DNA of 64,000 nt from Gammaproteobacteria bacterium (GTDB taxonomy: Bacteria; Pseudomonadota; Gammaproteobacteria; Steroidobacterales; Woeseiaceae). The stretch covers positions 62,001 to 126,000 of the forward strand of contig JAOTZC010000002.1 in the NCBI GenBank assembly GCA_029861535.1, in the 5' to 3' direction. Below, in pieces: positions 1 to 64,000 of the stretch (its first letter is position 1; the number at the start of each line of letters is the position of its first letter). A program made the position numbers and the translations under genes. The notes under the pieces are model-generated. The model had not been told where the DNA came from and searched no databases. It saw only the letters and a program-made list of their open reading frames with translations.

Positions 1-207
1 GTAGTTTCGCGCGAGCTTGATCATCGCATCCTGCACCAGATCGAGCGCGTCGTCTCTGTCACGCACCGCAATTTCTGCGATTCGCAGAGCACGTCGCTCC
101 ACTTCGGCGAAGAACAGATTCAGTTGCCGTTCGGTCTGCAGCGTTTCCGCTCCCGTCGATTGCTCGCAGGGCGACGATACCGCAAAAACACCGACGTAGG
201 CGCTCAT
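1..207 (-). CDS. ECF-type RNA polymerase sigma factor, N-terminal part (cut by window edge)
   Basis: Reads from an ATG at 207 to the left edge, giving only the first 69 residues. The visible part matches sigma region 2 of extracytoplasmic-function sigma factors: a helix with [20 protein letters not shown], then [18 protein letters not shown], the region 2.2 core that contacts the RNA polymerase beta' coiled coil. A purine-rich GGGAGAG about eight bases upstream serves as ribosome site. The first 25 or so residues are not part of the fold and the true start could lie slightly inside. It is divergent from priA, with about 200 bp between them. The promoter-recognition region 4 lies outside the window, so the regulon cannot be judged. 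Confidence 0.75.
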
Positions 208-410
208 GAGGCAGCTCTCCCTGCTGTGGCGTTCAAAGTGCGCATCCCTTTTGCCCTCTTGACTCCATCACGAGGTCATCTAACGTGTCCTAGCTAAAAT
301 AACGTCTGGACGACAATCCGGTTGACAGCTAATGGAGCGTATTCAGACACTGACATTATGTAAAATCCTATCGTGTCGCTGTAGTCTAACCCATTGTTTT
401 TAAGGCACTC

Positions 411-2618
411 TTGACCCAAGAATCGATCCTCAACGTCGCCGTCAATGTGCCGCTTTCGCGGCTTTTCGACTATCTGCCGCCGGCGGGCAACAGCCGCGTC
501 CAGGCCGGAGCCCGGGTGCTGATACCGTTCGGGCGCCGCGATGTGGTCGGCCTCGTTGTTGGCGTCAGTGACACCAGTGGCATCCCGTTTCCTCAGATCA
601 AGCGTGCGCACGCGGTGCTCGACGACAAACCGCTGCTTTCCGACGAGGCTTTGTGGTTGATCCGCTTCACCAGCGACTACTACCACCACCCGATTGGCGA
701 AGTTGCAGCTGCCGCACTGCCGGCCCTGTTGCGCAAGGGTCGGGCGCTGCATCCGCGCGTCGAGTTCATTGCAATAAGTGATACCGGCAGCAATGCCGAC
801 ATCGAGCTGTTGGCAAAACGTGCCCCGAAGCAAGCAGAGCTTTTGACGGTACTCGCGGACGCGGCTGGCAATGGCATCGACGTCGAAGCGCTTACCGAAG
901 CATTACCAAATTGGCGTCGAGTGGCAAAGCCGCTTTTGCAAAAGGGTCTTGTCACCCGTTTTGAGGGGCGCGCCGACAACAAAGACCCGGTGCACGATCT
1001 CGTGCCTGCCGCCGGCCCAAAACTCAACGATGAGCAGCAGGCCGCGGTTACCGCGGTTCGAACCGCAAGCGGTTTTGCCGCGTTTCTTCTCGACGGCGTA
1101 ACAGGCAGCGGCAAAACAGAAGTTTATCTGCATCTAATTGAAGACGTGCTCGACAACAACGATCAGGTACTCGTGTTGGTACCTGAAATCGGGCTGACCC
1201 CACAACTTGTGTCTCGATTTCGTTCGCGATTGGGACTGGAGCCGGCGCTACTGCATTCCGGGCTCTCTGATCTCGAGCGTCTATCTGCGTGGCGACGAGC
1301 ACGCTCCGGTGAAGCAAGACTTGTTGTCGGCACGCGCTCGGCCGTGTTTACACCGCTGCCGAATGCCAAGCTGATCATTGTTGACGAGGAGCATGATCAT
1401 TCGTTCAAGCAACAGGAAGGTCTTCGCTATTCCGCCAGAGATCTCGCCATCGCGCGCGCCAATCACTCGGCGATTCCTATCGTACTTGGTACAGCGACGC
1501 CGACACTCGAAATGCTTAAACATTGCGGTGACGAAAATTACACACACCTGTTGTTACCGCGACGGGCGGGCGGAGCTCGGCCGCCGGTGATGCGTATCAT
1601 TGACGTAAGCCGCACGCCGACAGAAGATTCGCTTAGTGATGTTCTGACCAAAGCGATTACAGAGCACCTGTCAAACAATGGACAGGTGCTGCTATTTCTA
1701 AATCGGCGCGGTTTTGCACCAACGTTGATATGTCCCGCTTGTGGTCACGTCGCCGAGTGCCGCCGCTGCGATTCGCGGATGACGGTACATGCTCGCGCAC
1801 AACAACTACGCTGCCATCACTGTGCCGATGCGCGGCCGCTGGATGATACTTGTAGCGAATGCGGCAGCGCTGTGCGACTGCTCGGTGCCGGCACCGAAAG
1901 GCTTGAAGAAGCACTGATCCGCCGCCTGCCGGGGCGAACGATCAAGCGCATCGACAGTGACAGCACGCAACGCCGCGGCGCCATTGATAAGGCCTTGTCC
2001 GAGGCGACTCTCGGCAACGCCGAAATTCTTGTCGGCACGCAAATGTTATCGAAGGGGCATCATTTTCCAAAGCTGACACTGGTTGGTGTTATTAATGCCG
2101 ACCAAGGATTGTTTGGTACCGACTTCCGTTCCGACGAACGCATGGCACAGTCGATCGTTCAGGTTTCCGGACGTGCCGGCCGCGAAAATATTCCGGGCGA
2201 AGTGCTCATTCAAACGGCGTTTCCCGAACATCCGTTCTGGCGCCGATTGATTGACGGCGGATATGCCGGCGTGTCTGCAGACGCTCTGGAAGAACGTGCG
2301 GCTACGCATTGGCCACCGTATTCGCACCTTGCGTTGATTCGTGCGGCCGCCCACAAGCGCGTCGATGCGCACGCATTCCTAAACACAGCCAAGCGTCTAT
2401 CCGAGGAAGTCAGCATAACCGATGTTCGTTTGTTGGGACCGGTCGACGCTGTTATGGCGCGCAAGGCCGGTCGCTACCGTGCCCAACTGTTGTTGCAAAC
2501 CGGTGACCGCAAAGCGCTGCACGCTCTGCTGCGACAACTTCGGCCGGCCCTTGAATCAGAGCCGGCGGTGCGCAGAGTACGCTGGTCTATCGACGTCGAC
2601 CCGATCGAACTATTTTGA
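411..2618 (+). CDS. priA: Primosomal protein N' (PriA replication-restart helicase)
   Basis: PriA binds stalled forks and D-loops, unwinds DNA 3' to 5' and reloads the DnaB helicase through PriB/DnaT. The protein has 735 residues, the usual length. The N-terminal 3'-DNA-binding domain (about 1-110) is followed by a helicase domain with Walker A GVTGSGKTE (about 229-237) and DEEH (325-328). Eight cysteines form four CxxC pairs (441/444, 450/453, 468/471, 481/484) of the two zinc sites. Motifs V-VI follow, with the QVSGRAGR stretch. The start is a TTG at 411 that fits the conserved beginning of the family; no in-frame ATG lies nearby. It precedes argS by 67 bp on the same strand. Confidence 0.96.
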   Translation: MTQESILNVAVNVPLSRLFDYLPPAGNSRVQAGARVLIPFGRRDVVGLVVGVSDTSGIPFPQIKRAHAVLDDKPLLSDEALWLIRFTSDYYHHPIGEVAAAALPALLRKGRALHPRVEFIAISDTGSNADIELLAKRAPKQAELLTVLADAAGNGIDVEALTEALPNWRRVAKPLLQKGLVTRFEGRADNKDPVHDLVPAAGPKLNDEQQAAVTAVRTASGFAAFLLDGVTGSGKTEVYLHLIEDVLDNNDQVLVLVPEIGLTPQLVSRFRSRLGLEPALLHSGLSDLERLSAWRRARSGEARLVVGTRSAVFTPLPNAKLIIVDEEHDHSFKQQEGLRYSARDLAIARANHSAIPIVLGTATPTLEMLKHCGDENYTHLLLPRRAGGARPPVMRIIDVSRTPTEDSLSDVLTKAITEHLSNNGQVLLFLNRRGFAPTLICPACGHVAECRRCDSRMTVHARAQQLRCHHCADARPLDDTCSECGSAVRLLGAGTERLEEALIRRLPGRTIKRIDSDSTQRRGAIDKALSEATLGNAEILVGTQMLSKGHHFPKLTLVGVINADQGLFGTDFRSDERMAQSIVQVSGRAGRENIPGEVLIQTAFPEHPFWRRLIDGGYAGVSADALEERAATHWPPYSHLALIRAAAHKRVDAHAFLNTAKRLSEEVSITDVRLLGPVDAVMARKAGRYRAQLLLQTGDRKALHALLRQLRPALESEPAVRRVRWSIDVDPIELF

Positions 2619-2624
2619 CCCAGC

Positions 2625-2650
2625 CGTGATTAACTATCGTGATTAACTAT
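2625..2650. repeat. Tandem duplication of a 13-bp unit between priA and argS
   Basis: The unit CGTGATTAACTAT is present twice, head to tail and without mismatch (2625-2637 and 2638-2650), in the 67-bp gap ahead of argS. It may be a replication slip or a regulatory site; the sequence does not decide. Confidence 0.8.
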
Positions 2651-2685
2651 TTCGTGGCTGTACGCTGTAGAATCCCGGTCCGCTC

Positions 2686-4437
2686 ATGAAGTCCCTTGTC
2701 GCCAATCTCGTGTCTGACGCGCTAGCGTCGCTGCCGGAGCTCTCCGCTGCAGCGAAGAGCCTATCGACGATAAGCACAGTCGAACGCACCCGTGACGCCG
2801 CGCACGGTGATTTCGCGACAAACATTGCGATGCGTCTTGCGAAACCGACGAAAAAAAACCCGCGTGAGATCGCGAACAATATTATTGATGTGCTGCCGGA
2901 CAGCGACATCATCGAAAAGGTCGAGATCGCCGGTCCCGGTTTTATCAACTTCTACCTGAGTCCAGCCGCGTTTCATGCCGAAGTCGTAGCTATTCTCGAG
3001 CAGGGCGAGGAGTACGGCCGACAGCCGACGAGAGACGGCCCGAAAATTTTGCTCGAATTCGTTTCGGCTAATCCGACCGGTCCACTGCATGTCGGTCATG
3101 GTCGCCACGCTGCCTATGGCGCGACGATCGGCAATCTGCTTGAAGCGATGGGCTACCCGGTCAGCCGTGAATACTACGTCAACGACGGTGGTCGGCAGAT
3201 GGACATCCTCGGCGCAAGCGTCTGGATACGTCTATTGCAGAACCAAGGCATCGATGTTGCGTTCCCGCAGGGTGGCTATCGCGGCGATTACATACGCGAC
3301 ATTGCCGAGAACATCGATACCGATGGAATTGCGCCAGTCTCGGCCGACGACGTCAACGACGGCTTGCCGAACGATGCGCCCGCGGGTGATAGGGAAGAGT
3401 ACATCGAAGCGATTATCGAGAAAGCAAAGAGTCTGCTCGGCAACGAAGGATTCGACCGCATTCGCCAGCAGGCACTCGAGTCGATTCTTGTCGATATCGA
3501 AGACGATCTTACCGAATTTGGCGTAAGTTTCGACAGCCGTTATTCGGAGCAGAGCCTGGAGAAATCAGGTCGTATCGATGCCGCAATCGACGTGCTCAAA
3601 GAGCGAGACATATTGTACGAGAAGGATGGGGCATTGTGGTTCCCAGCGACACAGTTCGGCGACGAAAAAGATCGCGTCGTCGTCCGTAAGAACGGGGCTA
3701 AGACTTATTTTGCGTCAGACATTGCCTATCACTTTGACAAGCGCGAGCGCGGCTTCGACCATCTTCTGGACATTCTCGGTGCTGATCATCACGGCTACGT
3801 GACACGCGTTCGCGCCGGCCTAAAAGCAATGGGCTACGAGGGCGACGATCTCGAAGTTGAGCTTATGCAGTTCGTTACGCTGTATCGAGGCGGTCAGAAA
3901 ATGCAAATGTCGACGCGCAGCGGCGAGTTCGACACCTTGCGGCAGCTGCGAGCCGAAGTCGGCAACGATGCAGCGCGCTTTTTCTATGTTTCACGATCGA
4001 ACGATCAGCACCTCGACTTCGATCTCGATGTCGCGAAATCACAATCAAACGACAATCCAGTCTATTACATTCAATACGCGCACGCGCGTATTGCCAGCGT
4101 ATTCCGCCAGTTGCGGGAAAAAGAGCTGCGCTACGACGGAACGAACGGACAGAAGAACCTGGATGCGCTGACAGAATCGCAGGAGAAATCCTTGCTAACG
4201 TCGCTCAGTCGTTATCCGGAGGTAATCGAGCTGGCGGCGAACAATCGCGCACCGCAACATCTCGTGCACTACCTGCGAGATCTCGCCAATGATTTCCATA
4301 GCTGGTACAACGCGCACGTCTTCATTGTCGACGATGCACGAATTCGTGATGCGCGCCTGACGCTTTGCGCCGCGACCCGGATTGTCATCGCAAACGGGCT
4401 TGCAATTCTTGGCGTATCAGCACCGGAGTCCATGTAA
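2686..4437 (+). CDS. argS: Arginyl-tRNA synthetase
   Basis: Class I aminoacyl-tRNA synthetase that charges tRNA-Arg with arginine in the cytoplasm. It has 583 residues, the usual size. An N-terminal Add-1 domain (about 1-95) for tRNA D-loop recognition is followed by the HIGH signature as HVGH near residue 135. The KMSK-like loop KMQMS lies at about 405-409, a normal degenerate form in ArgRS. The C-terminal helical anticodon-binding DALR domain holds YAHARIASVFRQL and ends near NGLAILGVSAPESM. The stop codon overlaps the next start by one base (TAATG), so argS and the SPOR protein are probably translated in a coupled way. Confidence 0.97.
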   Translation: MKSLVANLVSDALASLPELSAAAKSLSTISTVERTRDAAHGDFATNIAMRLAKPTKKNPREIANNIIDVLPDSDIIEKVEIAGPGFINFYLSPAAFHAEVVAILEQGEEYGRQPTRDGPKILLEFVSANPTGPLHVGHGRHAAYGATIGNLLEAMGYPVSREYYVNDGGRQMDILGASVWIRLLQNQGIDVAFPQGGYRGDYIRDIAENIDTDGIAPVSADDVNDGLPNDAPAGDREEYIEAIIEKAKSLLGNEGFDRIRQQALESILVDIEDDLTEFGVSFDSRYSEQSLEKSGRIDAAIDVLKERDILYEKDGALWFPATQFGDEKDRVVVRKNGAKTYFASDIAYHFDKRERGFDHLLDILGADHHGYVTRVRAGLKAMGYEGDDLEVELMQFVTLYRGGQKMQMSTRSGEFDTLRQLRAEVGNDAARFFYVSRSNDQHLDFDLDVAKSQSNDNPVYYIQYAHARIASVFRQLREKELRYDGTNGQKNLDALTESQEKSLLTSLSRYPEVIELAANNRAPQHLVHYLRDLANDFHSWYNAHVFIVDDARIRDARLTLCAATRIVIANGLAILGVSAPESM

Positions 4438-5021
4438 TGGCCAAACGTCGAAAGCGTCGAAAAACTCGATCCAAGGCCAGAACAAATCAGGAATACCCCG
4501 GCTGGGCTTACGGCTTATTCGGCCTCGCGATCGGCCTGTCGGTTGCAGCGGCAGTCTGGGTCAATGATCGGCGACCCAACAATACGTCAATAGCAGCGGC
4601 ACGCGAACCCGCCAGTCTCGACAGCGCACTGGATGACAACAACGAACAAAAAAGCGCAGCCGCATCCGCAGAACCGAAAAAGAGCCGCTTCGATTTTTAC
4701 GATGTACTACCAAATTTCGAGGTCATCATCCCAGAGCAAGAACCCGACGTTGCAGCCGATATTGAGCCGAAGGCGGTCGTCGACCCTGGGGTCTATGTTC
4801 TGCAGGTCGGCTCCTTTACAGCCTATGTGGACGCCGATCGGCGCCGTGCGGAACTGGCGTTGCAGGGCATCGAATCGTCTATCCAGCGCGTAACAATTGA
4901 CGACAAGACTTACCATCGCGTACGCATCGGCCCGACGGACGACCTCGATGAACTGAACATGCTGCGCAGTCGCCTAAGGGCGGCCGAGATCGATGCGCTA
5001 CGAATACGTCTTGGCAACTAG
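4437..5021 (+). CDS. SPOR-domain membrane protein (FtsN-like)
   Basis: A 194-residue protein with a strongly basic cytoplasmic tail (KRRKRRKTRSK), one membrane segment at about 24-43, a proline- and acid-rich linker and a C-terminal SPOR domain (about 119-194; YVLQVGSFTAYVDADRRRAEL, then VRIGPTDDLDELNMLRSRL). SPOR domains bind peptidoglycan glycans stripped of peptides at the division site, which suggests a cell-division or cell-wall role. The ATG at 4437 overlaps the argS stop by one base. The argS-SPOR pairing is a common arrangement in gammaproteobacteria. It may be the FtsN equivalent, but the sequence alone does not separate FtsN from other SPOR proteins. Confidence 0.85.
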   Translation: MAKRRKRRKTRSKARTNQEYPGWAYGLFGLAIGLSVAAAVWVNDRRPNNTSIAAAREPASLDSALDDNNEQKSAAASAEPKKSRFDFYDVLPNFEVIIPEQEPDVAADIEPKAVVDPGVYVLQVGSFTAYVDADRRRAELALQGIESSIQRVTIDDKTYHRVRIGPTDDLDELNMLRSRLRAAEIDALRIRLGN

Positions 5022-6408
5022 GGCACATAAGGCAATTCTTAACCTGCCGCTGCTTATGTTGGTAGGCTGCCAAACAACAACGTCGTTACCAGAACCCACA
5101 CAAGACGAACCACCTCCGGTTGTCGCCCCGCCAGGCATCGAGGTCGCGCCGCCGCCAGAACCCGACAAGTCAAAACTTCGCATCACGATCGCATCCGTCG
5201 GAGACATGATGATTGGCACCGACTATCCAAATAATCATCTTCCAGACGACGATGGCGTCAGCTTTTTTGCGGCTGTAACACCGTGGTTGTCCGCTGCCGA
5301 TGTTGCTTTCGGTAATCTCGAAGGTGTGCTCCTTGATGGTGGAGAGCCTGGGAAAAAGTGCAGCAACCCGAATGCTTGTTACCTGTTTCGCAGCCCGACA
5401 CGCTATGCCGAGCTATACCGTACAGCAGGCTTTGACGTCTTAAGCCTCGCGAACAATCACGCTCGTGATTTTGGTGAGGAAGGCCGCACGTCCACAATGC
5501 AGGCACTCGACCAGGTGGGCATTCATCATTCCGGGCGCATCGGCGAGTTTGCAGCATTCGAAGTGCATGGCCTGAAGGTGGCCGTACTGGCTTACGCCGT
5601 CACCAAGAACTCAAACATGATGCTCGACTATGCGTATGCGGTGGAAAATGTCTCAACGTATGTAAGCTCGCACGACATCGTCATCGTTTCGTTCCACGGT
5701 GGCGCCGAAGGTCGCGATGTCACTCGCATTCCGTTTGATGAAGAAGAATACTACGGTGAGCCACGCGGTGACGTTGTGCGCTTCGCACGCGCGGTGGTTG
5801 ATGCCGGTGCCGACCTGGTCATCGGCCACGGCCCGCACGTCGTGCGCGCAATGGAACGCTACAAGGGCCGTCTAATCGCCTACAGCCTTGGCAACTTCGC
5901 GACTTACTACGGCATCAGCGTTGCCGGAATCAAGGGCGTTGCTCCAATACTCTTTACGACGCTTGATGGCGCCGGCCATTTCGTCGACGGCGAGATTGTT
6001 TCGACCGTACAAATCAGGCCGGCGGGCCCGTCGATTGACGCGACGAATCGCGCGCTGAGCCTGCTACGACGACTAAGTGCTGAAGACTTTGGCAAGCCGG
6101 GACTATTGTTTCAAGCAGACGGCAAAATTCTTCCTGCCGACCGGCCGCCGGTTGCCGAAAGAACGTTTGACGAAAGCAGTTTCGGCGAAGGCGGGCCGGC
6201 GCCCTGCACGGAGGCTTGGTACTGGTTGCTTGAATCGAAAGTGTCGAGCGGCGACGGTATGGGCCACGGACCGGACCACGGCTCCGCCGAGTGGCAGTCG
6301 GTAATTGAATTCAAGCTCGGCGTCCGCGACGATACCACAGTACCGCCTATCGACACGCCAGCGTGGTGTGATTACATTGACCGGCTATTTATTAGTCGTC
6401 AGAACTAA
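4993..6408 (+). CDS. CapA-family putative lipoprotein (poly-gamma-glutamate synthesis-type phosphoesterase fold)
   Basis: A 471-residue protein beginning with a basic stretch, a short hydrophobic run and a lipobox-like LVGC, so Cys26 is probably lipidated. A proline-rich linker follows, then a CapA domain of calcineurin-like fold. Its landmarks are SVGDMMIGTD near residue 70, FGNLEG, LANNHARDFG, VSFHGGAEG and IGHGPHVV. CapA proteins act in poly-gamma-glutamate or related surface-polymer formation, but most bacterial members have no known substrate and no other pgs/cap gene is nearby. The start overlaps the SPOR gene by 29 bp. The 3' end overlaps the convergent ntrX by 17 bp. Confidence 0.8.
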   Translation: MRYEYVLATRAHKAILNLPLLMLVGCQTTTSLPEPTQDEPPPVVAPPGIEVAPPPEPDKSKLRITIASVGDMMIGTDYPNNHLPDDDGVSFFAAVTPWLSAADVAFGNLEGVLLDGGEPGKKCSNPNACYLFRSPTRYAELYRTAGFDVLSLANNHARDFGEEGRTSTMQALDQVGIHHSGRIGEFAAFEVHGLKVAVLAYAVTKNSNMMLDYAYAVENVSTYVSSHDIVIVSFHGGAEGRDVTRIPFDEEEYYGEPRGDVVRFARAVVDAGADLVIGHGPHVVRAMERYKGRLIAYSLGNFATYYGISVAGIKGVAPILFTTLDGAGHFVDGEIVSTVQIRPAGPSIDATNRALSLLRRLSAEDFGKPGLLFQADGKILPADRPPVAERTFDESSFGEGGPAPCTEAWYWLLESKVSSGDGMGHGPDHGSAEWQSVIEFKLGVRDDTTVPPIDTPAWCDYIDRLFISRQN

Positions 6409-7753
6409 TCGACTTAAAATCGACTCCGAGCGAGCGAAGTTTACGATACAGGTGCGTTCGCTCCATCCCAACTCGCTTGGCAAGCTGACCGACCTTGCCA
6501 TCGCAAAGAACCAGTTGTTGTTGTAGATACGTGCGCTCGAACTGTTCGCGTGCTTCGCGTAGCGGCAACGCGAGCAGGTCCTGCTTCACAAGCGGTTCAT
6601 CCGTTTGTGCGCTGCTGCTGATTTCTGCTTCAACTTCCTGCAGCGATATGTCGGCATCGGACCCCGTGAGCAACAGGCGCCGCACCAGGTTCTTGAGTTC
6701 CCGAACATTATCTGGCCACGGATAATTGCGCAGTCGATTCTGCGCCGCAACGCCGAACCGGCGAAACGACAAACCCTCCGAATCGACGAGCTTATCTACG
6801 TAGTAGGTCAGTAATTCCGGCACGTCTTCAGCATAATCTCGAAGTGGCGGCACTTTGAGACTAAGTATTTGTAGATGCGATAACAGATCGCGGCGCAGCT
6901 CACCTGCCTCAATTCTTGCGTCATAGTCGGCGCTAACGGTTGCGACAACGCGCGCTTCGAGCCGTACTGGCTCGGTACCACCTACGCGCGTGAATTTGCC
7001 ATCCTCAAGCACGCCCAAGAGAATTCGCTGCCCAGTCGCATTTAGATCGGCGAGTTCGTCAATAATCAGCGTGCCGCCCGCAGCGCGCTCGAATGCGCCA
7101 GCATTGATCTGGCCTTGAGATTCGCTGCCGAGCAGCTGTTCTTCGACATTACTCTCGGTCAGTGACGCGGTGGTCACGCTTGTTAACGGTTCCTCCGCGC
7201 GTCGGCTCAGCGCGTGCATGTAGCGTGCAAATGCACCTCGACCGGTTCCCGTCTCACCGCTCAGAAGCACGCTCGCGTCATGTCGCGCGTACTGTTGTAC
7301 TTTTTCGCGCAACGACTGCATCACCTCGCTGCGGCCGACGGGCGTCAGCAACGATGGCAACATGCTGCGCGCTTTCATCGCAGTCGTTCCGGCGGAGTCG
7401 AGAGCGCCCTCAACTGTTCTTAACAGCTTGGCGAGCGACAGCGGTTTCTCGACAAAATCGAATGCGCCGAGTCGGGTCGCTTCTACCGCCGTGTCGACCG
7501 TGCCATGACCGGACATAACCACCACCGGACAATTCATCTCGCCAGTGTCCGACCATTCACGCAACAACGTAATGCCGTCGGTATCCGGCATCCAAATATC
7601 GAGCAGCACTAGGTCAAATTTCGATGCCCCACGCGCGGAACGCGCTTCTTCCGCGTTTGCCGCAACCGTGACACCGTGGCCTTCTTCACTGAGAATTTCG
7701 GATATCAGCGCTCGAATATCTGCTTCATCATCGACTACCAGTACCTGACTCAC
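6392..7753 (-). CDS. ntrX: NtrX-type response regulator with an eroded AAA+ domain
   Basis: A 453-residue protein with receiver, AAA+ and Fis-type helix-turn-helix domains, partner of the upstream NtrY kinase; the two genes overlap by 4 bp. The receiver is intact: acidic pocket D8/D9, phosphoacceptor D52, K103. The AAA+ part is unusual. Walker A reads GETGTGRG (166-173) with Arg172 in place of the ATP-binding lysine. The GAFTGA loop for sigma-54 contact is absent between about 209 and 219. One arginine-finger position is His293. Walker B IIDE (230-233) remains. The C-terminus (LAKRVGMERTHLYRKLRSLG) is a Fis-like DNA-binding helix-turn-helix. It probably regulates transcription by DNA binding rather than as a sigma-54 ATPase. 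Confidence 0.9.
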   Translation of the reverse strand: MSQVLVVDDEADIRALISEILSEEGHGVTVAANAEEARSARGASKFDLVLLDIWMPDTDGITLLREWSDTGEMNCPVVVMSGHGTVDTAVEATRLGAFDFVEKPLSLAKLLRTVEGALDSAGTTAMKARSMLPSLLTPVGRSEVMQSLREKVQQYARHDASVLLSGETGTGRGAFARYMHALSRRAEEPLTSVTTASLTESNVEEQLLGSESQGQINAGAFERAAGGTLIIDELADLNATGQRILLGVLEDGKFTRVGGTEPVRLEARVVATVSADYDARIEAGELRRDLLSHLQILSLKVPPLRDYAEDVPELLTYYVDKLVDSEGLSFRRFGVAAQNRLRNYPWPDNVRELKNLVRRLLLTGSDADISLQEVEAEISSSAQTDEPLVKQDLLALPLREAREQFERTYLQQQLVLCDGKVGQLAKRVGMERTHLYRKLRSLGVDFKSISSDD

Positions 7754-9990
7754 GCTCTTTCCCTCCTCTGTTCGGGTCGTCCTAAACCCTTGGCAATCAT
7801 CGCTTCGCGCGCCGCCTCATCCTTCGGTAAGCGAATGCTGATGAGCGCGCCGCCGTTTTTGCGATTTTCTGCCCGAATTGTTCCCATATGCTCGTCGACA
7901 AGTTTCTTAACGATCGCGAGCCCGAGGCCCGTGCCTTTGGGCTTGGTTGTTACATACGGATCGAACACCTGGCTAACCGAGCCGGTCTTGAATCCCGGTC
8001 CGTTGTCCTCGACTCGAATCTGTGCGATATCGATGCCGTCTATTTCTGCTGCACACACCTGCACATCGATGCGGCCGTCCTTCGTATGCTCAAGTGCCTC
8101 CGCCGCATTCCGCAACAGGTTATGCAATATTTGTCGTACGCGGCCGACGTCCGCTTCGATTAATGGCATCGTCGGATCGGACGATACGACGATGTCGACA
8201 TCCGGCTCCTGCGTGCGGTAAAGATCAACAACTTCATGGACGAGTTTGTCGAGATCAAATCGACCAATATCGATGTCCGGCGCACGCGCATAGTCGCTGA
8301 ATGCGTTCACCATTTCTTTCATCGCTTCGACCTGCTGCACAATCGTGTGTGTTGCTCGATCAAGAATCTGCGCTTCGTCTTCGTTCATAGACTCTAGGTA
8401 TTTGCGACGCAAGCGTTCGGCGGATAACTGAATCGGTGTCAGTGGATTTTTGATCTCGTGCGCCAGACGTCGAGCAACCTCGCCCCAGGCGGCGTCGCGC
8501 TGTGCCTGCAACAATGCGGTGATATCGTCGAACACAATCACATAACCTGCGGGCGTGTCTTCATCAGACGGCAGCGTGGTGCATGCGCAGGTTAATACTC
8601 GACGGCCGACTTCACCGCGCAATACGATCTGTTCGCGCCATTCGGTTTCGCCGGCATCAAGATGTACTTTGGCAACATCGACAAACTGATCGAGCAGTGG
8701 TTGGTTAATGGCAATATCCGTTAACTGCTCTCCAATCCGATTCTCCAAATTGACGTTTAGGATGGCGCCCGACGCCTGGTTCGCGGTTCGGACCGTCAGA
8801 TCGGCATCGAGTGCAACAACGCCGGTGGAGAGTCTGGCAAGAATAACCTCGAGGTTGGCGCGCTCAGCCTCGACCAACGCCTGACTCAGGCTTGCCTCGC
8901 GACGAGCCGTCGCCAGACGCTGCGTCATGTCATTGAATGAACTGATAAGAAAGCCGATTTCGTCACGCGATGGTGTTGGCAGGCGAGTGTCAAAATCGCC
9001 TTTGGCAACTGCTCGCGTGCCGGCAACGAGGTCCTGAATCGGTGCGACGAGGCGTCTCGACAATACGAACGCACCGTAAATTGCCGCAAGCAAGCTGATC
9101 ATCAGCACGACCGTCAGCGTTAAGGACAGTGTGCTCTTTAGCGGCTCACGTAAGAACACCATTTGTTGGTATTCGGATATAGATTTTTCGACCGCGTTAA
9201 TCATACGACCCAGCCGTTCGGTAACCGGGAAAAACGCCTGGATGACGCCCACCGGTTCCGCGCGCCCGCGAACAGTAAACAACACCGCCGTTTGAATTTC
9301 ATAACGGCCGTTTTCGAGCGGGTACAAGTCGACGAACGGTCGATTCTGCTGCGTTTGCAGAATCAGTTCTTCGCTCAACGGCTTTGGCAACGATGCCGAC
9401 GAACTGTCCGAACTCGTCGCAATGACGCGCGCATTTGCGCCAAACAATGTCATCTCGCTTGCGCCGCTCTCGCGCCGAAGCATGCTGAGCTCAAGAACGA
9501 ATTGCCGTTCATTGACTGTGCTCAATCGTCGCGCAGCCTGCTGAGTTGCGTACAAGTACTCACGCTTTTGAATATTGAGCACAGCCTGGCTTAATTCCAG
9601 CGCATTATCGAGGCCTTCTTCAACCTCCACATTGAACCAGGAATCGATGCCTCGATTGATGAACTGATACGAGAAATAGAAAACGACCAACAAAGGTAAA
9701 ACCGCCAGACCGACAAACATGCCAACGATTCGTGCTTTGAGTTTCGCGCCCGGAACATTGGTACGGTACTCACGAAGCAGCCGAGCCAGGTTACCGACCA
9801 GAAGTGCGAACAGCACCAGCACACCGACCGCGTTGATTGACAAGATGACGATGTGCAGACGTCCGAAGTCCTCGGAGTTCTGTGCGGTACGGCTTAGTAA
9901 AAACAGTGCAACGAGCGCCAGACCGATGCCGGTCATGGCGATTAGTGTAATGATTGCTCGTTTTACCGTTCTAGATTCCATTCGTACCAT
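7750..9990 (-). CDS. ntrY: NtrY-type membrane sensor histidine kinase
   Basis: A 746-residue kinase paired with NtrX; in studied bacteria NtrYX responds to nitrogen, redox or envelope signals. Three hydrophobic segments fall in the first 110 residues, an extracytoplasmic sensor region of about 180 residues follows, and a further membrane helix lies near 290-312. Then come a HAMP domain, a PAS domain (about 385-480) and the kinase core. The core shows H-box RRLAHEIKNPLTP with phosphoryl His511, N-box LHNLLRNAAEAL, G1 VEDNGPGF and G2 GTGLGLAI. Starts at 9990 and 9981 are both possible; each overlaps the upstream DUF4390 gene. Confidence 0.93.
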   Translation of the reverse strand: MVRMESRTVKRAIITLIAMTGIGLALVALFLLSRTAQNSEDFGRLHIVILSINAVGVLVLFALLVGNLARLLREYRTNVPGAKLKARIVGMFVGLAVLPLLVVFYFSYQFINRGIDSWFNVEVEEGLDNALELSQAVLNIQKREYLYATQQAARRLSTVNERQFVLELSMLRRESGASEMTLFGANARVIATSSDSSSASLPKPLSEELILQTQQNRPFVDLYPLENGRYEIQTAVLFTVRGRAEPVGVIQAFFPVTERLGRMINAVEKSISEYQQMVFLREPLKSTLSLTLTVVLMISLLAAIYGAFVLSRRLVAPIQDLVAGTRAVAKGDFDTRLPTPSRDEIGFLISSFNDMTQRLATARREASLSQALVEAERANLEVILARLSTGVVALDADLTVRTANQASGAILNVNLENRIGEQLTDIAINQPLLDQFVDVAKVHLDAGETEWREQIVLRGEVGRRVLTCACTTLPSDEDTPAGYVIVFDDITALLQAQRDAAWGEVARRLAHEIKNPLTPIQLSAERLRRKYLESMNEDEAQILDRATHTIVQQVEAMKEMVNAFSDYARAPDIDIGRFDLDKLVHEVVDLYRTQEPDVDIVVSSDPTMPLIEADVGRVRQILHNLLRNAAEALEHTKDGRIDVQVCAAEIDGIDIAQIRVEDNGPGFKTGSVSQVFDPYVTTKPKGTGLGLAIVKKLVDEHMGTIRAENRKNGGALISIRLPKDEAAREAMIAKGLGRPEQRRERA

Positions 9991-10562
9991 TCACTTTGCA
10001 GTTGCCACTGGCTGCGCCAGAAGAACAACAGTCGCAGCGGTGCTGGGTATTGCTGTGTTTGCAACATCGCTCGCACGCGTATGCGGTATTTCTTTTTGGC
10101 CTCGAGCAATGCATCGTCGATGATCGGCAGGTCGGTAATGCGACCCAGATTGTTCAGCGCGGAATACAAGGTTGGGAATGAATCCTGGTGACCGCTGTTG
10201 AGATTGCGGACGATGTATCGCTGACTTAGCGGTCGATACTCAAGTTCGAAGCGCACTTGCAATTCGGCGCCCAGCGCATCCATATAAAATCGGCGCACAC
10301 GGATAACCTGCATTTGCAGTTCAATCGTTAGCGGTACGCCGCTATTCAGCGCCTCAAGCGCCTCGCTGGATAGCACCAGTTGCAGACGCGAGTCGAGCAG
10401 GTGCACGCCGTCGGACAGCACCGTTGCCGCCGAACGTACTTCGAAATAGCCCTCGCGCTCGATTGGATCCTGCGCCAAACTCGTCGCCGCAAACCACAGC
10501 AGCAATATCGTGGCGATTCGAGGCCGTCGTGAATTCGGTGTGTGGTTTGGGGCTATCGACAT
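9963..10562 (-). CDS. DUF4390 family exported protein
   Basis: A 199-residue protein with an N-terminal signal sequence (hydrophobic run around residues 16-30, cleavage likely after LAQ) and a beta-rich body typical of DUF4390. The conserved stretch is RFELEYRPLSQRYIVRNLN, then a run of short strands and a C-terminal WRSQWQLQSEWYEWN. The family has no known function. It is usually found between rsmB and ntrY, exactly as here. It lies 3 bp from rsmB and overlaps ntrY by about 28 bp, so it is co-transcribed and may act with the NtrY sensor in the periplasm; that link is inference from position. Confidence 0.8.
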   Translation of the reverse strand: MSIAPNHTPNSRRPRIATILLLWFAATSLAQDPIEREGYFEVRSAATVLSDGVHLLDSRLQLVLSSEALEALNSGVPLTIELQMQVIRVRRFYMDALGAELQVRFELEYRPLSQRYIVRNLNSGHQDSFPTLYSALNNLGRITDLPIIDDALLEAKKKYRIRVRAMLQTQQYPAPLRLLFFWRSQWQLQSEWYEWNLER

Positions 10563-10565
10563 TGT

Positions 10566-11894
10566 TCAAGGAGTCTTTACGAGACAGGCGTAGTAGAACC
10601 CGTCCATGGCGGCCGTACCGGGCAAAATCTGGTACCCGAAAGTCTTGCGGCGCATTACATCGCGGATGTTGTTATTTTGCAACATGTCGTCTTCCCGTGC
10701 ATCCTCGCATGCATCGAGAAACGCGCCGACAACCGCGTCATTCTCGTCTGCCAGAACCGAACAGGTCACATACAACAAGCGCCCACCCGGGGCCAGCAGC
10801 GGCCAAAGCGCGCTCAAGATCTCGCCCTGCCGGCGTGCCAGCACATCGATGTCGGTGGCGCGGCGTAGTAGTTTGATGTCCGGGTGGCGCCGAATTACGC
10901 CACTGGCCGAACAAGGCGCATCGAGCAGAATGCCGTCAAACGGTTTCTTATCCCACCACTCACCAGGTTTCGATGCGTCGCCAGCGCGAACGGTCGCAGT
11001 CAGATCGAGACGTCGCAGGTTTTCGTTGACGCTCTGCAGCCGGCCAGGATCAATATCAATACAAGTCAGAGCATCACCGCCAGCACCTAGTTCCAGTAGA
11101 TGTGCACTCTTCCCTCCTGGCGCTGCGCACGCGTCCAGTAATCGGCCACTGCAATTTCCGAGCAGCCACGGCGCCGCAATCTGCGCAGCGGCGTCCTGGA
11201 CTGAAACATCACCCGCGGCGAACCCCGGCAACTCGATGACTGGCGCGGGTTCGTGCAGTCGTAGTGCCTGGTCGAGGCCAGGCATCGACGAGGCCCTAAT
11301 ACTCGCCGCCTGCAAGCGCTGCTGATACGACTCCCGCGAGCCACGGCGCCGATTGACGCGCAACCACATTGGCGCACGCTCATTATTCGTCGCAAGAATC
11401 CCTTCCCAGTCGTCTGGCCAGTCTCTCCTAATTGCCGCAATCAGCCATTCCGGATGATCGTAGCGCGCCGGATCGCTTGCCGGCGGCTGCTCACTCATTT
11501 GCTCGCGCATGAAGCGCCGCAATATCGCGTTCAATAGTCCGGCGTATTTCGGTTGCCGAAGTAAGCGCGCCGCCTCGACGGTTTGCGAAACTGCAGCGTG
11601 ATCCGGAATGCGCGTTTCGATCAACTGAAATAGCCCGACAGCAAGCAGCGCACGAATAACGCTATCGCGCTTCTTCAGTGGCCGATCAAGCAATTCATCG
11701 ATCCAACCCTGCAGACGCCAATGATGTCGCACACAACCGAAACAGAGCATGCGTAGCAGAGGTCGATCGTCTGGAGCTATGCGTTTTTCGAATGCTGCAA
11801 GGGCATCGTCGAGTGAACGGCCCGAGCTGACGACGGCATCGACAGTTTCTGCCGCGGCCGCCCGGACGCGCGCGCCCTTTTTGCTGGTCTGCAT
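10566..11894 (-). CDS. rsmB: 16S rRNA (cytosine-967-C5)-methyltransferase RsmB
   Basis: A 442-residue S-adenosylmethionine-dependent methyltransferase that modifies C967 of 16S rRNA. The N-terminal third is a NusB-like RNA-binding helical domain (RALLAVGLFQLIETRIPDHA). The catalytic domain shows the SAM loop ACAAPGGKSAHLLEL and both cysteines of the m5C mechanism: Cys328 in DAPCSASG and Cys378 in VTCSVL, the latter being the nucleophile class in the E. coli enzyme. It sits 4 bp downstream of fmt and 3 bp upstream of the DUF4390 gene. Confidence 0.96.
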   Translation of the reverse strand: MQTSKKGARVRAAAAETVDAVVSSGRSLDDALAAFEKRIAPDDRPLLRMLCFGCVRHHWRLQGWIDELLDRPLKKRDSVIRALLAVGLFQLIETRIPDHAAVSQTVEAARLLRQPKYAGLLNAILRRFMREQMSEQPPASDPARYDHPEWLIAAIRRDWPDDWEGILATNNERAPMWLRVNRRRGSRESYQQRLQAASIRASSMPGLDQALRLHEPAPVIELPGFAAGDVSVQDAAAQIAAPWLLGNCSGRLLDACAAPGGKSAHLLELGAGGDALTCIDIDPGRLQSVNENLRRLDLTATVRAGDASKPGEWWDKKPFDGILLDAPCSASGVIRRHPDIKLLRRATDIDVLARRQGEILSALWPLLAPGGRLLYVTCSVLADENDAVVGAFLDACEDAREDDMLQNNNIRDVMRRKTFGYQILPGTAAMDGFYYACLVKTP

Positions 11895-11898
11895 TGGC

Positions 11899-12828
11899 TC
11901 AGCTCAGCGTCGTGCCAGCGAGCTTGAGCTGCGAATCGACGGCAGTGGCATTGATGACACGCTTGCCCGGGCGTTGCAGTTCCTGCATCGCGAGCGCGGA
12001 CGTGCCGCAGCTAACGACGACGCTGTCTTTCGTCACATCGACGACCTTCCCCGGCGGACCGCTGTCGTCTGTCATCGTTGCCCGCCAGCATTTGATTCGT
12101 TCATCGTCGTGCATAAACCAGGCACCTGGCACCGGGTTGTAGGCTCGCACGCTGCGCGCCAGCTCGTCGGCCGGCCGCGACCAGTCAAGCCGCGCATCTG
12201 CCGAAGTGATCTTGCCGGCATAAGTCGCGCGGGATTCGTCCTGCGCAATCGCTTCCAGTTTGCCGTCCAGGATCGCAGCAAGTTCGCGCAGCAATAGCTC
12301 GCCACCCAATGTCGCGAGTCGATCGTGTAGCGCGCCTGCGTTCTCATGCGCACCAATATCGATTGCGGCCGTTGCAAATACGGGACCGCAGTCGAGCCCG
12401 GCGGTCACCGACATCAGGCTAATTCCTGTCTGTTCGTCGCCCGCCAAAATCGCGGCCTGTATCGGCGCCGCGCCGCGCCAACGAGGCAGCAAAGATGCGT
12501 GTACATTCAAGCAGCCTTGCTTGGGAATATCGAGCACCGCTTGCGGCAGAATCAGCCCATAGGCTGCGACGATCATCAAATCCGGCTTTAAAGCCGCGAG
12601 TTGTTTAACGACTTCTTCGTCACGCAAAGTTGTCGGCTGCAGCACCGCAATATTCTGCTCAAGCGAATACTTTTTGACCGGACTGGCGGTCAGTTTTTTA
12701 CCGCGACCAGCCGGCCGGTCCGGTTGCGTTAACACAGCCACGGGAATGCAACCACTTTCACAAAGAGCCTGCAGCTGCATAAGTGCAAACGCCGGTGTGC
12801 CGGCAAAAAGCACTCGGGAATTATTCAT
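11899..12828 (-). CDS. fmt: Methionyl-tRNA formyltransferase
   Basis: A 309-residue enzyme that formylates initiator Met-tRNA with 10-formyltetrahydrofolate. It starts with the Rossmann segment VLFAGTPAFALMQLQAL. It carries the catalytic region NVHASLLPRWRGAAPIQ, with the family Asn-His pair (N and H of NVHASLLP), and ends with the OB-like tRNA-binding domain (VRAYNPVPGAWF). It follows def by 22 bp and precedes rsmB by 4 bp, the classical def-fmt-rsmB order. Formylation and later deformylation of nascent peptides are therefore encoded together. Confidence 0.97.
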   Translation of the reverse strand: MNNSRVLFAGTPAFALMQLQALCESGCIPVAVLTQPDRPAGRGKKLTASPVKKYSLEQNIAVLQPTTLRDEEVVKQLAALKPDLMIVAAYGLILPQAVLDIPKQGCLNVHASLLPRWRGAAPIQAAILAGDEQTGISLMSVTAGLDCGPVFATAAIDIGAHENAGALHDRLATLGGELLLRELAAILDGKLEAIAQDESRATYAGKITSADARLDWSRPADELARSVRAYNPVPGAWFMHDDERIKCWRATMTDDSGPPGKVVDVTKDSVVVSCGTSALAMQELQRPGKRVINATAVDSQLKLAGTTLS

Positions 12829-12850
12829 GCTCGTCAGGAATTCGCGTCAG

Positions 12851-13369
12851 TCACATAACCGCCGCGGCCGAATGATGCCGGCGGTCGCGTTCAAGACGCT
12901 TACGAATTCGACTGCGTTTCGCCTCGGACAAATAATCAACGAAAAGCTTACCCTCAAGATGATCCATCTCGTGCTGAATGCAAACAGCGAGCAATCCCTC
13001 GGCCGCCATCTCGACCTCATCGCCGTCGCGATTCAGGAAAGACACTCTAATGTGCTCGGCACGCTCGACCTCTTCATAGTATCCGGGTACTGAAAGACAT
13101 CCTTCCTCGGTTACCGCGATGCCGTCCTTTTCAAGAATCTGCGGATTTATCAGCGCGTACGGCTCCGTCTTTTCGGCCGACACATCTGTGATGAGCAAGC
13201 GTTTGTGCACGTCAACCTGGGTCGCCGCAAGACCGATACCTGGCGCGGCATACATCGTCTCGAACATGTCGTCGATTAGAGCGCGCAAGTCATCATCGAC
13301 GACCTCTACCGGGGCCGCCTTTTTTCTGAGCCGGGGGTCCGGAAACTCCAAAATTGTCAGTTTTGTCAT
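12851..13369 (-). CDS. def: Peptide deformylase
   Basis: A 172-residue metalloenzyme that removes the N-formyl group from nascent proteins. All three deformylase motifs are present: [17 protein letters not shown] (metal-binding Cys) and HEMDHLEG (two metal-binding His and the catalytic Glu). The start at 13369 ([15 protein letters not shown]) matches the family N-terminus. The frame stays open 22 codons further upstream to another ATG, but that extension is not conserved in character. It is first in the def-fmt-rsmB-DUF4390-ntrYX operon and divergent from the LysM gene. Confidence 0.97.
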
Positions 13370-13648
13370 AATATTGCTGGTGCCATTTGGCCGAACGGGA
13401 CTGAATATAGGGTCGAACTGACATATTAAAAGCATCAGCTTTTAGTGATCTTATCTACAAAAATCGCCTAAATGTTTGACTTAATTAAATAAGATGTCAG
13501 ACAATGCGCGCAGATTTTCGGTCCGCACAGCCGACTCCAGGGCTGGAAATGTGACGTATTTGGCAGCCTCGACCACCCTGGGGCGACATATTATAGCAAC
13601 GCCGAGAAACCACACGATTGCACGACGACACGGAGCGCTCCAGACATC

Positions 13649-14827
13649 ATGTTTCATAAGATTGACAGCCTGAATAACTGGTTGCGGCTTGCCGCCGTTG
13701 CCGTGTCCACGACGTTAGCAGCATGCTCGCTGAACCCGTTTGGGGGTGACGATGAGCCGCGCAGCGCCGCGCCAGTCACGACGAGCGCGCCAGCGCCAGC
13801 GGGCTCGAGTTCCATGAACTCGGGGGCTACTACCGACAGCTACGAGCCTGCATTGGTCCGCGTTGGCGAACCGGTGCCGCTCGCATCCGGTCATCCCGAT
13901 GAATACGTCGTCAAGGTCGGGGACACATTGTGGGATATCGCCGCGACGTTTCTTAAAGATCCATGGTTCTGGCCCGAAATCTGGTACGTCAATCCTGACA
14001 TCGAGAACCCGCACCTTATCTACCCGGGTGACGTTCTCGGTCTGGTTTCCATTGACGGTCAGCCACGCATAACCAATGTTCGAGCATCGACCTATCGATT
14101 GTCTCCGCAAGCTCGGGTCACGCCGCTAACGGAAGCGATCAACAGTATTCCTTACGAGGCTGTTGCTTCGTTTCTGACCACTGGAGTCGTCCTCGAAAAG
14201 GGCGAAGCCGATTCCTTACCGTACCTGCTGTCGTCGCGTGGCGCTCATCTGGTCGCGGCGGCCGGAAATGAGGTCTATGTTCGTGGCACCGGTCCCGATC
14301 CGGTCGGCACGCGCTTCGGCGTTATCAAAATAGGCGACCCACTTGTCGACCCCGACGATAATCGCGTCGTTGGCTACCAAGGTCTTTGGGTTGGTCAGGG
14401 TACGATGCGTCGTGGCGGCGACCCAGCGACCATTCGGCTCAACGAAACGACGCGGGAGGCTAGCCAAGGTGATCGTCTGATTCCCGAGTCAATCGACATC
14501 CCATTAAACTTCTTCCCGAAGGCACCTAGCAGCCAAATCGACGGTCGCATTATCTCGGTCGTTGATGGCGTCACGCAGATTGGCCAGTATCAGGTTGTCG
14601 TATTAAATCGCGGCTCTCGTGACGGCCTTGCTGCTGGCGATGTGCTGACTGTCTTTCGATACGGTGAAAAGATCAAAGACCGTATTGGTGGCGGCAGCGT
14701 CAAGTTGCCCGATGAGGCTGCCGGCACGGTAATGGTCTTCAAGGTGTACGACGAGATCGGATACGGTTTGGTCATGGAGGCGACCGAGGTTATTCATATT
14801 CACGACGCGGTGCGTAATCCGATCTAA
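13649..14827 (+). CDS. LysM-domain putative lipoprotein
   Basis: A 392-residue envelope protein. The N-terminus has a hydrophobic segment ending in the lipobox LAAC, followed by an Ala/Pro/Ser linker. A LysM peptidoglycan-binding domain sits at about 85-130 (YVVKVGDTLWDIAATFLKDP, then IWYVNPDIENPHLIYPGDVL). The remaining 260 residues are a conserved but uncharacterised region with repeated beta-rich segments. This LysM protein upstream of dprA, divergent from def, is a recurrent gammaproteobacterial arrangement; its role in the wall is not known. The 280-bp gap to def should hold promoters for both directions, but no convincing hexamers were found. Confidence 0.85.
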   Translation: MFHKIDSLNNWLRLAAVAVSTTLAACSLNPFGGDDEPRSAAPVTTSAPAPAGSSSMNSGATTDSYEPALVRVGEPVPLASGHPDEYVVKVGDTLWDIAATFLKDPWFWPEIWYVNPDIENPHLIYPGDVLGLVSIDGQPRITNVRASTYRLSPQARVTPLTEAINSIPYEAVASFLTTGVVLEKGEADSLPYLLSSRGAHLVAAAGNEVYVRGTGPDPVGTRFGVIKIGDPLVDPDDNRVVGYQGLWVGQGTMRRGGDPATIRLNETTREASQGDRLIPESIDIPLNFFPKAPSSQIDGRIISVVDGVTQIGQYQVVVLNRGSRDGLAAGDVLTVFRYGEKIKDRIGGGSVKLPDEAAGTVMVFKVYDEIGYGLVMEATEVIHIHDAVRNPI

Positions 14828-14839
14828 AGTGCTTTGAGC

Positions 14840-14914
14840 TTCGCCCTGCAGCCTTCTTATCGGAAGTAAAGCGCAAGGCACCGAGCCATGACGATAAGAA
14901 GGCGGCGGGGCGAA
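14840..14914. repeat. Long imperfect inverted repeat downstream of the LysM gene
   Basis: Arms 14840-14862 and 14892-14914 are complementary at 21 of 23 positions and enclose a 29-nt loop. The transcript could form a very stable hairpin between the LysM gene and dprA. No T-run follows on either strand, so it is not a typical intrinsic terminator. It could be an mRNA-stabilising structure, a REP-like element or a relic of a small mobile element. Confidence 0.7.
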
Positions 14915-15068
14915 TCGCTGTACGCGAGCGAATCACGGCGGCGCCGTCAATCCCAGCATACGATAACGCGCATCAGGTTCTAAACCGAGTACTAGCGGCC
15001 CTTCTTACCGCCTACATCAGAACAAATTCCCATCATCGACCTAGATTGCCGCGGCAATCGTCACGTCG

Positions 15069-16028
15069 TTGGCGGTATTATTCGGTCTTATGAGTAAGCC
15101 TGCCAGAGATCTCGATGCGCGCGCCATGGAATGGCTGCAGGCCGACGATCATTCGATTATTTCGCTTGGCGACAGCGACTACCCCGAACTTCTAACTCAG
15201 CTGAATGACCCACCACTCCTTTTATATATCAAGGGAGACCCATCGGTTCTGCACCTGCCGGCTCTTGCGATTGTTGGCAGCCGAAACCCCACTAGCGGGG
15301 GCGCACGCAATGCATTCGAGTTCGCGCGACATTTGGGAGCGAGCGGATTTTGCATTGTCAGTGGACTCGCCGCCGGCATTGACGCAGCGGCACATCGTGG
15401 CGCCCTTGACGCGAACGCACCCACGGTCGCATTTCTCGGTCACGGCATCGATATCATTTATCCCGCGCGCAATCGCGGGCTCGCGGAGGCAATCGCCAAG
15501 GGCGGGGCTGTAGTTAGCGAGTATCCGCTCGGCATGCAACCCAGAAAACCTTTTTTTCCGCAGCGCAACCGGCTCATCAGTGGCTTGTCGCTCGGTACAT
15601 TGGTCGTCGAGGCGGCGAAACACAGTGGCTCGCTGATTACGGCGCGCTTGGCCGCCGAACAGGGTCGCGAAGTATTTGCTTTACCGGGTTCTATCCAAAA
15701 TCCACTCGCGCGCGGCTGCCATAGGCTGATCCGCGACGGAGCCAAGCTCGTCGATTCGGCTGACGATATCGTCTCGGAACTCGCCGCACTGACGGGCCAC
15801 GTTCTGCAAAACGCCCTGGAATCAACGGCGCCGGCTGATGCCGTCGTATACGATGATGCGGAGTATGTAAAACTGCGCGAACATCTCGGTCATGACCCAA
15901 TCAGCATCGATGAACTTGTCGATCGATCCGGATTGACGATTGGCGAGGTTTCCTCCATGCTTCTGATCCTGGAGCTAGACGGAATTGTTGAGAAACTGAC
16001 CGGCGGACGCTACGCAGTACTGTCTTGA
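15069..16028 (+). CDS. dprA: DNA processing protein DprA, short form
   Basis: DprA binds incoming single-stranded DNA in natural transformation and loads RecA. The 319-residue product has the Rossmann-like core: IVGSRNPTSGG, SGLAAGIDAAAHRGAL, GHGIDIIYPARNR, then FFPQRNRLISGLSLGTLVVEA. A C-terminal winged-helix domain ends the protein. Most proteobacterial DprA proteins have about 50-60 extra N-terminal residues with a SAM-like fold; none of the three frames upstream encodes such a segment. The start is a TTG at 15069; an ATG at 15090 is equally possible. It is followed by smg. Confidence 0.88.
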   Translation: MAVLFGLMSKPARDLDARAMEWLQADDHSIISLGDSDYPELLTQLNDPPLLLYIKGDPSVLHLPALAIVGSRNPTSGGARNAFEFARHLGASGFCIVSGLAAGIDAAAHRGALDANAPTVAFLGHGIDIIYPARNRGLAEAIAKGGAVVSEYPLGMQPRKPFFPQRNRLISGLSLGTLVVEAAKHSGSLITARLAAEQGREVFALPGSIQNPLARGCHRLIRDGAKLVDSADDIVSELAALTGHVLQNALESTAPADAVVYDDAEYVKLREHLGHDPISIDELVDRSGLTIGEVSSMLLILELDGIVEKLTGGRYAVLS

Positions 16029-16087
16029 TCCTTAGACCCTTTATAAAACGGTCTTCACTCTTTCTATGAAATGGAGCCGCTCCAGGC

Positions 16088-16564
16088 ATGAAAGAAAACG
16101 TTCTCGACGTACTCATGTACCTTTTTGAAACCTACGTCGACACCGAGGAAGAACCCGAACCTGACCAAAATGAGCTTCGCATTGAACTGGCGAAGGCCGG
16201 CTTTGGTGATGCGGAAATTGACCGCGCACTGGATTGGCTCGATGGTCTGACGGATCACCAGGACAACCTGGCTTTCAACACCCAGACGCCACATGGAATT
16301 CGCATCTTCAATCACCTCGAGCTGGAGCGCCTGGACGTGCCATGTCGCGGGTACATTACCTATCTGGAACAAATTGGAATTCTGTCGGCTCCGCAGCGAG
16401 AAGTCCTTTTGGACCGGCTGCTTGCGCTCGAAACACCGGACATCGACGTCGAGCAGATTAAGTGGGTTGTGCTGATGGTGCTGTTCAGTCAGCCTGGGCA
16501 GGAACTGGCCTACGCGCGCATGGAAGATCTTGTCTTTGAAGAGAACACAGGCGTCGTTCACTAG
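16088..16564 (+). CDS. smg: Smg family protein (DUF494)
   Basis: A 158-residue acidic, mostly helical cytoplasmic protein of the Smg/DUF494 family. The N-terminus MKENVLDVLMYLFETYVD and the mid-region ALDWLDGLTDHQD are characteristic. The biochemical function is unknown. It is nearly always found between dprA (smf) and topA in gammaproteobacteria, as here, which suggests a link to DNA metabolism by context only. The ATG at 16088 lies about 60 bp after dprA, and a hairpin terminator follows at 16637-16661. Confidence 0.9.
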   Translation: MKENVLDVLMYLFETYVDTEEEPEPDQNELRIELAKAGFGDAEIDRALDWLDGLTDHQDNLAFNTQTPHGIRIFNHLELERLDVPCRGYITYLEQIGILSAPQREVLLDRLLALETPDIDVEQIKWVVLMVLFSQPGQELAYARMEDLVFEENTGVVH

Positions 16565-16607
16565 TGCCCATCCGGCTCGGTCATCCTAGGCCGCACTTGC
16601 GATTTTC

Positions 16608-16634
16608 TTGACACATCGTTGACAAGCATGTAAT
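16608..16634 (+). promoter_or_regulatory. Candidate sigma-70 promoter for topA
   Basis: A perfect TTGACA lies at 16608-16613 and a TGTAAT at 16629-16634, with a short 15-bp spacer. A second TTGACA at 16619-16624 overlaps it. Transcription would begin near 16641, inside the hairpin at 16637-16661, so the new transcript would not carry the complete stem. Confidence 0.4.
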
Positions 16635-16636
16635 TG

Positions 16637-16661
16637 AACCGCGGCACTATCCGCGGTTTTT
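16637..16661 (+). terminator. Intrinsic terminator after smg
   Basis: A perfect 8-bp stem (AACCGCGG / CCGCGGTT) with a 6-nt loop is followed directly by a T-run, about 70 bp after the smg stop. It should end the dprA-smg transcript before topA. Confidence 0.8.
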
Positions 16662-16702
16662 CAGTTGGGCACCATCTTTCAACCATAAACGTCACATCAA
16701 AC

Positions 16703-19147
16703 ATGTCTCAAAACCTGGTCATCGTTGAATCGCCAGCTAAGGCGAAAACTATCAGCAAATACCTCGGCGCCGATTTCGTGGTCTTGGCGTCCTATGGCCA
16801 CGTGCGCGACCTGGTGCCGAAGGAGGGCGCGGTCGATCCATCTAATGGCTTTGCGATGAAGTATCAGATGATCGAACGTAATGAGAAACACGTTAATGCG
16901 ATTATTCGCGCGTTGAAAAAATCGGACGCGCTTTATCTCGCAACTGACCCGGATCGCGAAGGCGAAGCGATTTCCTGGCACCTGATCGAACTGCTCAAAG
17001 AAATGGACGTCTTAAACGACAAGCCAGTACATCGGGTTGTTTTTCACGAGATCACAAAGACCGCGGTTCAGGATGCGATTGACAATCCTCGTGAGTTGTC
17101 GGGCGACCTGGTGGGTGCGCAGCAAGCTCGTCGCGCCCTCGATTATCTCGTTGGTTTCAATCTGTCGCCACTGCTATGGAAAAAAGTTCAGCGCGGCCTG
17201 TCCGCGGGTCGCGTACAAAGCCCCGCGCTGCGGATGATTGTTGAGCGCGAGCTTGAGATCGAAGCGTTTAAAGCACGCGAATACTGGACAATCGAGGCCG
17301 ACGTCAGCAAGGAGGAACAGCCGTTTCTGTCACGACTTGTTGCGTACAAAGGTGACAAAGTCGAGCAATTCAGCTTCGAAAACGAGGACGCGGCGCGCGA
17401 AGTAGAGAAAACCATAGCGAATGCTGCGCAAGGTGAGCTGAAAACAGTCAGCGTGACGAAGCGACAGCGCCGCCGTAATCCAGCCGGACCATTTACGACG
17501 TCGACTTTGCAGCAAGAAGCATCGCGCAAACTCGGCTTCAACACGCAACGGACGATGCGCGTCGCGCAGAAACTCTACGAAGGCATTGAGCTGGAGGGAG
17601 AGGGCATCGTCGGCCTGATTACCTATATGCGTACCGACTCGGTCGCACTCGCGCAGGTTGCGGTCGACGAAATTCGTGAAGTCATCGCCGAACGCTACGG
17701 CAAAGAAAATGTCCCCGACGAGCCACGTGAGTTCAAAACCAAGTCAAAGAACGCGCAGGAAGCGCACGAGGCGATTCGACCGACGTCGGCGGCGCATTCG
17801 CCGGATTCGGTGAAGAGTGCCCTCGACGAAGATCAGTTCAAGCTGTATTCGCTAATCTGGAAACGTACGATGGCCTGCCAGATGATCCCGGCCGTATTCG
17901 ACACCGTCGCCATCGAGCTGGCCGCGGGCGCGGAACAAGACGGACATCGCTTCCGAGCAAATGGCTCGGTCCTGGTTGTACCGGGCTTCATGGCCGTGTA
18001 TCAGGAGGGAATTGACGACAAGAAAGATGACGACGGCGACCGACTTCTTCCGGAAATTGTTGAAGGCGACGTCATTCGCTTGGACGAACTCCGTTCGGAA
18101 CAACATTTCACCGAACCACCACCGCGGTTCACAGAAGCCAGCCTTGTCAAAACGCTCGAAGAGTACGGCATTGGCCGCCCGTCGACGTATGCAAACATCA
18201 TCATGACGCTGAAGAACCGTGAATACGTCGAGATGGACGCCAAACGCTTTTTCCCGACCGACATCGGCCGCATCGTCAATGGTTTCCTTACCGACCATTT
18301 CACACAGTACGTTGACTACGACTTCACAGCGCGACTTGAGGACGACCTCGATGCCGTGTCCTTAGGCGAGAAAGACTGGGTACCGCTGCTCGACAGTTTC
18401 TGGAAACCGTTTCACGAGCTGTGCGAAGAAAAAGAATCCTCCGTCACGCGCGAACAGGTCGCGATGGCGCGCGAACTTGGCACGGATCCGAAGAGTGGCA
18501 AACCGGTCACGGTGCGCATGGGCCGCTACGGTCCATTCGTTCAGATCGGCACCAAAGACGACGAAGAAAAACCGAAATTCGCCGGTCTTCGACCGGGCCA
18601 AAAAATGAATGAGATTACGCTTGAAGAAGCGTTTGAGCTTTTCAAGTTACCTCGCGCATTGGGCGAGACAGCTACAGGAGAGCCCGTCTCCGCCAGTGTC
18701 GGCCGCTTCGGTCCTTATGTTCGCTATGGCGACAAATATGTGTCGATCAAGGGCGACGATGATCCGTACACGATCGAGCTGCCGCGCGCACTCGAGGTCA
18801 TTGAGCAAAAGAAAAAAGACGACCTGGAGCGCATCATTCTCGATTTCGAGGACGAAGGAATACAGGTATTGAAGGGCCGTTATGGTCCGTACATTACCGA
18901 CAAAGCCAAAAATGCGCGTGTCCCGAAGGATCGTGAGCCGAGCTCGCTTACGCTCGAGGAGTGTAAGGAGCTGCTCGCCGCCGCTCCGTTGCGCGGTCGC
19001 CGTGGTAAGAAAAAAGTCGCAAAGAAGACCGCGAGCAAGAAAGCTTCGAAGAGCGCCGCGAGTAAGAAAAAGCCTGCTAAGAAGAAGAAAAAGAAGAGGG
19101 CTAAAAAGAAGGCCAGGAAAAAAACCGCCAAGAAGAATAGCGACTAA
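16703..19147 (+). CDS. topA: DNA topoisomerase I (type IA)
   Basis: Relaxes negative supercoils through a 5'-phosphotyrosine intermediate. The 814-residue product begins MSQNLVIVESPAKAKTI with the Toprim domain (ATDPDREGEAISWH acidic triad). The catalytic Tyr308 lies in LITYMRTDS. After the core come topoisomerase C-terminal repeats (GRYGPFVQIG, GRFGPYVRYG, GRYGPYITD) in place of the CxxC zinc ribbons of the E. coli enzyme, and then a tail of about 50 residues dominated by Lys, Ala and Ser. The chosen ATG at 16703 matches the family start; the frame is open 23 codons further upstream. TsaC starts 15 bp downstream. Confidence 0.97.
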   Translation: MSQNLVIVESPAKAKTISKYLGADFVVLASYGHVRDLVPKEGAVDPSNGFAMKYQMIERNEKHVNAIIRALKKSDALYLATDPDREGEAISWHLIELLKEMDVLNDKPVHRVVFHEITKTAVQDAIDNPRELSGDLVGAQQARRALDYLVGFNLSPLLWKKVQRGLSAGRVQSPALRMIVERELEIEAFKAREYWTIEADVSKEEQPFLSRLVAYKGDKVEQFSFENEDAAREVEKTIANAAQGELKTVSVTKRQRRRNPAGPFTTSTLQQEASRKLGFNTQRTMRVAQKLYEGIELEGEGIVGLITYMRTDSVALAQVAVDEIREVIAERYGKENVPDEPREFKTKSKNAQEAHEAIRPTSAAHSPDSVKSALDEDQFKLYSLIWKRTMACQMIPAVFDTVAIELAAGAEQDGHRFRANGSVLVVPGFMAVYQEGIDDKKDDDGDRLLPEIVEGDVIRLDELRSEQHFTEPPPRFTEASLVKTLEEYGIGRPSTYANIIMTLKNREYVEMDAKRFFPTDIGRIVNGFLTDHFTQYVDYDFTARLEDDLDAVSLGEKDWVPLLDSFWKPFHELCEEKESSVTREQVAMARELGTDPKSGKPVTVRMGRYGPFVQIGTKDDEEKPKFAGLRPGQKMNEITLEEAFELFKLPRALGETATGEPVSASVGRFGPYVRYGDKYVSIKGDDDPYTIELPRALEVIEQKKKDDLERIILDFEDEGIQVLKGRYGPYITDKAKNARVPKDREPSSLTLEECKELLAAAPLRGRRGKKKVAKKTASKKASKSAASKKKPAKKKKKKRAKKKARKKTAKKNSD

Positions 19148-19162
19148 CACGAGCACCGTCCG

Positions 19163-19711
19163 ATGAGGATTTCAATCAACCGGGCCGCCGACATATTGCT
19201 CGGTGGCGGCGTGATCGCGTATCCAACCGAAGGTGTCTTTGGCCTCGGCTGTCTCCCGGACGTGCCGAGTGCGCTATTGAGAATACTCGCGATAAAGCGC
19301 CGCGACCCCGCTAAAGGCTTGATACTTATCGCCGCCATGCCTGAACAACTGCAGGGTTGGATCGATCCCGCCGACCTCGAAAGCCTGCCGGCACCGGACC
19401 CGACCAGGCCCGTAACCTGGATTGCGCGGCCCGGATTTGGCCTTAATGCGCTGCTCTGTGGCGCAAACGAAGGACTCGCGGTGCGCATTACGACGAATCC
19501 GGTCGCGCGTGAGCTGTGCGCCAGCGTGCAGTCGCCGATTACATCGACCAGCGCGAATTTCTCCGGTGGTCCGACCGTGCGCAACAAGATTCAGCTGCAT
19601 CGACGATTCCGGCATTTAGTAGACTACATTGTGCCCGGCGATTGCGGCCCCGCTTCGGGCCCGTCAGAAATTCGCATGCTTGATGACGGCCGTTTACTGC
19701 GACCAAAATAA
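19163..19711 (+). CDS. tsaC: L-threonylcarbamoyladenylate synthase TsaC (YrdC-like)
   Basis: A 182-residue YrdC-fold enzyme that makes threonylcarbamoyl-AMP from threonine, bicarbonate and ATP for the t6A37 modification of ANN-decoding tRNAs. Visible signatures are [13 protein letters not shown] at the start, [13 protein letters not shown] for nucleotide binding, [15 protein letters not shown] and [16 protein letters not shown]. The length fits the short TsaC form, not the longer Sua5. The stop is one base from the hemF start, and topA lies 15 bp upstream, in the usual topA-tsaC-hemF order. Confidence 0.95.
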
Positions 19712-19712
19712 T

Positions 19713-20627
19713 ATGACCCAGATTGACGCCGTAAAAGAATATCTCCTGTCGCTGCAAAATCGCATTGTTGCCGAGCTCGAACATCTCGACGGCAAGACGG
19801 CGTTTCGGGAAGATGCATGGGATCGGGACGGCGGTGGCGGCGGCCGCAGCCGGATTCTTAAACATGGCGGCATTTTCGAGCAGGCCGGTGTCAACTTCTC
19901 ACATGTGTTCGGCAACGAGTTGCCGCCATCTGCGTCGAAAGGGCGACCCGATCTCGCCGGCCGGGGTTTTCAGGCACTCGGCGTGTCCTTGGTGTTGCAC
20001 CCGCATAATCCGTACGTACCAACCACGCACGCAAACCTCCGATTTTTTAATGCCGGCAATGACGGCGATAACCCGGTCTGGTGGTTCGGCGGCGGTTACG
20101 ACCTGACACCTTATTATCCGTTTATTGAAGACGTCATCGAATGGCATAAGACGGCCTGCGCGGCCTGCGATGTGCTTGGCGGCGACACGTATCGACGATA
20201 CAAGCAATGGTGCGACGAGTATTTTTACTTGAAGCACAGAAACGAGACCCGCGGGGTTGGCGGTCTGTTTTTTGACGATTTGAACGAACCCGACTTCGAT
20301 ACCTGTTTTGAGTTCGTTCAAAATGTCGGCGACAGCTTCATGAAGGCTTATGCGCCGATCGTCAAGCGTCGTTGCAAACACCCGTATGGCGAACGACAGC
20401 GCGAGTTTCAACTGTATCGTCGCGGTCGCTACGTAGAGTTCAATTTGCTCTACGACCGTGGCACCGTGTTCGGCCTGCAATCAGGCGGCCGTACAGAGTC
20501 GATTTTGATGTCCTTGCCGCCGCGTGTGCGCTGGGAGTATGACTGGCACCCGGAGCCCGAGTCTCCTGAGGAGCTTCTTTGCAAGGACTTTCTACGCTCG
20601 CGTGACTGGCTGGGAGAATTGGAATGA
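19713..20627 (+). CDS. hemF: Oxygen-dependent coproporphyrinogen-III oxidase
   Basis: A 304-residue cytoplasmic enzyme that converts coproporphyrinogen III to protoporphyrinogen IX with O2. The family is recognised from [72 protein letters not shown] and [29 protein letters not shown]. The ATG at 19713 begins [14 protein letters not shown] and starts one base after the tsaC stop. Its presence points to an aerobic or facultative lifestyle. In many related genomes aroE follows directly; here about 11 kb of other genes intervenes. Confidence 0.97.
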
Positions 20628-20748
20628 CTTCACCTCTACAGCCGTTTCACCTTGCCGCCCCTGTGGATGGGCTTGACCTTGATAATAATTTTGTATTGGC
20701 CGACAGTTCGACGAGAGGAGGCCGCCTAAACCGCGGTAGAAAAACAAA

Positions 20749-21309
20749 ATGTCCTGGATAGATGAAATCGAAGTTGATGACGCCGACGGAAAGCTCGCAG
20801 AAATTTACGCCGAGCTAATCGAAAAGCGCGGCAAAGTCGCAAACATACTCAAAGTTCACAGTCTGAACGCGAATGCGATGAGTAACCATCTCGATCTGTA
20901 CATGACTCTCATGTTCGGACAATCCGGCCTAAGCCGCGCCGAGCGCGAAGCGATCGCAGTCGTCGTGTCTGCAGAAAACGATTGCGCCTACTGCGTCAAT
21001 CATCATGCCGAGGCCTTAAGACGCTATATCAAGGATGAAGATACGCTTACGCTGCTGAGCAGCGCCGACGGCCTGGAAACACTTGAGCCGCGTCTTAGTA
21101 ACATCGTCCGGCACGCCGAGAAACTAACCTCGGCGCCCGGCGCAATGACCGAGAGCGACCTCGGCGAGCTGCGCGCGGTGGGCTTGAGCGACCGGGACAT
21201 TCTTGATTTAACATTGATCACAGCCTACTTTAATTTCGTTAACCGCATCGCTTTGGGGCTGGGCGTTGGCTTCACGGCCGACGAACTAAGCGGCTATCGC
21301 GACGATTGA
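20749..21309 (+). CDS. AhpD/carboxymuconolactone decarboxylase-like peroxidase-related protein
   Basis: A 186-residue helical protein of the AhpD-like superfamily, closest to the 'uncharacterised peroxidase-related' group. The active-site motif is CAYCVNHHAEALRRY, a CxxC followed by His residues, which in AhpD acts as a redox-active dithiol and proton relay. The C-terminal NRIALGLGVGFTADE stretch is also typical. It may reduce peroxides or support a thiol relay; no AhpC partner lies nearby. It follows hemF by 121 bp, and the large protease gene begins 24 bp downstream, so the two may share a transcript. Confidence 0.82.
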   Translation: MSWIDEIEVDDADGKLAEIYAELIEKRGKVANILKVHSLNANAMSNHLDLYMTLMFGQSGLSRAEREAIAVVVSAENDCAYCVNHHAEALRRYIKDEDTLTLLSSADGLETLEPRLSNIVRHAEKLTSAPGAMTESDLGELRAVGLSDRDILDLTLITAYFNFVNRIALGLGVGFTADELSGYRDD

Positions 21310-21333
21310 GGCCCGCCGACGGCGCTGGCCGGG

Positions 21334-24300
21334 GTGCAGAGCAATGTGCTAAATTGCCTAAAAAACCGCGTCTTGTGGTGCACTTTGAAACTCATTCGAC
21401 ACCTATTACTAATTTGCGCATTGCTCGCACCTGGAGTGGGCATCGCCGATCTGGAAGGCCGGCGCGACCCGGCGGGGAGTCCTCGACCCGTCAATCTGAT
21501 CAGCACAGACAATTCGTCTGAGGCCAAGGTTTACATCGTGCAACTGCGTGCGCCCGCGGCCGCCGAACAACACGCCAAAGCGGCTCGAGCGGCACAGAAA
21601 GTAACGCCGGGTAGTGCAGGCCGACAGCGCTTCGATAAGAACAGCACACTGGTACAGAACTACACGGCGAAGCTCGTTGCAGAGCAGGAAAAAGTTTTCG
21701 CCCTCGCCGGCAAGGGCAGCGAACAGATTTACAGCTACGTCTATGGCATGAACGGATTCGCCGCACGCATGACGCCGGCACAGGCACACAAACTTGAGGG
21801 CCTGCCGGACGTGCTGCACGTATGGGAAGACGAGATTCGTCCGCTGGCGACCAACTTCAGCCCCGATTATTTGGACGTATTCAATGCCGAACGCGGCCTT
21901 CGTGGTGCGCGTGGCCTTGACGGCGAAGACATCATCATTGCGTTTATCGACAGTGGTATTTATCCGGAGCACGAAGCACTCAGCGATACGCAAGAAGCCG
22001 ACCGGCCGCATCTCTGCAGAATTAGCTGGGGTAGAACTTCGCTGCTGGGTAAATTTCTATGTCGGCGATACAGCCGCGCCGAAGATCGCGTTGTTTTTGT
22101 CGCGCCCGAGAATTGGAACGGCGTCTGCCAGACGGGCGAAAGTTTCGAGGCAAGCGCGTGCGACAATAAGCTGATCGGGGCGCGTTGGTTTATTGACGGC
22201 GCCGATTCGTCGGGCTCGATTGATGATGGCGAATTTCGCTCGCCACGCGATACCGACGGTCATGGCACCCATACGGCAACGACCGCGGCTGGAAACCGCG
22301 TAACGGCTTCAATTTACGGCACGCAAATCGGCACGGTGCAGGGCATGGCGCCGCGCGCACGTGTTGCCGTGTATAAAGCGTGCTGGTTGCGCCCCGGCGA
22401 TCAGCGTGCCTCCTGCAACACGTCGGATCTCGCCAGCGCTATTGACGCTGCCGTCGCGGACGGCGTCGATATCATCAACTACTCTGTCGGAAGCTCGATG
22501 CGGCGCATCACCGCTCCCGACGATGTCGCACTAATGACGGCGGCGAAAGCTGGTGTGCTAACGGTCGTTGCGGCGGGCAATGAGGGTCCGAATCTCGGCA
22601 CAATAGGTTCGCCTGCGGGCGGCCCGTGGGTCATTACTGCCGCTGCGTCGACACGTGATGGTCAGACCTCACTAGAAGCGATGCAAATCAATACGCCAGC
22701 CGCGATCGCCGGCAAATACAAAGTCAGAGAGGCCAGTTTTACACCACCATTGAAAGAACGCGACCCGATCGAGGGACAGCTGGTACTGGCCGACGACGAC
22801 ACCGACACGCTGGCGAACGGCGACGCCGGTACTACATCGGACGCTTGTGAAGCACTGATCAACGACGACTCGATGACCGGTAACATCGCCTTGATTCAAC
22901 GCGGCGGTTGCGACTTCGACATTAAAGTTGCCAACGCGGAAGATGCTGGTGCGACTGCCGTTGTCGTGTACAACATCGCTGGTGATCCAATCGTGATGAA
23001 CGGCTCGACTGGACTGTCGGATATTCCGGCGCTCATGGTCGGCCAGGCTGACGGAAATCTTTTTATCGAACAGTTTGATGCCGGCAACGAAATCACGGCC
23101 GTTCTCGACAAGGGATTTATCATAACGGAAGCCGAAACAGGCGACGTCATGGCGGCATTCTCTGCACGCGGACCCGGTCCGGTACAGGATATTTTGAAGC
23201 CCGACGTTAGCGCTCCAGGCGTCAACATACTCGCAGGTTTCACACCGGAGGCCGCAAACAGAATACCGGATGAAACTTACGGTTACCTAAGTGGCACATC
23301 GATGTCGACACCACACGTTGCCGGAATCGCCGCACTCGTCATGCAGGCACACCCGAACTGGAGCCCGGCTGCGATCAAGTCCGCGCTGATGACCTCAGCG
23401 CGGCAATCGATAATGCAGTCAGACAGTGAACTCGACGCCAATCCGTTCGACTTCGGCGCCGGGCATATCGTACCAAACGACGCGTTTGATCCTGGACTCG
23501 TTTACGACGCCGGTGACGATGACTACGATGCGTTCGCCTGCGGGTTCGAATTGACGTCCGTCCCGGATGAGCGTTGCGATGAGTTGGTGACCGCCGGCAT
23601 GTCGCTGCTACCGCGAGACATGAATCAGCCTTCGATTGCGATATCGCGGCTCACTAGCCAACAGACCGTGACGCGTCGTGTGACGAACGTCAGCGACGAG
23701 GCAGCAAGCTTTGTAGTCTCGGTTACAGCGCCGGTCGGCATGCAGGTGTCGGTCAATCCGCCGACGCTGGCGCTCGCAGCAGGCCAATCGGCCAGCTATG
23801 ACGTCACCATTACCTACCAATCCGGGCCACTGGATCTGTGGCGTTTTGGTTCATTGACCTGGACCAGCAACGATCACTCGGTTCGCAGCCCGATTGCTGT
23901 CAAACCAACGACGCTGACAGCGCCGGCCGAGGTAACATCATTTGGTGGCACCGGCTCGATCGATTTCGATGTCGAGTTCGGTTACACGGGCGCCTACAGC
24001 CCGCAGGTACATGGCCTAAACCTGCCGTTCGTGACACCCGATTTCGTCGCAAACGACCCGACGAAAACGTTTTCGTTCAGGTCGTCCAATGGCGTCACAG
24101 CACGCACACTCGACGTGCCACCGGGACAACTATACTTGCGCATTGCGTTGTTTGACGCACTTACAGACGGCGAAGATGATTTGGATCTGTACGTCTATTA
24201 CTGCGCCGATGCCGTGGAGTTAACAGTGCTCACCTGTGCGAGCATTGGCGAGAGCGGCGGGCCCACCTCTCAGGAGCGTGTTGACCAGTTTAGACCCGCG

Positions 24301-24576
24301 GAAGGTCGCTATCTCATATTGGTGCACGGTTTCGACACCGACGAGGTCGCGGGCGGTTCGGGAACTGTGTATACGATGCTAAGCTGGTACTTTGGCGAGC
24401 TTGAAGACCAAGGCAATATGACCGTCAATGGGCCCGGTTTCGTAAACACCGGCACGACCCAAACCGTTACGGTTGACTGGTCTAACCTGCTCGGGAATAC
24501 GATTTACTTCGGCGGTATCTCTCATAACACGCCATCCGGCCTGTCCGGCCTTACGCTAGTTACTATTGGTAACTAG
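21334..24576 (+). CDS. Secreted subtilisin-like serine protease (S8) with PA domain
   Basis: A 1080-residue exported protease. A signal peptide (about residues 19-38) precedes an I9-type inhibitor propeptide (about 60-165). The S8 catalytic domain has Asp206 (AFIDSGIYPEH), His310 (DGHGTHTA) and Ser656 (SGTSMSTPHVAGIA). A protease-associated PA domain is inserted at about 490-590 (IALIQRGGCDFDIKVANAEDAG). After the catalytic Ser come an fn3-like subtilase domain (about 765-865) and a C-terminal beta-rich domain of about 200 residues. This is the plant cucumisin-like architecture also found in marine bacteria. The GTG at 21334 is the furthest start; TTG codons just inside are alternatives. Confidence 0.9.
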   Translation: MQSNVLNCLKNRVLWCTLKLIRHLLLICALLAPGVGIADLEGRRDPAGSPRPVNLISTDNSSEAKVYIVQLRAPAAAEQHAKAARAAQKVTPGSAGRQRFDKNSTLVQNYTAKLVAEQEKVFALAGKGSEQIYSYVYGMNGFAARMTPAQAHKLEGLPDVLHVWEDEIRPLATNFSPDYLDVFNAERGLRGARGLDGEDIIIAFIDSGIYPEHEALSDTQEADRPHLCRISWGRTSLLGKFLCRRYSRAEDRVVFVAPENWNGVCQTGESFEASACDNKLIGARWFIDGADSSGSIDDGEFRSPRDTDGHGTHTATTAAGNRVTASIYGTQIGTVQGMAPRARVAVYKACWLRPGDQRASCNTSDLASAIDAAVADGVDIINYSVGSSMRRITAPDDVALMTAAKAGVLTVVAAGNEGPNLGTIGSPAGGPWVITAAASTRDGQTSLEAMQINTPAAIAGKYKVREASFTPPLKERDPIEGQLVLADDDTDTLANGDAGTTSDACEALINDDSMTGNIALIQRGGCDFDIKVANAEDAGATAVVVYNIAGDPIVMNGSTGLSDIPALMVGQADGNLFIEQFDAGNEITAVLDKGFIITEAETGDVMAAFSARGPGPVQDILKPDVSAPGVNILAGFTPEAANRIPDETYGYLSGTSMSTPHVAGIAALVMQAHPNWSPAAIKSALMTSARQSIMQSDSELDANPFDFGAGHIVPNDAFDPGLVYDAGDDDYDAFACGFELTSVPDERCDELVTAGMSLLPRDMNQPSIAISRLTSQQTVTRRVTNVSDEAASFVVSVTAPVGMQVSVNPPTLALAAGQSASYDVTITYQSGPLDLWRFGSLTWTSNDHSVRSPIAVKPTTLTAPAEVTSFGGTGSIDFDVEFGYTGAYSPQVHGLNLPFVTPDFVANDPTKTFSFRSSNGVTARTLDVPPGQLYLRIALFDALTDGEDDLDLYVYYCADAVELTVLTCASIGESGGPTSQERVDQFRPAEGRYLILVHGFDTDEVAGGSGTVYTMLSWYFGELEDQGNMTVNGPGFVNTGTTQTVTVDWSNLLGNTIYFGGISHNTPSGLSGLTLVTIGN

Positions 24577-24591
24577 CGTTAAATAACGCAC

Positions 24592-25038
24592 TTACCTCAA
24601 CAAGCCGCGTTTTTTTGCCGACAGCGCATAGAATATTAGCGCGATCGCAATAACCAGCACGGTAGCCTGGATGTAAACCGGCACCATACCGAATATCGCA
24701 ACGACGTCTTCAAGTACAAACGCGTGCAAATCCTGAACCAAGATCGCCGCCAGCGACGCAATGAACAGCGGCACTGCAAGTGACTTTCTGAGAATTAACA
24801 ACACGCTGGCTATGACACCCAGCGTGACCGATATCGCGTTCGCGGATGTCGCCCAAGCCGGGACCGCTTCCAAGAATGCGATTTCGGCCGGATTGTATTG
24901 CGCGGCCAGTTCTTCTGGTGTCGCACTAACCGTCATTACGTAGATCATCAAGCCAAATAGATTCCATATCAGCGCGGCACCGCCAATTAGCCAGTGCGAC
25001 ATCGGCGTGCCTTGATTTGTATATTGCTCATCAGACAT
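24592..25038 (-). CDS. Small four-helix integral membrane protein, unknown function
   Basis: A 148-residue protein with four clear hydrophobic segments (about 17-37, 64-84, 86-110 and 120-141) and a short charged C-terminus (SAKKRGLLR). The first helix carries WLIGGAALIWNLFGLMIYV. Similar small membrane proteins are common in marine gammaproteobacteria and are sometimes labelled sugar transporters without evidence. No catalytic or transport signature was recognised. It is convergent with the protease gene, 15 bp away, and lies downstream of tag but is separated from it by a terminator. Confidence 0.75.
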   Translation of the reverse strand: MSDEQYTNQGTPMSHWLIGGAALIWNLFGLMIYVMTVSATPEELAAQYNPAEIAFLEAVPAWATSANAISVTLGVIASVLLILRKSLAVPLFIASLAAILVQDLHAFVLEDVVAIFGMVPVYIQATVLVIAIALIFYALSAKKRGLLR

Positions 25039-25098
25039 TGGAATCCCTCATTGTTTGAAGTTTTTACGGGGTAGCAAGAATAATCCAACGGCCGAATC

Positions 25099-25124
25099 AA
25101 AAATGCAAGGCGGGCCGCCCTGCA
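25099..25124 (-). terminator. Intrinsic terminator after tag
   Basis: On the minus strand a 9-bp stem (TGCAGGGCG / CGCCTTGCA, one G-T pair) with a 3-nt loop is followed by TTTTT, five bases after the tag stop codon. Confidence 0.8.
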
Positions 25125-25128
25125 ACGC

Positions 25129-25716
25129 CTATTTGGCCAGCAGCTTACAGGGCTTATAACGAAAACAGCTAATGACGTGGTCGTTGACGAGGCCGGTGGC
25201 CTGCATGTGCGCGTAGACGATCGTGCTGCCAACAAATTTGAAGCCGCGCTTCTTCAGATCTTTGGACAAGGCGTCCGATTCGGGAGAGGTTGCGGGGATA
25301 TCGCTATCCTTTTTGAAGCGATTTTGAATCGCCGCCCCATCGACGAAACCCCAAATGTAATCGCTAAACGAACCGAACTCTTTTTGCACCGCGAGAAACG
25401 CTTTCGCGTTAGTGACGGTAGATGCGACTTTTAGGCGATTACGAACGATGGACGGATCGCTTAGCAACTTCTCAACGCGTTTCTTGGTGAAACGAGCGAC
25501 CTTTTCAGGATCGAAATCGGCAAACGCCTTTCTGTAGCCGGCGCGTTTGTTCAGAATCGTTGACCAGCTCAATCCGGCCTGGGCGCCTTCCAGTATCAGG
25601 AACTCGAACTGCAGCCGGTCGGCGTGGACCGGCACGCCCCACTCCTCGTCGTGATACTTGATGTAGTCGAGGCTTACGCCCTCGGCCCACTTGCATCGTT
25701 TAACCGCTTTTGGCAT
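25129..25716 (-). CDS. tag: DNA-3-methyladenine glycosylase I
   Basis: A 195-residue base-excision repair enzyme of the HhH superfamily that removes 3-methyladenine from alkylated DNA. Tag features are the N-terminal RCKWAEG with the zinc-ligand Cys, YHDEEWGVP, FEFLILEGAQAGLSWSTIL with the catalytic Glu, and the C-terminal KFVGSTIVYAHMQATGLVNDH, where Y and H fit the zinc/active-site region. The length fits the family. A good purine-rich ribosome site (AGGAGG-like, GTAGGAGGTTCC) lies just upstream of the ATG. It is transcribed alone and ends in the terminator at 25099-25124. Confidence 0.95.
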   Translation of the reverse strand: MPKAVKRCKWAEGVSLDYIKYHDEEWGVPVHADRLQFEFLILEGAQAGLSWSTILNKRAGYRKAFADFDPEKVARFTKKRVEKLLSDPSIVRNRLKVASTVTNAKAFLAVQKEFGSFSDYIWGFVDGAAIQNRFKKDSDIPATSPESDALSKDLKKRGFKFVGSTIVYAHMQATGLVNDHVISCFRYKPCKLLAK

Positions 25717-26112
25717 GGAACCTCCTACAGAACAAAACAGACTACCAGCATGCTTTTTTCTTCGGTATCACAATAATTACGATATATGGACCAATTATCG
25801 ACGTGTTCTACTGCACAAGAAGAACCGTGTTTTTTGCCGTGCTTGCGGCCCAATCATCGGAATTTGTGTTTAGTTCGTTCATATGTCTAGCTCCTTTGTC
25901 GTAAAGTAAAGCATGCTTGACAACAACGATGGCCGTAATCGGTGAGTATGACTTACTGGGTAAGCGGCAAACAGCGCTGTTGGGCGTCAGAGCCCGCGAA
26001 CGGCGTGAGACGACCCAAAGCCGGCGTTGCTAACTTAGTTTCATTAGACATTCATGGCGATGAATTACCTCGCCAGCCCTTATGATGTGTAAGTGCCAAT
26101 ATTCTCAATACC
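25717..26112. other. 396-bp gap, AT-rich, between tag and the PagL-like gene
   Basis: No full gene is evident. The left part is AT-rich and holds, on the minus strand, a short reading frame with a strong ribosome site and an internal TAG (25742-25882, listed separately). The right part (about 25900-26100) has no open frame with a convincing start and probably carries the promoter for the PagL-like gene, but no clear hexamers were found. Confidence 0.6.
25742..25882 (-). pseudogene. Possible small membrane-peptide gene interrupted by an in-frame TAG
   Basis: The ATG at 25882 is preceded by AAGGAG with a 7-nt spacing. The frame reads MNELNTNSDDWAASTAKNTV and a few more codons, then TAG at 25808-25810. 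After the TAG it stays open for 21 more codons containing a hydrophobic run (IIGPYIVIIVIP) and a basic end (KKK). A single-helix membrane peptide of about 46 residues would result without the stop. It may be a broken small gene, a genuine 24-residue peptide, or chance. Confidence 0.35.
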
Positions 26113-26733
26113 ATGAACACCGGGAAACTGATCAGATGCTGCATCGCGCTAACATTCTTTGTCTGCGGCGTCGTTTATGCGTCAGAAGAAAAGCAAACCC
26201 GGACTGCGAATCGTACTTTGAGTATTATTCCTTACGTAAGGCATAATCCTTGTGCCGAGCCATATCGGCAGCTGGCGGCGTCGCCTCCGTTGCAGGGAAC
26301 CAGCGATGGCGGCGAAGGTTTCCCATGGCGCATTTTATACGGATATTGTGTCGCGCAATCCGGGCGGATGTCACTGCATCAAGACTGGGTTGTTTCTTAC
26401 CTTGACGCAACCCCGCAGGGTGATGCGCCGGGCGGCGACGGGGTTTCCTTTGGCACTGACTTTTCCGTGCAGTGGCGCCATAAGCGAGGTGCCTCTGTTA
26501 CACCCTATTACGAATTGGGTGGCGGCGTTCAATATGCGGCCGGCACACCATTTCCGGCGCATGGCAGCCGATGGACGTTCACGACCAATGTCGGCGCTGG
26601 ACTTCTGATTCTTTTGAGGCCGAACCTCCGACTCAATACGGCAATACGTTACCTGCATATCTCAAACGCTGGATTGTTTTCCGAAAATGCGGGCTATGAC
26701 GCGTTCCACATGGTCGTCGGTTTACGTTGGTGA
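26113..26733 (+). CDS. PagL-like lipid A 3-O-deacylase, outer membrane
   Basis: A 206-residue protein with a signal peptide (cleavage likely after VVYAS) and a series of amphipathic beta-strands ending in an aromatic residue (LRW), as in outer-membrane barrels. The C-terminal RYLHISNAGLFSENAGYD matches the PagL active-site region: His182 and Ser184 correspond to the catalytic pair of the Pseudomonas enzyme and Asn192 to its conserved Asn. The acidic residue at the catalytic Glu position appears to be Asp196. PagL removes the 3-linked acyl chain of lipid A and changes membrane permeability and host recognition. No lipid A genes are adjacent. Confidence 0.8.
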   Translation: MNTGKLIRCCIALTFFVCGVVYASEEKQTRTANRTLSIIPYVRHNPCAEPYRQLAASPPLQGTSDGGEGFPWRILYGYCVAQSGRMSLHQDWVVSYLDATPQGDAPGGDGVSFGTDFSVQWRHKRGASVTPYYELGGGVQYAAGTPFPAHGSRWTFTTNVGAGLLILLRPNLRLNTAIRYLHISNAGLFSENAGYDAFHMVVGLRW

Positions 26734-26823
26734 GCCTGAACTGGCCGACCACTGTTGGCGCGGGTATTGAATGTCGAAGTGTTTTCCTGAAGCGCTTCTG
26801 GCCTTTAGCTGCCTGCCATAAAA

Positions 26824-27771
26824 CTAGGATTGGATCGAACCCTCCAACGCCGCGTCGATACGTGCAAGCACATCCGGATCGAGCGTTATTTCCACGGCAC
26901 CGGCATTGTCGATTATCTGTTCCGGACGACTTGCGCCGATGATGGCGCAAGCCACGTTTTTCTGACGCAACACCCACGACAGCGCCAACTGCGCCATCGA
27001 GGCAGCGAGTTCGTCGGCGATCGGCCGCAAGCGCTGTACCGCCGTCAGTAGCTCGTTGTCATTGAGCCGGTCCATGAAGCCGCTCATCGCGGGACTGGCC
27101 GCCCGTGAATCGCCTGGGGCCGGATCGCCCGGGCGATATTTTCCAGTCAAGACGCCTTGTGCCAGCGGTGACCAGACGACCTGACTGATACCGTTAGCGG
27201 CGCACAGCGGCATGACTTCGGCTTCCGGATCACGCCACAACATCGAATATTGTGGCTGACTGGAAACGAATCGAACGACATCCGGAATATCGAGCGCAGC
27301 CTGGATCTCCTCTGCACGCCACTCGCTAAAACCCACATAACGCGCTTTACCCGCAGCAACGACCTCGGTAAGAGCCTGCATGGTTTCGGCCAGCGGTGTT
27401 TCGTCATCGTAGCGATGACACTGATACAAGTCGACGTAGTCCGTACGCAGCCGTAGCAACGACGCGTCGATCTGCTTATGAATCTGTTTCGCCGAAAGCC
27501 CGCGGTCATTCTCGGACATCGGAAAATAGAGCTTGGTGGCGAGGATATATTCTTTGCGAGAGTAATCGCTTAGCGTTGCGCCGAGGAATTCCTCCGCTCC
27601 GCCGTGCGCATAGACATTTGCGGTGTCGATGACGTTAATTCCAGAGTCAAACGCCTGACGCACACAGTCCCGCGCCGTGCCGGCATCAACCCCGCCACCG
27701 TAGGTCAGCCATGAGCCCAACGCGATTTCCGAAATGTTCAGATCGCTATTTCCGAGCTGTCGGTATTTCAC
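26824..27771 (-). CDS. Aldo/keto reductase (Kv-beta/YghZ-like group)
   Basis: A 315-residue NADPH-dependent TIM-barrel oxidoreductase. The aldo/keto reductase tetrad is visible: Asp and Tyr in VIDTANVYAHGGAEE, Lys in ILATKLYF and His in LYQCHRYDD. The cofactor-binding end is VACAIIGASRPEQIIDN, and WSPLAQGVLTGKYRPGD is typical of the AKR family that includes voltage-gated potassium channel beta subunits. The physiological substrate cannot be told. It appears to be a single gene, convergent with the PagL-like gene. Confidence 0.92.
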   Translation of the reverse strand: MKYRQLGNSDLNISEIALGSWLTYGGGVDAGTARDCVRQAFDSGINVIDTANVYAHGGAEEFLGATLSDYSRKEYILATKLYFPMSENDRGLSAKQIHKQIDASLLRLRTDYVDLYQCHRYDDETPLAETMQALTEVVAAGKARYVGFSEWRAEEIQAALDIPDVVRFVSSQPQYSMLWRDPEAEVMPLCAANGISQVVWSPLAQGVLTGKYRPGDPAPGDSRAASPAMSGFMDRLNDNELLTAVQRLRPIADELAASMAQLALSWVLRQKNVACAIIGASRPEQIIDNAGAVEITLDPDVLARIDAALEGSIQS

Positions 27772-27834
27772 GGGGCGATTGTAACTTATCCCGCACTAAC
27801 CCCGTTTGACTCGGCTGCTTGTAGCCTCAACCGG

Positions 27835-28458
27835 CTACCGATAAATCGTCATGAAAATGCTGTTTGAGGCGAAGAACGCAATTATCGCCACAGTCGTGGA
27901 CTTCAGTTTGCCGAGATTTTGCGAATAATGGATCGTGGCGGAGTACAGCACCAAATAGCAAACAACGTACGCGAGCATGTAGCCCCAAACTATGACGAGC
28001 AGTAGCCCTCGACTGGTGGCTTGCTGATATTCGGCAAACGGTACCCATCCGGTCGTCCACAACACACCCTGGATGAGGTCCGGAATGATGGCGAAATATG
28101 CGCTGACAATCGCCGCGATGCCAAATCCCCCGAGTATCGTATCGTAGGAACCATTGCCGCCGAGTGCCTTTGACAACACATAGGCTATGCCCCCTGCAAG
28201 GAGCCACACGATCAGAAACAGGGGAATCCCGAAGATCAGCTGATAATAATAGTATTGGTCGTCCGGAATCTTCAGAAAGGCAGGCAACGTGGGGGTGGCG
28301 CCGCCGAGAGCCCAGAGGAGTATTACGATTTCATACAGCAGCGCGAGGAACAAAATATGTTTGAATCCCACAAATGCCGCACGAGAATTACCTTCCATCT
28401 GCGCGATCGTCATCTTCGGCGATCGAACAAACTGCAGTTGTTCCTTAAAGATACTCAT
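27835..28458 (-). CDS. Yip1-domain integral membrane protein
   Basis: A 207-residue protein with about five hydrophobic segments and a short cytoplasmic N-terminus (MSIFKEQLQFVRSPKMTI). The layout and the central GGIAYVLSKALGGNGSYDTILGGFGIA fit bacterial Yip1/DUF1282 membrane proteins, which have no established function in bacteria. The ATG at 28458 is preceded by AAGAAG. The frame is open for 30 further codons upstream, but these look non-coding. It is downstream of the cysteine-repeat peptide gene on the same strand but separated from it by a strong terminator. Confidence 0.75.
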   Translation of the reverse strand: MSIFKEQLQFVRSPKMTIAQMEGNSRAAFVGFKHILFLALLYEIVILLWALGGATPTLPAFLKIPDDQYYYYQLIFGIPLFLIVWLLAGGIAYVLSKALGGNGSYDTILGGFGIAAIVSAYFAIIPDLIQGVLWTTGWVPFAEYQQATSRGLLLVIVWGYMLAYVVCYLVLYSATIHYSQNLGKLKSTTVAIIAFFASNSIFMTIYR

Positions 28459-28786
28459 CGCTTTTCTTCTTAGTAAAACAGTACCGTGAGCTAATCCGCT
28501 TGTTCCGACAAGCACGTATCGCCTGACGTAGAATTGTTGAAGAAACAATGAATGATTCAGCAGCAGCGCACAATCCGTATTGCCCGCAAGCCCGAACTGC
28601 GTTGACTTGAATTCGCGGCGTTGCTGCGTTTCGGCTCGATGGAACGTCCCTGCGAAAACCGTCCATCGAACTCGATCCGATGGAACGCTGTCGGTAAATC
28701 GTCTCTTACGCTGTCACATAAAAAAGGCCCGCGCTGTTAGACGCGGGCCTTGATCTTGGCTGTAAAGCTCAGCGATGGTCAGTCAA
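28459..28786. other. 328-bp gap with terminator and short repeats
   Basis: This gap contains the terminator of the cysteine-repeat peptide gene (28719-28751), two copies of CGATGGAACG (28637-28646, 28678-28687) and between them a near-complementary CGTCCATCG (28660-28668). A 6-bp palindrome ATTGTT/AACAAT sits nearer the Yip1 gene. The Yip1 promoter should lie here. No gene was seen. Confidence 0.6.
28719..28751 (-). terminator. Intrinsic terminator of the cysteine-repeat peptide gene
   Basis: A perfect 10-bp GC-rich stem (AAGGCCCGCG / CGCGGGCCTT) with an 8-nt loop is followed on the minus strand by a T-run. It lies about 35 bp beyond the stop codon at 28787. Confidence 0.92.
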
Positions 28787-29239
28787 TTAAACTGAACCTC
28801 CGCACGAACCTTCACCGCACTTGCCTTCGGCTTCTTTGTCGCCGCCACAAGAGGCTTCGCCTTCTTTGTCGCCGCCGCAAGAAGCTTCACCTTCCTTATC
28901 GCCGCCACAAGAGGCTTCGCCTTCCTTGTCACCGCCGCAGGAAGCTTCGCCTTCCTTATCGCCACCACAAGCGGCTTCGCCTTCCTTGTCATGCGATTCG
29001 CCGCCTTCCTTATCGCCGCCGCACGATCCTTCACCACAAGTGCCTTCCGTTTCCTTACCTTCCTTGTCACCGCCACAAGAGCCTTCACCGGCTCCAAGCA
29101 TATAGCCAGCACTCAGCGCAGACATCGTGAACGGGCTCTCGAGTGTATCAGCGCTTGCAACACTGGAAATCGCGAACGAGCTCGCGAGAGCCGCTCCAAT
29201 CGCCAATGCAACTGGCTTTACAACTTTTCTATTGGACAT
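28787..29239 (-). CDS. Exported cysteine-repeat peptide, HvfA/bufferin-like RiPP metallophore precursor candidate
   Basis: The 150-residue product has a signal peptide (VVKPVALAIGAALASSFA, cleavage likely after SVASA) and a short segment SPFTMSALSAGYML that closely resembles the leader of HvfA-type proteins. A low-complexity tail of Gly, Glu, Asp, Lys and Cys follows. The tail holds ten cysteines: five in EGxCG motifs (EGSCG, EGTCG, EGSCG, EGKCG, EGSCG) and five in EA(A/S)CGGDKEG repeats. In the HvfA/bufferin families such cysteines are converted to thiooxazole or oxazolone/thioamide groups by DUF692 enzymes and bind copper. No DUF692 or DUF2063 partner is present here. The start at 29239 has TAGGAGA upstream. 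The gene follows the anti-sigma gene by 64 bp. Confidence 0.75.
   Translation of the reverse strand: MSNRKVVKPVALAIGAALASSFAISSVASADTLESPFTMSALSAGYMLGAGEGSCGGDKEGKETEGTCGEGSCGGDKEGGESHDKEGEAACGGDKEGEASCGGDKEGEASCGGDKEGEASCGGDKEGEASCGGDKEAEGKCGEGSCGGSV
28831..28980. repeat. Five tandem 30-bp coding repeats
   Basis: Five consecutive 30-bp units begin at 28831, 28861, 28891, 28921 and 28951, each encoding one decapeptide of the (A/S)CGGDKEGE(A/G) type on the minus strand. Differences between units are mostly at third codon positions, and partial units flank the array. The pattern fits expansion by slippage under protein-level selection. Confidence 0.9.
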
Positions 29240-29303
29240 CGTTTTATCTCCTACCGGGTTACGCCCTAGCGTGGGCATTCATTAATCAGTGCGCGGCCTA
29301 AAA

Positions 29304-30032
29304 TCAGGTGCTCCACGTCACTGAGTTCTTCACGTTATTTTCAATTCGCTTTAGATTTTCACCGTCCTCGCCGATGATCGCGATGCTGCTATCGCCGACA
29401 GGAAGAATGACGCCGTTAATCGACTGCCCGGAAAATGACTGACGACTGTCGACTTTTTCTCCGGGCATAAGAAGGATCGTCACCGGGCCGCGCTCACCTT
29501 GAATAACCAGGTGCGGCACTTCCTTGCCGTTAATAACACAGCTTTGCGCATAGGTAATTAGTCCGATGCTGTGGTCCATCGTCGCAAGATCCGCCGGAAT
29601 CACGCGCGCCAAACGAGAGTCGCTGACGCTCTTGTCGGTTACTCGCAGTGCATAGGGTTCGTGCTCGAGGTGCGCGACAATTTCGTCGGCCAGCGACGGA
29701 TAGCTCAAGTCATTGCCAAGCATCCTGAAACCAAGCACAGCAGCAATGGCGACAGTTGCGGCAACGGCCAGCCATGCCGGCGTCGTCAGTCTGCGCGTTC
29801 GCAAGACTGAGACGATGCTCGAATCGACGTCCGCCAGTTCCGGCATTTTGAGTTCGGGCACAGAGATCGCCAGCGCGCGGGCTATTTTACTGTCTAGCGC
29901 CTGCATGTCCGTCTGAAACGCCTGACAAGCCGGGCACTGCGAGGCATGCGAATCTCCACCTTCGTACAACGGGTTCGCAGCAACGGCTTCTCTGTATTCT
30001 TCACAAGTCATCATGTCGTTCGTTTCCGTCAA
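29304..30032 (-). CDS. DUF3379 anti-sigma factor-like membrane protein
   Basis: A 242-residue protein of the DUF3379 type. The cytoplasmic N-terminus has MTCEEYREAVAANP and an HxxxCxxC element (HASQCPAC) like zinc-finger anti-sigma domains. One membrane helix at about 85-105 (PAWLAVAATVAIAAVLGF) follows, then a periplasmic domain of about 135 residues. It overlaps the end of the ECF sigma gene by 4 bp, the normal layout of a sigma/anti-sigma pair. It most probably holds the sigma factor inactive until an envelope signal arrives. The signal is unknown; the link to the downstream cysteine-repeat peptide suggests metal or oxidative stress. Confidence 0.82.
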   Translation of the reverse strand: MTETNDMMTCEEYREAVAANPLYEGGDSHASQCPACQAFQTDMQALDSKIARALAISVPELKMPELADVDSSIVSVLRTRRLTTPAWLAVAATVAIAAVLGFRMLGNDLSYPSLADEIVAHLEHEPYALRVTDKSVSDSRLARVIPADLATMDHSIGLITYAQSCVINGKEVPHLVIQGERGPVTILLMPGEKVDSRQSFSGQSINGVILPVGDSSIAIIGEDGENLKRIENNVKNSVTWST

Positions 30033-30547
30033 TACAAGGCATCCTCGCTTTGCACTGACTCCTTTAGCTTGAGCCTGGCGCGGTGCAGGCGCGTCAATAT
30101 TGCACCTTGCTTGAGCCCCATCAGCTCTGCGATCTCGTTCGTGCTGTAGCCCATCAGGACCTGCAGTACGAGCGGTTCGCGATAATCGTCGTCGAGCCTG
30201 TAAATCGCCTCACGCAAATCGTCGAGCTGCTCATCCGGCGCCTCCGCCAGCAACGCCTCCTGAGACGGTGTCAGGTTGTCGACATCGACCGTTTCCAGAC
30301 GCCGCCGCTCGAAATATCGTGCGTTTTCGCGTCTGACGATGGTCAGCAGCCATTGCTTCGCGGCAGCCTCATCGCGCAGCGCGTCGAGCGATTTCCATGC
30401 TCTCAGCAGTGCCTCCTGGACGACGTCCTCGGCAATCGCCTTGTCCCGGCTCAGCCACGCCGCGAAGCGATACATATCCTGGTGATAAACGCTCACGATG
30501 CTGTCAAACCTGCGCCGTCGATCCAGTTCGGCATTACTGCTATTCAT
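30029..30547 (-). CDS. ECF-type RNA polymerase sigma factor
   Basis: The 172-residue form starts at 30547. Region 2 is seen in RFDSIVSVYHQDMYRFAAWL and AIAEDVVQEALLRAWKSLDAL, region 4 in LDDDYREPLVLQVLMGYSTNEIAELMGLKQGAILTRLHRARLKL. Another ATG at 30610 would add 21 residues and has a purine-rich GGTAGGG ahead, so the start is uncertain. It is co-translated with the DUF3379 anti-sigma gene. The likely target is its own operon including the cysteine-repeat peptide gene, but no classical AAC/CGTC promoter pair was found upstream. It is divergent from hemB. Confidence 0.88.
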   Translation of the reverse strand: MNSSNAELDRRRRFDSIVSVYHQDMYRFAAWLSRDKAIAEDVVQEALLRAWKSLDALRDEAAAKQWLLTIVRRENARYFERRRLETVDVDNLTPSQEALLAEAPDEQLDDLREAIYRLDDDYREPLVLQVLMGYSTNEIAELMGLKQGAILTRLHRARLKLKESVQSEDALY

Positions 30548-30662
30548 TCGAGATGACCCGCCCGACCTGATTTTTATTACTTCCGCTGAAGAAAACGGTA
30601 CTAAAGGCATGGAAACCCTACCTAAATACAGGGAAAATCGAAAATTATCCTGCTTTTTCTGA

Positions 30663-31676
<1,014 letters not shown>

Positions 31677-31743
31677 GTATACTCCGTCGGCAGGCGGCGC
31701 CGGTGCCGCTGGAATGGAGATTTGATGACGGGGATTCCGCAGT

Positions 31744-32583
31744 TTGCACGATGAAACTCTAGTCATCGATCGCTATGGCGTCATGGGATACCCGGTGTCT
31801 CACAGCCGCTCACCCGTGATTCATCGGCTGTTCGCGCTACAAACCTCACAAGACATTCAGTACGAACTCTTGCAGGTCACGCCGGAAAAACTTGAGCAGG
31901 CGGTTCGACAATTTCAGCGCACCAATGGCAGGGGCCTCAACATTACCGTGCCGCATAAACGCGCGGTATTCAAACTGTGCGACCAGCTCAGCGAGCGCGC
32001 CAGCACCGCCGGCGTTGTCAACACGCTCGTATTTCAGGAAGGTGAGGTTTTTGGTGACAATACCGACGGTATCGGACTACTGCGTGATCTCGCCGTCAAC
32101 CTTGGTGTCAACGTCGACGGCGCAAATATTCTAATTCTGGGCGCCGGCGGCGCGACCAGCGGCATCACCGGACCACTTCTTGAAATGCAGCCACGCGAGC
32201 TAGTCATTGCCAACCGAACGATCGATAAAGCACAAGCGCTGGTCGAACACTTCGAGAAACTTGGTCCCGTTTCTGCGTGTCCCTTCAATATGGTGCCGGT
32301 TACCGAGCCTTACGATTTGATCATCAACGCGACCTCGGCTGGTTTGCATGGCGAAACGCCACCGTATCCGGAAGCTGCGGTCTCGGCCAATACGTTTTGC
32401 TATGACCTGTCGTACGGGCTAAAACCGACGCCATTCAGCCTCTGGGCGCGCGAACATGGTGCTTCGAACTCGGTAATGGGCTGGGGCATGCTTGTTGAAC
32501 AAGCCGCCGAGTCGTTTCATTTATGGCGCGGCATTCGCCCCGATACTGCACCCGTATTGAAGCAAATGAAGATCACCGCATAG
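31744..32583 (+). CDS. aroE: Shikimate dehydrogenase (NADP+)
   Basis: A 279-residue enzyme of aromatic amino acid synthesis that reduces 3-dehydroshikimate to shikimate. Substrate-binding VSHSRSP and NITVPHKRAVF (catalytic Lys) are followed by GDNTDGIGLLRDL (catalytic Asp). The NADPH fold has LGAGGATSGI and IANRT, the latter typical of NADP preference. The start is a TTG at 31744 because no in-frame ATG precedes the conserved YGVMGYPVSHS. Its 3' end overlaps the convergent gorA by 11 bp. Confidence 0.95.
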   Translation: MHDETLVIDRYGVMGYPVSHSRSPVIHRLFALQTSQDIQYELLQVTPEKLEQAVRQFQRTNGRGLNITVPHKRAVFKLCDQLSERASTAGVVNTLVFQEGEVFGDNTDGIGLLRDLAVNLGVNVDGANILILGAGGATSGITGPLLEMQPRELVIANRTIDKAQALVEHFEKLGPVSACPFNMVPVTEPYDLIINATSAGLHGETPPYPEAAVSANTFCYDLSYGLKPTPFSLWAREHGASNSVMGWGMLVEQAAESFHLWRGIRPDTAPVLKQMKITA

Positions 32584-33919
32584 TCACGAGTTCTTCGGCA
32601 CTGGTCGGGTGTATCGCGATCGTGTCATCGAAATCGGCTTTGGTTGCGCCCATCCGCATCGCTACTGCGAATCCTTGCATCATTTCGTCAGCGCCCTCAC
32701 CAATGACGTGGCAACCGACGACTTTTTCATCGTCCCCGACGGTGATCAGTTTCACTGTCGAGCGCTGCCTTTTGTCGCCGAGCGCATAAAACATCCCTGT
32801 AAACGAGCTTGTGTAGACCTTGACGTCGTCGCCATATTTCTTGCGCGCCGCGTCTTCGCTCAGCCCTATCGAGCCCATCGTCGGGTGGCTGAATATGACG
32901 GTCGGTATTAAGGAGTAGTCGAGATGCCGGCCCTCCATACCGCCGAACAGCCTGTCAGCAAGTCGGCGCCCGGCCGCAATAGCAACCGGCGTCAGCGCAG
33001 CGCGGCCGGTAATGTCACCAAGCGCAAAAACGTGCTCGACATTGGTCTGTTGATATTCATCGGTCGGCACGAACCCACGCTTGTCCTGTGTGACGCCGGC
33101 CGCCTCGAGATTCAGGTCCTCGCTGTTCGGTTCCCGTCCAACCGCCCAAAGCAGGCAATCGACCGGCCCGAAACGACGGCCGTCCTCGCTGATCATTGTT
33201 AGTCCATCCTCAGCTTTCTCGACACCTTGTGGAATGACACCGGTCGTCACCGGCAACCCGGATGCTCGCATCGCCGCCATTAGTTCGGTGCCAAGCAGCG
33301 AATCAAAGCCCCGTACGACGCCATCTTTGCGGACAACAATCTGTGTCTCACTGCCCAAGGAGTGAAAAATACCCGCCAACTCGACGGCCACGTAGCCACT
33401 GCCGGATATCAACACGCGCTGTGGCCGAGCCTCGAGCTCAAAAAAGTCATCGGACGTAATGCCGTGCTCTGCACCCGGAATGTCTGGAATGATCGGTCGG
33501 CCGCCGGTGGCAATAACGATGCGCTCGGCACTGAGTTCAGCATCCCCGACAAGCACGGTATGAGCATCCTTGAAGGCCGCCGTTCCAACGAAGCACTCGA
33601 CGCTCCTTTTGTCGAGATTGCTTTGATAAATTCCATTGAGGCGCTTTATGAACGCGTCCCTGCGCGTCTTCAGCGCGCCCCAATCGTGGCCGTTGACCTC
33701 GATATCGAAGCCATAATCGACCGCATGCTCAAAATGCAGCGCATGATCCGCTGTGTACCACATGACCTTTTTTGGCACACAGCCAACATTGACGCAGGTG
33801 CCGCCCAACGGCCCAGACTCAACGACAGCGGCGCTCGCGCCATGCTCTGCTGCCCGCTGGGCGTGTGCGAGCCCCGCGCTACCGCCACCAAGGACGAGCA
33901 CGTCAAAATGATTATTCAC
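32573..33919 (-). CDS. gorA: Glutathione-disulfide reductase
   Basis: A 448-residue FAD- and NADPH-dependent disulfide reductase that keeps glutathione reduced in the cytoplasm. The FAD fold is VLVLGGGSAGLAHAQRA, the redox disulfide Cys42/Cys47 sits in GGTCVNVGCVPKK, the NADPH motif is ISGSGYVAVELAGIF, and the C-terminal AIHPTSAEELV holds the active-site His of the partner subunit. The GTG at 33919, with GGAGAG five bases upstream, gives the family-typical N-terminus. An upstream ATG in frame would add 44 unlikely residues overlapping prlC. It is divergent from prlC. Confidence 0.93.
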   Translation of the reverse strand: MNNHFDVLVLGGGSAGLAHAQRAAEHGASAAVVESGPLGGTCVNVGCVPKKVMWYTADHALHFEHAVDYGFDIEVNGHDWGALKTRRDAFIKRLNGIYQSNLDKRSVECFVGTAAFKDAHTVLVGDAELSAERIVIATGGRPIIPDIPGAEHGITSDDFFELEARPQRVLISGSGYVAVELAGIFHSLGSETQIVVRKDGVVRGFDSLLGTELMAAMRASGLPVTTGVIPQGVEKAEDGLTMISEDGRRFGPVDCLLWAVGREPNSEDLNLEAAGVTQDKRGFVPTDEYQQTNVEHVFALGDITGRAALTPVAIAAGRRLADRLFGGMEGRHLDYSLIPTVIFSHPTMGSIGLSEDAARKKYGDDVKVYTSSFTGMFYALGDKRQRSTVKLITVGDDEKVVGCHVIGEGADEMMQGFAVAMRMGATKADFDDTIAIHPTSAEELVTMR

Positions 33920-34020
33920 TTTTCTCTCCAGCTGATCGATTCTATGATGTACACGCCGTGGCGGTCTCCAGACCTTGTTGTGGTAAGCTTCTGCGCCTGA
34001 AAAGGATATCAGCACCGTCG

Positions 34021-36051
34021 ATGACAAATCCGTTACTCGATACTTCCTCATTACCTCGCTTCGCCGACATTTCGCCGACCGATGTCATGCCGGCGCTGAC
34101 GGAGACTATTGCGCATCACCGGAAGCAGCTCGATGCGCTGTTGTCCGACAACCCAGAGCCAGACTTCGACACGCTGATCGCGCCGCTCGAGGACATGGAT
34201 CACGAGTTATCGCGAGTATGGTCGCCCGTCAGCCATCTACAAAACGTCCTCGGCTCCCGTGACTGGCGCGATGCCTACAACGAGGCCCTGCCGTTACTGA
34301 CCGAGTACGGCACTGAATTATCACAAAATGCCCGTCTACAAGCTGCCTATGCAGAGGTCGACAGCCGCCTGCCGAAGGATACAGGCCGCGCGCGCCGCAG
34401 CGTCGTCGAACATGCGTTGCGGGACTTCCGGCTGGCCGGCGTCGATCTCGAGGATGCCGATAAGGAGCGCTTTCGTGACGTTATGCGAGAACTTGCAGCT
34501 GCGCAGGCCAACTTCGGTCACAACGTGCAGGATGCATCCGACGCCTGGCTGTTGCACATTGACAATGAATCGGAGCTCGAGGGACTGCCGCCCAGCGCAA
34601 TAGCGCGCGCCGCTGCCGAGGCAAAACGGCGCAACACCGACGACACCACAATCGGCTGGGTGCTACTGCTAGACCACCCGACTTATGACGCAGTCATGAA
34701 GCACGCGGAGAATCGCGATCTACGCGAGATCTTCTACCATGCGTGGGTGACGCGGAGCTCAGACCAAAGCGCTGACCCGGACTGGGACAACAGTGACAAC
34801 ATCAAAAAAATTCTGGCGCTGCGTCACGAAGCCGCGCAACTGGTTGGCTTCGATACCTACGCGGATTACTCGCTGGCAACGAAGATGGCCGCGTCGACCC
34901 AGCAGGTCATTGCATTCCTAAGCGAACTCGCCGATCGCACACGTCCCTCCGCCGAAAAGGAACTTGCTGAGCTGCAAGCGTTTGCCAATATGGTTGTCGA
35001 GCCTTGGGATCTGCCATTCTGGCTCGAGAAATTAAAACAACAGAAATATTCAATCTCGAATGAAGTGCTACGCCAATATTTTCCCGCAGACAAAGCCATC
35101 AACGGCTTGTTCGACCTTGCCAGCAAGCTCTACGGTGTGTCGTTGGACAGTAAGGACGGCGTTGAACTCTGGCACGATCAGGTACGTTACTTCGAAATTC
35201 ACAATCCGGATGGCGAATTAATTGGCGGCTTTTATGCCGACATGTTTGCGCGCAGCGGCAAGCGTACCGGTGCCTGGATCGACGATTGTATCAACCGCAA
35301 GAATCTAAACGGTCGGGCGACGCTACCGGTTGGCTACCTCGTCTGCAATTTCTCGCCGCCCGAAGATGGTCGCGAGTCTTTGTTAACGCATGACGACATA
35401 GTGACCTTGTTCCATGAATTCGGACACATGCTGCATCATTTGTTGACGCGCATCGACTATCCGAGCATTGCCGGAATCAACGGCGTCCCGTGGGACGCGG
35501 TCGAACTGCCGAGCCAATTCATGGAAAATTTTGCGTGGAACTACGAGGTGCTGGAGCGTTGCTCACGACACGCCGAGTCCGGTAAACCGCTGCCAAGAGA
35601 ACTATTTGACCGCCTCGATGACAGCCGGCATCAGGGGGCGGCGCTTGCCATGTTGCGGCAGCTTGAGCTTGGTCTGTTCGACTTTCGACTGCACAGCGAG
35701 TACGACCCGGGAAATGTCACGGATCCGCTTTCGCTGCTGGCGGATGTGCGCGACGAAGTCTCGTTGATTACGCACCCGGCTTATAACCGCTTGCCGCATA
35801 ATTTTGCTCACATCTTCGCGGGCGGCTATGCCGCCGGCTACTACAGTTATAAATGGGCCGAAGTGCTCGCTGCGGATGCCTTTGGCGCGTTCGAGGAAGC
35901 CGGCATTCTCGACTCCGATACTGCGCAGCGCTTTCGTCAGGAGATCCTGGAAATCGGTGGCAGCCGGGATTTTATGGAGGCCTACATCGCATTCCGCGGC
36001 CGCAAGCCCGAAATCGATGCGCTGCTGAGACACAATGGCATCGCCGCCTGA
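34021..36051 (+). CDS. prlC: Oligopeptidase A (M3 metallopeptidase)
   Basis: A 676-residue cytoplasmic zinc peptidase that degrades oligopeptides, including cleaved signal peptides. The zinc motif HEFGHMLHHLL starts at His465 (H465, E466, H469), and the third ligand region follows (GVPWDAVELPSQFMENF). YNRLPHNFAHIFAGGYAAGYYSYKWAEVL is the substrate-binding end of the M3 family. The ATG at 34021 begins MTNPLLDTSSLPRFADI. The stop overlaps the xth start (TGATG), so the two are coupled. Confidence 0.96.
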   Translation: MTNPLLDTSSLPRFADISPTDVMPALTETIAHHRKQLDALLSDNPEPDFDTLIAPLEDMDHELSRVWSPVSHLQNVLGSRDWRDAYNEALPLLTEYGTELSQNARLQAAYAEVDSRLPKDTGRARRSVVEHALRDFRLAGVDLEDADKERFRDVMRELAAAQANFGHNVQDASDAWLLHIDNESELEGLPPSAIARAAAEAKRRNTDDTTIGWVLLLDHPTYDAVMKHAENRDLREIFYHAWVTRSSDQSADPDWDNSDNIKKILALRHEAAQLVGFDTYADYSLATKMAASTQQVIAFLSELADRTRPSAEKELAELQAFANMVVEPWDLPFWLEKLKQQKYSISNEVLRQYFPADKAINGLFDLASKLYGVSLDSKDGVELWHDQVRYFEIHNPDGELIGGFYADMFARSGKRTGAWIDDCINRKNLNGRATLPVGYLVCNFSPPEDGRESLLTHDDIVTLFHEFGHMLHHLLTRIDYPSIAGINGVPWDAVELPSQFMENFAWNYEVLERCSRHAESGKPLPRELFDRLDDSRHQGAALAMLRQLELGLFDFRLHSEYDPGNVTDPLSLLADVRDEVSLITHPAYNRLPHNFAHIFAGGYAAGYYSYKWAEVLAADAFGAFEEAGILDSDTAQRFRQEILEIGGSRDFMEAYIAFRGRKPEIDALLRHNGIAA

Positions 36052-36818
36052 TGAGAGTTGCGACCTGGAACGTCAACTCGCTAAAGGTCCGCCTGCCGCA
36101 CGTGCTGGAGTGGCTCGCCGCACACGATCCCGATGTCCTTGTGCTGCAGGAGATCAAGCAACTCACCGAGGCGTTTCCGACAGATGCGTTAGCGGAAGCT
36201 GGCTACCAGTCCATCGCCAGCGGGCAGAAGACCTACAACGGCGTTGCCGTCGTAGCCAAACAGGCACCCAAGGATCCAGTCACCGATTTTCCCGATTTCG
36301 ACGACCCGCAGCGGCGTATTCTGGCGACAACCGTCGATGACGTTCGAGTCATCAACCTATACGTTCCAAACGGTTCTGAGGTCGGCTCGGAAAAATACGC
36401 TTATAAGCTTGCCTGGCTTGGCGCACTGCACGGATTTCTTGAGAACGAACTGGCCGGCCACGACAAGCTCGTCGTGCTTGGCGATTTTAATATTGCTCCC
36501 GCCGATGAAGACGTTTATGACCCAGTAAAATGGGGTGACGCGATTCTATGCAGCCCGGACGAACGAGCGGCGCTGGCAAAGCTATTAGCTCTTGGGCTCA
36601 GCGACGTGTTTCGGCGTTTCGATCAGGCCGAAAAAACGTATAGCTGGTGGGATTATCGCAGGGCGGGCTTCCAACGAAACGCCGGCCTCCGGATCGACCT
36701 GATCCTGACCAGCAGCGCGATGACCAACGCGTGTAGGGCGAGCTATGTCGACAAGGAACCGCGAACCTGGGAGCGGCCGTCGGATCATGCACCGGTGGTC
36801 GCCGAATTCGACATTTGA
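36051..36818 (+). CDS. xth: Exodeoxyribonuclease III (AP endonuclease)
   Basis: A 255-residue Mg-dependent endonuclease/exonuclease/phosphatase-fold enzyme that cuts abasic sites and degrades 3' ends in base-excision repair. Active-site segments are ATWNVNSLKVRL, VLVLQEIKQ, INLYVPNGSEVGSEKYAYKL, VVLGDFNIAPADEDVYDP, RIDLILTS and the C-terminal SDHAPVVAEF with the catalytic Asp-His. It overlaps the prlC stop by one base (TGATG). With tag and dprA it adds to the DNA repair genes of this window. Confidence 0.95.
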   Translation: MRVATWNVNSLKVRLPHVLEWLAAHDPDVLVLQEIKQLTEAFPTDALAEAGYQSIASGQKTYNGVAVVAKQAPKDPVTDFPDFDDPQRRILATTVDDVRVINLYVPNGSEVGSEKYAYKLAWLGALHGFLENELAGHDKLVVLGDFNIAPADEDVYDPVKWGDAILCSPDERAALAKLLALGLSDVFRRFDQAEKTYSWWDYRRAGFQRNAGLRIDLILTSSAMTNACRASYVDKEPRTWERPSDHAPVVAEFDI

Positions 36819-36843
36819 CAAGTTTTTCGACAGTAAACATAAA
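36815..36843 (+). promoter_or_regulatory. Candidate sigma-70 promoter for the HD-domain gene
   Basis: A perfect TTGACA at 36815-36820 and CATAAA at 36838-36843 (four of six consensus bases) are separated by exactly 17 bp. The -35 box overlaps the xth stop codon. Transcription would start about 45 bp before the ATG at 36895. Confidence 0.5.
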
Positions 36844-36894
36844 CGCCTAAAAAGCTAGCGCCCTTTTGTTGTTCAGCCGGTATGATTAGTCTCC

Positions 36895-37953
36895 ATGCCT
36901 TCGCATGCAATGCAGCTTTCCCAAGACCGTCGTAACGATTTTGACGTCACCAACACGGTCCAAGTCTCGAGCCCCGCGGCTGTGCGCAATGCGGTTCATG
37001 AGCTTTTCAGCGAAACTTTTCCAGGCACCTCTTTCGACAAGCTCTGGCTAGCGTTCTATGACTTCGAACGGCTGTTCACTGGCCGCTTTCCCGGTTATCT
37101 CGGCTGCGACACAACCTACCATGACATGCAGCACACACTGGATATGACGCTTGCACTGGCGCGCCTGGTCGCCGGCTACGAACGCAGCGTCGAGCAGGCC
37201 GACCGGCTTGGCCCGCGACGCGCATTGATGGCAGTCATCACGTCCTTATTTCATGACTCCGGATACATTCGCCACCAGGACCGCGATCAGGATTTCCAGA
37301 ACGGCGCCGAGTTCACGCTATATCACGTGTCCCGCAGTGCCGATTTCCTGCGCCGCTACTTGCCTGATCTGGGCATGGCGAAAGACGTCGGCGTCGCCAG
37401 CATGATCGTGCATTTCACCGGATACGAGCTCGATCTCGACAACATTGAGCTGGACGACCCACGTGACATCATCTGCGGTCATTTGATCGGCACGGCCGAT
37501 CTGATTGCACAGATGGCGGATCGCTGCTATCTCGAAAAGTGCCGGGACCGCCTATACAAGGAGTTTGTCGTTGGCGGCATCGCCGTAGAAAACGCCAAAC
37601 CCGGTGAGTACATGGTGCGTTACAGCTCCGGCCAGGATCTGCTAGAAAAGACGCCGACTTTCTACCAGGAGGTAACACGCGATCGGCTGAACAAGAAATT
37701 CAATCGCGTGTACCGATACGTCGAAGTCCTGTACGAAGGCCGCAACCCCTATATCGAAGCGATCACGAATAACATTACGCATCTCGTCAAGATTATCTCA
37801 ACCGGAAACTGGTCGCTGCTGCGGCGTCAGCCACCGTATTTCCTCGGCATCGTCAGCGCCGTGAAGGATATGGAGGTGCTCGTCTCCGAGCACCTTGCGT
37901 CGTTTACCGGTCGCGCCGTCGATGCCAAGAACGGTTTGTTAATGCCTGTTTAA
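36895..37953 (+). CDS. HD-domain phosphohydrolase, PDEase-like
   Basis: A 352-residue cytoplasmic protein whose centre resembles the catalytic helices of class I cyclic-nucleotide phosphodiesterases. The motif YHDMQHTLDMT comes first, then ITSLFHDSGYIRH with the His-Asp metal pair, and CGHLIGTADLIAQMADRCYLEK further on with another His and Asp suited to metal binding. No sensory or receiver domain is present. The substrate cannot be told; a cyclic nucleotide or other phosphoester is plausible. It ends 4 bp inside the convergent glutathione S-transferase gene. Confidence 0.75.
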   Translation: MPSHAMQLSQDRRNDFDVTNTVQVSSPAAVRNAVHELFSETFPGTSFDKLWLAFYDFERLFTGRFPGYLGCDTTYHDMQHTLDMTLALARLVAGYERSVEQADRLGPRRALMAVITSLFHDSGYIRHQDRDQDFQNGAEFTLYHVSRSADFLRRYLPDLGMAKDVGVASMIVHFTGYELDLDNIELDDPRDIICGHLIGTADLIAQMADRCYLEKCRDRLYKEFVVGGIAVENAKPGEYMVRYSSGQDLLEKTPTFYQEVTRDRLNKKFNRVYRYVEVLYEGRNPYIEAITNNITHLVKIISTGNWSLLRRQPPYFLGIVSAVKDMEVLVSEHLASFTGRAVDAKNGLLMPV

Positions 37954-38558
37954 TCCGTCATCGCCACGAACCCATCCGTATCGCGCACCCGATCCAGCCA
38001 TTTATTGATTTCAGGATATGCAGACAGGTCAAAGCCGCCCTCATGCGCGACTTGCGTATACGCGAATAGCGCAATGTCAGCGATGCTGTAGGCGTCGTTG
38101 GCAAAGAATTCGTGTTTCGACAGGTGCTCTTCCATGATGTTGAGTGCGCTGTAGCCGCCGGCTTTCTTGCCGTCGAGTTCGGCCTGTCGTTCTGGCGGAC
38201 TCCCTAAATACTGGATAATGAATCGTGACGTCGCGATGTAAGGTTCGTGGCTGTACTGCTCGAAGCACATCCACGCGAGTACCGTTGCGCGCTCGAAGCG
38301 ATCAACCCCGACCAATGGCGAGCCATCGGCGAGGTACCACAGTATTGCGTTGGATTCAGGCAGACAGCGGCCGTCATCGAGGACCAGCAATGGCACTTTG
38401 CCGTTCGGATTCAACGCGAGAAATTCCGGCGTATGCGTCTTGCCGGCCAAAATGTCCATTTCATGCCACTCATGCTCAATGTCGAGTTGTGCTGCTGCGA
38501 GTTTGAGTTTGTAACAATTACCCGAAATCGAATCGCCATAGATCTTTATCCTAGTCAT
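37950..38558 (-). CDS. Glutathione S-transferase
   Basis: A 202-residue two-domain protein. The thioredoxin-like N-terminal half begins RIKIYGDSISGNCYKLKLAA and has the glutathione-contact segments NPNGKVPLLVLDDG and LPESNAILWYLADG. The all-helical C-terminal half has DAYSIADIALFAYTQVAHEGGFDL. A Ser or Asn in the DSISGN loop probably activates glutathione. The electrophilic substrate is unknown. It overlaps the upstream membrane protein gene by 8 bp, which suggests a two-gene operon, and converges with the HD-domain gene. Confidence 0.93.
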   Translation of the reverse strand: MTRIKIYGDSISGNCYKLKLAAAQLDIEHEWHEMDILAGKTHTPEFLALNPNGKVPLLVLDDGRCLPESNAILWYLADGSPLVGVDRFERATVLAWMCFEQYSHEPYIATSRFIIQYLGSPPERQAELDGKKAGGYSALNIMEEHLSKHEFFANDAYSIADIALFAYTQVAHEGGFDLSAYPEINKWLDRVRDTDGFVAMTD

Positions 38559-39111
38559 CGCGAAAGCGCTCCTGCCAAATGCGCACTGCCTGATACTCGC
38601 GGCGCGTCAATCGGCGATTGGCGAAATAAGCGGCAATACCGGCGCTGCAAAAAGCGAACACGAAATCGGCTGCCGTCATAACCTCGTCGAAGAACACCGG
38701 CCATGTATACGTCGTCACGTTGCGCAGTATCGTGAACGTTCCGGTCTCGAATTCGCCGGCAGTATACGCCGCTGCCACGACGATATTGCCGAAGATCGAG
38801 CCCACAAACGCAAATGCCGCTGCGAGCACCGGGAAGCGCCAATCGACACCCTGACCGCCACGCCGAACCGCATAACCAAGCAGATAACCGAGCAATAAAG
38901 TCAGCCACGGAAAAACGCGTCCGAGCGCGACCGACAGCATCGCCCATATCGCGGCGAACAAGATTACGACAATGAGTGCGGCGATGAGCGCGTGTCGCGT
39001 TGACTGTGCGTCGACGAGGCGTGCGCCATCGGCCACATCCGGCTGTATATGACCGCCAGGCGCATGTTTTTTTCTCAGCCGTAATACCTGATTATTCGGG
39101 TCTATTGTCAT
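38551..39111 (-). CDS. Integral membrane protein of unknown function
   Basis: A 186-residue protein with a polar cytoplasmic N-terminus of about 38 residues, four hydrophobic segments (about 40-62, 66-83, 93-115 and 145-165) and a basic C-terminal tail (NRRLTRREYQAVRIWQERF). The second loop has GYAVRRGGQGVDWRFP, a pattern seen in uncharacterised membrane proteins with four helices. No domain was recognised. The gene overlaps the glutathione S-transferase gene by 8 bp. Confidence 0.7.
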   Translation of the reverse strand: MTIDPNNQVLRLRKKHAPGGHIQPDVADGARLVDAQSTRHALIAALIVVILFAAIWAMLSVALGRVFPWLTLLLGYLLGYAVRRGGQGVDWRFPVLAAAFAFVGSIFGNIVVAAAYTAGEFETGTFTILRNVTTYTWPVFFDEVMTAADFVFAFCSAGIAAYFANRRLTRREYQAVRIWQERFRDD

Positions 39112-39140
39112 TACCTGGCAACCTTATCAGAGCGCGGTGA

Positions 39141-39653
39141 CTAGCTCGAAAGGTCCTTTTCGTACCAGGCGACGTCCCAGAATTTATCGAACTTATAGCC
39201 CACCTCTCGGTATGTGCCGATGTGCTCGAATCCAAGCTTCTTGTGAAGCGCGACCGATGACTCATTCGGCAGTGCGATGCCGCCGTAGGCCCGGTGTAGT
39301 CTTGGGTCACGAACTAACTGTGTCATCAGCTCTGTGTACAGGCGAGATCCGATGCCCTTGCCGGTCGATGACGGATGCAGATAGACAGTGGTTTGCACCG
39401 ACGTATCATAGGCCGGTCTGGGTATTAAGCTAGAGCTCGAAGCATAACCCACCGCCTGGCCGTCCTGATCCGCAACGAACAGTCGGTGGGTACCGTCCGA
39501 CGTGAATCCCTCGAACCACGCACGTCTCTGATCCACGTCGAAAGATCGCGTATCGAACGTGACTGCCGTGTGTTCGACATAGTGATTGTAGATTTGCACG
39601 AGCGCCGGTAAATCCGTCTTCAGCGCCAATCGAATGCTCGCTTCACCGGCCAT
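39141..39653 (-). CDS. GNAT-family N-acetyltransferase, phosphinothricin-acetyltransferase-like
   Basis: A 170-residue acetyltransferase. The acetyl-CoA pyrophosphate loop is seen in VYLHPSSTGKGIGSRLYTEL (variant of Q/RxxGxG/A) and the C-terminal half has ALPNESSVALHKKLGFEHIGTYREVGYKFDKFWDVAWYEK. This arrangement is typical of the PAT/bar/YncA group, which acetylates methionine derivatives or phosphinothricin-like compounds. The natural substrate is not known. It sits 29 bp downstream of the 693-residue repeat protein on the same strand. Confidence 0.9.
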   Translation of the reverse strand: MAGEASIRLALKTDLPALVQIYNHYVEHTAVTFDTRSFDVDQRRAWFEGFTSDGTHRLFVADQDGQAVGYASSSSLIPRPAYDTSVQTTVYLHPSSTGKGIGSRLYTELMTQLVRDPRLHRAYGGIALPNESSVALHKKLGFEHIGTYREVGYKFDKFWDVAWYEKDLSS

Positions 39654-39682
39654 ACTTAGTGATGAATACCCAGCCGCACGAT

Positions 39683-41764
39683 TCAGAACCTGGCGCCCTG
39701 GTTTCTCAACATCGTCTCAACCTGCTGCCGCTGGTAGCTCGAGATGTCCGGATCATCGAGCAATTCTCTGGCCTGCGCCGGATTCGATCGCATTAGGTTG
39801 TATACGCGCCGAAGCTTGGCCTGGCCGCGCTTGTCTCGGTCCTGAATGCTATCAATCAACGCCTGCTGCTCACGATCGGGCTGCGTCCAGTTTCCTGCCA
39901 AATGCATGATCGCATCGTCACGCGACGCACCGGCTGGCATATTCGCCACCCAGCGATTCGCCGCCGCCGGGTCGACGTTGTACCACTGCGCGGCAATTTG
40001 CGCCGTCGCAACACCTCGATAATGCTCGTCTGTTATCGATGACAACATCGCCGCGGCTGCGCGCGGATCCGTCTGTGCATTTTGACTAATGATCGCCGCA
40101 TACGCCGCGTCACGCGCCTTGCGATCGGTCAGCTGGTCAGCCATTTGCCGCGCGAGCATCGTATCATTACGAGCGATCGCCGAGATCACCGTTGACTGCA
40201 ACTGATCAAAGCCCTCCTCACCGTCGAATTGTCGGATGAAGTTTTGTGCCTCTGCCAGCGATCGCGAATTTGCCAGCCGGTCGGCGATCTGCAATCGCCA
40301 ATTCTGCTGCTGCTGTTTGTTGAGCCTCGGCAATACGCGAATTGCAGCATCGACGTCGGTTCGCAGCAACCCCCACGCTGAATCATTTAGTAATCTGGCC
40401 ACCGTCTGCTCATCCTTACTTAGAATCCATTCGAGCGCCGCATCTGGGTCCGTTCGTATCCAGTTCGAGGCGACGTGAGATTCTGTCTGGTCACGCAGTT
40501 GACGATTGTCGATGAGATCAAGAAACCCGATTGCCTCTACAGGGTTTTCTTGTACAAGCTGCGACAGGATACTCGAGACGAGCTGTTGCCGCGTTTGACT
40601 ATTCTTTGATCGTAGTGCTTCTGCTATCGCATACTGCGGGTCCGTTTTCGCAATCTCTGCCAACGCGTTCATTTCGAGATAGTGATGCTCACCGCTATGA
40701 TTCGCCCGTGCCCATTCCAGCGCTTCAGCCGGATTTCTACGTGCAAGCTCTACCACGACGACCGAGCCAATGCTCTGTTTTTCTTGCTGCGATCGCGCAT
40801 GCGAGAAGTATTGCAAAGCCGCATCCAGATCTTTCTTGGCGAGTGCTCTCATCGCACTATAAAATTCGCCCCTGTCGTTACGCAGGCCTCCCGTGGCGAG
40901 AATTCTTTCGATTGCGGCTTTCGGGTCTTCCTGCGCAGCGTAGTTGGCCACCGTCCTGCGGTAACGTTTTCGAAAATCCGCGTTTTCGAATAAGTCCGCG
41001 TGACGAAGCGCGTCAGTCGCATCGCGAAGCGACAAATAATAGGCGAGCCAATTCACAAATTCCTGTTGCTCTTGGCCCGACGGCATGTCGTTGATGTATG
41101 CGATCGCTTCTGCGGGCGAGCGATCGGCCATCCGGTAGAGAAACCGGCTGCGCGTCGCGCGATCGGGCCCGATACCGAGTTCTGCCTCGATGCGATCCGT
41201 CGTTTCGTTATCCATGAATCCGAACGCCGCATACAGGCTTTGCGCGGCCGTGTTCTGATGCGCCCGCGACGTCTGCGTCTTGGCCGCAAACAGCGCGTCG
41301 TCCAGGTTCTTGCGGCCCCAAGAGCGCCAAACCGTAAATTCAAGCGCCCGGTTGCCCCTGAAATATTCCGTCCGCGACATTGCCAGCGCGGACTGCGGAT
41401 CCTCTTCCGCTAAGCGGAAGAACAGCACCGTCAGCGCGCCGTTACGACCAACTTCATCGGCGATTCGGTTAGCCTCGAAGATTAGATTTTGCACCTGCGC
41501 CGCGTTCGAGCGACCGGCGAGTGCATGCAATGCTTCCGAGCGCGAAAAGTCCGTCGGTAGCGCGTAAATTTCTTCGATCGTTGTCAGGTCCGCATAGCGC
41601 TTTTCGCGGTGCTGCTCGGCGACCGTCTCGGACATTTTGGGTACATCGACAATATCGCGTACGACATTTTCCGCGGGGCTTTTGGGCCCCGCAACAAACG
41701 CGACATAGCTAATGGCTATTCCGACTAACAGCCCACCAAGCACTGCGGTAATGATCTTGACCAT
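39683..41764 (-). CDS. Large exported or membrane-anchored helical-repeat protein, unknown function
   Basis: The 693-residue product has an N-terminal membrane anchor or uncleaved signal (residues 3-27), then about 640 residues of paired helices. A recurrent pattern of roughly 30 residues recurs, seen as ...EDPQSALAMSR..., ...RNPAEALEWARAN..., ...RTDPDAALEWILSKD..., ...QTDPRAAAAMLSSI... and ...VDPAAANRWVANMP...: a polar residue plus DP, then two or three alanines and a tryptophan or hydrophobic position. It looks like a TPR- or HEAT-like solenoid, suited to protein binding in the periplasm. No catalytic motif was found. Confidence 0.7.
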   Translation of the reverse strand: MVKIITAVLGGLLVGIAISYVAFVAGPKSPAENVVRDIVDVPKMSETVAEQHREKRYADLTTIEEIYALPTDFSRSEALHALAGRSNAAQVQNLIFEANRIADEVGRNGALTVLFFRLAEEDPQSALAMSRTEYFRGNRALEFTVWRSWGRKNLDDALFAAKTQTSRAHQNTAAQSLYAAFGFMDNETTDRIEAELGIGPDRATRSRFLYRMADRSPAEAIAYINDMPSGQEQQEFVNWLAYYLSLRDATDALRHADLFENADFRKRYRRTVANYAAQEDPKAAIERILATGGLRNDRGEFYSAMRALAKKDLDAALQYFSHARSQQEKQSIGSVVVVELARRNPAEALEWARANHSGEHHYLEMNALAEIAKTDPQYAIAEALRSKNSQTRQQLVSSILSQLVQENPVEAIGFLDLIDNRQLRDQTESHVASNWIRTDPDAALEWILSKDEQTVARLLNDSAWGLLRTDVDAAIRVLPRLNKQQQQNWRLQIADRLANSRSLAEAQNFIRQFDGEEGFDQLQSTVISAIARNDTMLARQMADQLTDRKARDAAYAAIISQNAQTDPRAAAAMLSSITDEHYRGVATAQIAAQWYNVDPAAANRWVANMPAGASRDDAIMHLAGNWTQPDREQQALIDSIQDRDKRGQAKLRRVYNLMRSNPAQARELLDDPDISSYQRQQVETMLRNQGARF

Positions 41765-41848
41765 GTTCCGGCCCTCTCGGATTCATCACCCGCCTGCCAA
41801 CCAGTGTACCTAGATCGACGCAAGGCGGCGATATCGACAGAACATATG

Positions 41849-43066
41849 TCAGCCGTTTTTTGTGGCTACCGCGGCTGTAAATACGACATCCGTCGAGCTA
41901 TTGAGCGCCGTTTCGGCCGAATCCTGCAGAACACTTATGACAAAACCAACAGCGACGACTTGCATCGCGACGTCGTTGGAAATGCCAAACAACGCGCAAC
42001 TCAGCGGAATCAACAACAATGAGCCTCCGGCTACGCCGGATGCGCCGCAAGCCGATAACGCGGCGACAACACTGAGCAAAAGCGCTGTTGCCATGTCGAC
42101 GTCGATGCCCAATGTATGAGTGGCAGCAAGCGTCAATATTGTAATCGTGATCGCCGCACCGCCCATGTTGATAGTAGCGCCGAGTGGGATCGAAACGGCA
42201 TAGGTGTCCTTCTCAAGGTCCAGGCGTTCGCACAACGCCAGGTTAACCGGAATGTTTGCCGCCGAGCTTCGTGTGAAAAATGCCGTGACGCCACTCTCAC
42301 GCAACGCTGTCAGCACCAGTGGATACGGGTTGCGCCGCGTCTTAACCCAGACGATCAATGGATTGATCAGCAGCGCCATGATCAGCATCGAACCGAGCAG
42401 TACGCTTAACAACTGCGCGTAGCCGCCAAGTGCTGACAGTCCGGATTCTGCAAGGTTGCCGGCGACCAGTCCGAAAATGCCGATCGGCGCAAGACGAATC
42501 ACGATACGAACAATGTGCGTGACCGCATCTGCCGTGTCCTGAAGCATCTGGCGTGTACTGTCCGCCGCATGATGCAGAAATATGCCCAGCAAAACGCCCC
42601 AGACGAGGATACCAATGAAGTTGCCGGTCAAGATCGCGTTTACCGGGTTATCGACAAGCCTTGAAAGCAAGCCGCCCAGAACCTCGGCGATGCCCCGTGG
42701 AGCGCTCGCAGTTACTTCCGGCAGTGTCAACGCGAGTGTTGTCGGGAACAGCGTACTCATCGTAACTGCGAGCAAAGCCGCCGCGATGGTGCCGATCAAG
42801 TACAGCACGACAATAGGCCGCATTTGCGCCGTGTGGCTTGCTTTTCGATTTGCCAACGCTGACGCAACGAGCACCAACACCAGCACCGGAGCAACTGCTT
42901 TCAACGCCTGCACAAACAGGTTGCCAAGTAACATCGCATTTTTTGCCGCACTCGGCGATATTTGCGACAGCGCGACACCGGCTACGATGCCGACGACGAT
43001 TTGCAATACCAGGCTGCCGCTCGAAATTCTATTGATCAGTGTTCTTGTTTTTGTTGCGTTTTGCAT
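41849..43066 (-). CDS. sstT: Serine/threonine:sodium symporter SstT
   Basis: A 405-residue inner-membrane transporter of the dicarboxylate/amino acid:cation symporter family (DAACS), which takes up L-serine and L-threonine with Na+. The conserved serine-rich hairpin is [20 protein letters not shown], followed by [23 protein letters not shown] and the second hairpin [18 protein letters not shown]. The N-terminus ([21 protein letters not shown]) is characteristic of SstT. It is 12 bp from the PqqB-like gene upstream, in the HAD-MBL-sstT run. Confidence 0.93.
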
Positions 43067-43078
43067 TCGTTTTCGCCT

Positions 43079-44008
43079 TTACAGCTCCAGTCGCATTCCT
43101 TCGTATGCAACGCGGAAGCCGTTTTCTAAGACCAAGCGCTGTGCTTCGCTATCTTTTTGCAGTAATGGGTTGCTGTGATTCATATGTATGAAAATGACGC
43201 GTGCTTTTTCGTCATCGCTCATGCCGTCGAATAATGCCATGCTCTCGGACACGAAGGGATGCAGAATGCTACTCATGTCTCGGCCCGGCAATTCACCGTC
43301 CGCAAAAAACGCTGCATCGAGCAGCGCGTAATCCACCGAGCGAATAACAACTCGTATGTCTGTGTCCCATCGTTCCCATTTGTCAATGTCAGGAATGAAA
43401 ACCGCTGACTTGTCGGGCCCATCGATTCGATAACCAACCGTTTCGGAGTACTCATCTCGATGGGGCACGAGAAACGGTGTGACTCGTAGCTGCTTGGACG
43501 CGCGCACCGTCACATCATCGTGCAGTGGGTGTAGACGAATATTTTCATAGCGTACCAGTTGATCCCATGGCCCATTTTGCGATAGGAACTCGTGCATTCG
43601 CGGCATCGCATACACCGGAACGCCATTCGCACCCATCGCCTCGTGGCCGAAGTGCATCAGGCCCGTGTAATGGCCGATATGCGCGTGCGTTAGGAACACG
43701 CCGTTTAGTACGTAGCTGCCATCGGGGGCGACTTGGTGCAATCGAAACAGTTGCTCGCGCATGTCCGGCGTCGCATCGAACAGGAATTTGCTGTGCGAGA
43801 CCTGGTCGACAACGGCAATCGAACTCGTTGTCCGCCGTAATTCTTTGTCCTCCCAGGCTCGCATGCAGTGCGGCTGGTAGCAGCCTGCCTGTGGATAGCC
43901 GGCATCCTGGGCAATACCGAGCACATAAATATAGGTGTCGTCATCGGCGAAGGCTGTCGCGCTACCAAGCAGCGCAACGCTTACGACCAGTGAGCAGATA
44001 GCTTTCAT
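43079..44008 (-). CDS. Exported PqqB-like metallo-beta-lactamase-fold protein
   Basis: A 309-residue protein with a signal peptide (MKAICSLVVSVALLGSATAFA) and a fold like PqqB: YIYVLGIAQDAGYPQAGC near the start, a cysteine/histidine pair further on, FLFDATPDMREQL, and LTHAHIGHYTGL in place of the classical HxHxDH. The metal-binding aspartate is Gly here. PqqB is a periplasmic or cytoplasmic dioxygenase of PQQ synthesis, but no other pqq gene is present, so the function is unknown. The ATG at 44008 overlaps the HAD gene by four bases (ATGA), supporting this start over the one at 44023. Confidence 0.8.
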   Translation of the reverse strand: MKAICSLVVSVALLGSATAFADDDTYIYVLGIAQDAGYPQAGCYQPHCMRAWEDKELRRTTSSIAVVDQVSHSKFLFDATPDMREQLFRLHQVAPDGSYVLNGVFLTHAHIGHYTGLMHFGHEAMGANGVPVYAMPRMHEFLSQNGPWDQLVRYENIRLHPLHDDVTVRASKQLRVTPFLVPHRDEYSETVGYRIDGPDKSAVFIPDIDKWERWDTDIRVVIRSVDYALLDAAFFADGELPGRDMSSILHPFVSESMALFDGMSDDEKARVIFIHMNHSNPLLQKDSEAQRLVLENGFRVAYEGMRLEL

Positions 44009-44637
44009 AACAACACTGTGCATAATTCCGACGGAGTATGCACGATTTGGCGCGCGCCGGATGCCGTCAGTTCCTCGACCGAACCATATCCATAGCTAAC
44101 CCCAAGCGCGTCCATGCCATTGTCCAACGCGCCAACGATGTCGTGTTTTCGATCACCGACCATTGTAGCGGTCCTGCCGGTCGAGTTTTGCGGCAATGCC
44201 CACCGCAGCAATTCCGTCTTGTTCACCCGTGTACCATCGAATTCAGAACCAAACACCGCTGTGAAAAAGTTTCCCATAGCAAAATGTTCCACAATTTTTT
44301 CGGCAAATATCCAAGGTTTGGTCGTCGCAACGAACAATGTATTGCCTGCCGATTGAAGTATTCCGAGCGCTTCATGTATACCAGCATAAGGAATGTTTTC
44401 CCTCCAGCCGACATCGGCGAATCGCTCACGATAAAGTTCTAACGCTCGTCCAGCCTGACCTGCTCCAACCAGCTCAGTAAACGTCACCTGCAGCGGTGGG
44501 CCAATGCAGTCCCGCAATTTCTCTCCGTTTGGAGGCACCGCATCGAAGTGTTCGAGTGCGTATAGAATGGATTTGGTAATGCCCTCGAAAGGATCGGTTA
44601 GCGTTCCGTCAAGGTCGAAATATATGTGCATCGGCAT
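44005..44637 (-). CDS. HAD-superfamily phosphatase, phosphoglycolate phosphatase-like
   Basis: A 210-residue HAD hydrolase. Motif I is FDLDGTLTDPFEG, motif II is ATTKPW, the Lys is in KTELLRWAL, and motif III/IV is MVGDRKHDIVGA. The cap and the sequence IGPPLQVTFTELVG resemble the PGP/GPH-type phosphatases that act on phosphoglycolate or small sugar phosphates. It is first in a tight minus-strand run with the PqqB-like gene and sstT. Confidence 0.9.
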   Translation of the reverse strand: MPMHIYFDLDGTLTDPFEGITKSILYALEHFDAVPPNGEKLRDCIGPPLQVTFTELVGAGQAGRALELYRERFADVGWRENIPYAGIHEALGILQSAGNTLFVATTKPWIFAEKIVEHFAMGNFFTAVFGSEFDGTRVNKTELLRWALPQNSTGRTATMVGDRKHDIVGALDNGMDALGVSYGYGSVEELTASGARQIVHTPSELCTVLL

Positions 44638-44762
44638 TACCGTAGGTTAACAGCCTTGTCGCGGCTGCGGTGCATGCTATTCTTCCTTTATGAAGAAACG
44701 CAAATCTACATTTGCGATTCATGGCGTTACTGCACTGACACAGCAAATTCTGGGGATCAGTC

Positions 44763-45179
44763 TTGTCCGATAGTAAGCCGCACAAAATACTGAAAAACTC
44801 TTTCCTATTTATCGTTATTTTTCAAGCGCTGCATTCACTCGAAGAGTTTTGTTTCAAATTGTGGGTTCAACTTCCACCGGCGCGATTCTTGAGCAGCTTA
44901 ATCAGCGACGACCTGTCAGTCGGCTTTGCCGTATTAAACTTATGCATCGTCGCATTTGCCGTTTGGTCGTACCTGGTCCCCATAAGGCGGGGGAGTTCTT
45001 GTGCATTCCCGCTGATGTGGTTTTGGGCCTGCCTCGAATTTCTCAACGGATCTGGCCACCTGTGGTTCGGCCTTAGCGCCGGCGGCTATTTTCCGGGCGT
45101 CCTCACGGCACCATTTTTGATTGCGACTTCGACCTATTTGGCATTTCAACTGAGCACCAATCGTCAGCCAGCCCAATAA
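44763..45179 (+). CDS. HXXEE-motif membrane protein
   Basis: A 138-residue protein with four hydrophobic segments and the HXXEE signature as HSLEE (His24, Glu27, Glu28), then a later NGSGHLWFGLSAGGYFPGVLTAP typical of the same family. The family has no established function; the conserved His and Glu residues in membrane helices suggest metal binding or redox chemistry, which is a guess. The start is a TTG at 44763. An overlapping short reading frame (44690-44770, 26 residues) precedes it and could couple translation. It converges with the next gene, 9 bp away. Confidence 0.75.
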   Translation: MSDSKPHKILKNSFLFIVIFQALHSLEEFCFKLWVQLPPARFLSSLISDDLSVGFAVLNLCIVAFAVWSYLVPIRRGSSCAFPLMWFWACLEFLNGSGHLWFGLSAGGYFPGVLTAPFLIATSTYLAFQLSTNRQPAQ

Positions 45180-45188
45180 CAGGCCCAA

Positions 45189-46490
45189 CTAAAATTCCAG
45201 ATATCGGGTGGGCCGTTCTCGGAACCATTTGGTGACAACCCACTTTTCGCCCTTCTCGACGGTTTCGCCAGCATGTAAGCTGCGATCGTCCACCTGACCA
45301 TCGTCGAAACAATTCCTAAACCAAAGCGTGCTACCAGCGATTGCTGGAACGGATAGCTTCAGTCTCGGAAAACTGGTACCGCCTCCGGCCGACGGCGCAG
45401 ACAGATACGTTACCGCCGATGCCCGTCTCTGCCCGCCGTCTTGAAGCAGTTTTTCGGCGACGTCGAGCTTCGGGTTGAAGTAATCAACGTGGGGTCGATA
45501 ATACTGTCCCGGCGCGTAGCGCAATATCGACATCGGCTCGGATGACTCGAGATTCTCGCCAATTTCGCCAATGATCTTTAGTTCGATGCATCGACCGATG
45601 ATGTCGACAAGATCAAACGGGAGGTAGGTGTGCATACTCGTTCGCACGTCCGAGATCATTCCCTCTCCCTGGCTATCGGGGTCGATCACATCGGCACGTT
45701 TTAGGTGGGGGCGCGACAGAAAAATCAGGTAGGCGCAATCGACAATATCCAAGACGTTCTTGAAAAGCGCGACGGCCGGGTCCGCATTCAAGTCTTCGCG
45801 ATCAGCGCTTTGCGATTCTGGATAAAGTGATAACGAATCGTCTAATGCAATCGTCTCCTTGGATATTTGTGGTGGCGCCTCTGCGCTCACGCCGTGCAGC
45901 GGCGCTAACAAGGTTTCAACAATCGGATATTGCGCGCTAGCGGCACGCTGCAACCAATACACGGCTTCTTGCTTTACATCTTCGCTATCTTGCAGCAGCC
46001 ACCAACCCAGGTTAAAACTCGAAACCGGATCACCAGCACCCGCGGCTCGCCGCAGGCAGTAAACAGCAAGATCTTTTTGTGACGCCTGTTGCATGGCCAG
46101 GTAAGCGATGACGCGAAGTGCAGCCACAAGCTCTGCGTCTGCGGCCGATTGAAGCAGCGCTTTAATGCGCGTTTCGTTATCGGCTCCGTCACGCGACTTA
46201 TGCAACAGCTCCGCTTCGTGATAGGCGGCAAGCGCGGAACCGCCGCGAACCGCCCGTTCGTAGTGCTCAAGTGCCAGCGCGTAATCTTTGGCTACGCCCA
46301 TACCCTTTTCGTAACAGTGACCGAGGGCGTCCAATGCATCAGAGTGTTGTTTTGCGCTTGCGGCCAGCAACCAATGGACCATCCCGTCGAGATCTCTGTT
46401 CTGCAGGCAAATCTGGCTTAGCAAAAATTGCGATTCGGGTTGGCCGTCTTCAGCCTTCGCCTGCAGTTGTTCAAATTGAGGAGTGGACAT
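45189..46490 (-). CDS. Sel1-repeat protein fused to a 2-oxoglutarate/Fe(II) prolyl-4-hydroxylase-like domain
   Basis: A 433-residue protein in two parts. The first 200 residues are Sel1-like repeats (DALDALGHCYEKGMGVAKDY, VYCLRRAAGAGDPVSSFNLGWWLL). The C-terminal part, from about 225, is a P4H-type dioxygenase. Iron ligands are His334 and Asp336 (YRPHVDYFNP) and His406 (LHAGETVEKGEKW), with Lys416 placed for 2-oxoglutarate binding. The target residue, probably proline or another side chain on a protein, is unknown. No signal peptide is seen, so it acts in the cytoplasm. Confidence 0.88.
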   Translation of the reverse strand: MSTPQFEQLQAKAEDGQPESQFLLSQICLQNRDLDGMVHWLLAASAKQHSDALDALGHCYEKGMGVAKDYALALEHYERAVRGGSALAAYHEAELLHKSRDGADNETRIKALLQSAADAELVAALRVIAYLAMQQASQKDLAVYCLRRAAGAGDPVSSFNLGWWLLQDSEDVKQEAVYWLQRAASAQYPIVETLLAPLHGVSAEAPPQISKETIALDDSLSLYPESQSADREDLNADPAVALFKNVLDIVDCAYLIFLSRPHLKRADVIDPDSQGEGMISDVRTSMHTYLPFDLVDIIGRCIELKIIGEIGENLESSEPMSILRYAPGQYYRPHVDYFNPKLDVAEKLLQDGGQRRASAVTYLSAPSAGGGTSFPRLKLSVPAIAGSTLWFRNCFDDGQVDDRSLHAGETVEKGEKWVVTKWFRERPTRYLEF

Positions 46491-46614
46491 AAGCGAGGAT
46501 GCTTCATGCTGCGGTCGTCATGGCACATCATCCTGCAAGCCTTGTTTGAAGTCCACGCCGTAAGCTGGCCTGGTGCCTATTGCATTGGCTGCGGCCTCAC
46601 CAGATACTGGCGCA

Positions 46615-46896
46615 ATGAAGGCCATTTGGAATAATCAGGTCATTGCCGAATCCGACGACACCGTCGTCGTTGAGCGGAATCATTATTTTCCCAAGCGTTC
46701 TGTTGACTCGGCGTACCTCCTGGAGAGTGACCACACGTCATACTGCCCATGGAAGGGCACGGCGAATTACTATTCGCTCAATGTCGATGGCGAAACGAAC
46801 GCCGATGCCGCCTGGTATTACGAGAAGCCGAAGCGCGCTGCCCAGGAAATCCAAGGACACATCGCCTTTTGGCGCGGGGTTGAGGTCACGGAGTAG
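46615..46896 (+). CDS. DUF427 domain protein
   Basis: A 93-residue protein. The DUF427 hallmarks are NQVIAESDDTVVVERNHYFP, SDHTSYCPWKGTANYYSL and the C-terminal AWYYEKPKRAAQEIQGHIAFW. The fold is a small beta-sandwich; nucleotide- or sugar-related functions have been suggested but none is proven. The ATG at 46615 gives the expected N-terminus (MKAIWNN). It is flanked by the convergent glmS 30 bp away. Confidence 0.88.
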   Translation: MKAIWNNQVIAESDDTVVVERNHYFPKRSVDSAYLLESDHTSYCPWKGTANYYSLNVDGETNADAAWYYEKPKRAAQEIQGHIAFWRGVEVTE

Positions 46897-46926
46897 TTGC
46901 TTCGCGAAATGTTCGGGTTGTAATCG

Positions 46927-48759
46927 TTATTCGACCGTAACCGACTTCGCCAGATTCCTCGGCTGATCGACATCGGTGCCTTTCAATACCGCGACATGAT
47001 ACGCGAGCAATTGCAGCGGAATCGTGTACAGAATTGGCGCCTGGAAATCCTGAATCAACGCTGGCATGCGCATCGTGTGAATACCGTGACGGTCGCCGAA
47101 TTGCACGCGTGGATCAGCGAACACGAAAAGCTCACCACCACGCGCTCGAACCTCCTGCAAATTACCCTTAAGTTTTTCGAGTAATTGATCGTCTGGCGCG
47201 ATAGACACGACCGGCATGTTTTCATCCACAAGCGCAAGCGGTCCGTGCTTGAGTTCGCCCGCGGCATAGGCTTCGGCATGAATATAGGAGATTTCTTTGA
47301 GCTTCAACGCACCTTCCATCGCGACCGGATTTTGCACACCGCGGCCCAGGAAAAGCGCATGCTGTTTGTCGACAAAATGCTCGGCGAGGGTCTCGATCGA
47401 GGCATCGAGTGACAGCACTTGCTGAATCAAGCCCGGTAATTCCGAAAGCTGTGCTACCAGTGCTTTTTCCTGCTTTTCCTCAAGTCCGGTGCGCCGCGCG
47501 ATCGATATCGTCAATAGTGCGAGTGCCGCCAACTGAGTCGTGAACGCTTTTGTGGATGCGACGCCGATCTCCGGGCCCGCATGCGTCATCATGACCAATT
47601 CCGATTCGCGTACCATCGAACATTCCGGCACGTTACAGATCGTTAACGTCGAGACGTAACCCATCTCTTTCGCCGCCCGTAACGCCGCTAGCGTATCGGC
47701 TGTTTCACCGGACTGGCTGATCGTCACGAACAAGGTATTGTCGGGCACTACCGGCGACCGGTAGCGATACTCGCTGGCGATCTCGACCGTGCACGGGATT
47801 TTGCAGAGTTGTTCGATCCAGTAGCGAGCAACCAGGCCGGCATGATAACTCGTGCCGCAGGCGACTATGTGAATACCCTTCGTTTGGTCGAGCGCGTCAT
47901 TGGCTTTTGGCCCGAATGCCGCATCAAGCACTTTGCCGTTGGCGATGCGCTCGTTGAGCGTACGCGCGACAGCCGCCGCTTGCTCGTGAATTTCTTTTTG
48001 CATGTAGTGTCGGAAGTTGCCACGCTCGGCGGCATCGGCACTCAACTCGCTTTCCTTAACGGCACGTTCGGCAATATTGTCGTCAACGTCCCAGATCGTG
48101 ACCTTCTTGCGTTCTACGTGCGCAATGTCGCCCTGTTCGAGGAACTTAAAGTTTCGCGTTACCGGCAGCAGCGCCGCAACATCGGATGCTACGAAGTTTT
48201 CATCGATGCCAATGCCAACGACGGCCGGCGCGCCGATGCAGGCTATGACCAGTTCTTCGGGATGCGCAGTACTCATAGCGGCGAGCGCATAAGCGCCTTC
48301 GAGTTCTGCGACCGTTGCTTTAACGGCGTCGACAAAAGTGCCTGACTTTTGCAGATTGAAATGAATCCGATGGGCGATGACCTCTGTATCCGTATCCGAC
48401 GTAAATGTGTAGTCGTGCTTCTTCAGATCCTCGCGTAGTTCCTCGTAATTTTCGATAATACCGTTGTGAACAATCGCAATTTCGTCAGCGGAAACGTGCG
48501 GATGCGCATTGATTTCGTTCGGTACGCCGTGCGTCGCCCAACGTGTGTGCGATATTCCGGTACCGCCGTGGACCGGCGTCTCGTCAAGGGCATTTTGCAA
48601 CTCCTGCACCTTGCCAACACGGCGGACGCGTGTCACCGCATCATTGTCGAGCACGGCGATGCCGGCCGAATCGTAACCACGATATTCGAGCCTGCGCAGG
48701 CCTTCCATCAGTATCGGAACAACATTCCTTTCGGCTACCGCGCCGACGATTCCGCACAT
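46927..48759 (-). CDS. glmS: Glucosamine-fructose-6-phosphate aminotransferase (isomerising)
   Basis: A 610-residue enzyme that forms glucosamine-6-phosphate from fructose-6-phosphate and glutamine, the entry to UDP-GlcNAc. It starts MCGIVGAVAERNV with the glutaminase nucleophile Cys2, has GISHTRWATHG, and the two SIS isomerase domains (VACGTSYHAGLVARYW, TISQSGETADTLAALRAAK). The C-terminal tail QPRNLAKSVTVE matches the family. It lies 5 bp downstream of glmU, so the hexosamine pathway enzymes are co-transcribed. No upstream glmS ribozyme was seen, as expected in this phylum. Confidence 0.97.
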   Translation of the reverse strand: MCGIVGAVAERNVVPILMEGLRRLEYRGYDSAGIAVLDNDAVTRVRRVGKVQELQNALDETPVHGGTGISHTRWATHGVPNEINAHPHVSADEIAIVHNGIIENYEELREDLKKHDYTFTSDTDTEVIAHRIHFNLQKSGTFVDAVKATVAELEGAYALAAMSTAHPEELVIACIGAPAVVGIGIDENFVASDVAALLPVTRNFKFLEQGDIAHVERKKVTIWDVDDNIAERAVKESELSADAAERGNFRHYMQKEIHEQAAAVARTLNERIANGKVLDAAFGPKANDALDQTKGIHIVACGTSYHAGLVARYWIEQLCKIPCTVEIASEYRYRSPVVPDNTLFVTISQSGETADTLAALRAAKEMGYVSTLTICNVPECSMVRESELVMMTHAGPEIGVASTKAFTTQLAALALLTISIARRTGLEEKQEKALVAQLSELPGLIQQVLSLDASIETLAEHFVDKQHALFLGRGVQNPVAMEGALKLKEISYIHAEAYAAGELKHGPLALVDENMPVVSIAPDDQLLEKLKGNLQEVRARGGELFVFADPRVQFGDRHGIHTMRMPALIQDFQAPILYTIPLQLLAYHVAVLKGTDVDQPRNLAKSVTVE

Positions 48760-48764
48760 GCAGT

Positions 48765-50138
48765 CTAGCTCCCTTTCTTGACCGGCCGTTTCCAGCCTTT
48801 CACGATCGTCTGTTTCGAACGCTCCAGCGCCAGTTCGTCATCTGGCACCGGTTTCGTGATTGTCGAGCCCGCGCCGATCGTCGCACCACTGCCAACTTCA
48901 ACAGGGGCAATCAGATTAACACCCGAGCCGATGAACGCGCCGTCGCCAATCCTGGTCCGATGTTTGTTCGCGCCATCGTAATTGCAGGTAATCGTGCCTG
49001 CCCCGACGTTGACCTTAGTTCCAATGTCGGTATCACCTATGTAGGTCAGATGATTCACCTTGCTACCGTCGGCGACGTTGCTGTTCTTGATTTCAACGAA
49101 ATTGCCGACCTTGACGTTGTTCGCCAGCTCCACACCGGGGCGCAGACGGGCGAACGGCCCTAATTCACAGTTCGCGCCAGTTGTCGAACGCTCAATGTGG
49201 CAGTTTGGATGAACAACGGTGCCGGCGCCCAGACGGCTGTCACGAATTAGATTGTTGGACTCTATGACGACGCCGTCACCGAGATCGACATCCCCTTCGA
49301 AAACGGCGTTGACGTCGATGAATACATCTTTGCCGCAGCGCAACGATCCGCGGATATCGACGCGCGCCGGGTCAGCGAAGCCAACTCCGGCGGTCATCAA
49401 GTCACCAACCAGTCGCGCCTGCAGCGCACGCTCGGCCTCGGCCAGTTGCTTCTTGTCATTGATTCCCATCATTTCTTCCTGATTCGTCGCTTTGACGCCG
49501 TGCACATCGACACCATCGGTGACCGCCATCGCGATGACGTCGGTCAGATAATACTCGCCTTGTGCGTTGTCGTTGCCAAGCCGGTCCAGCCATTTTTTTA
49601 GGGCGCCAGCCGGACACAGCATGACACCGGTGTTGATTTCGGTAATCGCCTGCTCGGTCGAACTCGCGTCTTTTTGCTCGACGATGCGAACGACGCTGCC
49701 GTCGGACCGCACGATGCGACCGTAGCCAGTTGGGTCGTCCATGTCGACCGTCAGTATGGCCATATCGGCATCGCCGGTGACCTCGATGAGCCGCGCCAGT
49801 GTTTCCGGTAGCGTCAGTGGTACGTCACCGAATAAGATCAGCACGCAATTGCCGTCGGGTATCTCGGGCATCGCCTGCATGACGGCGTGACCTGTGCCCA
49901 TTTGTTCGGCCTGCATGGCCCAGCGGAGCTCCTGACCGTCAAGCGCTGCCGGGACCGTGTCGCCGCCGTGACCGTAAACGACACAAATATCGCTCGGCTT
50001 CAGCTTCCGGGAACAATCGACAACGTGTGACAGCATTGGTCGACCGGCCAATGGCTGCAGCACTTTGGGCAGATCCGAACGCATGCGCGTGCCCTGACCT
50101 GCAGCAAGAATGACGATACTCAAACCCAAGCCAATCAA
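48765..50138 (-). CDS. glmU: Bifunctional N-acetylglucosamine-1-phosphate uridyltransferase / glucosamine-1-phosphate acetyltransferase
   Basis: A 457-residue enzyme that acetylates glucosamine-1-phosphate and adds UMP to give UDP-GlcNAc for peptidoglycan and lipid A. The nucleotidyltransferase half begins LSIVILAAGQGTRMRSDLPKVL and has DVPLTLPETLARL. The C-terminal left-handed beta-helix carries hexapeptide repeats (VVHPNCHIERSTTGANCEL, VNVGAGTITCNYDGANKHRT). The start lies a few codons before the conserved LSIVILAAG, and the exact ATG is not certain. It is the first gene of the glmU-glmS pair. Confidence 0.96.
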   Translation of the reverse strand: MIGLGLSIVILAAGQGTRMRSDLPKVLQPLAGRPMLSHVVDCSRKLKPSDICVVYGHGGDTVPAALDGQELRWAMQAEQMGTGHAVMQAMPEIPDGNCVLILFGDVPLTLPETLARLIEVTGDADMAILTVDMDDPTGYGRIVRSDGSVVRIVEQKDASSTEQAITEINTGVMLCPAGALKKWLDRLGNDNAQGEYYLTDVIAMAVTDGVDVHGVKATNQEEMMGINDKKQLAEAERALQARLVGDLMTAGVGFADPARVDIRGSLRCGKDVFIDVNAVFEGDVDLGDGVVIESNNLIRDSRLGAGTVVHPNCHIERSTTGANCELGPFARLRPGVELANNVKVGNFVEIKNSNVADGSKVNHLTYIGDTDIGTKVNVGAGTITCNYDGANKHRTRIGDGAFIGSGVNLIAPVEVGSGATIGAGSTITKPVPDDELALERSKQTIVKGWKRPVKKGS

Positions 50139-50236
50139 CCTTTATGGGCCCTCCCTGACAGCCTGCGGATGATACAGGAAGTCCCGCCAGGCCACAGTTT
50201 CAGGCCTTATTAAGCCATCTCAAGTATGCTCCCACG

Positions 50237-50767
50237 ATGGCCCGGACTTTGCTCATTGTGACGCTTCTCGCCGCGACGTTACTAATCGTCTGCGGCTGCA
50301 ATAGCCAAATCTACGTGCATGACGGCGTCACCGACGGCGATACATTTTACTTGGCGGACCGGGCATTCTCGGATGACGATCCGGTCCTGCAAAGCTGGGT
50401 TGCCTACAGTCTCTCAAGAAGCGCCTGTCAGCTCGAGATCGGCGGCGACAATCCGGCGCGCGTAAATTCCTACGGCTGTGAGTTTTCAGCGCGGCAGATG
50501 TTACTAGACAGCTGGGAGGGCCATCGTCACGATGATCCGTCGATTCGACATAAATACTTCGACGAATTGCTGATGGTTCGCCAGGCGGGCTTCCTCGACG
50601 AATATGTCGTCACCTACTTCGGCAAACGCAACTGGCAAGTGCCTGCAGAGGTCAATGTGGACGACTTTCGTCGCTGGCGCCGCGAGCATCTTCGTGGTCA
50701 CCGTCCGCAAACACGGATCATTGGTTCCTGGAATTACGCCACCGGCCCCCGAGAGCGGTCGCGCTAA
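50237..50767 (+). CDS. Putative lipoprotein, unknown function
   Basis: A 176-residue protein with a hydrophobic signal and a lipobox-like ending (LLIVCGC), followed by YVHDGVTDGDTFYLA. The rest is mixed and rich in Arg, Tyr and Trp (RRWRREHLRGHRP), with three further cysteines. No domain was recognised; the pattern of a lipid anchor and a small globular part is typical of many small envelope proteins. It is divergent from glmU and 98 bp upstream of the sodium:solute symporter gene on the same strand. Confidence 0.7.
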   Translation: MARTLLIVTLLAATLLIVCGCNSQIYVHDGVTDGDTFYLADRAFSDDDPVLQSWVAYSLSRSACQLEIGGDNPARVNSYGCEFSARQMLLDSWEGHRHDDPSIRHKYFDELLMVRQAGFLDEYVVTYFGKRNWQVPAEVNVDDFRRWRREHLRGHRPQTRIIGSWNYATGPRERSR

Positions 50768-50865
50768 TTACAGGCTACTTACCACCGGCGTAATCGTCGA
50801 TGAAATGCTGAGCGTGGGTCAATTGTTTTGTGCATTGCGTGCTTGCTGTTACGCTGCGGCTACGA

Positions 50866-52320
50866 ATGAGTGAGCAGGCAATAATTTTTACCGGCGTCGC
50901 GATCTATATCGCGATCATGGCTGGCGTAGCTGTTTACGCATCAAAGCGCACTCACACCGCCACCGAATTTGTTCTTGCCGGTCGCAGCCTGTCACTCGGG
51001 CTTTGCACAGCGACGATTGTCGCGACTTGGTTTGGCGGCGGCATGCTGATGGGCGGCTCCGGCGCAGCCTATGATGACGGCTTGCTCGGCGTCATCGCCG
51101 ACCCGTTCGGCGCAACACTGTGCCTGCTGTTGACGGGCCTGTTCTTCGTCCGCATCTTTCGGCGCCTAAAATTTTTCAGCTTTATTGAATTCGTCGAGCA
51201 GCGCTTTGGTCGCATAGCAACCATCGTCACCTCTGCCGCGTCACTGATGTCAAATATCTTTTGGGTGGCTGGTATGCTCGTCGCGTTTGGAATCATTTTC
51301 GAATCGCTGACGAGTACGCCACTCGTTATCGGCATTATCGGTGGCGCTTTCGTCGTTATCGCGTACACATCCATTGGTGGCATGCTTGCCGTCGCACTCA
51401 CCGACTTTGTGCAGGTCATTATTATAGCCGCCGGCTTGGTACTGCTGTTCGTTGTCGTTTTGTACGATGCCGGTGGTTGGTCGAGCGTATATGCACAGAT
51501 ACCGGAGACCGCCTGGCGCATGATTCCCCTTGAGCACACCGGCGAGCGGTGGCTCAATTATCTTCGGGCGTGGTTCATCTTCGGACTTGCCGACCTCGCA
51601 TCGCAGTCGTTGCTGCAACGTGCAATGGCCGCCAAGAACGAGCGCGTCGCGCAAAATTCATTTTATCTTGCTGGGTTTGGCTATCTCGCTTTCGCGATGA
51701 TCCCGGTGACGCTCGGCATCATTGCCAGCGTTACGATGCCGGGGCTTGCCGATTCGGAGTCGGTGCTACCGACACTCGCGATCGAGCATCTACATCCGGT
51801 TGCCGTTGCTATTTTCGTCGGCGCGCTGCTCGCCGCCATCATGAGTTCCTGCGATAGTTCGTTGCTTGCCGCAGCAACGGTTATCAGCACCAATATATTG
51901 CCGTTTTTCAAAAAGAATCCAGCCGACACAACCAGCCTCGCGGTCGCGCGTTGGTCGATACCGATCTGCGGCATTATCGCCGTAATCGGCGCACTCAACG
52001 CGCAGGTCGTTTTCAATACGATGATCGATGCGAACATGTTGATGCTCGCGGCCGTCATCATGCCGTTTATTCTTGGCGTCTATTGGAAAAAAGCGAATCG
52101 CACCGGCGCGCTTGCCGCAATGGCCGCGGGCATTGCCGCATGGATCGTGTCGTCGTCTTTTTATCCAGACTTACCCGGCGATCTAATCGGACTCGGCGCC
52201 TCCCTCGCGGTAATGCTGATCGCAACGCCGCTGAGCCAGAAATTCGACCCGCCACGCACACTGGTCGACAGAGACGGAAATCCGGTCGAACTAACGAACC
52301 GATTGGGAATACTGCGATGA
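50866..52320 (+). CDS. Sodium:solute symporter (SSS family)
   Basis: A 484-residue inner-membrane transporter with about 13 hydrophobic segments. SSS hallmarks are FVLAGRSLSLGLCTATIVATWFGGG, the helix VIAYTSIGGMLAVALTDFVQ, and the long helix GALLAAIMSSCDSSLLAAATVIS. The substrate cannot be told; the group includes proline, pantothenate and other carboxylate carriers. The ATG at 50866 gives a good N-terminus (MSEQAIIF). Its stop overlaps a tiny downstream frame by the ATGA pattern. Confidence 0.93.
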   Translation: MSEQAIIFTGVAIYIAIMAGVAVYASKRTHTATEFVLAGRSLSLGLCTATIVATWFGGGMLMGGSGAAYDDGLLGVIADPFGATLCLLLTGLFFVRIFRRLKFFSFIEFVEQRFGRIATIVTSAASLMSNIFWVAGMLVAFGIIFESLTSTPLVIGIIGGAFVVIAYTSIGGMLAVALTDFVQVIIIAAGLVLLFVVVLYDAGGWSSVYAQIPETAWRMIPLEHTGERWLNYLRAWFIFGLADLASQSLLQRAMAAKNERVAQNSFYLAGFGYLAFAMIPVTLGIIASVTMPGLADSESVLPTLAIEHLHPVAVAIFVGALLAAIMSSCDSSLLAAATVISTNILPFFKKNPADTTSLAVARWSIPICGIIAVIGALNAQVVFNTMIDANMLMLAAVIMPFILGVYWKKANRTGALAAMAAGIAAWIVSSSFYPDLPGDLIGLGASLAVMLIATPLSQKFDPPRTLVDRDGNPVELTNRLGILR

Positions 52321-52343
52321 ACGATTTCGAGTATCTTTTCTGA
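52317..52343 (+). CDS. Very short reading frame overlapping the symporter stop
   Basis: The start ATG at 52317 overlaps the symporter stop codon (ATGA) and reads MNDFEYLF then TGA, eight residues. An ATGA overlap is a classical coupling signal and the next gene starts 8 bp further on. It could be a leader that couples the symporter to the small membrane protein, or simply chance. Confidence 0.3.
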   Translation: MNDFEYLF

Positions 52344-52350
52344 AATATCG

Positions 52351-52560
52351 ATGATGAAAACCTACAAGAAACAAGACGCGCCGGCGTGGGAACGAAAGTT
52401 GACGTTGTTTGTTAGCGCCTTGTTCGGTGCGACCCTGCTGCTGTTCGCAGCATGGGCGGTCTTGCTTTTTATAGACGGGGACAGAGTCAACGACTGCCCG
52501 AACAACGGCGAGAGCTACGACCGTGAACAAAACGAATGCGTTGTCGAACCCGAGGAATAA
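52351..52560 (+). CDS. Small single-helix membrane protein
   Basis: A 69-residue protein with a positively charged start (MMKTYKKQDAPAWERK), one membrane helix at about 17-42 and an acidic C-terminal tail with two cysteines (DRVNDCPNNGESYDREQNECV). The tail would lie in the periplasm if the positive end stays inside; the cysteines could form a disulfide. It immediately follows the symporter and may be an accessory or regulatory subunit, as small proteins often are for transporters. No family was recognised. It marks the end of the ordinary gene order before the islet. Confidence 0.6.
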   Translation: MMKTYKKQDAPAWERKLTLFVSALFGATLLLFAAWAVLLFIDGDRVNDCPNNGESYDREQNECVVEPEE

Positions 52561-52642
52561 TGAGATCAGACCCTACTTTTTCAGTCAACCAAGCCCCACG
52601 ATTCTCCGATTGGGTATCGTCAATCTGTTGTCGCCATTACTC

Positions 52643-52659
52643 AAGCCACTGTCTGAGTA
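52643..52659. repeat. 17-bp direct repeat, left copy
   Basis: AAGCCACTGTCTGAGTA occurs here and again at 56353-56369, without mismatch, at the two ends of the accessory islet. Similarity weakens directly outside. The repeat may be a target-site or recombination footprint, or part of the dispersed element. Confidence 0.85.
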
Positions 52660-52674
52660 TGGCAGTTGCCGAAT

Positions 52675-52760
52675 GTCCGCTTTGACCAAGAGCGGTCATT
52701 AGATCAGGCCAAACTCAGCTAAATCGAACGGCAGCTAACGGCCAGAAGCAGACGGTCAGT
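52675..52760. repeat. Dispersed ~80-nt repeat, copy A (degenerate)
   Basis: It starts with a GTCCGCTTT block containing the short inverted repeat TGACC/GGTCA and CCGCT/AGCGG. Later it has an AGCTaAA...GGCAGCTaa...GAC block that matches copies C and D. It lies between the symporter region and the minus-strand gene at 52778-54022. Confidence 0.6.
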
Positions 52761-52777
52761 CGTGTCTGTTTCACTCT

Positions 52778-54022
52778 CTATTCTAGTTTCTTGCGCAACT
52801 CATCCTGAATCTGAGGGAGCCGCTGACCGATAGGTCGAGCGGGCCCTAGCGCGACAAAGAACTCGCGTTCGCTGCTCCACAATCGGGTCGCATCAACGTG
52901 GTTCATTTGGATCTTCGCACTTCGGAATCGGACATCGTAAAGAGATCTTGAGGATTCTCCTGACGAAGATACGCCCGATAATGCCGGCAGGTACCAATCA
53001 TATGACCCCTCTAACTGCTCAACTAACCGGGCCTCTGCGATTTCCCGCATGTCGCCGTTCCTGGTCTCAAGGTCTTCTATCGATTTGTTATAGATGCGCC
53101 CATTTTTCGCGATGACATAGTAAAGCTCGTGAATGAATGCTTCATAACTAGAAAAGAGACTGAGTACCTCGTTGATGCTCAATGGCGCAGCGAACGTCGC
53201 TACGTAAGTGCTCTCACCTGCCGGATTAAATTGGCGCAACGCCTCGCGGTGCCTGTCCTGAAAATCTGCCTCAATGGAACCGCGACCTCGAAAAGCGCTG
53301 TGCTCCTGATACTCTCGAAACAACGATTCATCCTTCGGTGATGAGGCCAGCCGGGCGCCAAGCTCATCCCACGGCTTCATTGGGAAAGGCTTTCGATCTA
53401 TCGACCCCTCAACATCAATCGCTCGAATAACGCGTCCAAATCGGGCATCTACGTAGATATCAAGTGTTGCAGAAACGAAGTCTCGTGTTTCGAAGACGGC
53501 TCTGGATAGCAAGGCGAGTTCGAACCCTTTTGGATCATCCACGGCTCTGAACATAGCGGGGCTTGGAGGACTGGCCTTGAGGCCAACATCCTCGCGGGCC
53601 AGCAAGTGCCCGCGAATGAATCGTTTTACGGAACTAACAGCTTGCTCATCGGAAATATCGCTCTTCGGAAGAACGACATCCTCCCGCAAGCACTCGCACC
53701 AAATTCCTCGAATGTCATTTTCGGAAGACCAAAGTACGACTTTTAGGCGGAATCCGTAGGCGGGAATGCCTTGTACGTGATGCTGCGCGCACCGGAGATA
53801 TCCCATCGAGTCATCGCACTGGATTTGCTCGTTGCCAGTAAATCCCAGCCGTCTGAGAAGTGGACCAATCTCGCTTTTGTCGAAATATACGGTGTTCGGA
53901 GGAAAACACAGTGCGGTATCGGGACATACAAACTCTCGTTTGCTATCCCAAGGTGATCCGATCGCCACGTCCAATCGGCCTAGTAGCGCAATCAAGCAAA
54001 GCGTTGTTGTCACAATTCGCAT
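52778..54022 (-). CDS. Exported protein with a thermolysin-propeptide (FTP/PepSY-like) N-terminal region, unknown function
   Basis: A 414-residue protein with a signal peptide (residues 1-22) and no clear overall family. The middle part resembles the FTP and PepSY propeptides of thermolysin-type peptidases: LRCAQHHVQGIPAYGFRLKV and, later, LDIYVDARFGRVIRAID. No M4 catalytic HExxH follows; the C-terminal half is unrelated. It may be an inhibitor or chaperone-like protein derived from a peptidase propeptide. It lies in the islet bounded by the 17-bp direct repeats. Confidence 0.55.
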   Translation of the reverse strand: MRIVTTTLCLIALLGRLDVAIGSPWDSKREFVCPDTALCFPPNTVYFDKSEIGPLLRRLGFTGNEQIQCDDSMGYLRCAQHHVQGIPAYGFRLKVVLWSSENDIRGIWCECLREDVVLPKSDISDEQAVSSVKRFIRGHLLAREDVGLKASPPSPAMFRAVDDPKGFELALLSRAVFETRDFVSATLDIYVDARFGRVIRAIDVEGSIDRKPFPMKPWDELGARLASSPKDESLFREYQEHSAFRGRGSIEADFQDRHREALRQFNPAGESTYVATFAAPLSINEVLSLFSSYEAFIHELYYVIAKNGRIYNKSIEDLETRNGDMREIAEARLVEQLEGSYDWYLPALSGVSSSGESSRSLYDVRFRSAKIQMNHVDATRLWSSEREFFVALGPARPIGQRLPQIQDELRKKLE

Positions 54023-54030
54023 CAGTCCAC

Positions 54031-54113
54031 GACCGTTTGCTTTGGGTCAAAAGCAGCCTGTCACCATCATATCAGGCGAGCGGCTGGTTACGGCCAAAAG
54101 CGGTCGTTGCTAA
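54031..54113. repeat. Dispersed ~80-nt repeat, copy B (degenerate)
   Basis: It shares TTTGGGTCAaaAGCAGCC with copy D and ends with a GGCCAAAAGCGGTC block. It fills most of the gap between the FTP-like gene and the zinc/iron-cluster gene at 54218. Confidence 0.55.
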
Positions 54114-54217
54114 CAGCCCGCACACACTTCAATCACCCCCCCGAGCCCGCTGAAACGCCCAAACCCTGTCTTACGCGGATGTCTGTGTTTTCCAATGGTG
54201 TCGTGTACTCTAGCCGA

Positions 54218-54610
54218 ATGAAAAACTGCAACTCATGCGGCAAGTGTTGCGAGAAGTGGGGCAATGATGGTTTGTCTGCTTCAACAGAAGAAATCAATTG
54301 GTGGGAAACATACCGACCGGACATAGCGCGCTACGTCCAAGATGAGAAGATCTGGATTGACCCCGCAAGCGGTGAATATTTTGCTCGTTGTCCCTGGCTG
54401 CAGAAATCGACGGACGGCAAGAAATTCACCTGCGATATCTATGACGTCCGTCCCGAAGACTGTCGGCACTATCCTGTCGATATCGCTGAGATGGTTCGCG
54501 ACGACTGTGAAATGCTTGAGCAGCGTGACCTTGTTGATCTAAGACGTGCTCGAAGAAAGCTCGACGAAATTATGATCGACAGCCGACCCCCAGCTGGCCG
54601 GTATCCTTGA
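54218..54610 (+). CDS. YkgJ-family cysteine-cluster protein (putative zinc- or iron-binding)
   Basis: A 130-residue protein. The N-terminal MKNCNSCGKCCEKWG has the CxxCGxCC cluster of the YkgJ/UPF0153 family, and further cysteines occur in ARCPWLQK, FTCDIYDVRPEDCRHYP and DDCEMLEQ, the full set of the family. These proteins are thought to bind zinc or an iron-sulfur cluster; their role is unknown. The chosen ATG at 54218 fits the family start, although the frame is open to 54107. It lies between copies B and C of the dispersed repeat. Confidence 0.85.
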   Translation: MKNCNSCGKCCEKWGNDGLSASTEEINWWETYRPDIARYVQDEKIWIDPASGEYFARCPWLQKSTDGKKFTCDIYDVRPEDCRHYPVDIAEMVRDDCEMLEQRDLVDLRRARRKLDEIMIDSRPPAGRYP

Positions 54611-54807
54611 TCGTCTGCTTTTCCTGAAACTGGCCGTTCAAGCGTCGATTTTCAGAGATTCTGACTGTCTGCAATCGGCCATTTCCGGACCATCGTTGGT
54701 TCTGTCGCCAGCTCGCCTGGGATATCGGCGGCCCAATAGCACCAACTGTTAGGTCGTCAGGCAGTATTTAGATAAGACATGGTCCTTAGGCGTGTCGAGG
54801 AGACGTC

Positions 54808-55530
54808 GTGGAAAAGGCCAGTGGATTGAAGAGAGTAAGCTTCGCGTCCCTGCTGCTCGTCTTGCTATCGGGATGCTCCATTATGGAAGTACGCTACGTC
54901 AATCAGGACAGTCCCACGCAAATGGCTGGCGGTTATGCGGACGAGAAGATCAGTGACAAGGAGTACATCGTGAGCTTCGAAGCGAACGACTTCTCGACTC
55001 CCGAGACTGTCAGTAACCATCTGAACAAGAGGGCCTCGGAGCTATGTGGCGTTGATAACTATAGGATGTTCGATCCGTCGAGTGAGGGTGATAGTCATAT
55101 GATCATGGCGGATGGGATGTTCGTATCCGTACCGACAACCGCCACTACAGTTAACGTCAAATGTAATACGACAAAGAGAGAGTATCTGCTTGAGAATCTA
55201 ACCGGAGATCAGACAGACTATTGCGACATTCGGATATTCAATCCAACGAACTACCTGTTAACGTCAAGTACCATCGATGTCTATGTCAATGACGTATACA
55301 TCACATCTCTTGGCTACAAGCAATTCGCCATTGCGCCTGTGCCAAAGGGAAGCAGCATCGTTACTGCCTCGAAGTCGTACTCTACTAAGATGCAGCAACT
55401 CGAGATCGAAATTAGTACGTGTTCCGAACAGATAAAGGTAAGCCAAAACCTCTTCGAAGCGGTCCAAATGGAATTTCTGACCGCGGGGCCGGACCCGGCG
55501 ACAAATGGATACAAACCCAATATTCTGTGA
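54808..55530 (+). CDS. Putative lipoprotein of the islet, unknown function
   Basis: A 240-residue protein with a signal and a lipobox-like LLSGC near residue 23, then a mainly beta-rich soluble part with Thr, Ser and Asn. GGAG six to nine bases ahead of the GTG at 54808 supports the start. No domain was recognised and codon composition looks less GC-rich than the neighbours. It may be a cargo gene of the islet. Confidence 0.65.
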   Translation: MEKASGLKRVSFASLLLVLLSGCSIMEVRYVNQDSPTQMAGGYADEKISDKEYIVSFEANDFSTPETVSNHLNKRASELCGVDNYRMFDPSSEGDSHMIMADGMFVSVPTTATTVNVKCNTTKREYLLENLTGDQTDYCDIRIFNPTNYLLTSSTIDVYVNDVYITSLGYKQFAIAPVPKGSSIVTASKSYSTKMQQLEIEISTCSEQIKVSQNLFEAVQMEFLTAGPDPATNGYKPNIL

Positions 55531-55570
55531 CGCTCCGATGTAACCCAATACGTCTTATCCGACTTGAATT

Positions 55571-55648
55571 GCCGCTTCGGGTCAGCAGCAGCCTCTGAGC
55601 CTGGTTCTAGCTCAACGGCAGCTATTGGGTGTAAGGCGGACAATCAAA
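55571..55648. repeat. Dispersed ~80-nt repeat, copy C
   Basis: It aligns without gaps to copy D over about 78 nt, with roughly 70% identity by eye. Shared blocks are CCGCTT, GGGTCA, AGCAGCC, CTAGCTCAA, GGCAGCT and GGAC..TCAAA. Confidence 0.75.
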
Positions 55649-55696
55649 TCGTCAGATAACGTTCCAGGTGGACTGTAAGAAATATGCTGATATTTA

Positions 55697-55960
55697 CTAT
55701 CCGCCACACCGCGCCAACAGCATCAATATGACGATGCCGATAATCGTACCGATGTAGAGTTTCATAGACACGGTTTTTCCTTCCATACTTGCCATCGCAT
55801 CGGAAGCGCCTTTCTTGACACTAGCGAGTGGGTCAGGCCCCTTCGTAAACTTCGGGCCGCTTGGGGTCGAGTTCTGCGCATTCTCTTTTGGCGCTGGATC
55901 GTTCTCTGCATCGTTACTTGTAGGCGCTTCTGTGGGTTCGTTTTTATTGTCATCGCTCAC
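55697..55960 (-). CDS. Small C-terminally membrane-anchored protein, unknown function
   Basis: An 87-residue protein with a polar, Asn/Pro/Glu-rich disordered N-terminus and a single membrane helix at the very end (about 67-84), like a tail-anchored protein. The start is GTG at 55960, with GGAG eight bases ahead. No family was recognised. It lies within the islet, between repeats C and D, in the opposite orientation to its two upstream neighbours. Confidence 0.6.
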   Translation of the reverse strand: MSDDNKNEPTEAPTSNDAENDPAPKENAQNSTPSGPKFTKGPDPLASVKKGASDAMASMEGKTVSMKLYIGTIIGIVILMLLARCGG

Positions 55961-56182
55961 GGTTTGGTCTCCAATGGTTTTGAGGCGGTACGACTGTCGG
56001 TAAGGACCTATTTTGGCACACGCTGGCTGGGATATAGGAAGTGAAAAATCATTTCCATAGCGAAAGCAGACCCTTTTTTTCGTAGCGCGGTGACGAGCGC
56101 CCTTATGGCGACAAATCGAATATAAGTTTTTGCCCCACCACCCCCCACCGGATGGGCCCCATTTTCAGCCTGAATCGTGTGC

Positions 56183-56260
56183 GTCCGCTTTGGGTCATTA
56201 GCAGCCCCTCAGTACAATACTAGCTCAATGGCAGCTTTCGAGCGCAAAGTGGACGTTCAA
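56183..56260. repeat. Dispersed ~80-nt repeat, copy D
   Basis: The most complete copy: GTCCGCTTTGGGTCA, AGCAGCCCCTCAG, CTAGCTCAATGGCAGCT and GTGGACGTTCAAA. It closely matches copy C and, in part, A and B. Confidence 0.75.
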
Positions 56261-56352
56261 ACAACCTGAGAAGCTGCAGGAATTTTTCAGGGCTTATTTC
56301 TGGAGCCGCAGTTATCACCCTCAAGTATGGTAAACAGTTGATTCATTTGTCG

Positions 56353-56369
56353 AAGCCACTGTCTGAGTA
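56353..56369. repeat. 17-bp direct repeat, right copy
   Basis: Perfect copy of the left repeat at 52643-52659, in the same orientation, about 3.7 kb away. Confidence 0.85.
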
Positions 56370-56458
56370 CAGCGGTGCTAAATGCTTGCGTTTGATTGTC
56401 AGCACGTAGCTAAGACGCGCCTGAATAAGACTCCAGGACAAGCAACCGATAGCTTGAA

Positions 56459-56875
56459 CTAACGTTTGCCTTTGAGCTTCTGCGCCGCTCGATAACGTGC
56501 TTCGGCTTCGGCCAATTCGGCCTGCGCTTTCTTGAGGTCGGTTTCGACTGTTATGCCGTCAAGCGCTTTTTCCGCTTCCTGTTTTGCCGCAAGCGCGGCC
56601 GCTTCGTCGAGTTGGTCGCCACGCAATGCTGTATCCGCCAGCACCGTTACAAGGTGCGGCTGTACCTCGAGCATGCCGCCGGTAATGTAGAAGCTCTCTT
56701 CTTTGCCGTCCGTGGTTTCGACACGCACCTCGCCGGGGTTTAATGCCGTCAGCAGTGGCGCATGCCGCGGCGCAATACCCACTTCACCCATTTCCGCCGG
56801 CGCAAATACCATGCGGGCTTCGCCTGAATGGATTTCGCCTTCCGCGGATACGATGTCGACCCGAATTGTCGCCAT
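56459..56875 (-). CDS. atpC: ATP synthase F1 epsilon subunit
   Basis: A 138-residue subunit of the central stalk that couples rotation to catalysis and inhibits ATP hydrolysis. The N-terminal beta-sandwich starts ATIRVDIVSAEGEIHSGEA and has GEVGIAPRHAPLLTALNPG, the C-terminal helices run EAEKALDGITVETDLKKAQAELAEAEARYRAAQ. It is last in the operon, 16 bp after atpD. Confidence 0.96.
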   Translation of the reverse strand: MATIRVDIVSAEGEIHSGEARMVFAPAEMGEVGIAPRHAPLLTALNPGEVRVETTDGKEESFYITGGMLEVQPHLVTVLADTALRGDQLDEAAALAAKQEAEKALDGITVETDLKKAQAELAEAEARYRAAQKLKGKR

Positions 56876-56891
56876 TAGCTCGTCTCTTTAC

Positions 56892-59154
<2,263 letters not shown>

Positions 59155-59246
59155 ACTAGATCTCTATTTCGTCCGTTTGAGATTCGTTCGAATCGTGTAG
59201 GAACATTGAGTCGTATTCTTCGATGTATCGATCGCGTACCACAAAA

Positions 59247-60788
59247 CTAGTAAGCACCCTTCTCGGCAAACGCTTCGCAAATGCCCTTCAGCGTTGCTGC
59301 AACGTCGTCGTTGTAATCACCGGACGCGTTAATGCTGTCGAGATCTGACTCGTTATTCGTGCGCGCGAAGTCATGCAGACCCGACTCGTAGTCGACGACT
59401 TTCTCAACGTCGACGTCATCGATAAAACCTTCGTTAACCGCGAACAGGGACAGCGCCATTTCTGCAACCGAAAGCGGCGAGTACTGCTTCTGCTTCATCA
59501 GCTCGGTCACGCGTTCGCCGCGTTCGAGCTGCTCGCGTGTCGCTTTGTCGAGATCGGATGCAAACTGCGCGAACGCGGCCAGTTCACGATATTGAGCTAG
59601 GGACAGGCGAACACCACCGCCAAGCGTCTTGATGATTTTCGTCTGCGCGGCCCCGCCAACACGCGATACCGACAGGCCGGCATTAATTGCCGGACGTATG
59701 CCAGCATTAAACAAGTCAGTCTCGAGGAAGATCTGGCCGTCGGTAATCGAAATGACATTCGTCGGGACGAATGCCGACACGTCACCGGCCTGCGTTTCAA
59801 TGATCGGCAGCGCGGTCATCGAGCCGGTCTTGCCTTTGATTTTGCCACCGGACACTTCCTCGACGTGTGCGGCATTGACGCGCGCGGCTCGCTCGAGCAA
59901 GCGTGAATGCAGGTAAAAAACATCGCCCGGATACGCTTCGCGGCCAGGCGGACGTCTTAGGAGCAGCGAAACCTGGCGATAAGCCCAAGCTTGTTTGGTC
60001 AGGTCATCATAAATAATCAGTGCATCTTGACCGTGATCCATAAAGTACTCGCCCATCGACGCACCGGAGTAAGGTGCGATGTACTGCATTGCTGGGCTGT
60101 CCGCGGCGGCAGCGGCGATAACGATCGTGTGCTCCATCGCGCCTTCTTCTTCAAGCTTGCGGACGACGCCGGCGATGGACGAGGCCTTCTGACCAATCGC
60201 GACGTATATACACTTAATGCCCGTGCCACGTTGGTTGATGATCGTGTCGATCGCGACAGCCGTCTTGCCGGTTTGGCGGTCACCGATGATCAGCTCACGC
60301 TGACCACGGCCAATCGGCACCATCGAGTCGATGGACTTCAGACCGGTCTGTACCGGTTGACTAACCGACTGACGCTGAATAACGCCCGGTGCGACTTTTT
60401 CGATCGGCGATGTTTCAGTGGCGGCGATCGGGCCCTTGCCATCGATCGGCTTGCCCAGGGCATCGACGACGCGACCCAACAATGCTTCGCCGATCGGCAC
60501 CTCGAGAATTCGCGCCGTCGTCTTGACCGTGTCGCCTTCCGAAATGTGCTTGTAGTCACCGAGGACAACCGCGCCAACCGAATCCTGCTCGAGGTTCAGC
60601 GCCATGCCAAAGGTATTGCCCGGGAACTCGAGCATTTCACCGTAACGTGCGTCGGCCAGGCCGTGTATGCGCACGATGCCGTCGGTCACGGCAATTACTG
60701 TGCCGACGTCACGCGCTTCCACGGTCGCCTCGAAGTTCTCGATACGCTCTTTAATCAGCTGACTGATTTCAGAAGCTTTGAGTGCCAT
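59247..60788 (-). CDS. atpA: ATP synthase F1 alpha subunit
   Basis: A 513-residue regulatory nucleotide-binding subunit. The P-loop is [15 protein letters not shown] and the arginine finger region and [18 protein letters not shown] are present. [20 protein letters not shown] at the start is typical of proteobacteria. It lies between atpH and atpG. Confidence 0.98.
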
Positions 60789-60817
60789 TTTGTTTTCCTC
60801 TTTAGTTGATCAGCCGC

Positions 60818-61375
60818 TTACGTGATAAGCACATTCGCCAGGCTCGAGAGCCGTGCACGCAGTGATCCATCAATGACGACATCGCCGGCCTTGATGACCG
60901 CACCACCGATGAGGTTTTCGTCTATTTCGGTTTCGAGATTGACACTGCGCCCCAGACGAGCCTGCAATGCCGTCGATATATCGAGTTGCTGAGACGCTGA
61001 TAGCGGTGTTGCCGAGGTCACAATAACGTCAATTGTGTTCTCAACCTTCGCTTTCAGTGCTTCGAAATGCTCGGCGATCTCGGGTAGGGCGGCGATACGT
61101 CCATACTCCAGTAACAGCTTCAAGAAATTTGTGCCTTTCTTGTCCGAGCCCGACAGTACGCGGCCGCCCGTCGTCGCGAACAAGCCTGTCAAAAATTCGA
61201 GACGTCTGTCGTCGCTCAGTGCCGGGTTGCTCAAGTAGTCGGCAACCTGACCATCTGCGAGCAGGTCGCGGGCCGCGCCTAGCGATTCTGACCAGGCGCT
61301 TAGTTCGCCCGATTCATGGGCAATTTCGAAAGCAGCCTGTGCGTAAGGTCGTGCGACTGTGCTGTTGTCCGCCAT
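60818..61375 (-). CDS. atpH: ATP synthase F1 delta subunit
   Basis: A 185-residue peripheral-stalk subunit that ties F1 to the b subunits. The N-terminal six-helix part starts VARPYAQAAFEIAHESGELSAW, and the C-terminal part contains NLIGGAVIKAGDVVIDGSLRARLSSL. It is 6 bp from atpF upstream and 29 bp from atpA downstream. Confidence 0.96.
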   Translation of the reverse strand: MADNSTVARPYAQAAFEIAHESGELSAWSESLGAARDLLADGQVADYLSNPALSDDRRLEFLTGLFATTGGRVLSGSDKKGTNFLKLLLEYGRIAALPEIAEHFEALKAKVENTIDVIVTSATPLSASQQLDISTALQARLGRSVNLETEIDENLIGGAVIKAGDVVIDGSLRARLSSLANVLIT

Positions 61376-61381
61376 GCCAGC

Positions 61382-61852
61382 CTACAGCTCTTTCGCGAGC
61401 TTGCCGAGGATGTCCTCGTGCTGTGTCGCGTCGATCTCACGATTCAAAATCTTTTCTGCGCCGGCAATTGCGATTGCCGATACCTGGCCACGGAGCTCTT
61501 CCCGGGCGCGATTCGCTTCCTGTTCGATCTCTGCCGTTGCCGCCGTAAGTTGGCGTTCGCGTTCTTTGCTGCCATCGGCCTTGCCGTCTGCGACGATTTC
61601 GATTGCCCGGGCATTCGCCTGATCGAGAATCGTCGTCGCCTGGCGACGGGCTTCGTCGACAACTTCATCTGCCTCCGCTCGCGCTTGCACTAGCCTTTCC
61701 TGACCGCGATCTGCGGCGGCGAGACCGTCCTCGATCTGCTTTTGGCGAGTTTCAATCGCTTCGAGAACTGGCGGCCAGATGTACTTCATACAGAACCAGA
61801 CGAATACGATCATCGCGATCGACTGCCCGATAAGAGTTAAATTAATGTCCAC
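61382..61852 (-). CDS. atpF: ATP synthase F0 b subunit
   Basis: A 156-residue subunit with an N-terminal membrane helix (about 4-24, LIGQSIAMIVFVWFCMKYIWPP) and a long charged coiled coil that forms the stator with delta. The coil shows regular Ala/Glu/Arg spacing (AAADRGQERLVQARAEADEV). Length fits the family. Confidence 0.96.
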   Translation of the reverse strand: MDINLTLIGQSIAMIVFVWFCMKYIWPPVLEAIETRQKQIEDGLAAADRGQERLVQARAEADEVVDEARRQATTILDQANARAIEIVADGKADGSKERERQLTAATAEIEQEANRAREELRGQVSAIAIAGAEKILNREIDATQHEDILGKLAKEL

Positions 61853-61910
61853 ACGACACCCCTAACGTGTATCCGTAAGGCCCGTTCGCTCAAACGAGCG
61901 ACGGTTCTTG

Positions 61911-62192
<282 letters not shown>

Positions 62193-62237
62193 CTAACGAG
62201 GATCTAGTCCAACCTATTGATTTTAATGATATCCGTA

Positions 62238-63459
<1,222 letters not shown>

Positions 63460-63818
63460 TGTCTTATCGGATGAGCCGTCTGTCGGTCTCGTCCATTTTG
63501 CTTGCCTCCGGCACTAAAAACGCCACGTCCATCGGGCGACTCCCTCGGCTTGTGGCGCTTCGTTTGCGGTGTTTCCAGGCGGACCTGTTGTTTTAGCGAG
63601 CGCATTATAGTGGCAGGCCCGGGCCTAAGCAATAAGAACCGGTCTTCTCCGTCAGTGCGAATTAGTCACTTTTCCCCGGGAAATATAGCAGTTTCGGTGC
63701 CGATGGGCGGCGCGCTTCAGGCGAAGAATTCCACTCGAGTTTCTGGCCTAAATATGCGCCCGCCGCTGCCGATATTAGCCTAGGAGGGACGTCTTAAGAA
63801 TCTTGCCAGGGAGTTAAT
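63460..63818. other. 359-bp gap upstream of the atp operon
   Basis: It holds the atp promoter (63604-63632) and, on the other side, the leader of the gene at 63819. A CC/GG-rich palindrome sits in the spacer of the promoter. No coding sequence was supported. Confidence 0.6.
63604..63632 (-). promoter_or_regulatory. Sigma-70-type promoter of the atp operon
   Basis: On the minus strand TTGCTT (63632-63627) and a perfect TATAAT (63609-63604) are separated by exactly 17 bp, reading toward atpI. The spacer contains the perfect 12-bp palindrome AGGCCCGGGCCT (63615-63626), a possible operator. Confidence 0.75.
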
Positions 63819-64000
63819 ATGCAGCTGATCGCCACCGAGGCCATTCGTGGGTCGCATGCACTGAACGATGTAGTCCGGGAGATGAGCCTGTCACTGAGCT
63901 TTTTCTCGGATCCCGCCAAATTTGCTGTGTTGATGGCCGGCCCGCCGCGCCGGATCGTGTTACTCACCGACAGTGACATTTGCGAAGACATCGTTGAACA
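63819..64000 (+). CDS. Start of an unrecognised gene (cut by window edge)
   Basis: It begins at the ATG at 63819, with AGGGAG six bases ahead, and runs off the right edge after 60 codons. The visible part (MQLIATEAIRGSHALNDVVR, then AGPPRRIVLLTDSDICEDIVE) resembles no family that can be named with safety. The RRIVLLTDSD stretch is a beta-strand plus acidic turn, which might belong to a regulatory protein. It is divergent from the atp operon. Function unknown. Confidence 0.6.
   Translation, partial: MQLIATEAIRGSHALNDVVREMSLSLSFFSDPAKFAVLMAGPPRRIVLLTDSDICEDIVE

Follow-up and report, generated by a model that had tools for sequence, protein, structure and literature searches.

A sigma/anti-sigma/peptide operon

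The window, that is, the whole analysed stretch of 64,000 nucleotides, carries on its minus strand an operon of three co-directional open reading frames, which code for an ECF sigma factor, a DUF3379 anti-sigma factor and a secreted-looking peptide. The sigma factor of 172 amino acids (positions 30029 to 30547, minus strand, ATG start) is matched by the Pfam domains Sigma70_r2 (48.3 bits) and Sigma70_r4_2 (45.7 bits), both over their cut-offs, and by the NCBIfam model PRK12517 with 204.1 bits against a cut-off of 197. A promoter-like motif, GTAATAA-N15-GGTC (30555 to 30580, minus strand), ends 7 bp before the start codon, and the mRNA would thus be leaderless or almost leaderless. Another in-frame ATG at 30610 was rejected as the sigma start because it is located upstream of this motif, which is conserved.

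The anti-sigma gene (29304 to 30014, minus strand) codes for a protein of about 235 amino acids with an HxxxCxxC N-terminal part, a predicted helix and a C-terminal domain; its DUF3379 match in Pfam scores 121.8 bits against a cut-off of 33.2. A first-pass annotation of this DNA had described a 4-bp overlap of the sigma and anti-sigma genes. Such an overlap requires a start at TTG 30032, and the MNCxEYR sequence conserved in the relatives fits ATG 30011 or ATG 30014 better. With either of these codons the two genes are separated by about 14-17 bp. The rest of that description, three genes in one direction, a 64-bp gap and a terminator, agrees with our analysis. The 64 bp separate the stop codon of the anti-sigma gene from the ATG of the peptide gene (28787 to 29239, minus strand), and the operon ends with a hairpin resembling an intrinsic terminator (28724 to 28751, minus strand), in which 11 pairs are followed by a T-run. 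Since 3.7 such sites are expected in shuffles of the region, the call leans on the location and the strength of the hairpin and not on the count.

The third gene codes for an HvfA-like RiPP precursor of 150 amino acids with an N-terminal Sec-like signal, as judged by eye, the leader SPFTMSALSAGYML and ten cysteine repeats. The similarity to HvfA had been proposed before and is borne out by the NCBIfam HvfA repeat model NF050137, which matches the peptide in two stretches with 25.1 bits against a cut-off of 19.5. In NCBIfam this was the sole match at E <= 1 and in Pfam there was none; in particular, the DUF2282 and BufA2 models of the Buf1 and Buf2 bufferins gave no match in these searches. The cysteines are indeed ten in number and arranged in EGxCG and EA(A/S)CG units, as annotated: EGSCG occurs three times, EASCG four times, and EGTCG, EAACG and EGKCG once each. 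Five cysteines belong to single-cysteine EA[A/S]CG units (EA[A/S]CGGDKEG-like), which follow each other in a row at a distance of 10 residues. The leader motif of HvfA is kept in 64 of 65 peptides from relatives, and in these 65 peptides the residue before the core cysteine is serine in 427 of 541 cases and lysine in 62.

Precursor and modifying enzymes at separate loci

The source genome is a 2.57-Mb draft in 71 contigs and is 76% complete. According to the first-pass annotation the usual modifying enzymes are absent. This is true for the window and does not hold for the genome, as contig C69 has at its end three consecutive genes for an MNIO, a DUF2063 protein and a DoxX protein. The NCBIfam models for HvfB (410.8 bits, cut-off 360; the protein is N-terminally cut), HvfC (297.2 bits, cut-off 142) and HvfX (146.7 bits, cut-off 80) are all passed, and the BufB model scores 246.3 on the HvfB, under its cut-off of 310. 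The solved structure nearest to HvfB is 3BWW (1.7e-69), the match to MbnB being much weaker, and for HvfC it is 3DEE (2.1e-12). For FonB, an EGKCG-type enzyme, residues Arg15/Arg16 and Asp249/Phe250 have been described (PMC13097082). HvfB on C69 carries GLGLRR and ERDF, which fit these residues by motif and not by alignment; four MNIOs of relatives (L035, L043, L044 and L259) differ from FonB at the Arg-Arg/Asp-Phe motifs. For a different chemistry, which had been considered as one option for the peptide, we found no evidence, and the Arg-Arg and Asp-Phe motifs of HvfB fit FonB.

The separation of precursor and enzymes recurs in the relatives. Our sample comprised 60 genomes, the source genome and 59 relatives, 36 of the latter from the same genus. 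The HvfA model matches in 48 of the 60 genomes (E <= 0.1; in 45 over the cut-off), MNIO is present in 50 and DUF3379 in 43. DUF3379 was found in 33 of the 36 relatives from the genus, each time with an HvfA match (E <= 0.1) on its contig. Thirty-one of these also have an MNIO, which in every case lies on a different contig from HvfA. Two further HvfA-model matches within the genus were found away from DUF3379, one close to a contig end (G003:C276) and one under the cut-off (G020:C50). That the peptide is linked to the sigma/anti-sigma pair, as first annotated, is supported by the gene order: sigma, anti-sigma and peptide follow each other at all 30 DUF3379 loci that we read, the window and 29 from relatives. 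A second set of 66 loci, overlapping in part with these 30, contains 29 loci titled Woeseiaceae or Woeseia, and the rest are nearly all Gammaproteobacteria or Proteobacteria metagenome assemblies. Here the sigma gene is present in 65 loci, the one miss (L164) being a contig end, and the peptide follows the anti-sigma gene in 65 loci by filter and in the 66th (L199) by eye.

Looking from the enzymes, we found neither a sigma nor an anti-sigma gene near the MNIO within the available stretches of 30 loci (the own locus L001, which covers about 60 bp upstream of hvfB, and L035-L063). A repeat precursor directly upstream of the MNIO was found by filter at one of these loci, L036, which is from outside the genus. 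A laxer scan by eye of 13 same-genus loci, reaching about 1.46 kb upstream of hvfB (0.54 kb in L054), gave no precursor-like small cysteine-rich reading frame; besides a gene resembling that for endonuclease III, the upstream regions contain frames that are open by chance. In a class-wide sample of 185 genomes, 32 have a DUF3379 match (source genome included), and we read 28 outside-genus loci. Outside the order, a similar peptide is encoded nearby at two of the 28: L216 with an HvfA-like reading frame after the anti-sigma gene, and L210, where a rescan of both strands revealed an EGSCG-repeat frame on the opposite strand upstream of the sigma gene. The genes downstream in the remaining outside-order loci are mixed.

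One might argue that the enzymes truly adjoin the peptide gene and that the assembly has torn them apart, since the source genome is split into 71 contigs, one of which ends at hvfB. Indeed, C69 ends within the first codons of hvfB, the own upstream sequence is absent, and the genome may carry a precursor gene past the end of C69. The peptide locus, however, lies inside a contig of 228,667 bp, and in Woeseia sp. OFTM247 (G243) 2.1 Mb of a single 3.6-Mb contig separate the two halves, with the sigma promoter at 2,908,187 and hvfB at 814,288. For this genome an artefact is refuted, and for the source genome we give it practically no weight. Judging from the genome comparisons, the split of precursor and enzymes is real, old and lineage-wide.

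Is the peptide a substrate of these enzymes? It could also act unmodified as a secreted thiol or metal sponge, with HvfB and HvfC targeting something else. The serine in place of lysine before most core cysteines speaks for this, as does the finding that half of the cysteines of the window peptide are in single-cysteine units. FonBC modified a two-repeat peptide and left a single-repeat peptide unmodified (PMC13097082). It also counts against modification, and hence against our preferred reading, that EGKCG holds one of the ten cysteines and that five are in single-cysteine units. On the other hand, FonBC takes Ala, Thr or Arg before the cysteine as well as most changes at position 2, serine not being mentioned in section 12 of this source (PMC13097082), and with this tolerance EASCG and EGSCG are plausible substrates of a FonBC-like enzyme. 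The nearly invariant HvfA leader motif, the FonB-like substrate residues in HvfB, the lack of another precursor beside hvfB in the 13 same-genus loci and the motif common to hvfB and the sigma operon in the relatives likewise argue against an unmodified peptide, which we regard as distinctly unlikely. Modification in trans, one of the three options offered by the first-pass annotation, is favored by the enzymes on C69 and by the motif which the hvf operon and the sigma gene of the relatives have in common.

A promoter-like motif and its predicted regulon

Of the 66 loci, 63 have sequence upstream of the sigma gene, L164, L171 and L189 being cut there. In 62 of these 63 the motif in its general form, GTAATAW-N15-GGTC, ends 7-8 bp ahead of the sigma start codon; the sigma gene of L191 is the exception. 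Within the 64-kb window GTAATAA-N15-GGTC has one strict match, which is the one before the sigma gene. The same motif precedes hvfB in every same-genus relative whose hvfB has readable upstream sequence, 31 in all (an MNIO is present in 32 of 36, and in G020 the upstream region is cut by the contig end), and hvfB of G243 is preceded by it as well. This sharing of GTAATAW-N15-GGTC between sigma and hvfB loci is the new observation reported here. Since both halves have the same type of motif in the relatives, they are probably switched on together. For the source genome we infer by analogy that hvfB carries the motif, too.

The spacing is highly specific. In the 66 sigma loci the pattern has 62 matches with a spacer of 15 bases against 0-2 with any other spacer length between 11 and 19, and in 35 MNIO loci 24 matches against 0-1; from base composition 0.26 and 0.06 matches, respectively, are expected. 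Over 37 genomes (the source genome and the 36 same-genus relatives) the forward motif occurs 143 times and the reversed pattern 28 times, the exact-match reversed controls covering the 60 genomes. With one mismatch allowed, the counts are 47 against 37 reversed in the source genome and 118 against 93 in G243. In single genomes such relaxed counts are barely above the reversed control, which counts against our reading. The motif counts are also not an independent test because the motif was noticed by eye on part of the counted data.

Outside the genus an MNIO motif is found in five of eight genomes with DUF3379 (in G051 with one mismatch) and in one of nine without, some of which carry other MNIO types (p = 0.05). 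The one motif-bearing genome among these nine is G054, in which the motif also precedes the HvfA gene (L107). Two genomes, G046 and G049, have DUF3379 and an Hvf-type MNIO without the motif, and these, like the sigma gene of L191, count against our reading. In the class-wide sample a strict motif is located near the sigma start in three of the 28 outside-genus loci (L204, L206 and L213). In the source genome the motif is seen as a promoter-like site at the sigma gene alone, which also weighs against our reading. Three further exact matches lie inside or against open reading frames and were rejected as promoters, and the nearest peroxiredoxin of this genome (32% identity) has no motif.

For the relatives we selected 40 further sites, neither sigma nor MNIO, by hand among the matches listed, with a preference for GTAATAA and for sites that recur. 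On inspection by eye a likely start codon follows 27 of these sites and is missing after the other 13. The motif precedes peroxiredoxin-like genes in seven genomes (L097, L108, L120, L123, L127, L131 and L132; one of them truncated at a contig end, and the three scanned are all AhpC-TSA), MsrP (L095 and L104), a partial DsbD (L122), a DsbC-like protein under the DsbC cut-off (L110), a TlpA-like thioredoxin (L130), DM13 (L106 and L133), DUF3179 (L111 and L113) and a TPP enzyme (L099-L101, one scanned); other genes are also among the 27. In G243 nine of ten exact matches precede genes, namely those for a peroxiredoxin-like protein, a BufA2 bufferin (128.5 bits, cut-off 60), a thioredoxin-like protein, HvfB, DUF1223, a TPP enzyme, YHS, the sigma factor and DUF547. 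The TPP enzyme and the DUF3179 and DUF547 proteins give no clear functional hint. Most names in this predicted regulon point to thiol, methionine and copper chemistry of the envelope. By this inference from relatives, the role in metal or thiol stress suggested by the first-pass annotation gains support, and the predicted regulon points to envelope copper and oxidant stress as the role of HvfA-like peptides.

We take the motif as a candidate promoter of this sigma factor. It could instead be an operator for another regulator, as it is tied to the sigma factor by association only, and G011, in which we found no DUF3379, HvfA or MNIO match, keeps two motif sites (DoxX and MsrP). But a constant 15-base spacer and a constant position 7-8 bp ahead of the sigma gene fit a two-part, autoregulated ECF promoter, and the motif tends to co-occur with DUF3379. 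The promoters of RpoE7 of S. meliloti, a sigma factor which drives a DUF692 operon, likewise contain GTAAC (PMC6180224); that GTAAC is the -35 part of these promoters is our own reading. An operator is in our view unlikely.

Proposed mode of action and relation to known systems

We consider it likely, on the strength of the sequence comparisons, that the window holds the regulator and precursor half of a split HvfA/captophorin system (captophorins being copper-binding thiooxazole peptides), which is linked by the sigma factor to hvfBCX. We suggest that it operates as follows. The DUF3379 anti-sigma factor would span the inner membrane and hold the ECF sigma factor inactive. Periplasmic copper or oxidant/thiol stress would release the sigma factor, which could then read GTAATAA-N15-GGTC at its own promoter, so that sigma factor, anti-sigma factor and precursor are made together in cis. 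The free sigma factor would also read the distant promoter of hvfB-hvfC-hvfX, and the enzymes would be made simultaneously in trans. In the cytosol HvfB and HvfC might convert cysteines within the EG/EA-x-CG repeats. After export via Sec the peptide, which is probably a copper binder as predicted from its sequence, would buffer periplasmic copper beside co-induced repair proteins, in the relatives MsrP and peroxiredoxin-like and Dsb/TlpA-like proteins. Copper is not certain as the inducer, as the peptides of the related mmr system of Microbulbifer were not detected after addition of copper (PMC12538549).

The nearest known systems are HvfABCX (oxazolin) of Haemophilus influenzae and the captophorins fontiphorin and gonophorin, with which the window peptide shares the HvfA-like leader and the cysteine repeats; HvfB, HvfC and HvfX are all present in our genome, as in H. 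influenzae. Unlike in H. influenzae, precursor and enzymes are here at separate loci and the precursor is part of the sigma operon. Further, the repeats are mostly EGSCG and EASCG in contrast to the EGKCG of H. influenzae and the captophorins, and the anti-sigma factor is a DUF3379 protein of about 235 amino acids with a further alpha/beta domain, whereas HrsE of H. influenzae is cytoplasmic and has 67 amino acids. In H. influenzae a four-gene DoxX/DUF2063/COG3220 cluster requires RpoE2 for its induction by HOCl, and RpoE2 also controls msrAB under HOCl (PMC7907618). We equate this cluster with the hvf operon, and the regulon predicted here parallels the RpoE2 set. In a survey of MNIOs, genes with the MsrP-type domain oxidored_molybd were reported in a few oxazolin clusters (PMC12452194). 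A sigma/anti-sigma link to MNIO-modified secreted copper peptides is also known from Buf1 clusters with ECF sigma factor and NrsF, but precursor family and anti-sigma factor are different. According to the same survey these regulators are found within Buf1 and not Buf2 clusters, and sizeable proportions of the Buf1 and Buf2 precursors lack an adjacent MNIO gene (PMC12452194). Thus, stand-alone precursors as such are already known.

The DUF3379 protein might itself contain the sensor. The HxxxCxxC sequence, which resembles that of zinc anti-sigma factors, is present in 37 of 40 aligned rows, the window protein included; of the three rows lacking it, one is truncated. A structural model based on 40 sequences (mean pLDDT 83, pTM 0.55) has a helical N-terminal part and a C-terminal alpha/beta domain. 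Between them the model places a helix at residues 81-100, with low pLDDT, which we take as the putative membrane helix; the C-terminal domain would then be periplasmic. Modelled alone, this domain reaches a pLDDT of 84.5 and a pTM of 0.81. Whether taken from the whole model or alone, it best matches the C-terminal domain of RseB/MucB, with six top rows at Z 8.5-9.0 (2p4b_A: Z 8.9, rmsd 3.3, 95 aligned). The next row, 1vr8 (Thermotoga TM1622), follows by a narrow margin at Z 8.4-8.5, Foldseek gives E = 0.06 or worse for the RseB rows, and the sequence profile of the anti-sigma factor found nothing meaningful among the solved structures. For these reasons the likeness is a lead only. The alignment of relatives shows no variation at H116, C160 and H169 and very little at H119 and E120. 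The arrangement recalls RseA/RseB and MucA/MucB; unlike there, the sensor-like domain is fused to the anti-sigma factor, no sequence similarity to RseB/MucB was found, and the Z-scores are borderline. On the basis of the model one may speculate that DUF3379 is a fused RseA-like/RseB-like sensor of copper or thiol oxidation on which the HvfA-like peptide feeds back, an idea to which we give little probability. The metal-loaded or the unloaded form of the peptide would act on the sensor, in which case the regulon would serve as a copper buffer that meters itself and not as a simple stress switch.

Our searches of the available papers for DUF3379, PF11859 and PRK12517 returned none, and neither did those for MNIO with sigma factor, regulon and copper (whole-word matching) and for Woeseia with anti-sigma. 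For the DUF3379 anti-sigma family our analysis offers candidates for both the target promoter and the sensor domain. The products of MNIOs are commonly mined via the genes near the enzyme. In all 31 same-genus relatives with both, precursor and enzymes lie on separate contigs, so such mining would list each without its partner. The shared motif pairs the precursor with its enzymes and names MsrP, peroxiredoxin-like and Dsb/TlpA-like proteins and BufA2 as further candidates of the regulon.

Conserved block between hemB and the sigma gene

Between hemB, on the plus strand, and the sigma gene of the sigma/DUF3379/HvfA-like peptide operon lies a block of about 32 nt (within 30560-30668 of the window; minus-strand sequence gattttccctgtatttaggtagggtttccacg), which is strongly conserved across the genus. 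The block contains CCCT-N10-AGGG and may be a regulator site that serves hemB, alone or together with the sigma gene.

Genes behind the promoter-like motif

The motif GTAATAA-N15-GGTC, which precedes the sigma gene and in relatives hvfB, is retained in the 1.5-Mb relative G011 (L103, contig C44). Behind it come a short segment similar to the beginning of hvfB and, after that, DoxX. Profile searches of this genome gave no matches to MNIO (the HvfB-type modifying enzyme), DUF3379 or HvfA. The arrangement is read as a remnant, which suggests that DoxX has its own use. The contig breaks off where hvfB begins in two different genomes (L265, G020:C95; L001, G000:C69), perhaps by chance.

The motif also stands before a gene for a thiamine-pyrophosphate enzyme in three genomes (L099, L100, L101) and before another such gene in Woeseia sp. 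OFTM247 (G243). In four further loci from four genomes (L098, L102, L118, L128) it lies upstream of an ORF for a short peptide of hydrophobic appearance, of a secreted-looking protein of about 126 aa, or of both; L098, the one scanned, gave no Pfam match.

Bufferins and the reach of the DUF3379 link

In G243 the gene for a BufA2 bufferin, which lies close to a second, distinct MNIO, has the same motif (L231/L271, C1:211000-214200), and therefore one sigma factor may be common to two kinds of MNIO peptides. Outside the order, an HvfA-like ORF with EGSCG repeats (L210, G196:C6; locus positions 2755-3229, plus strand) is located upstream of, and divergent from, the sigma gene of a sigma/DUF3379 pair. 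Because it adjoins this pair, the link between peptide and DUF3379 may extend beyond the order.
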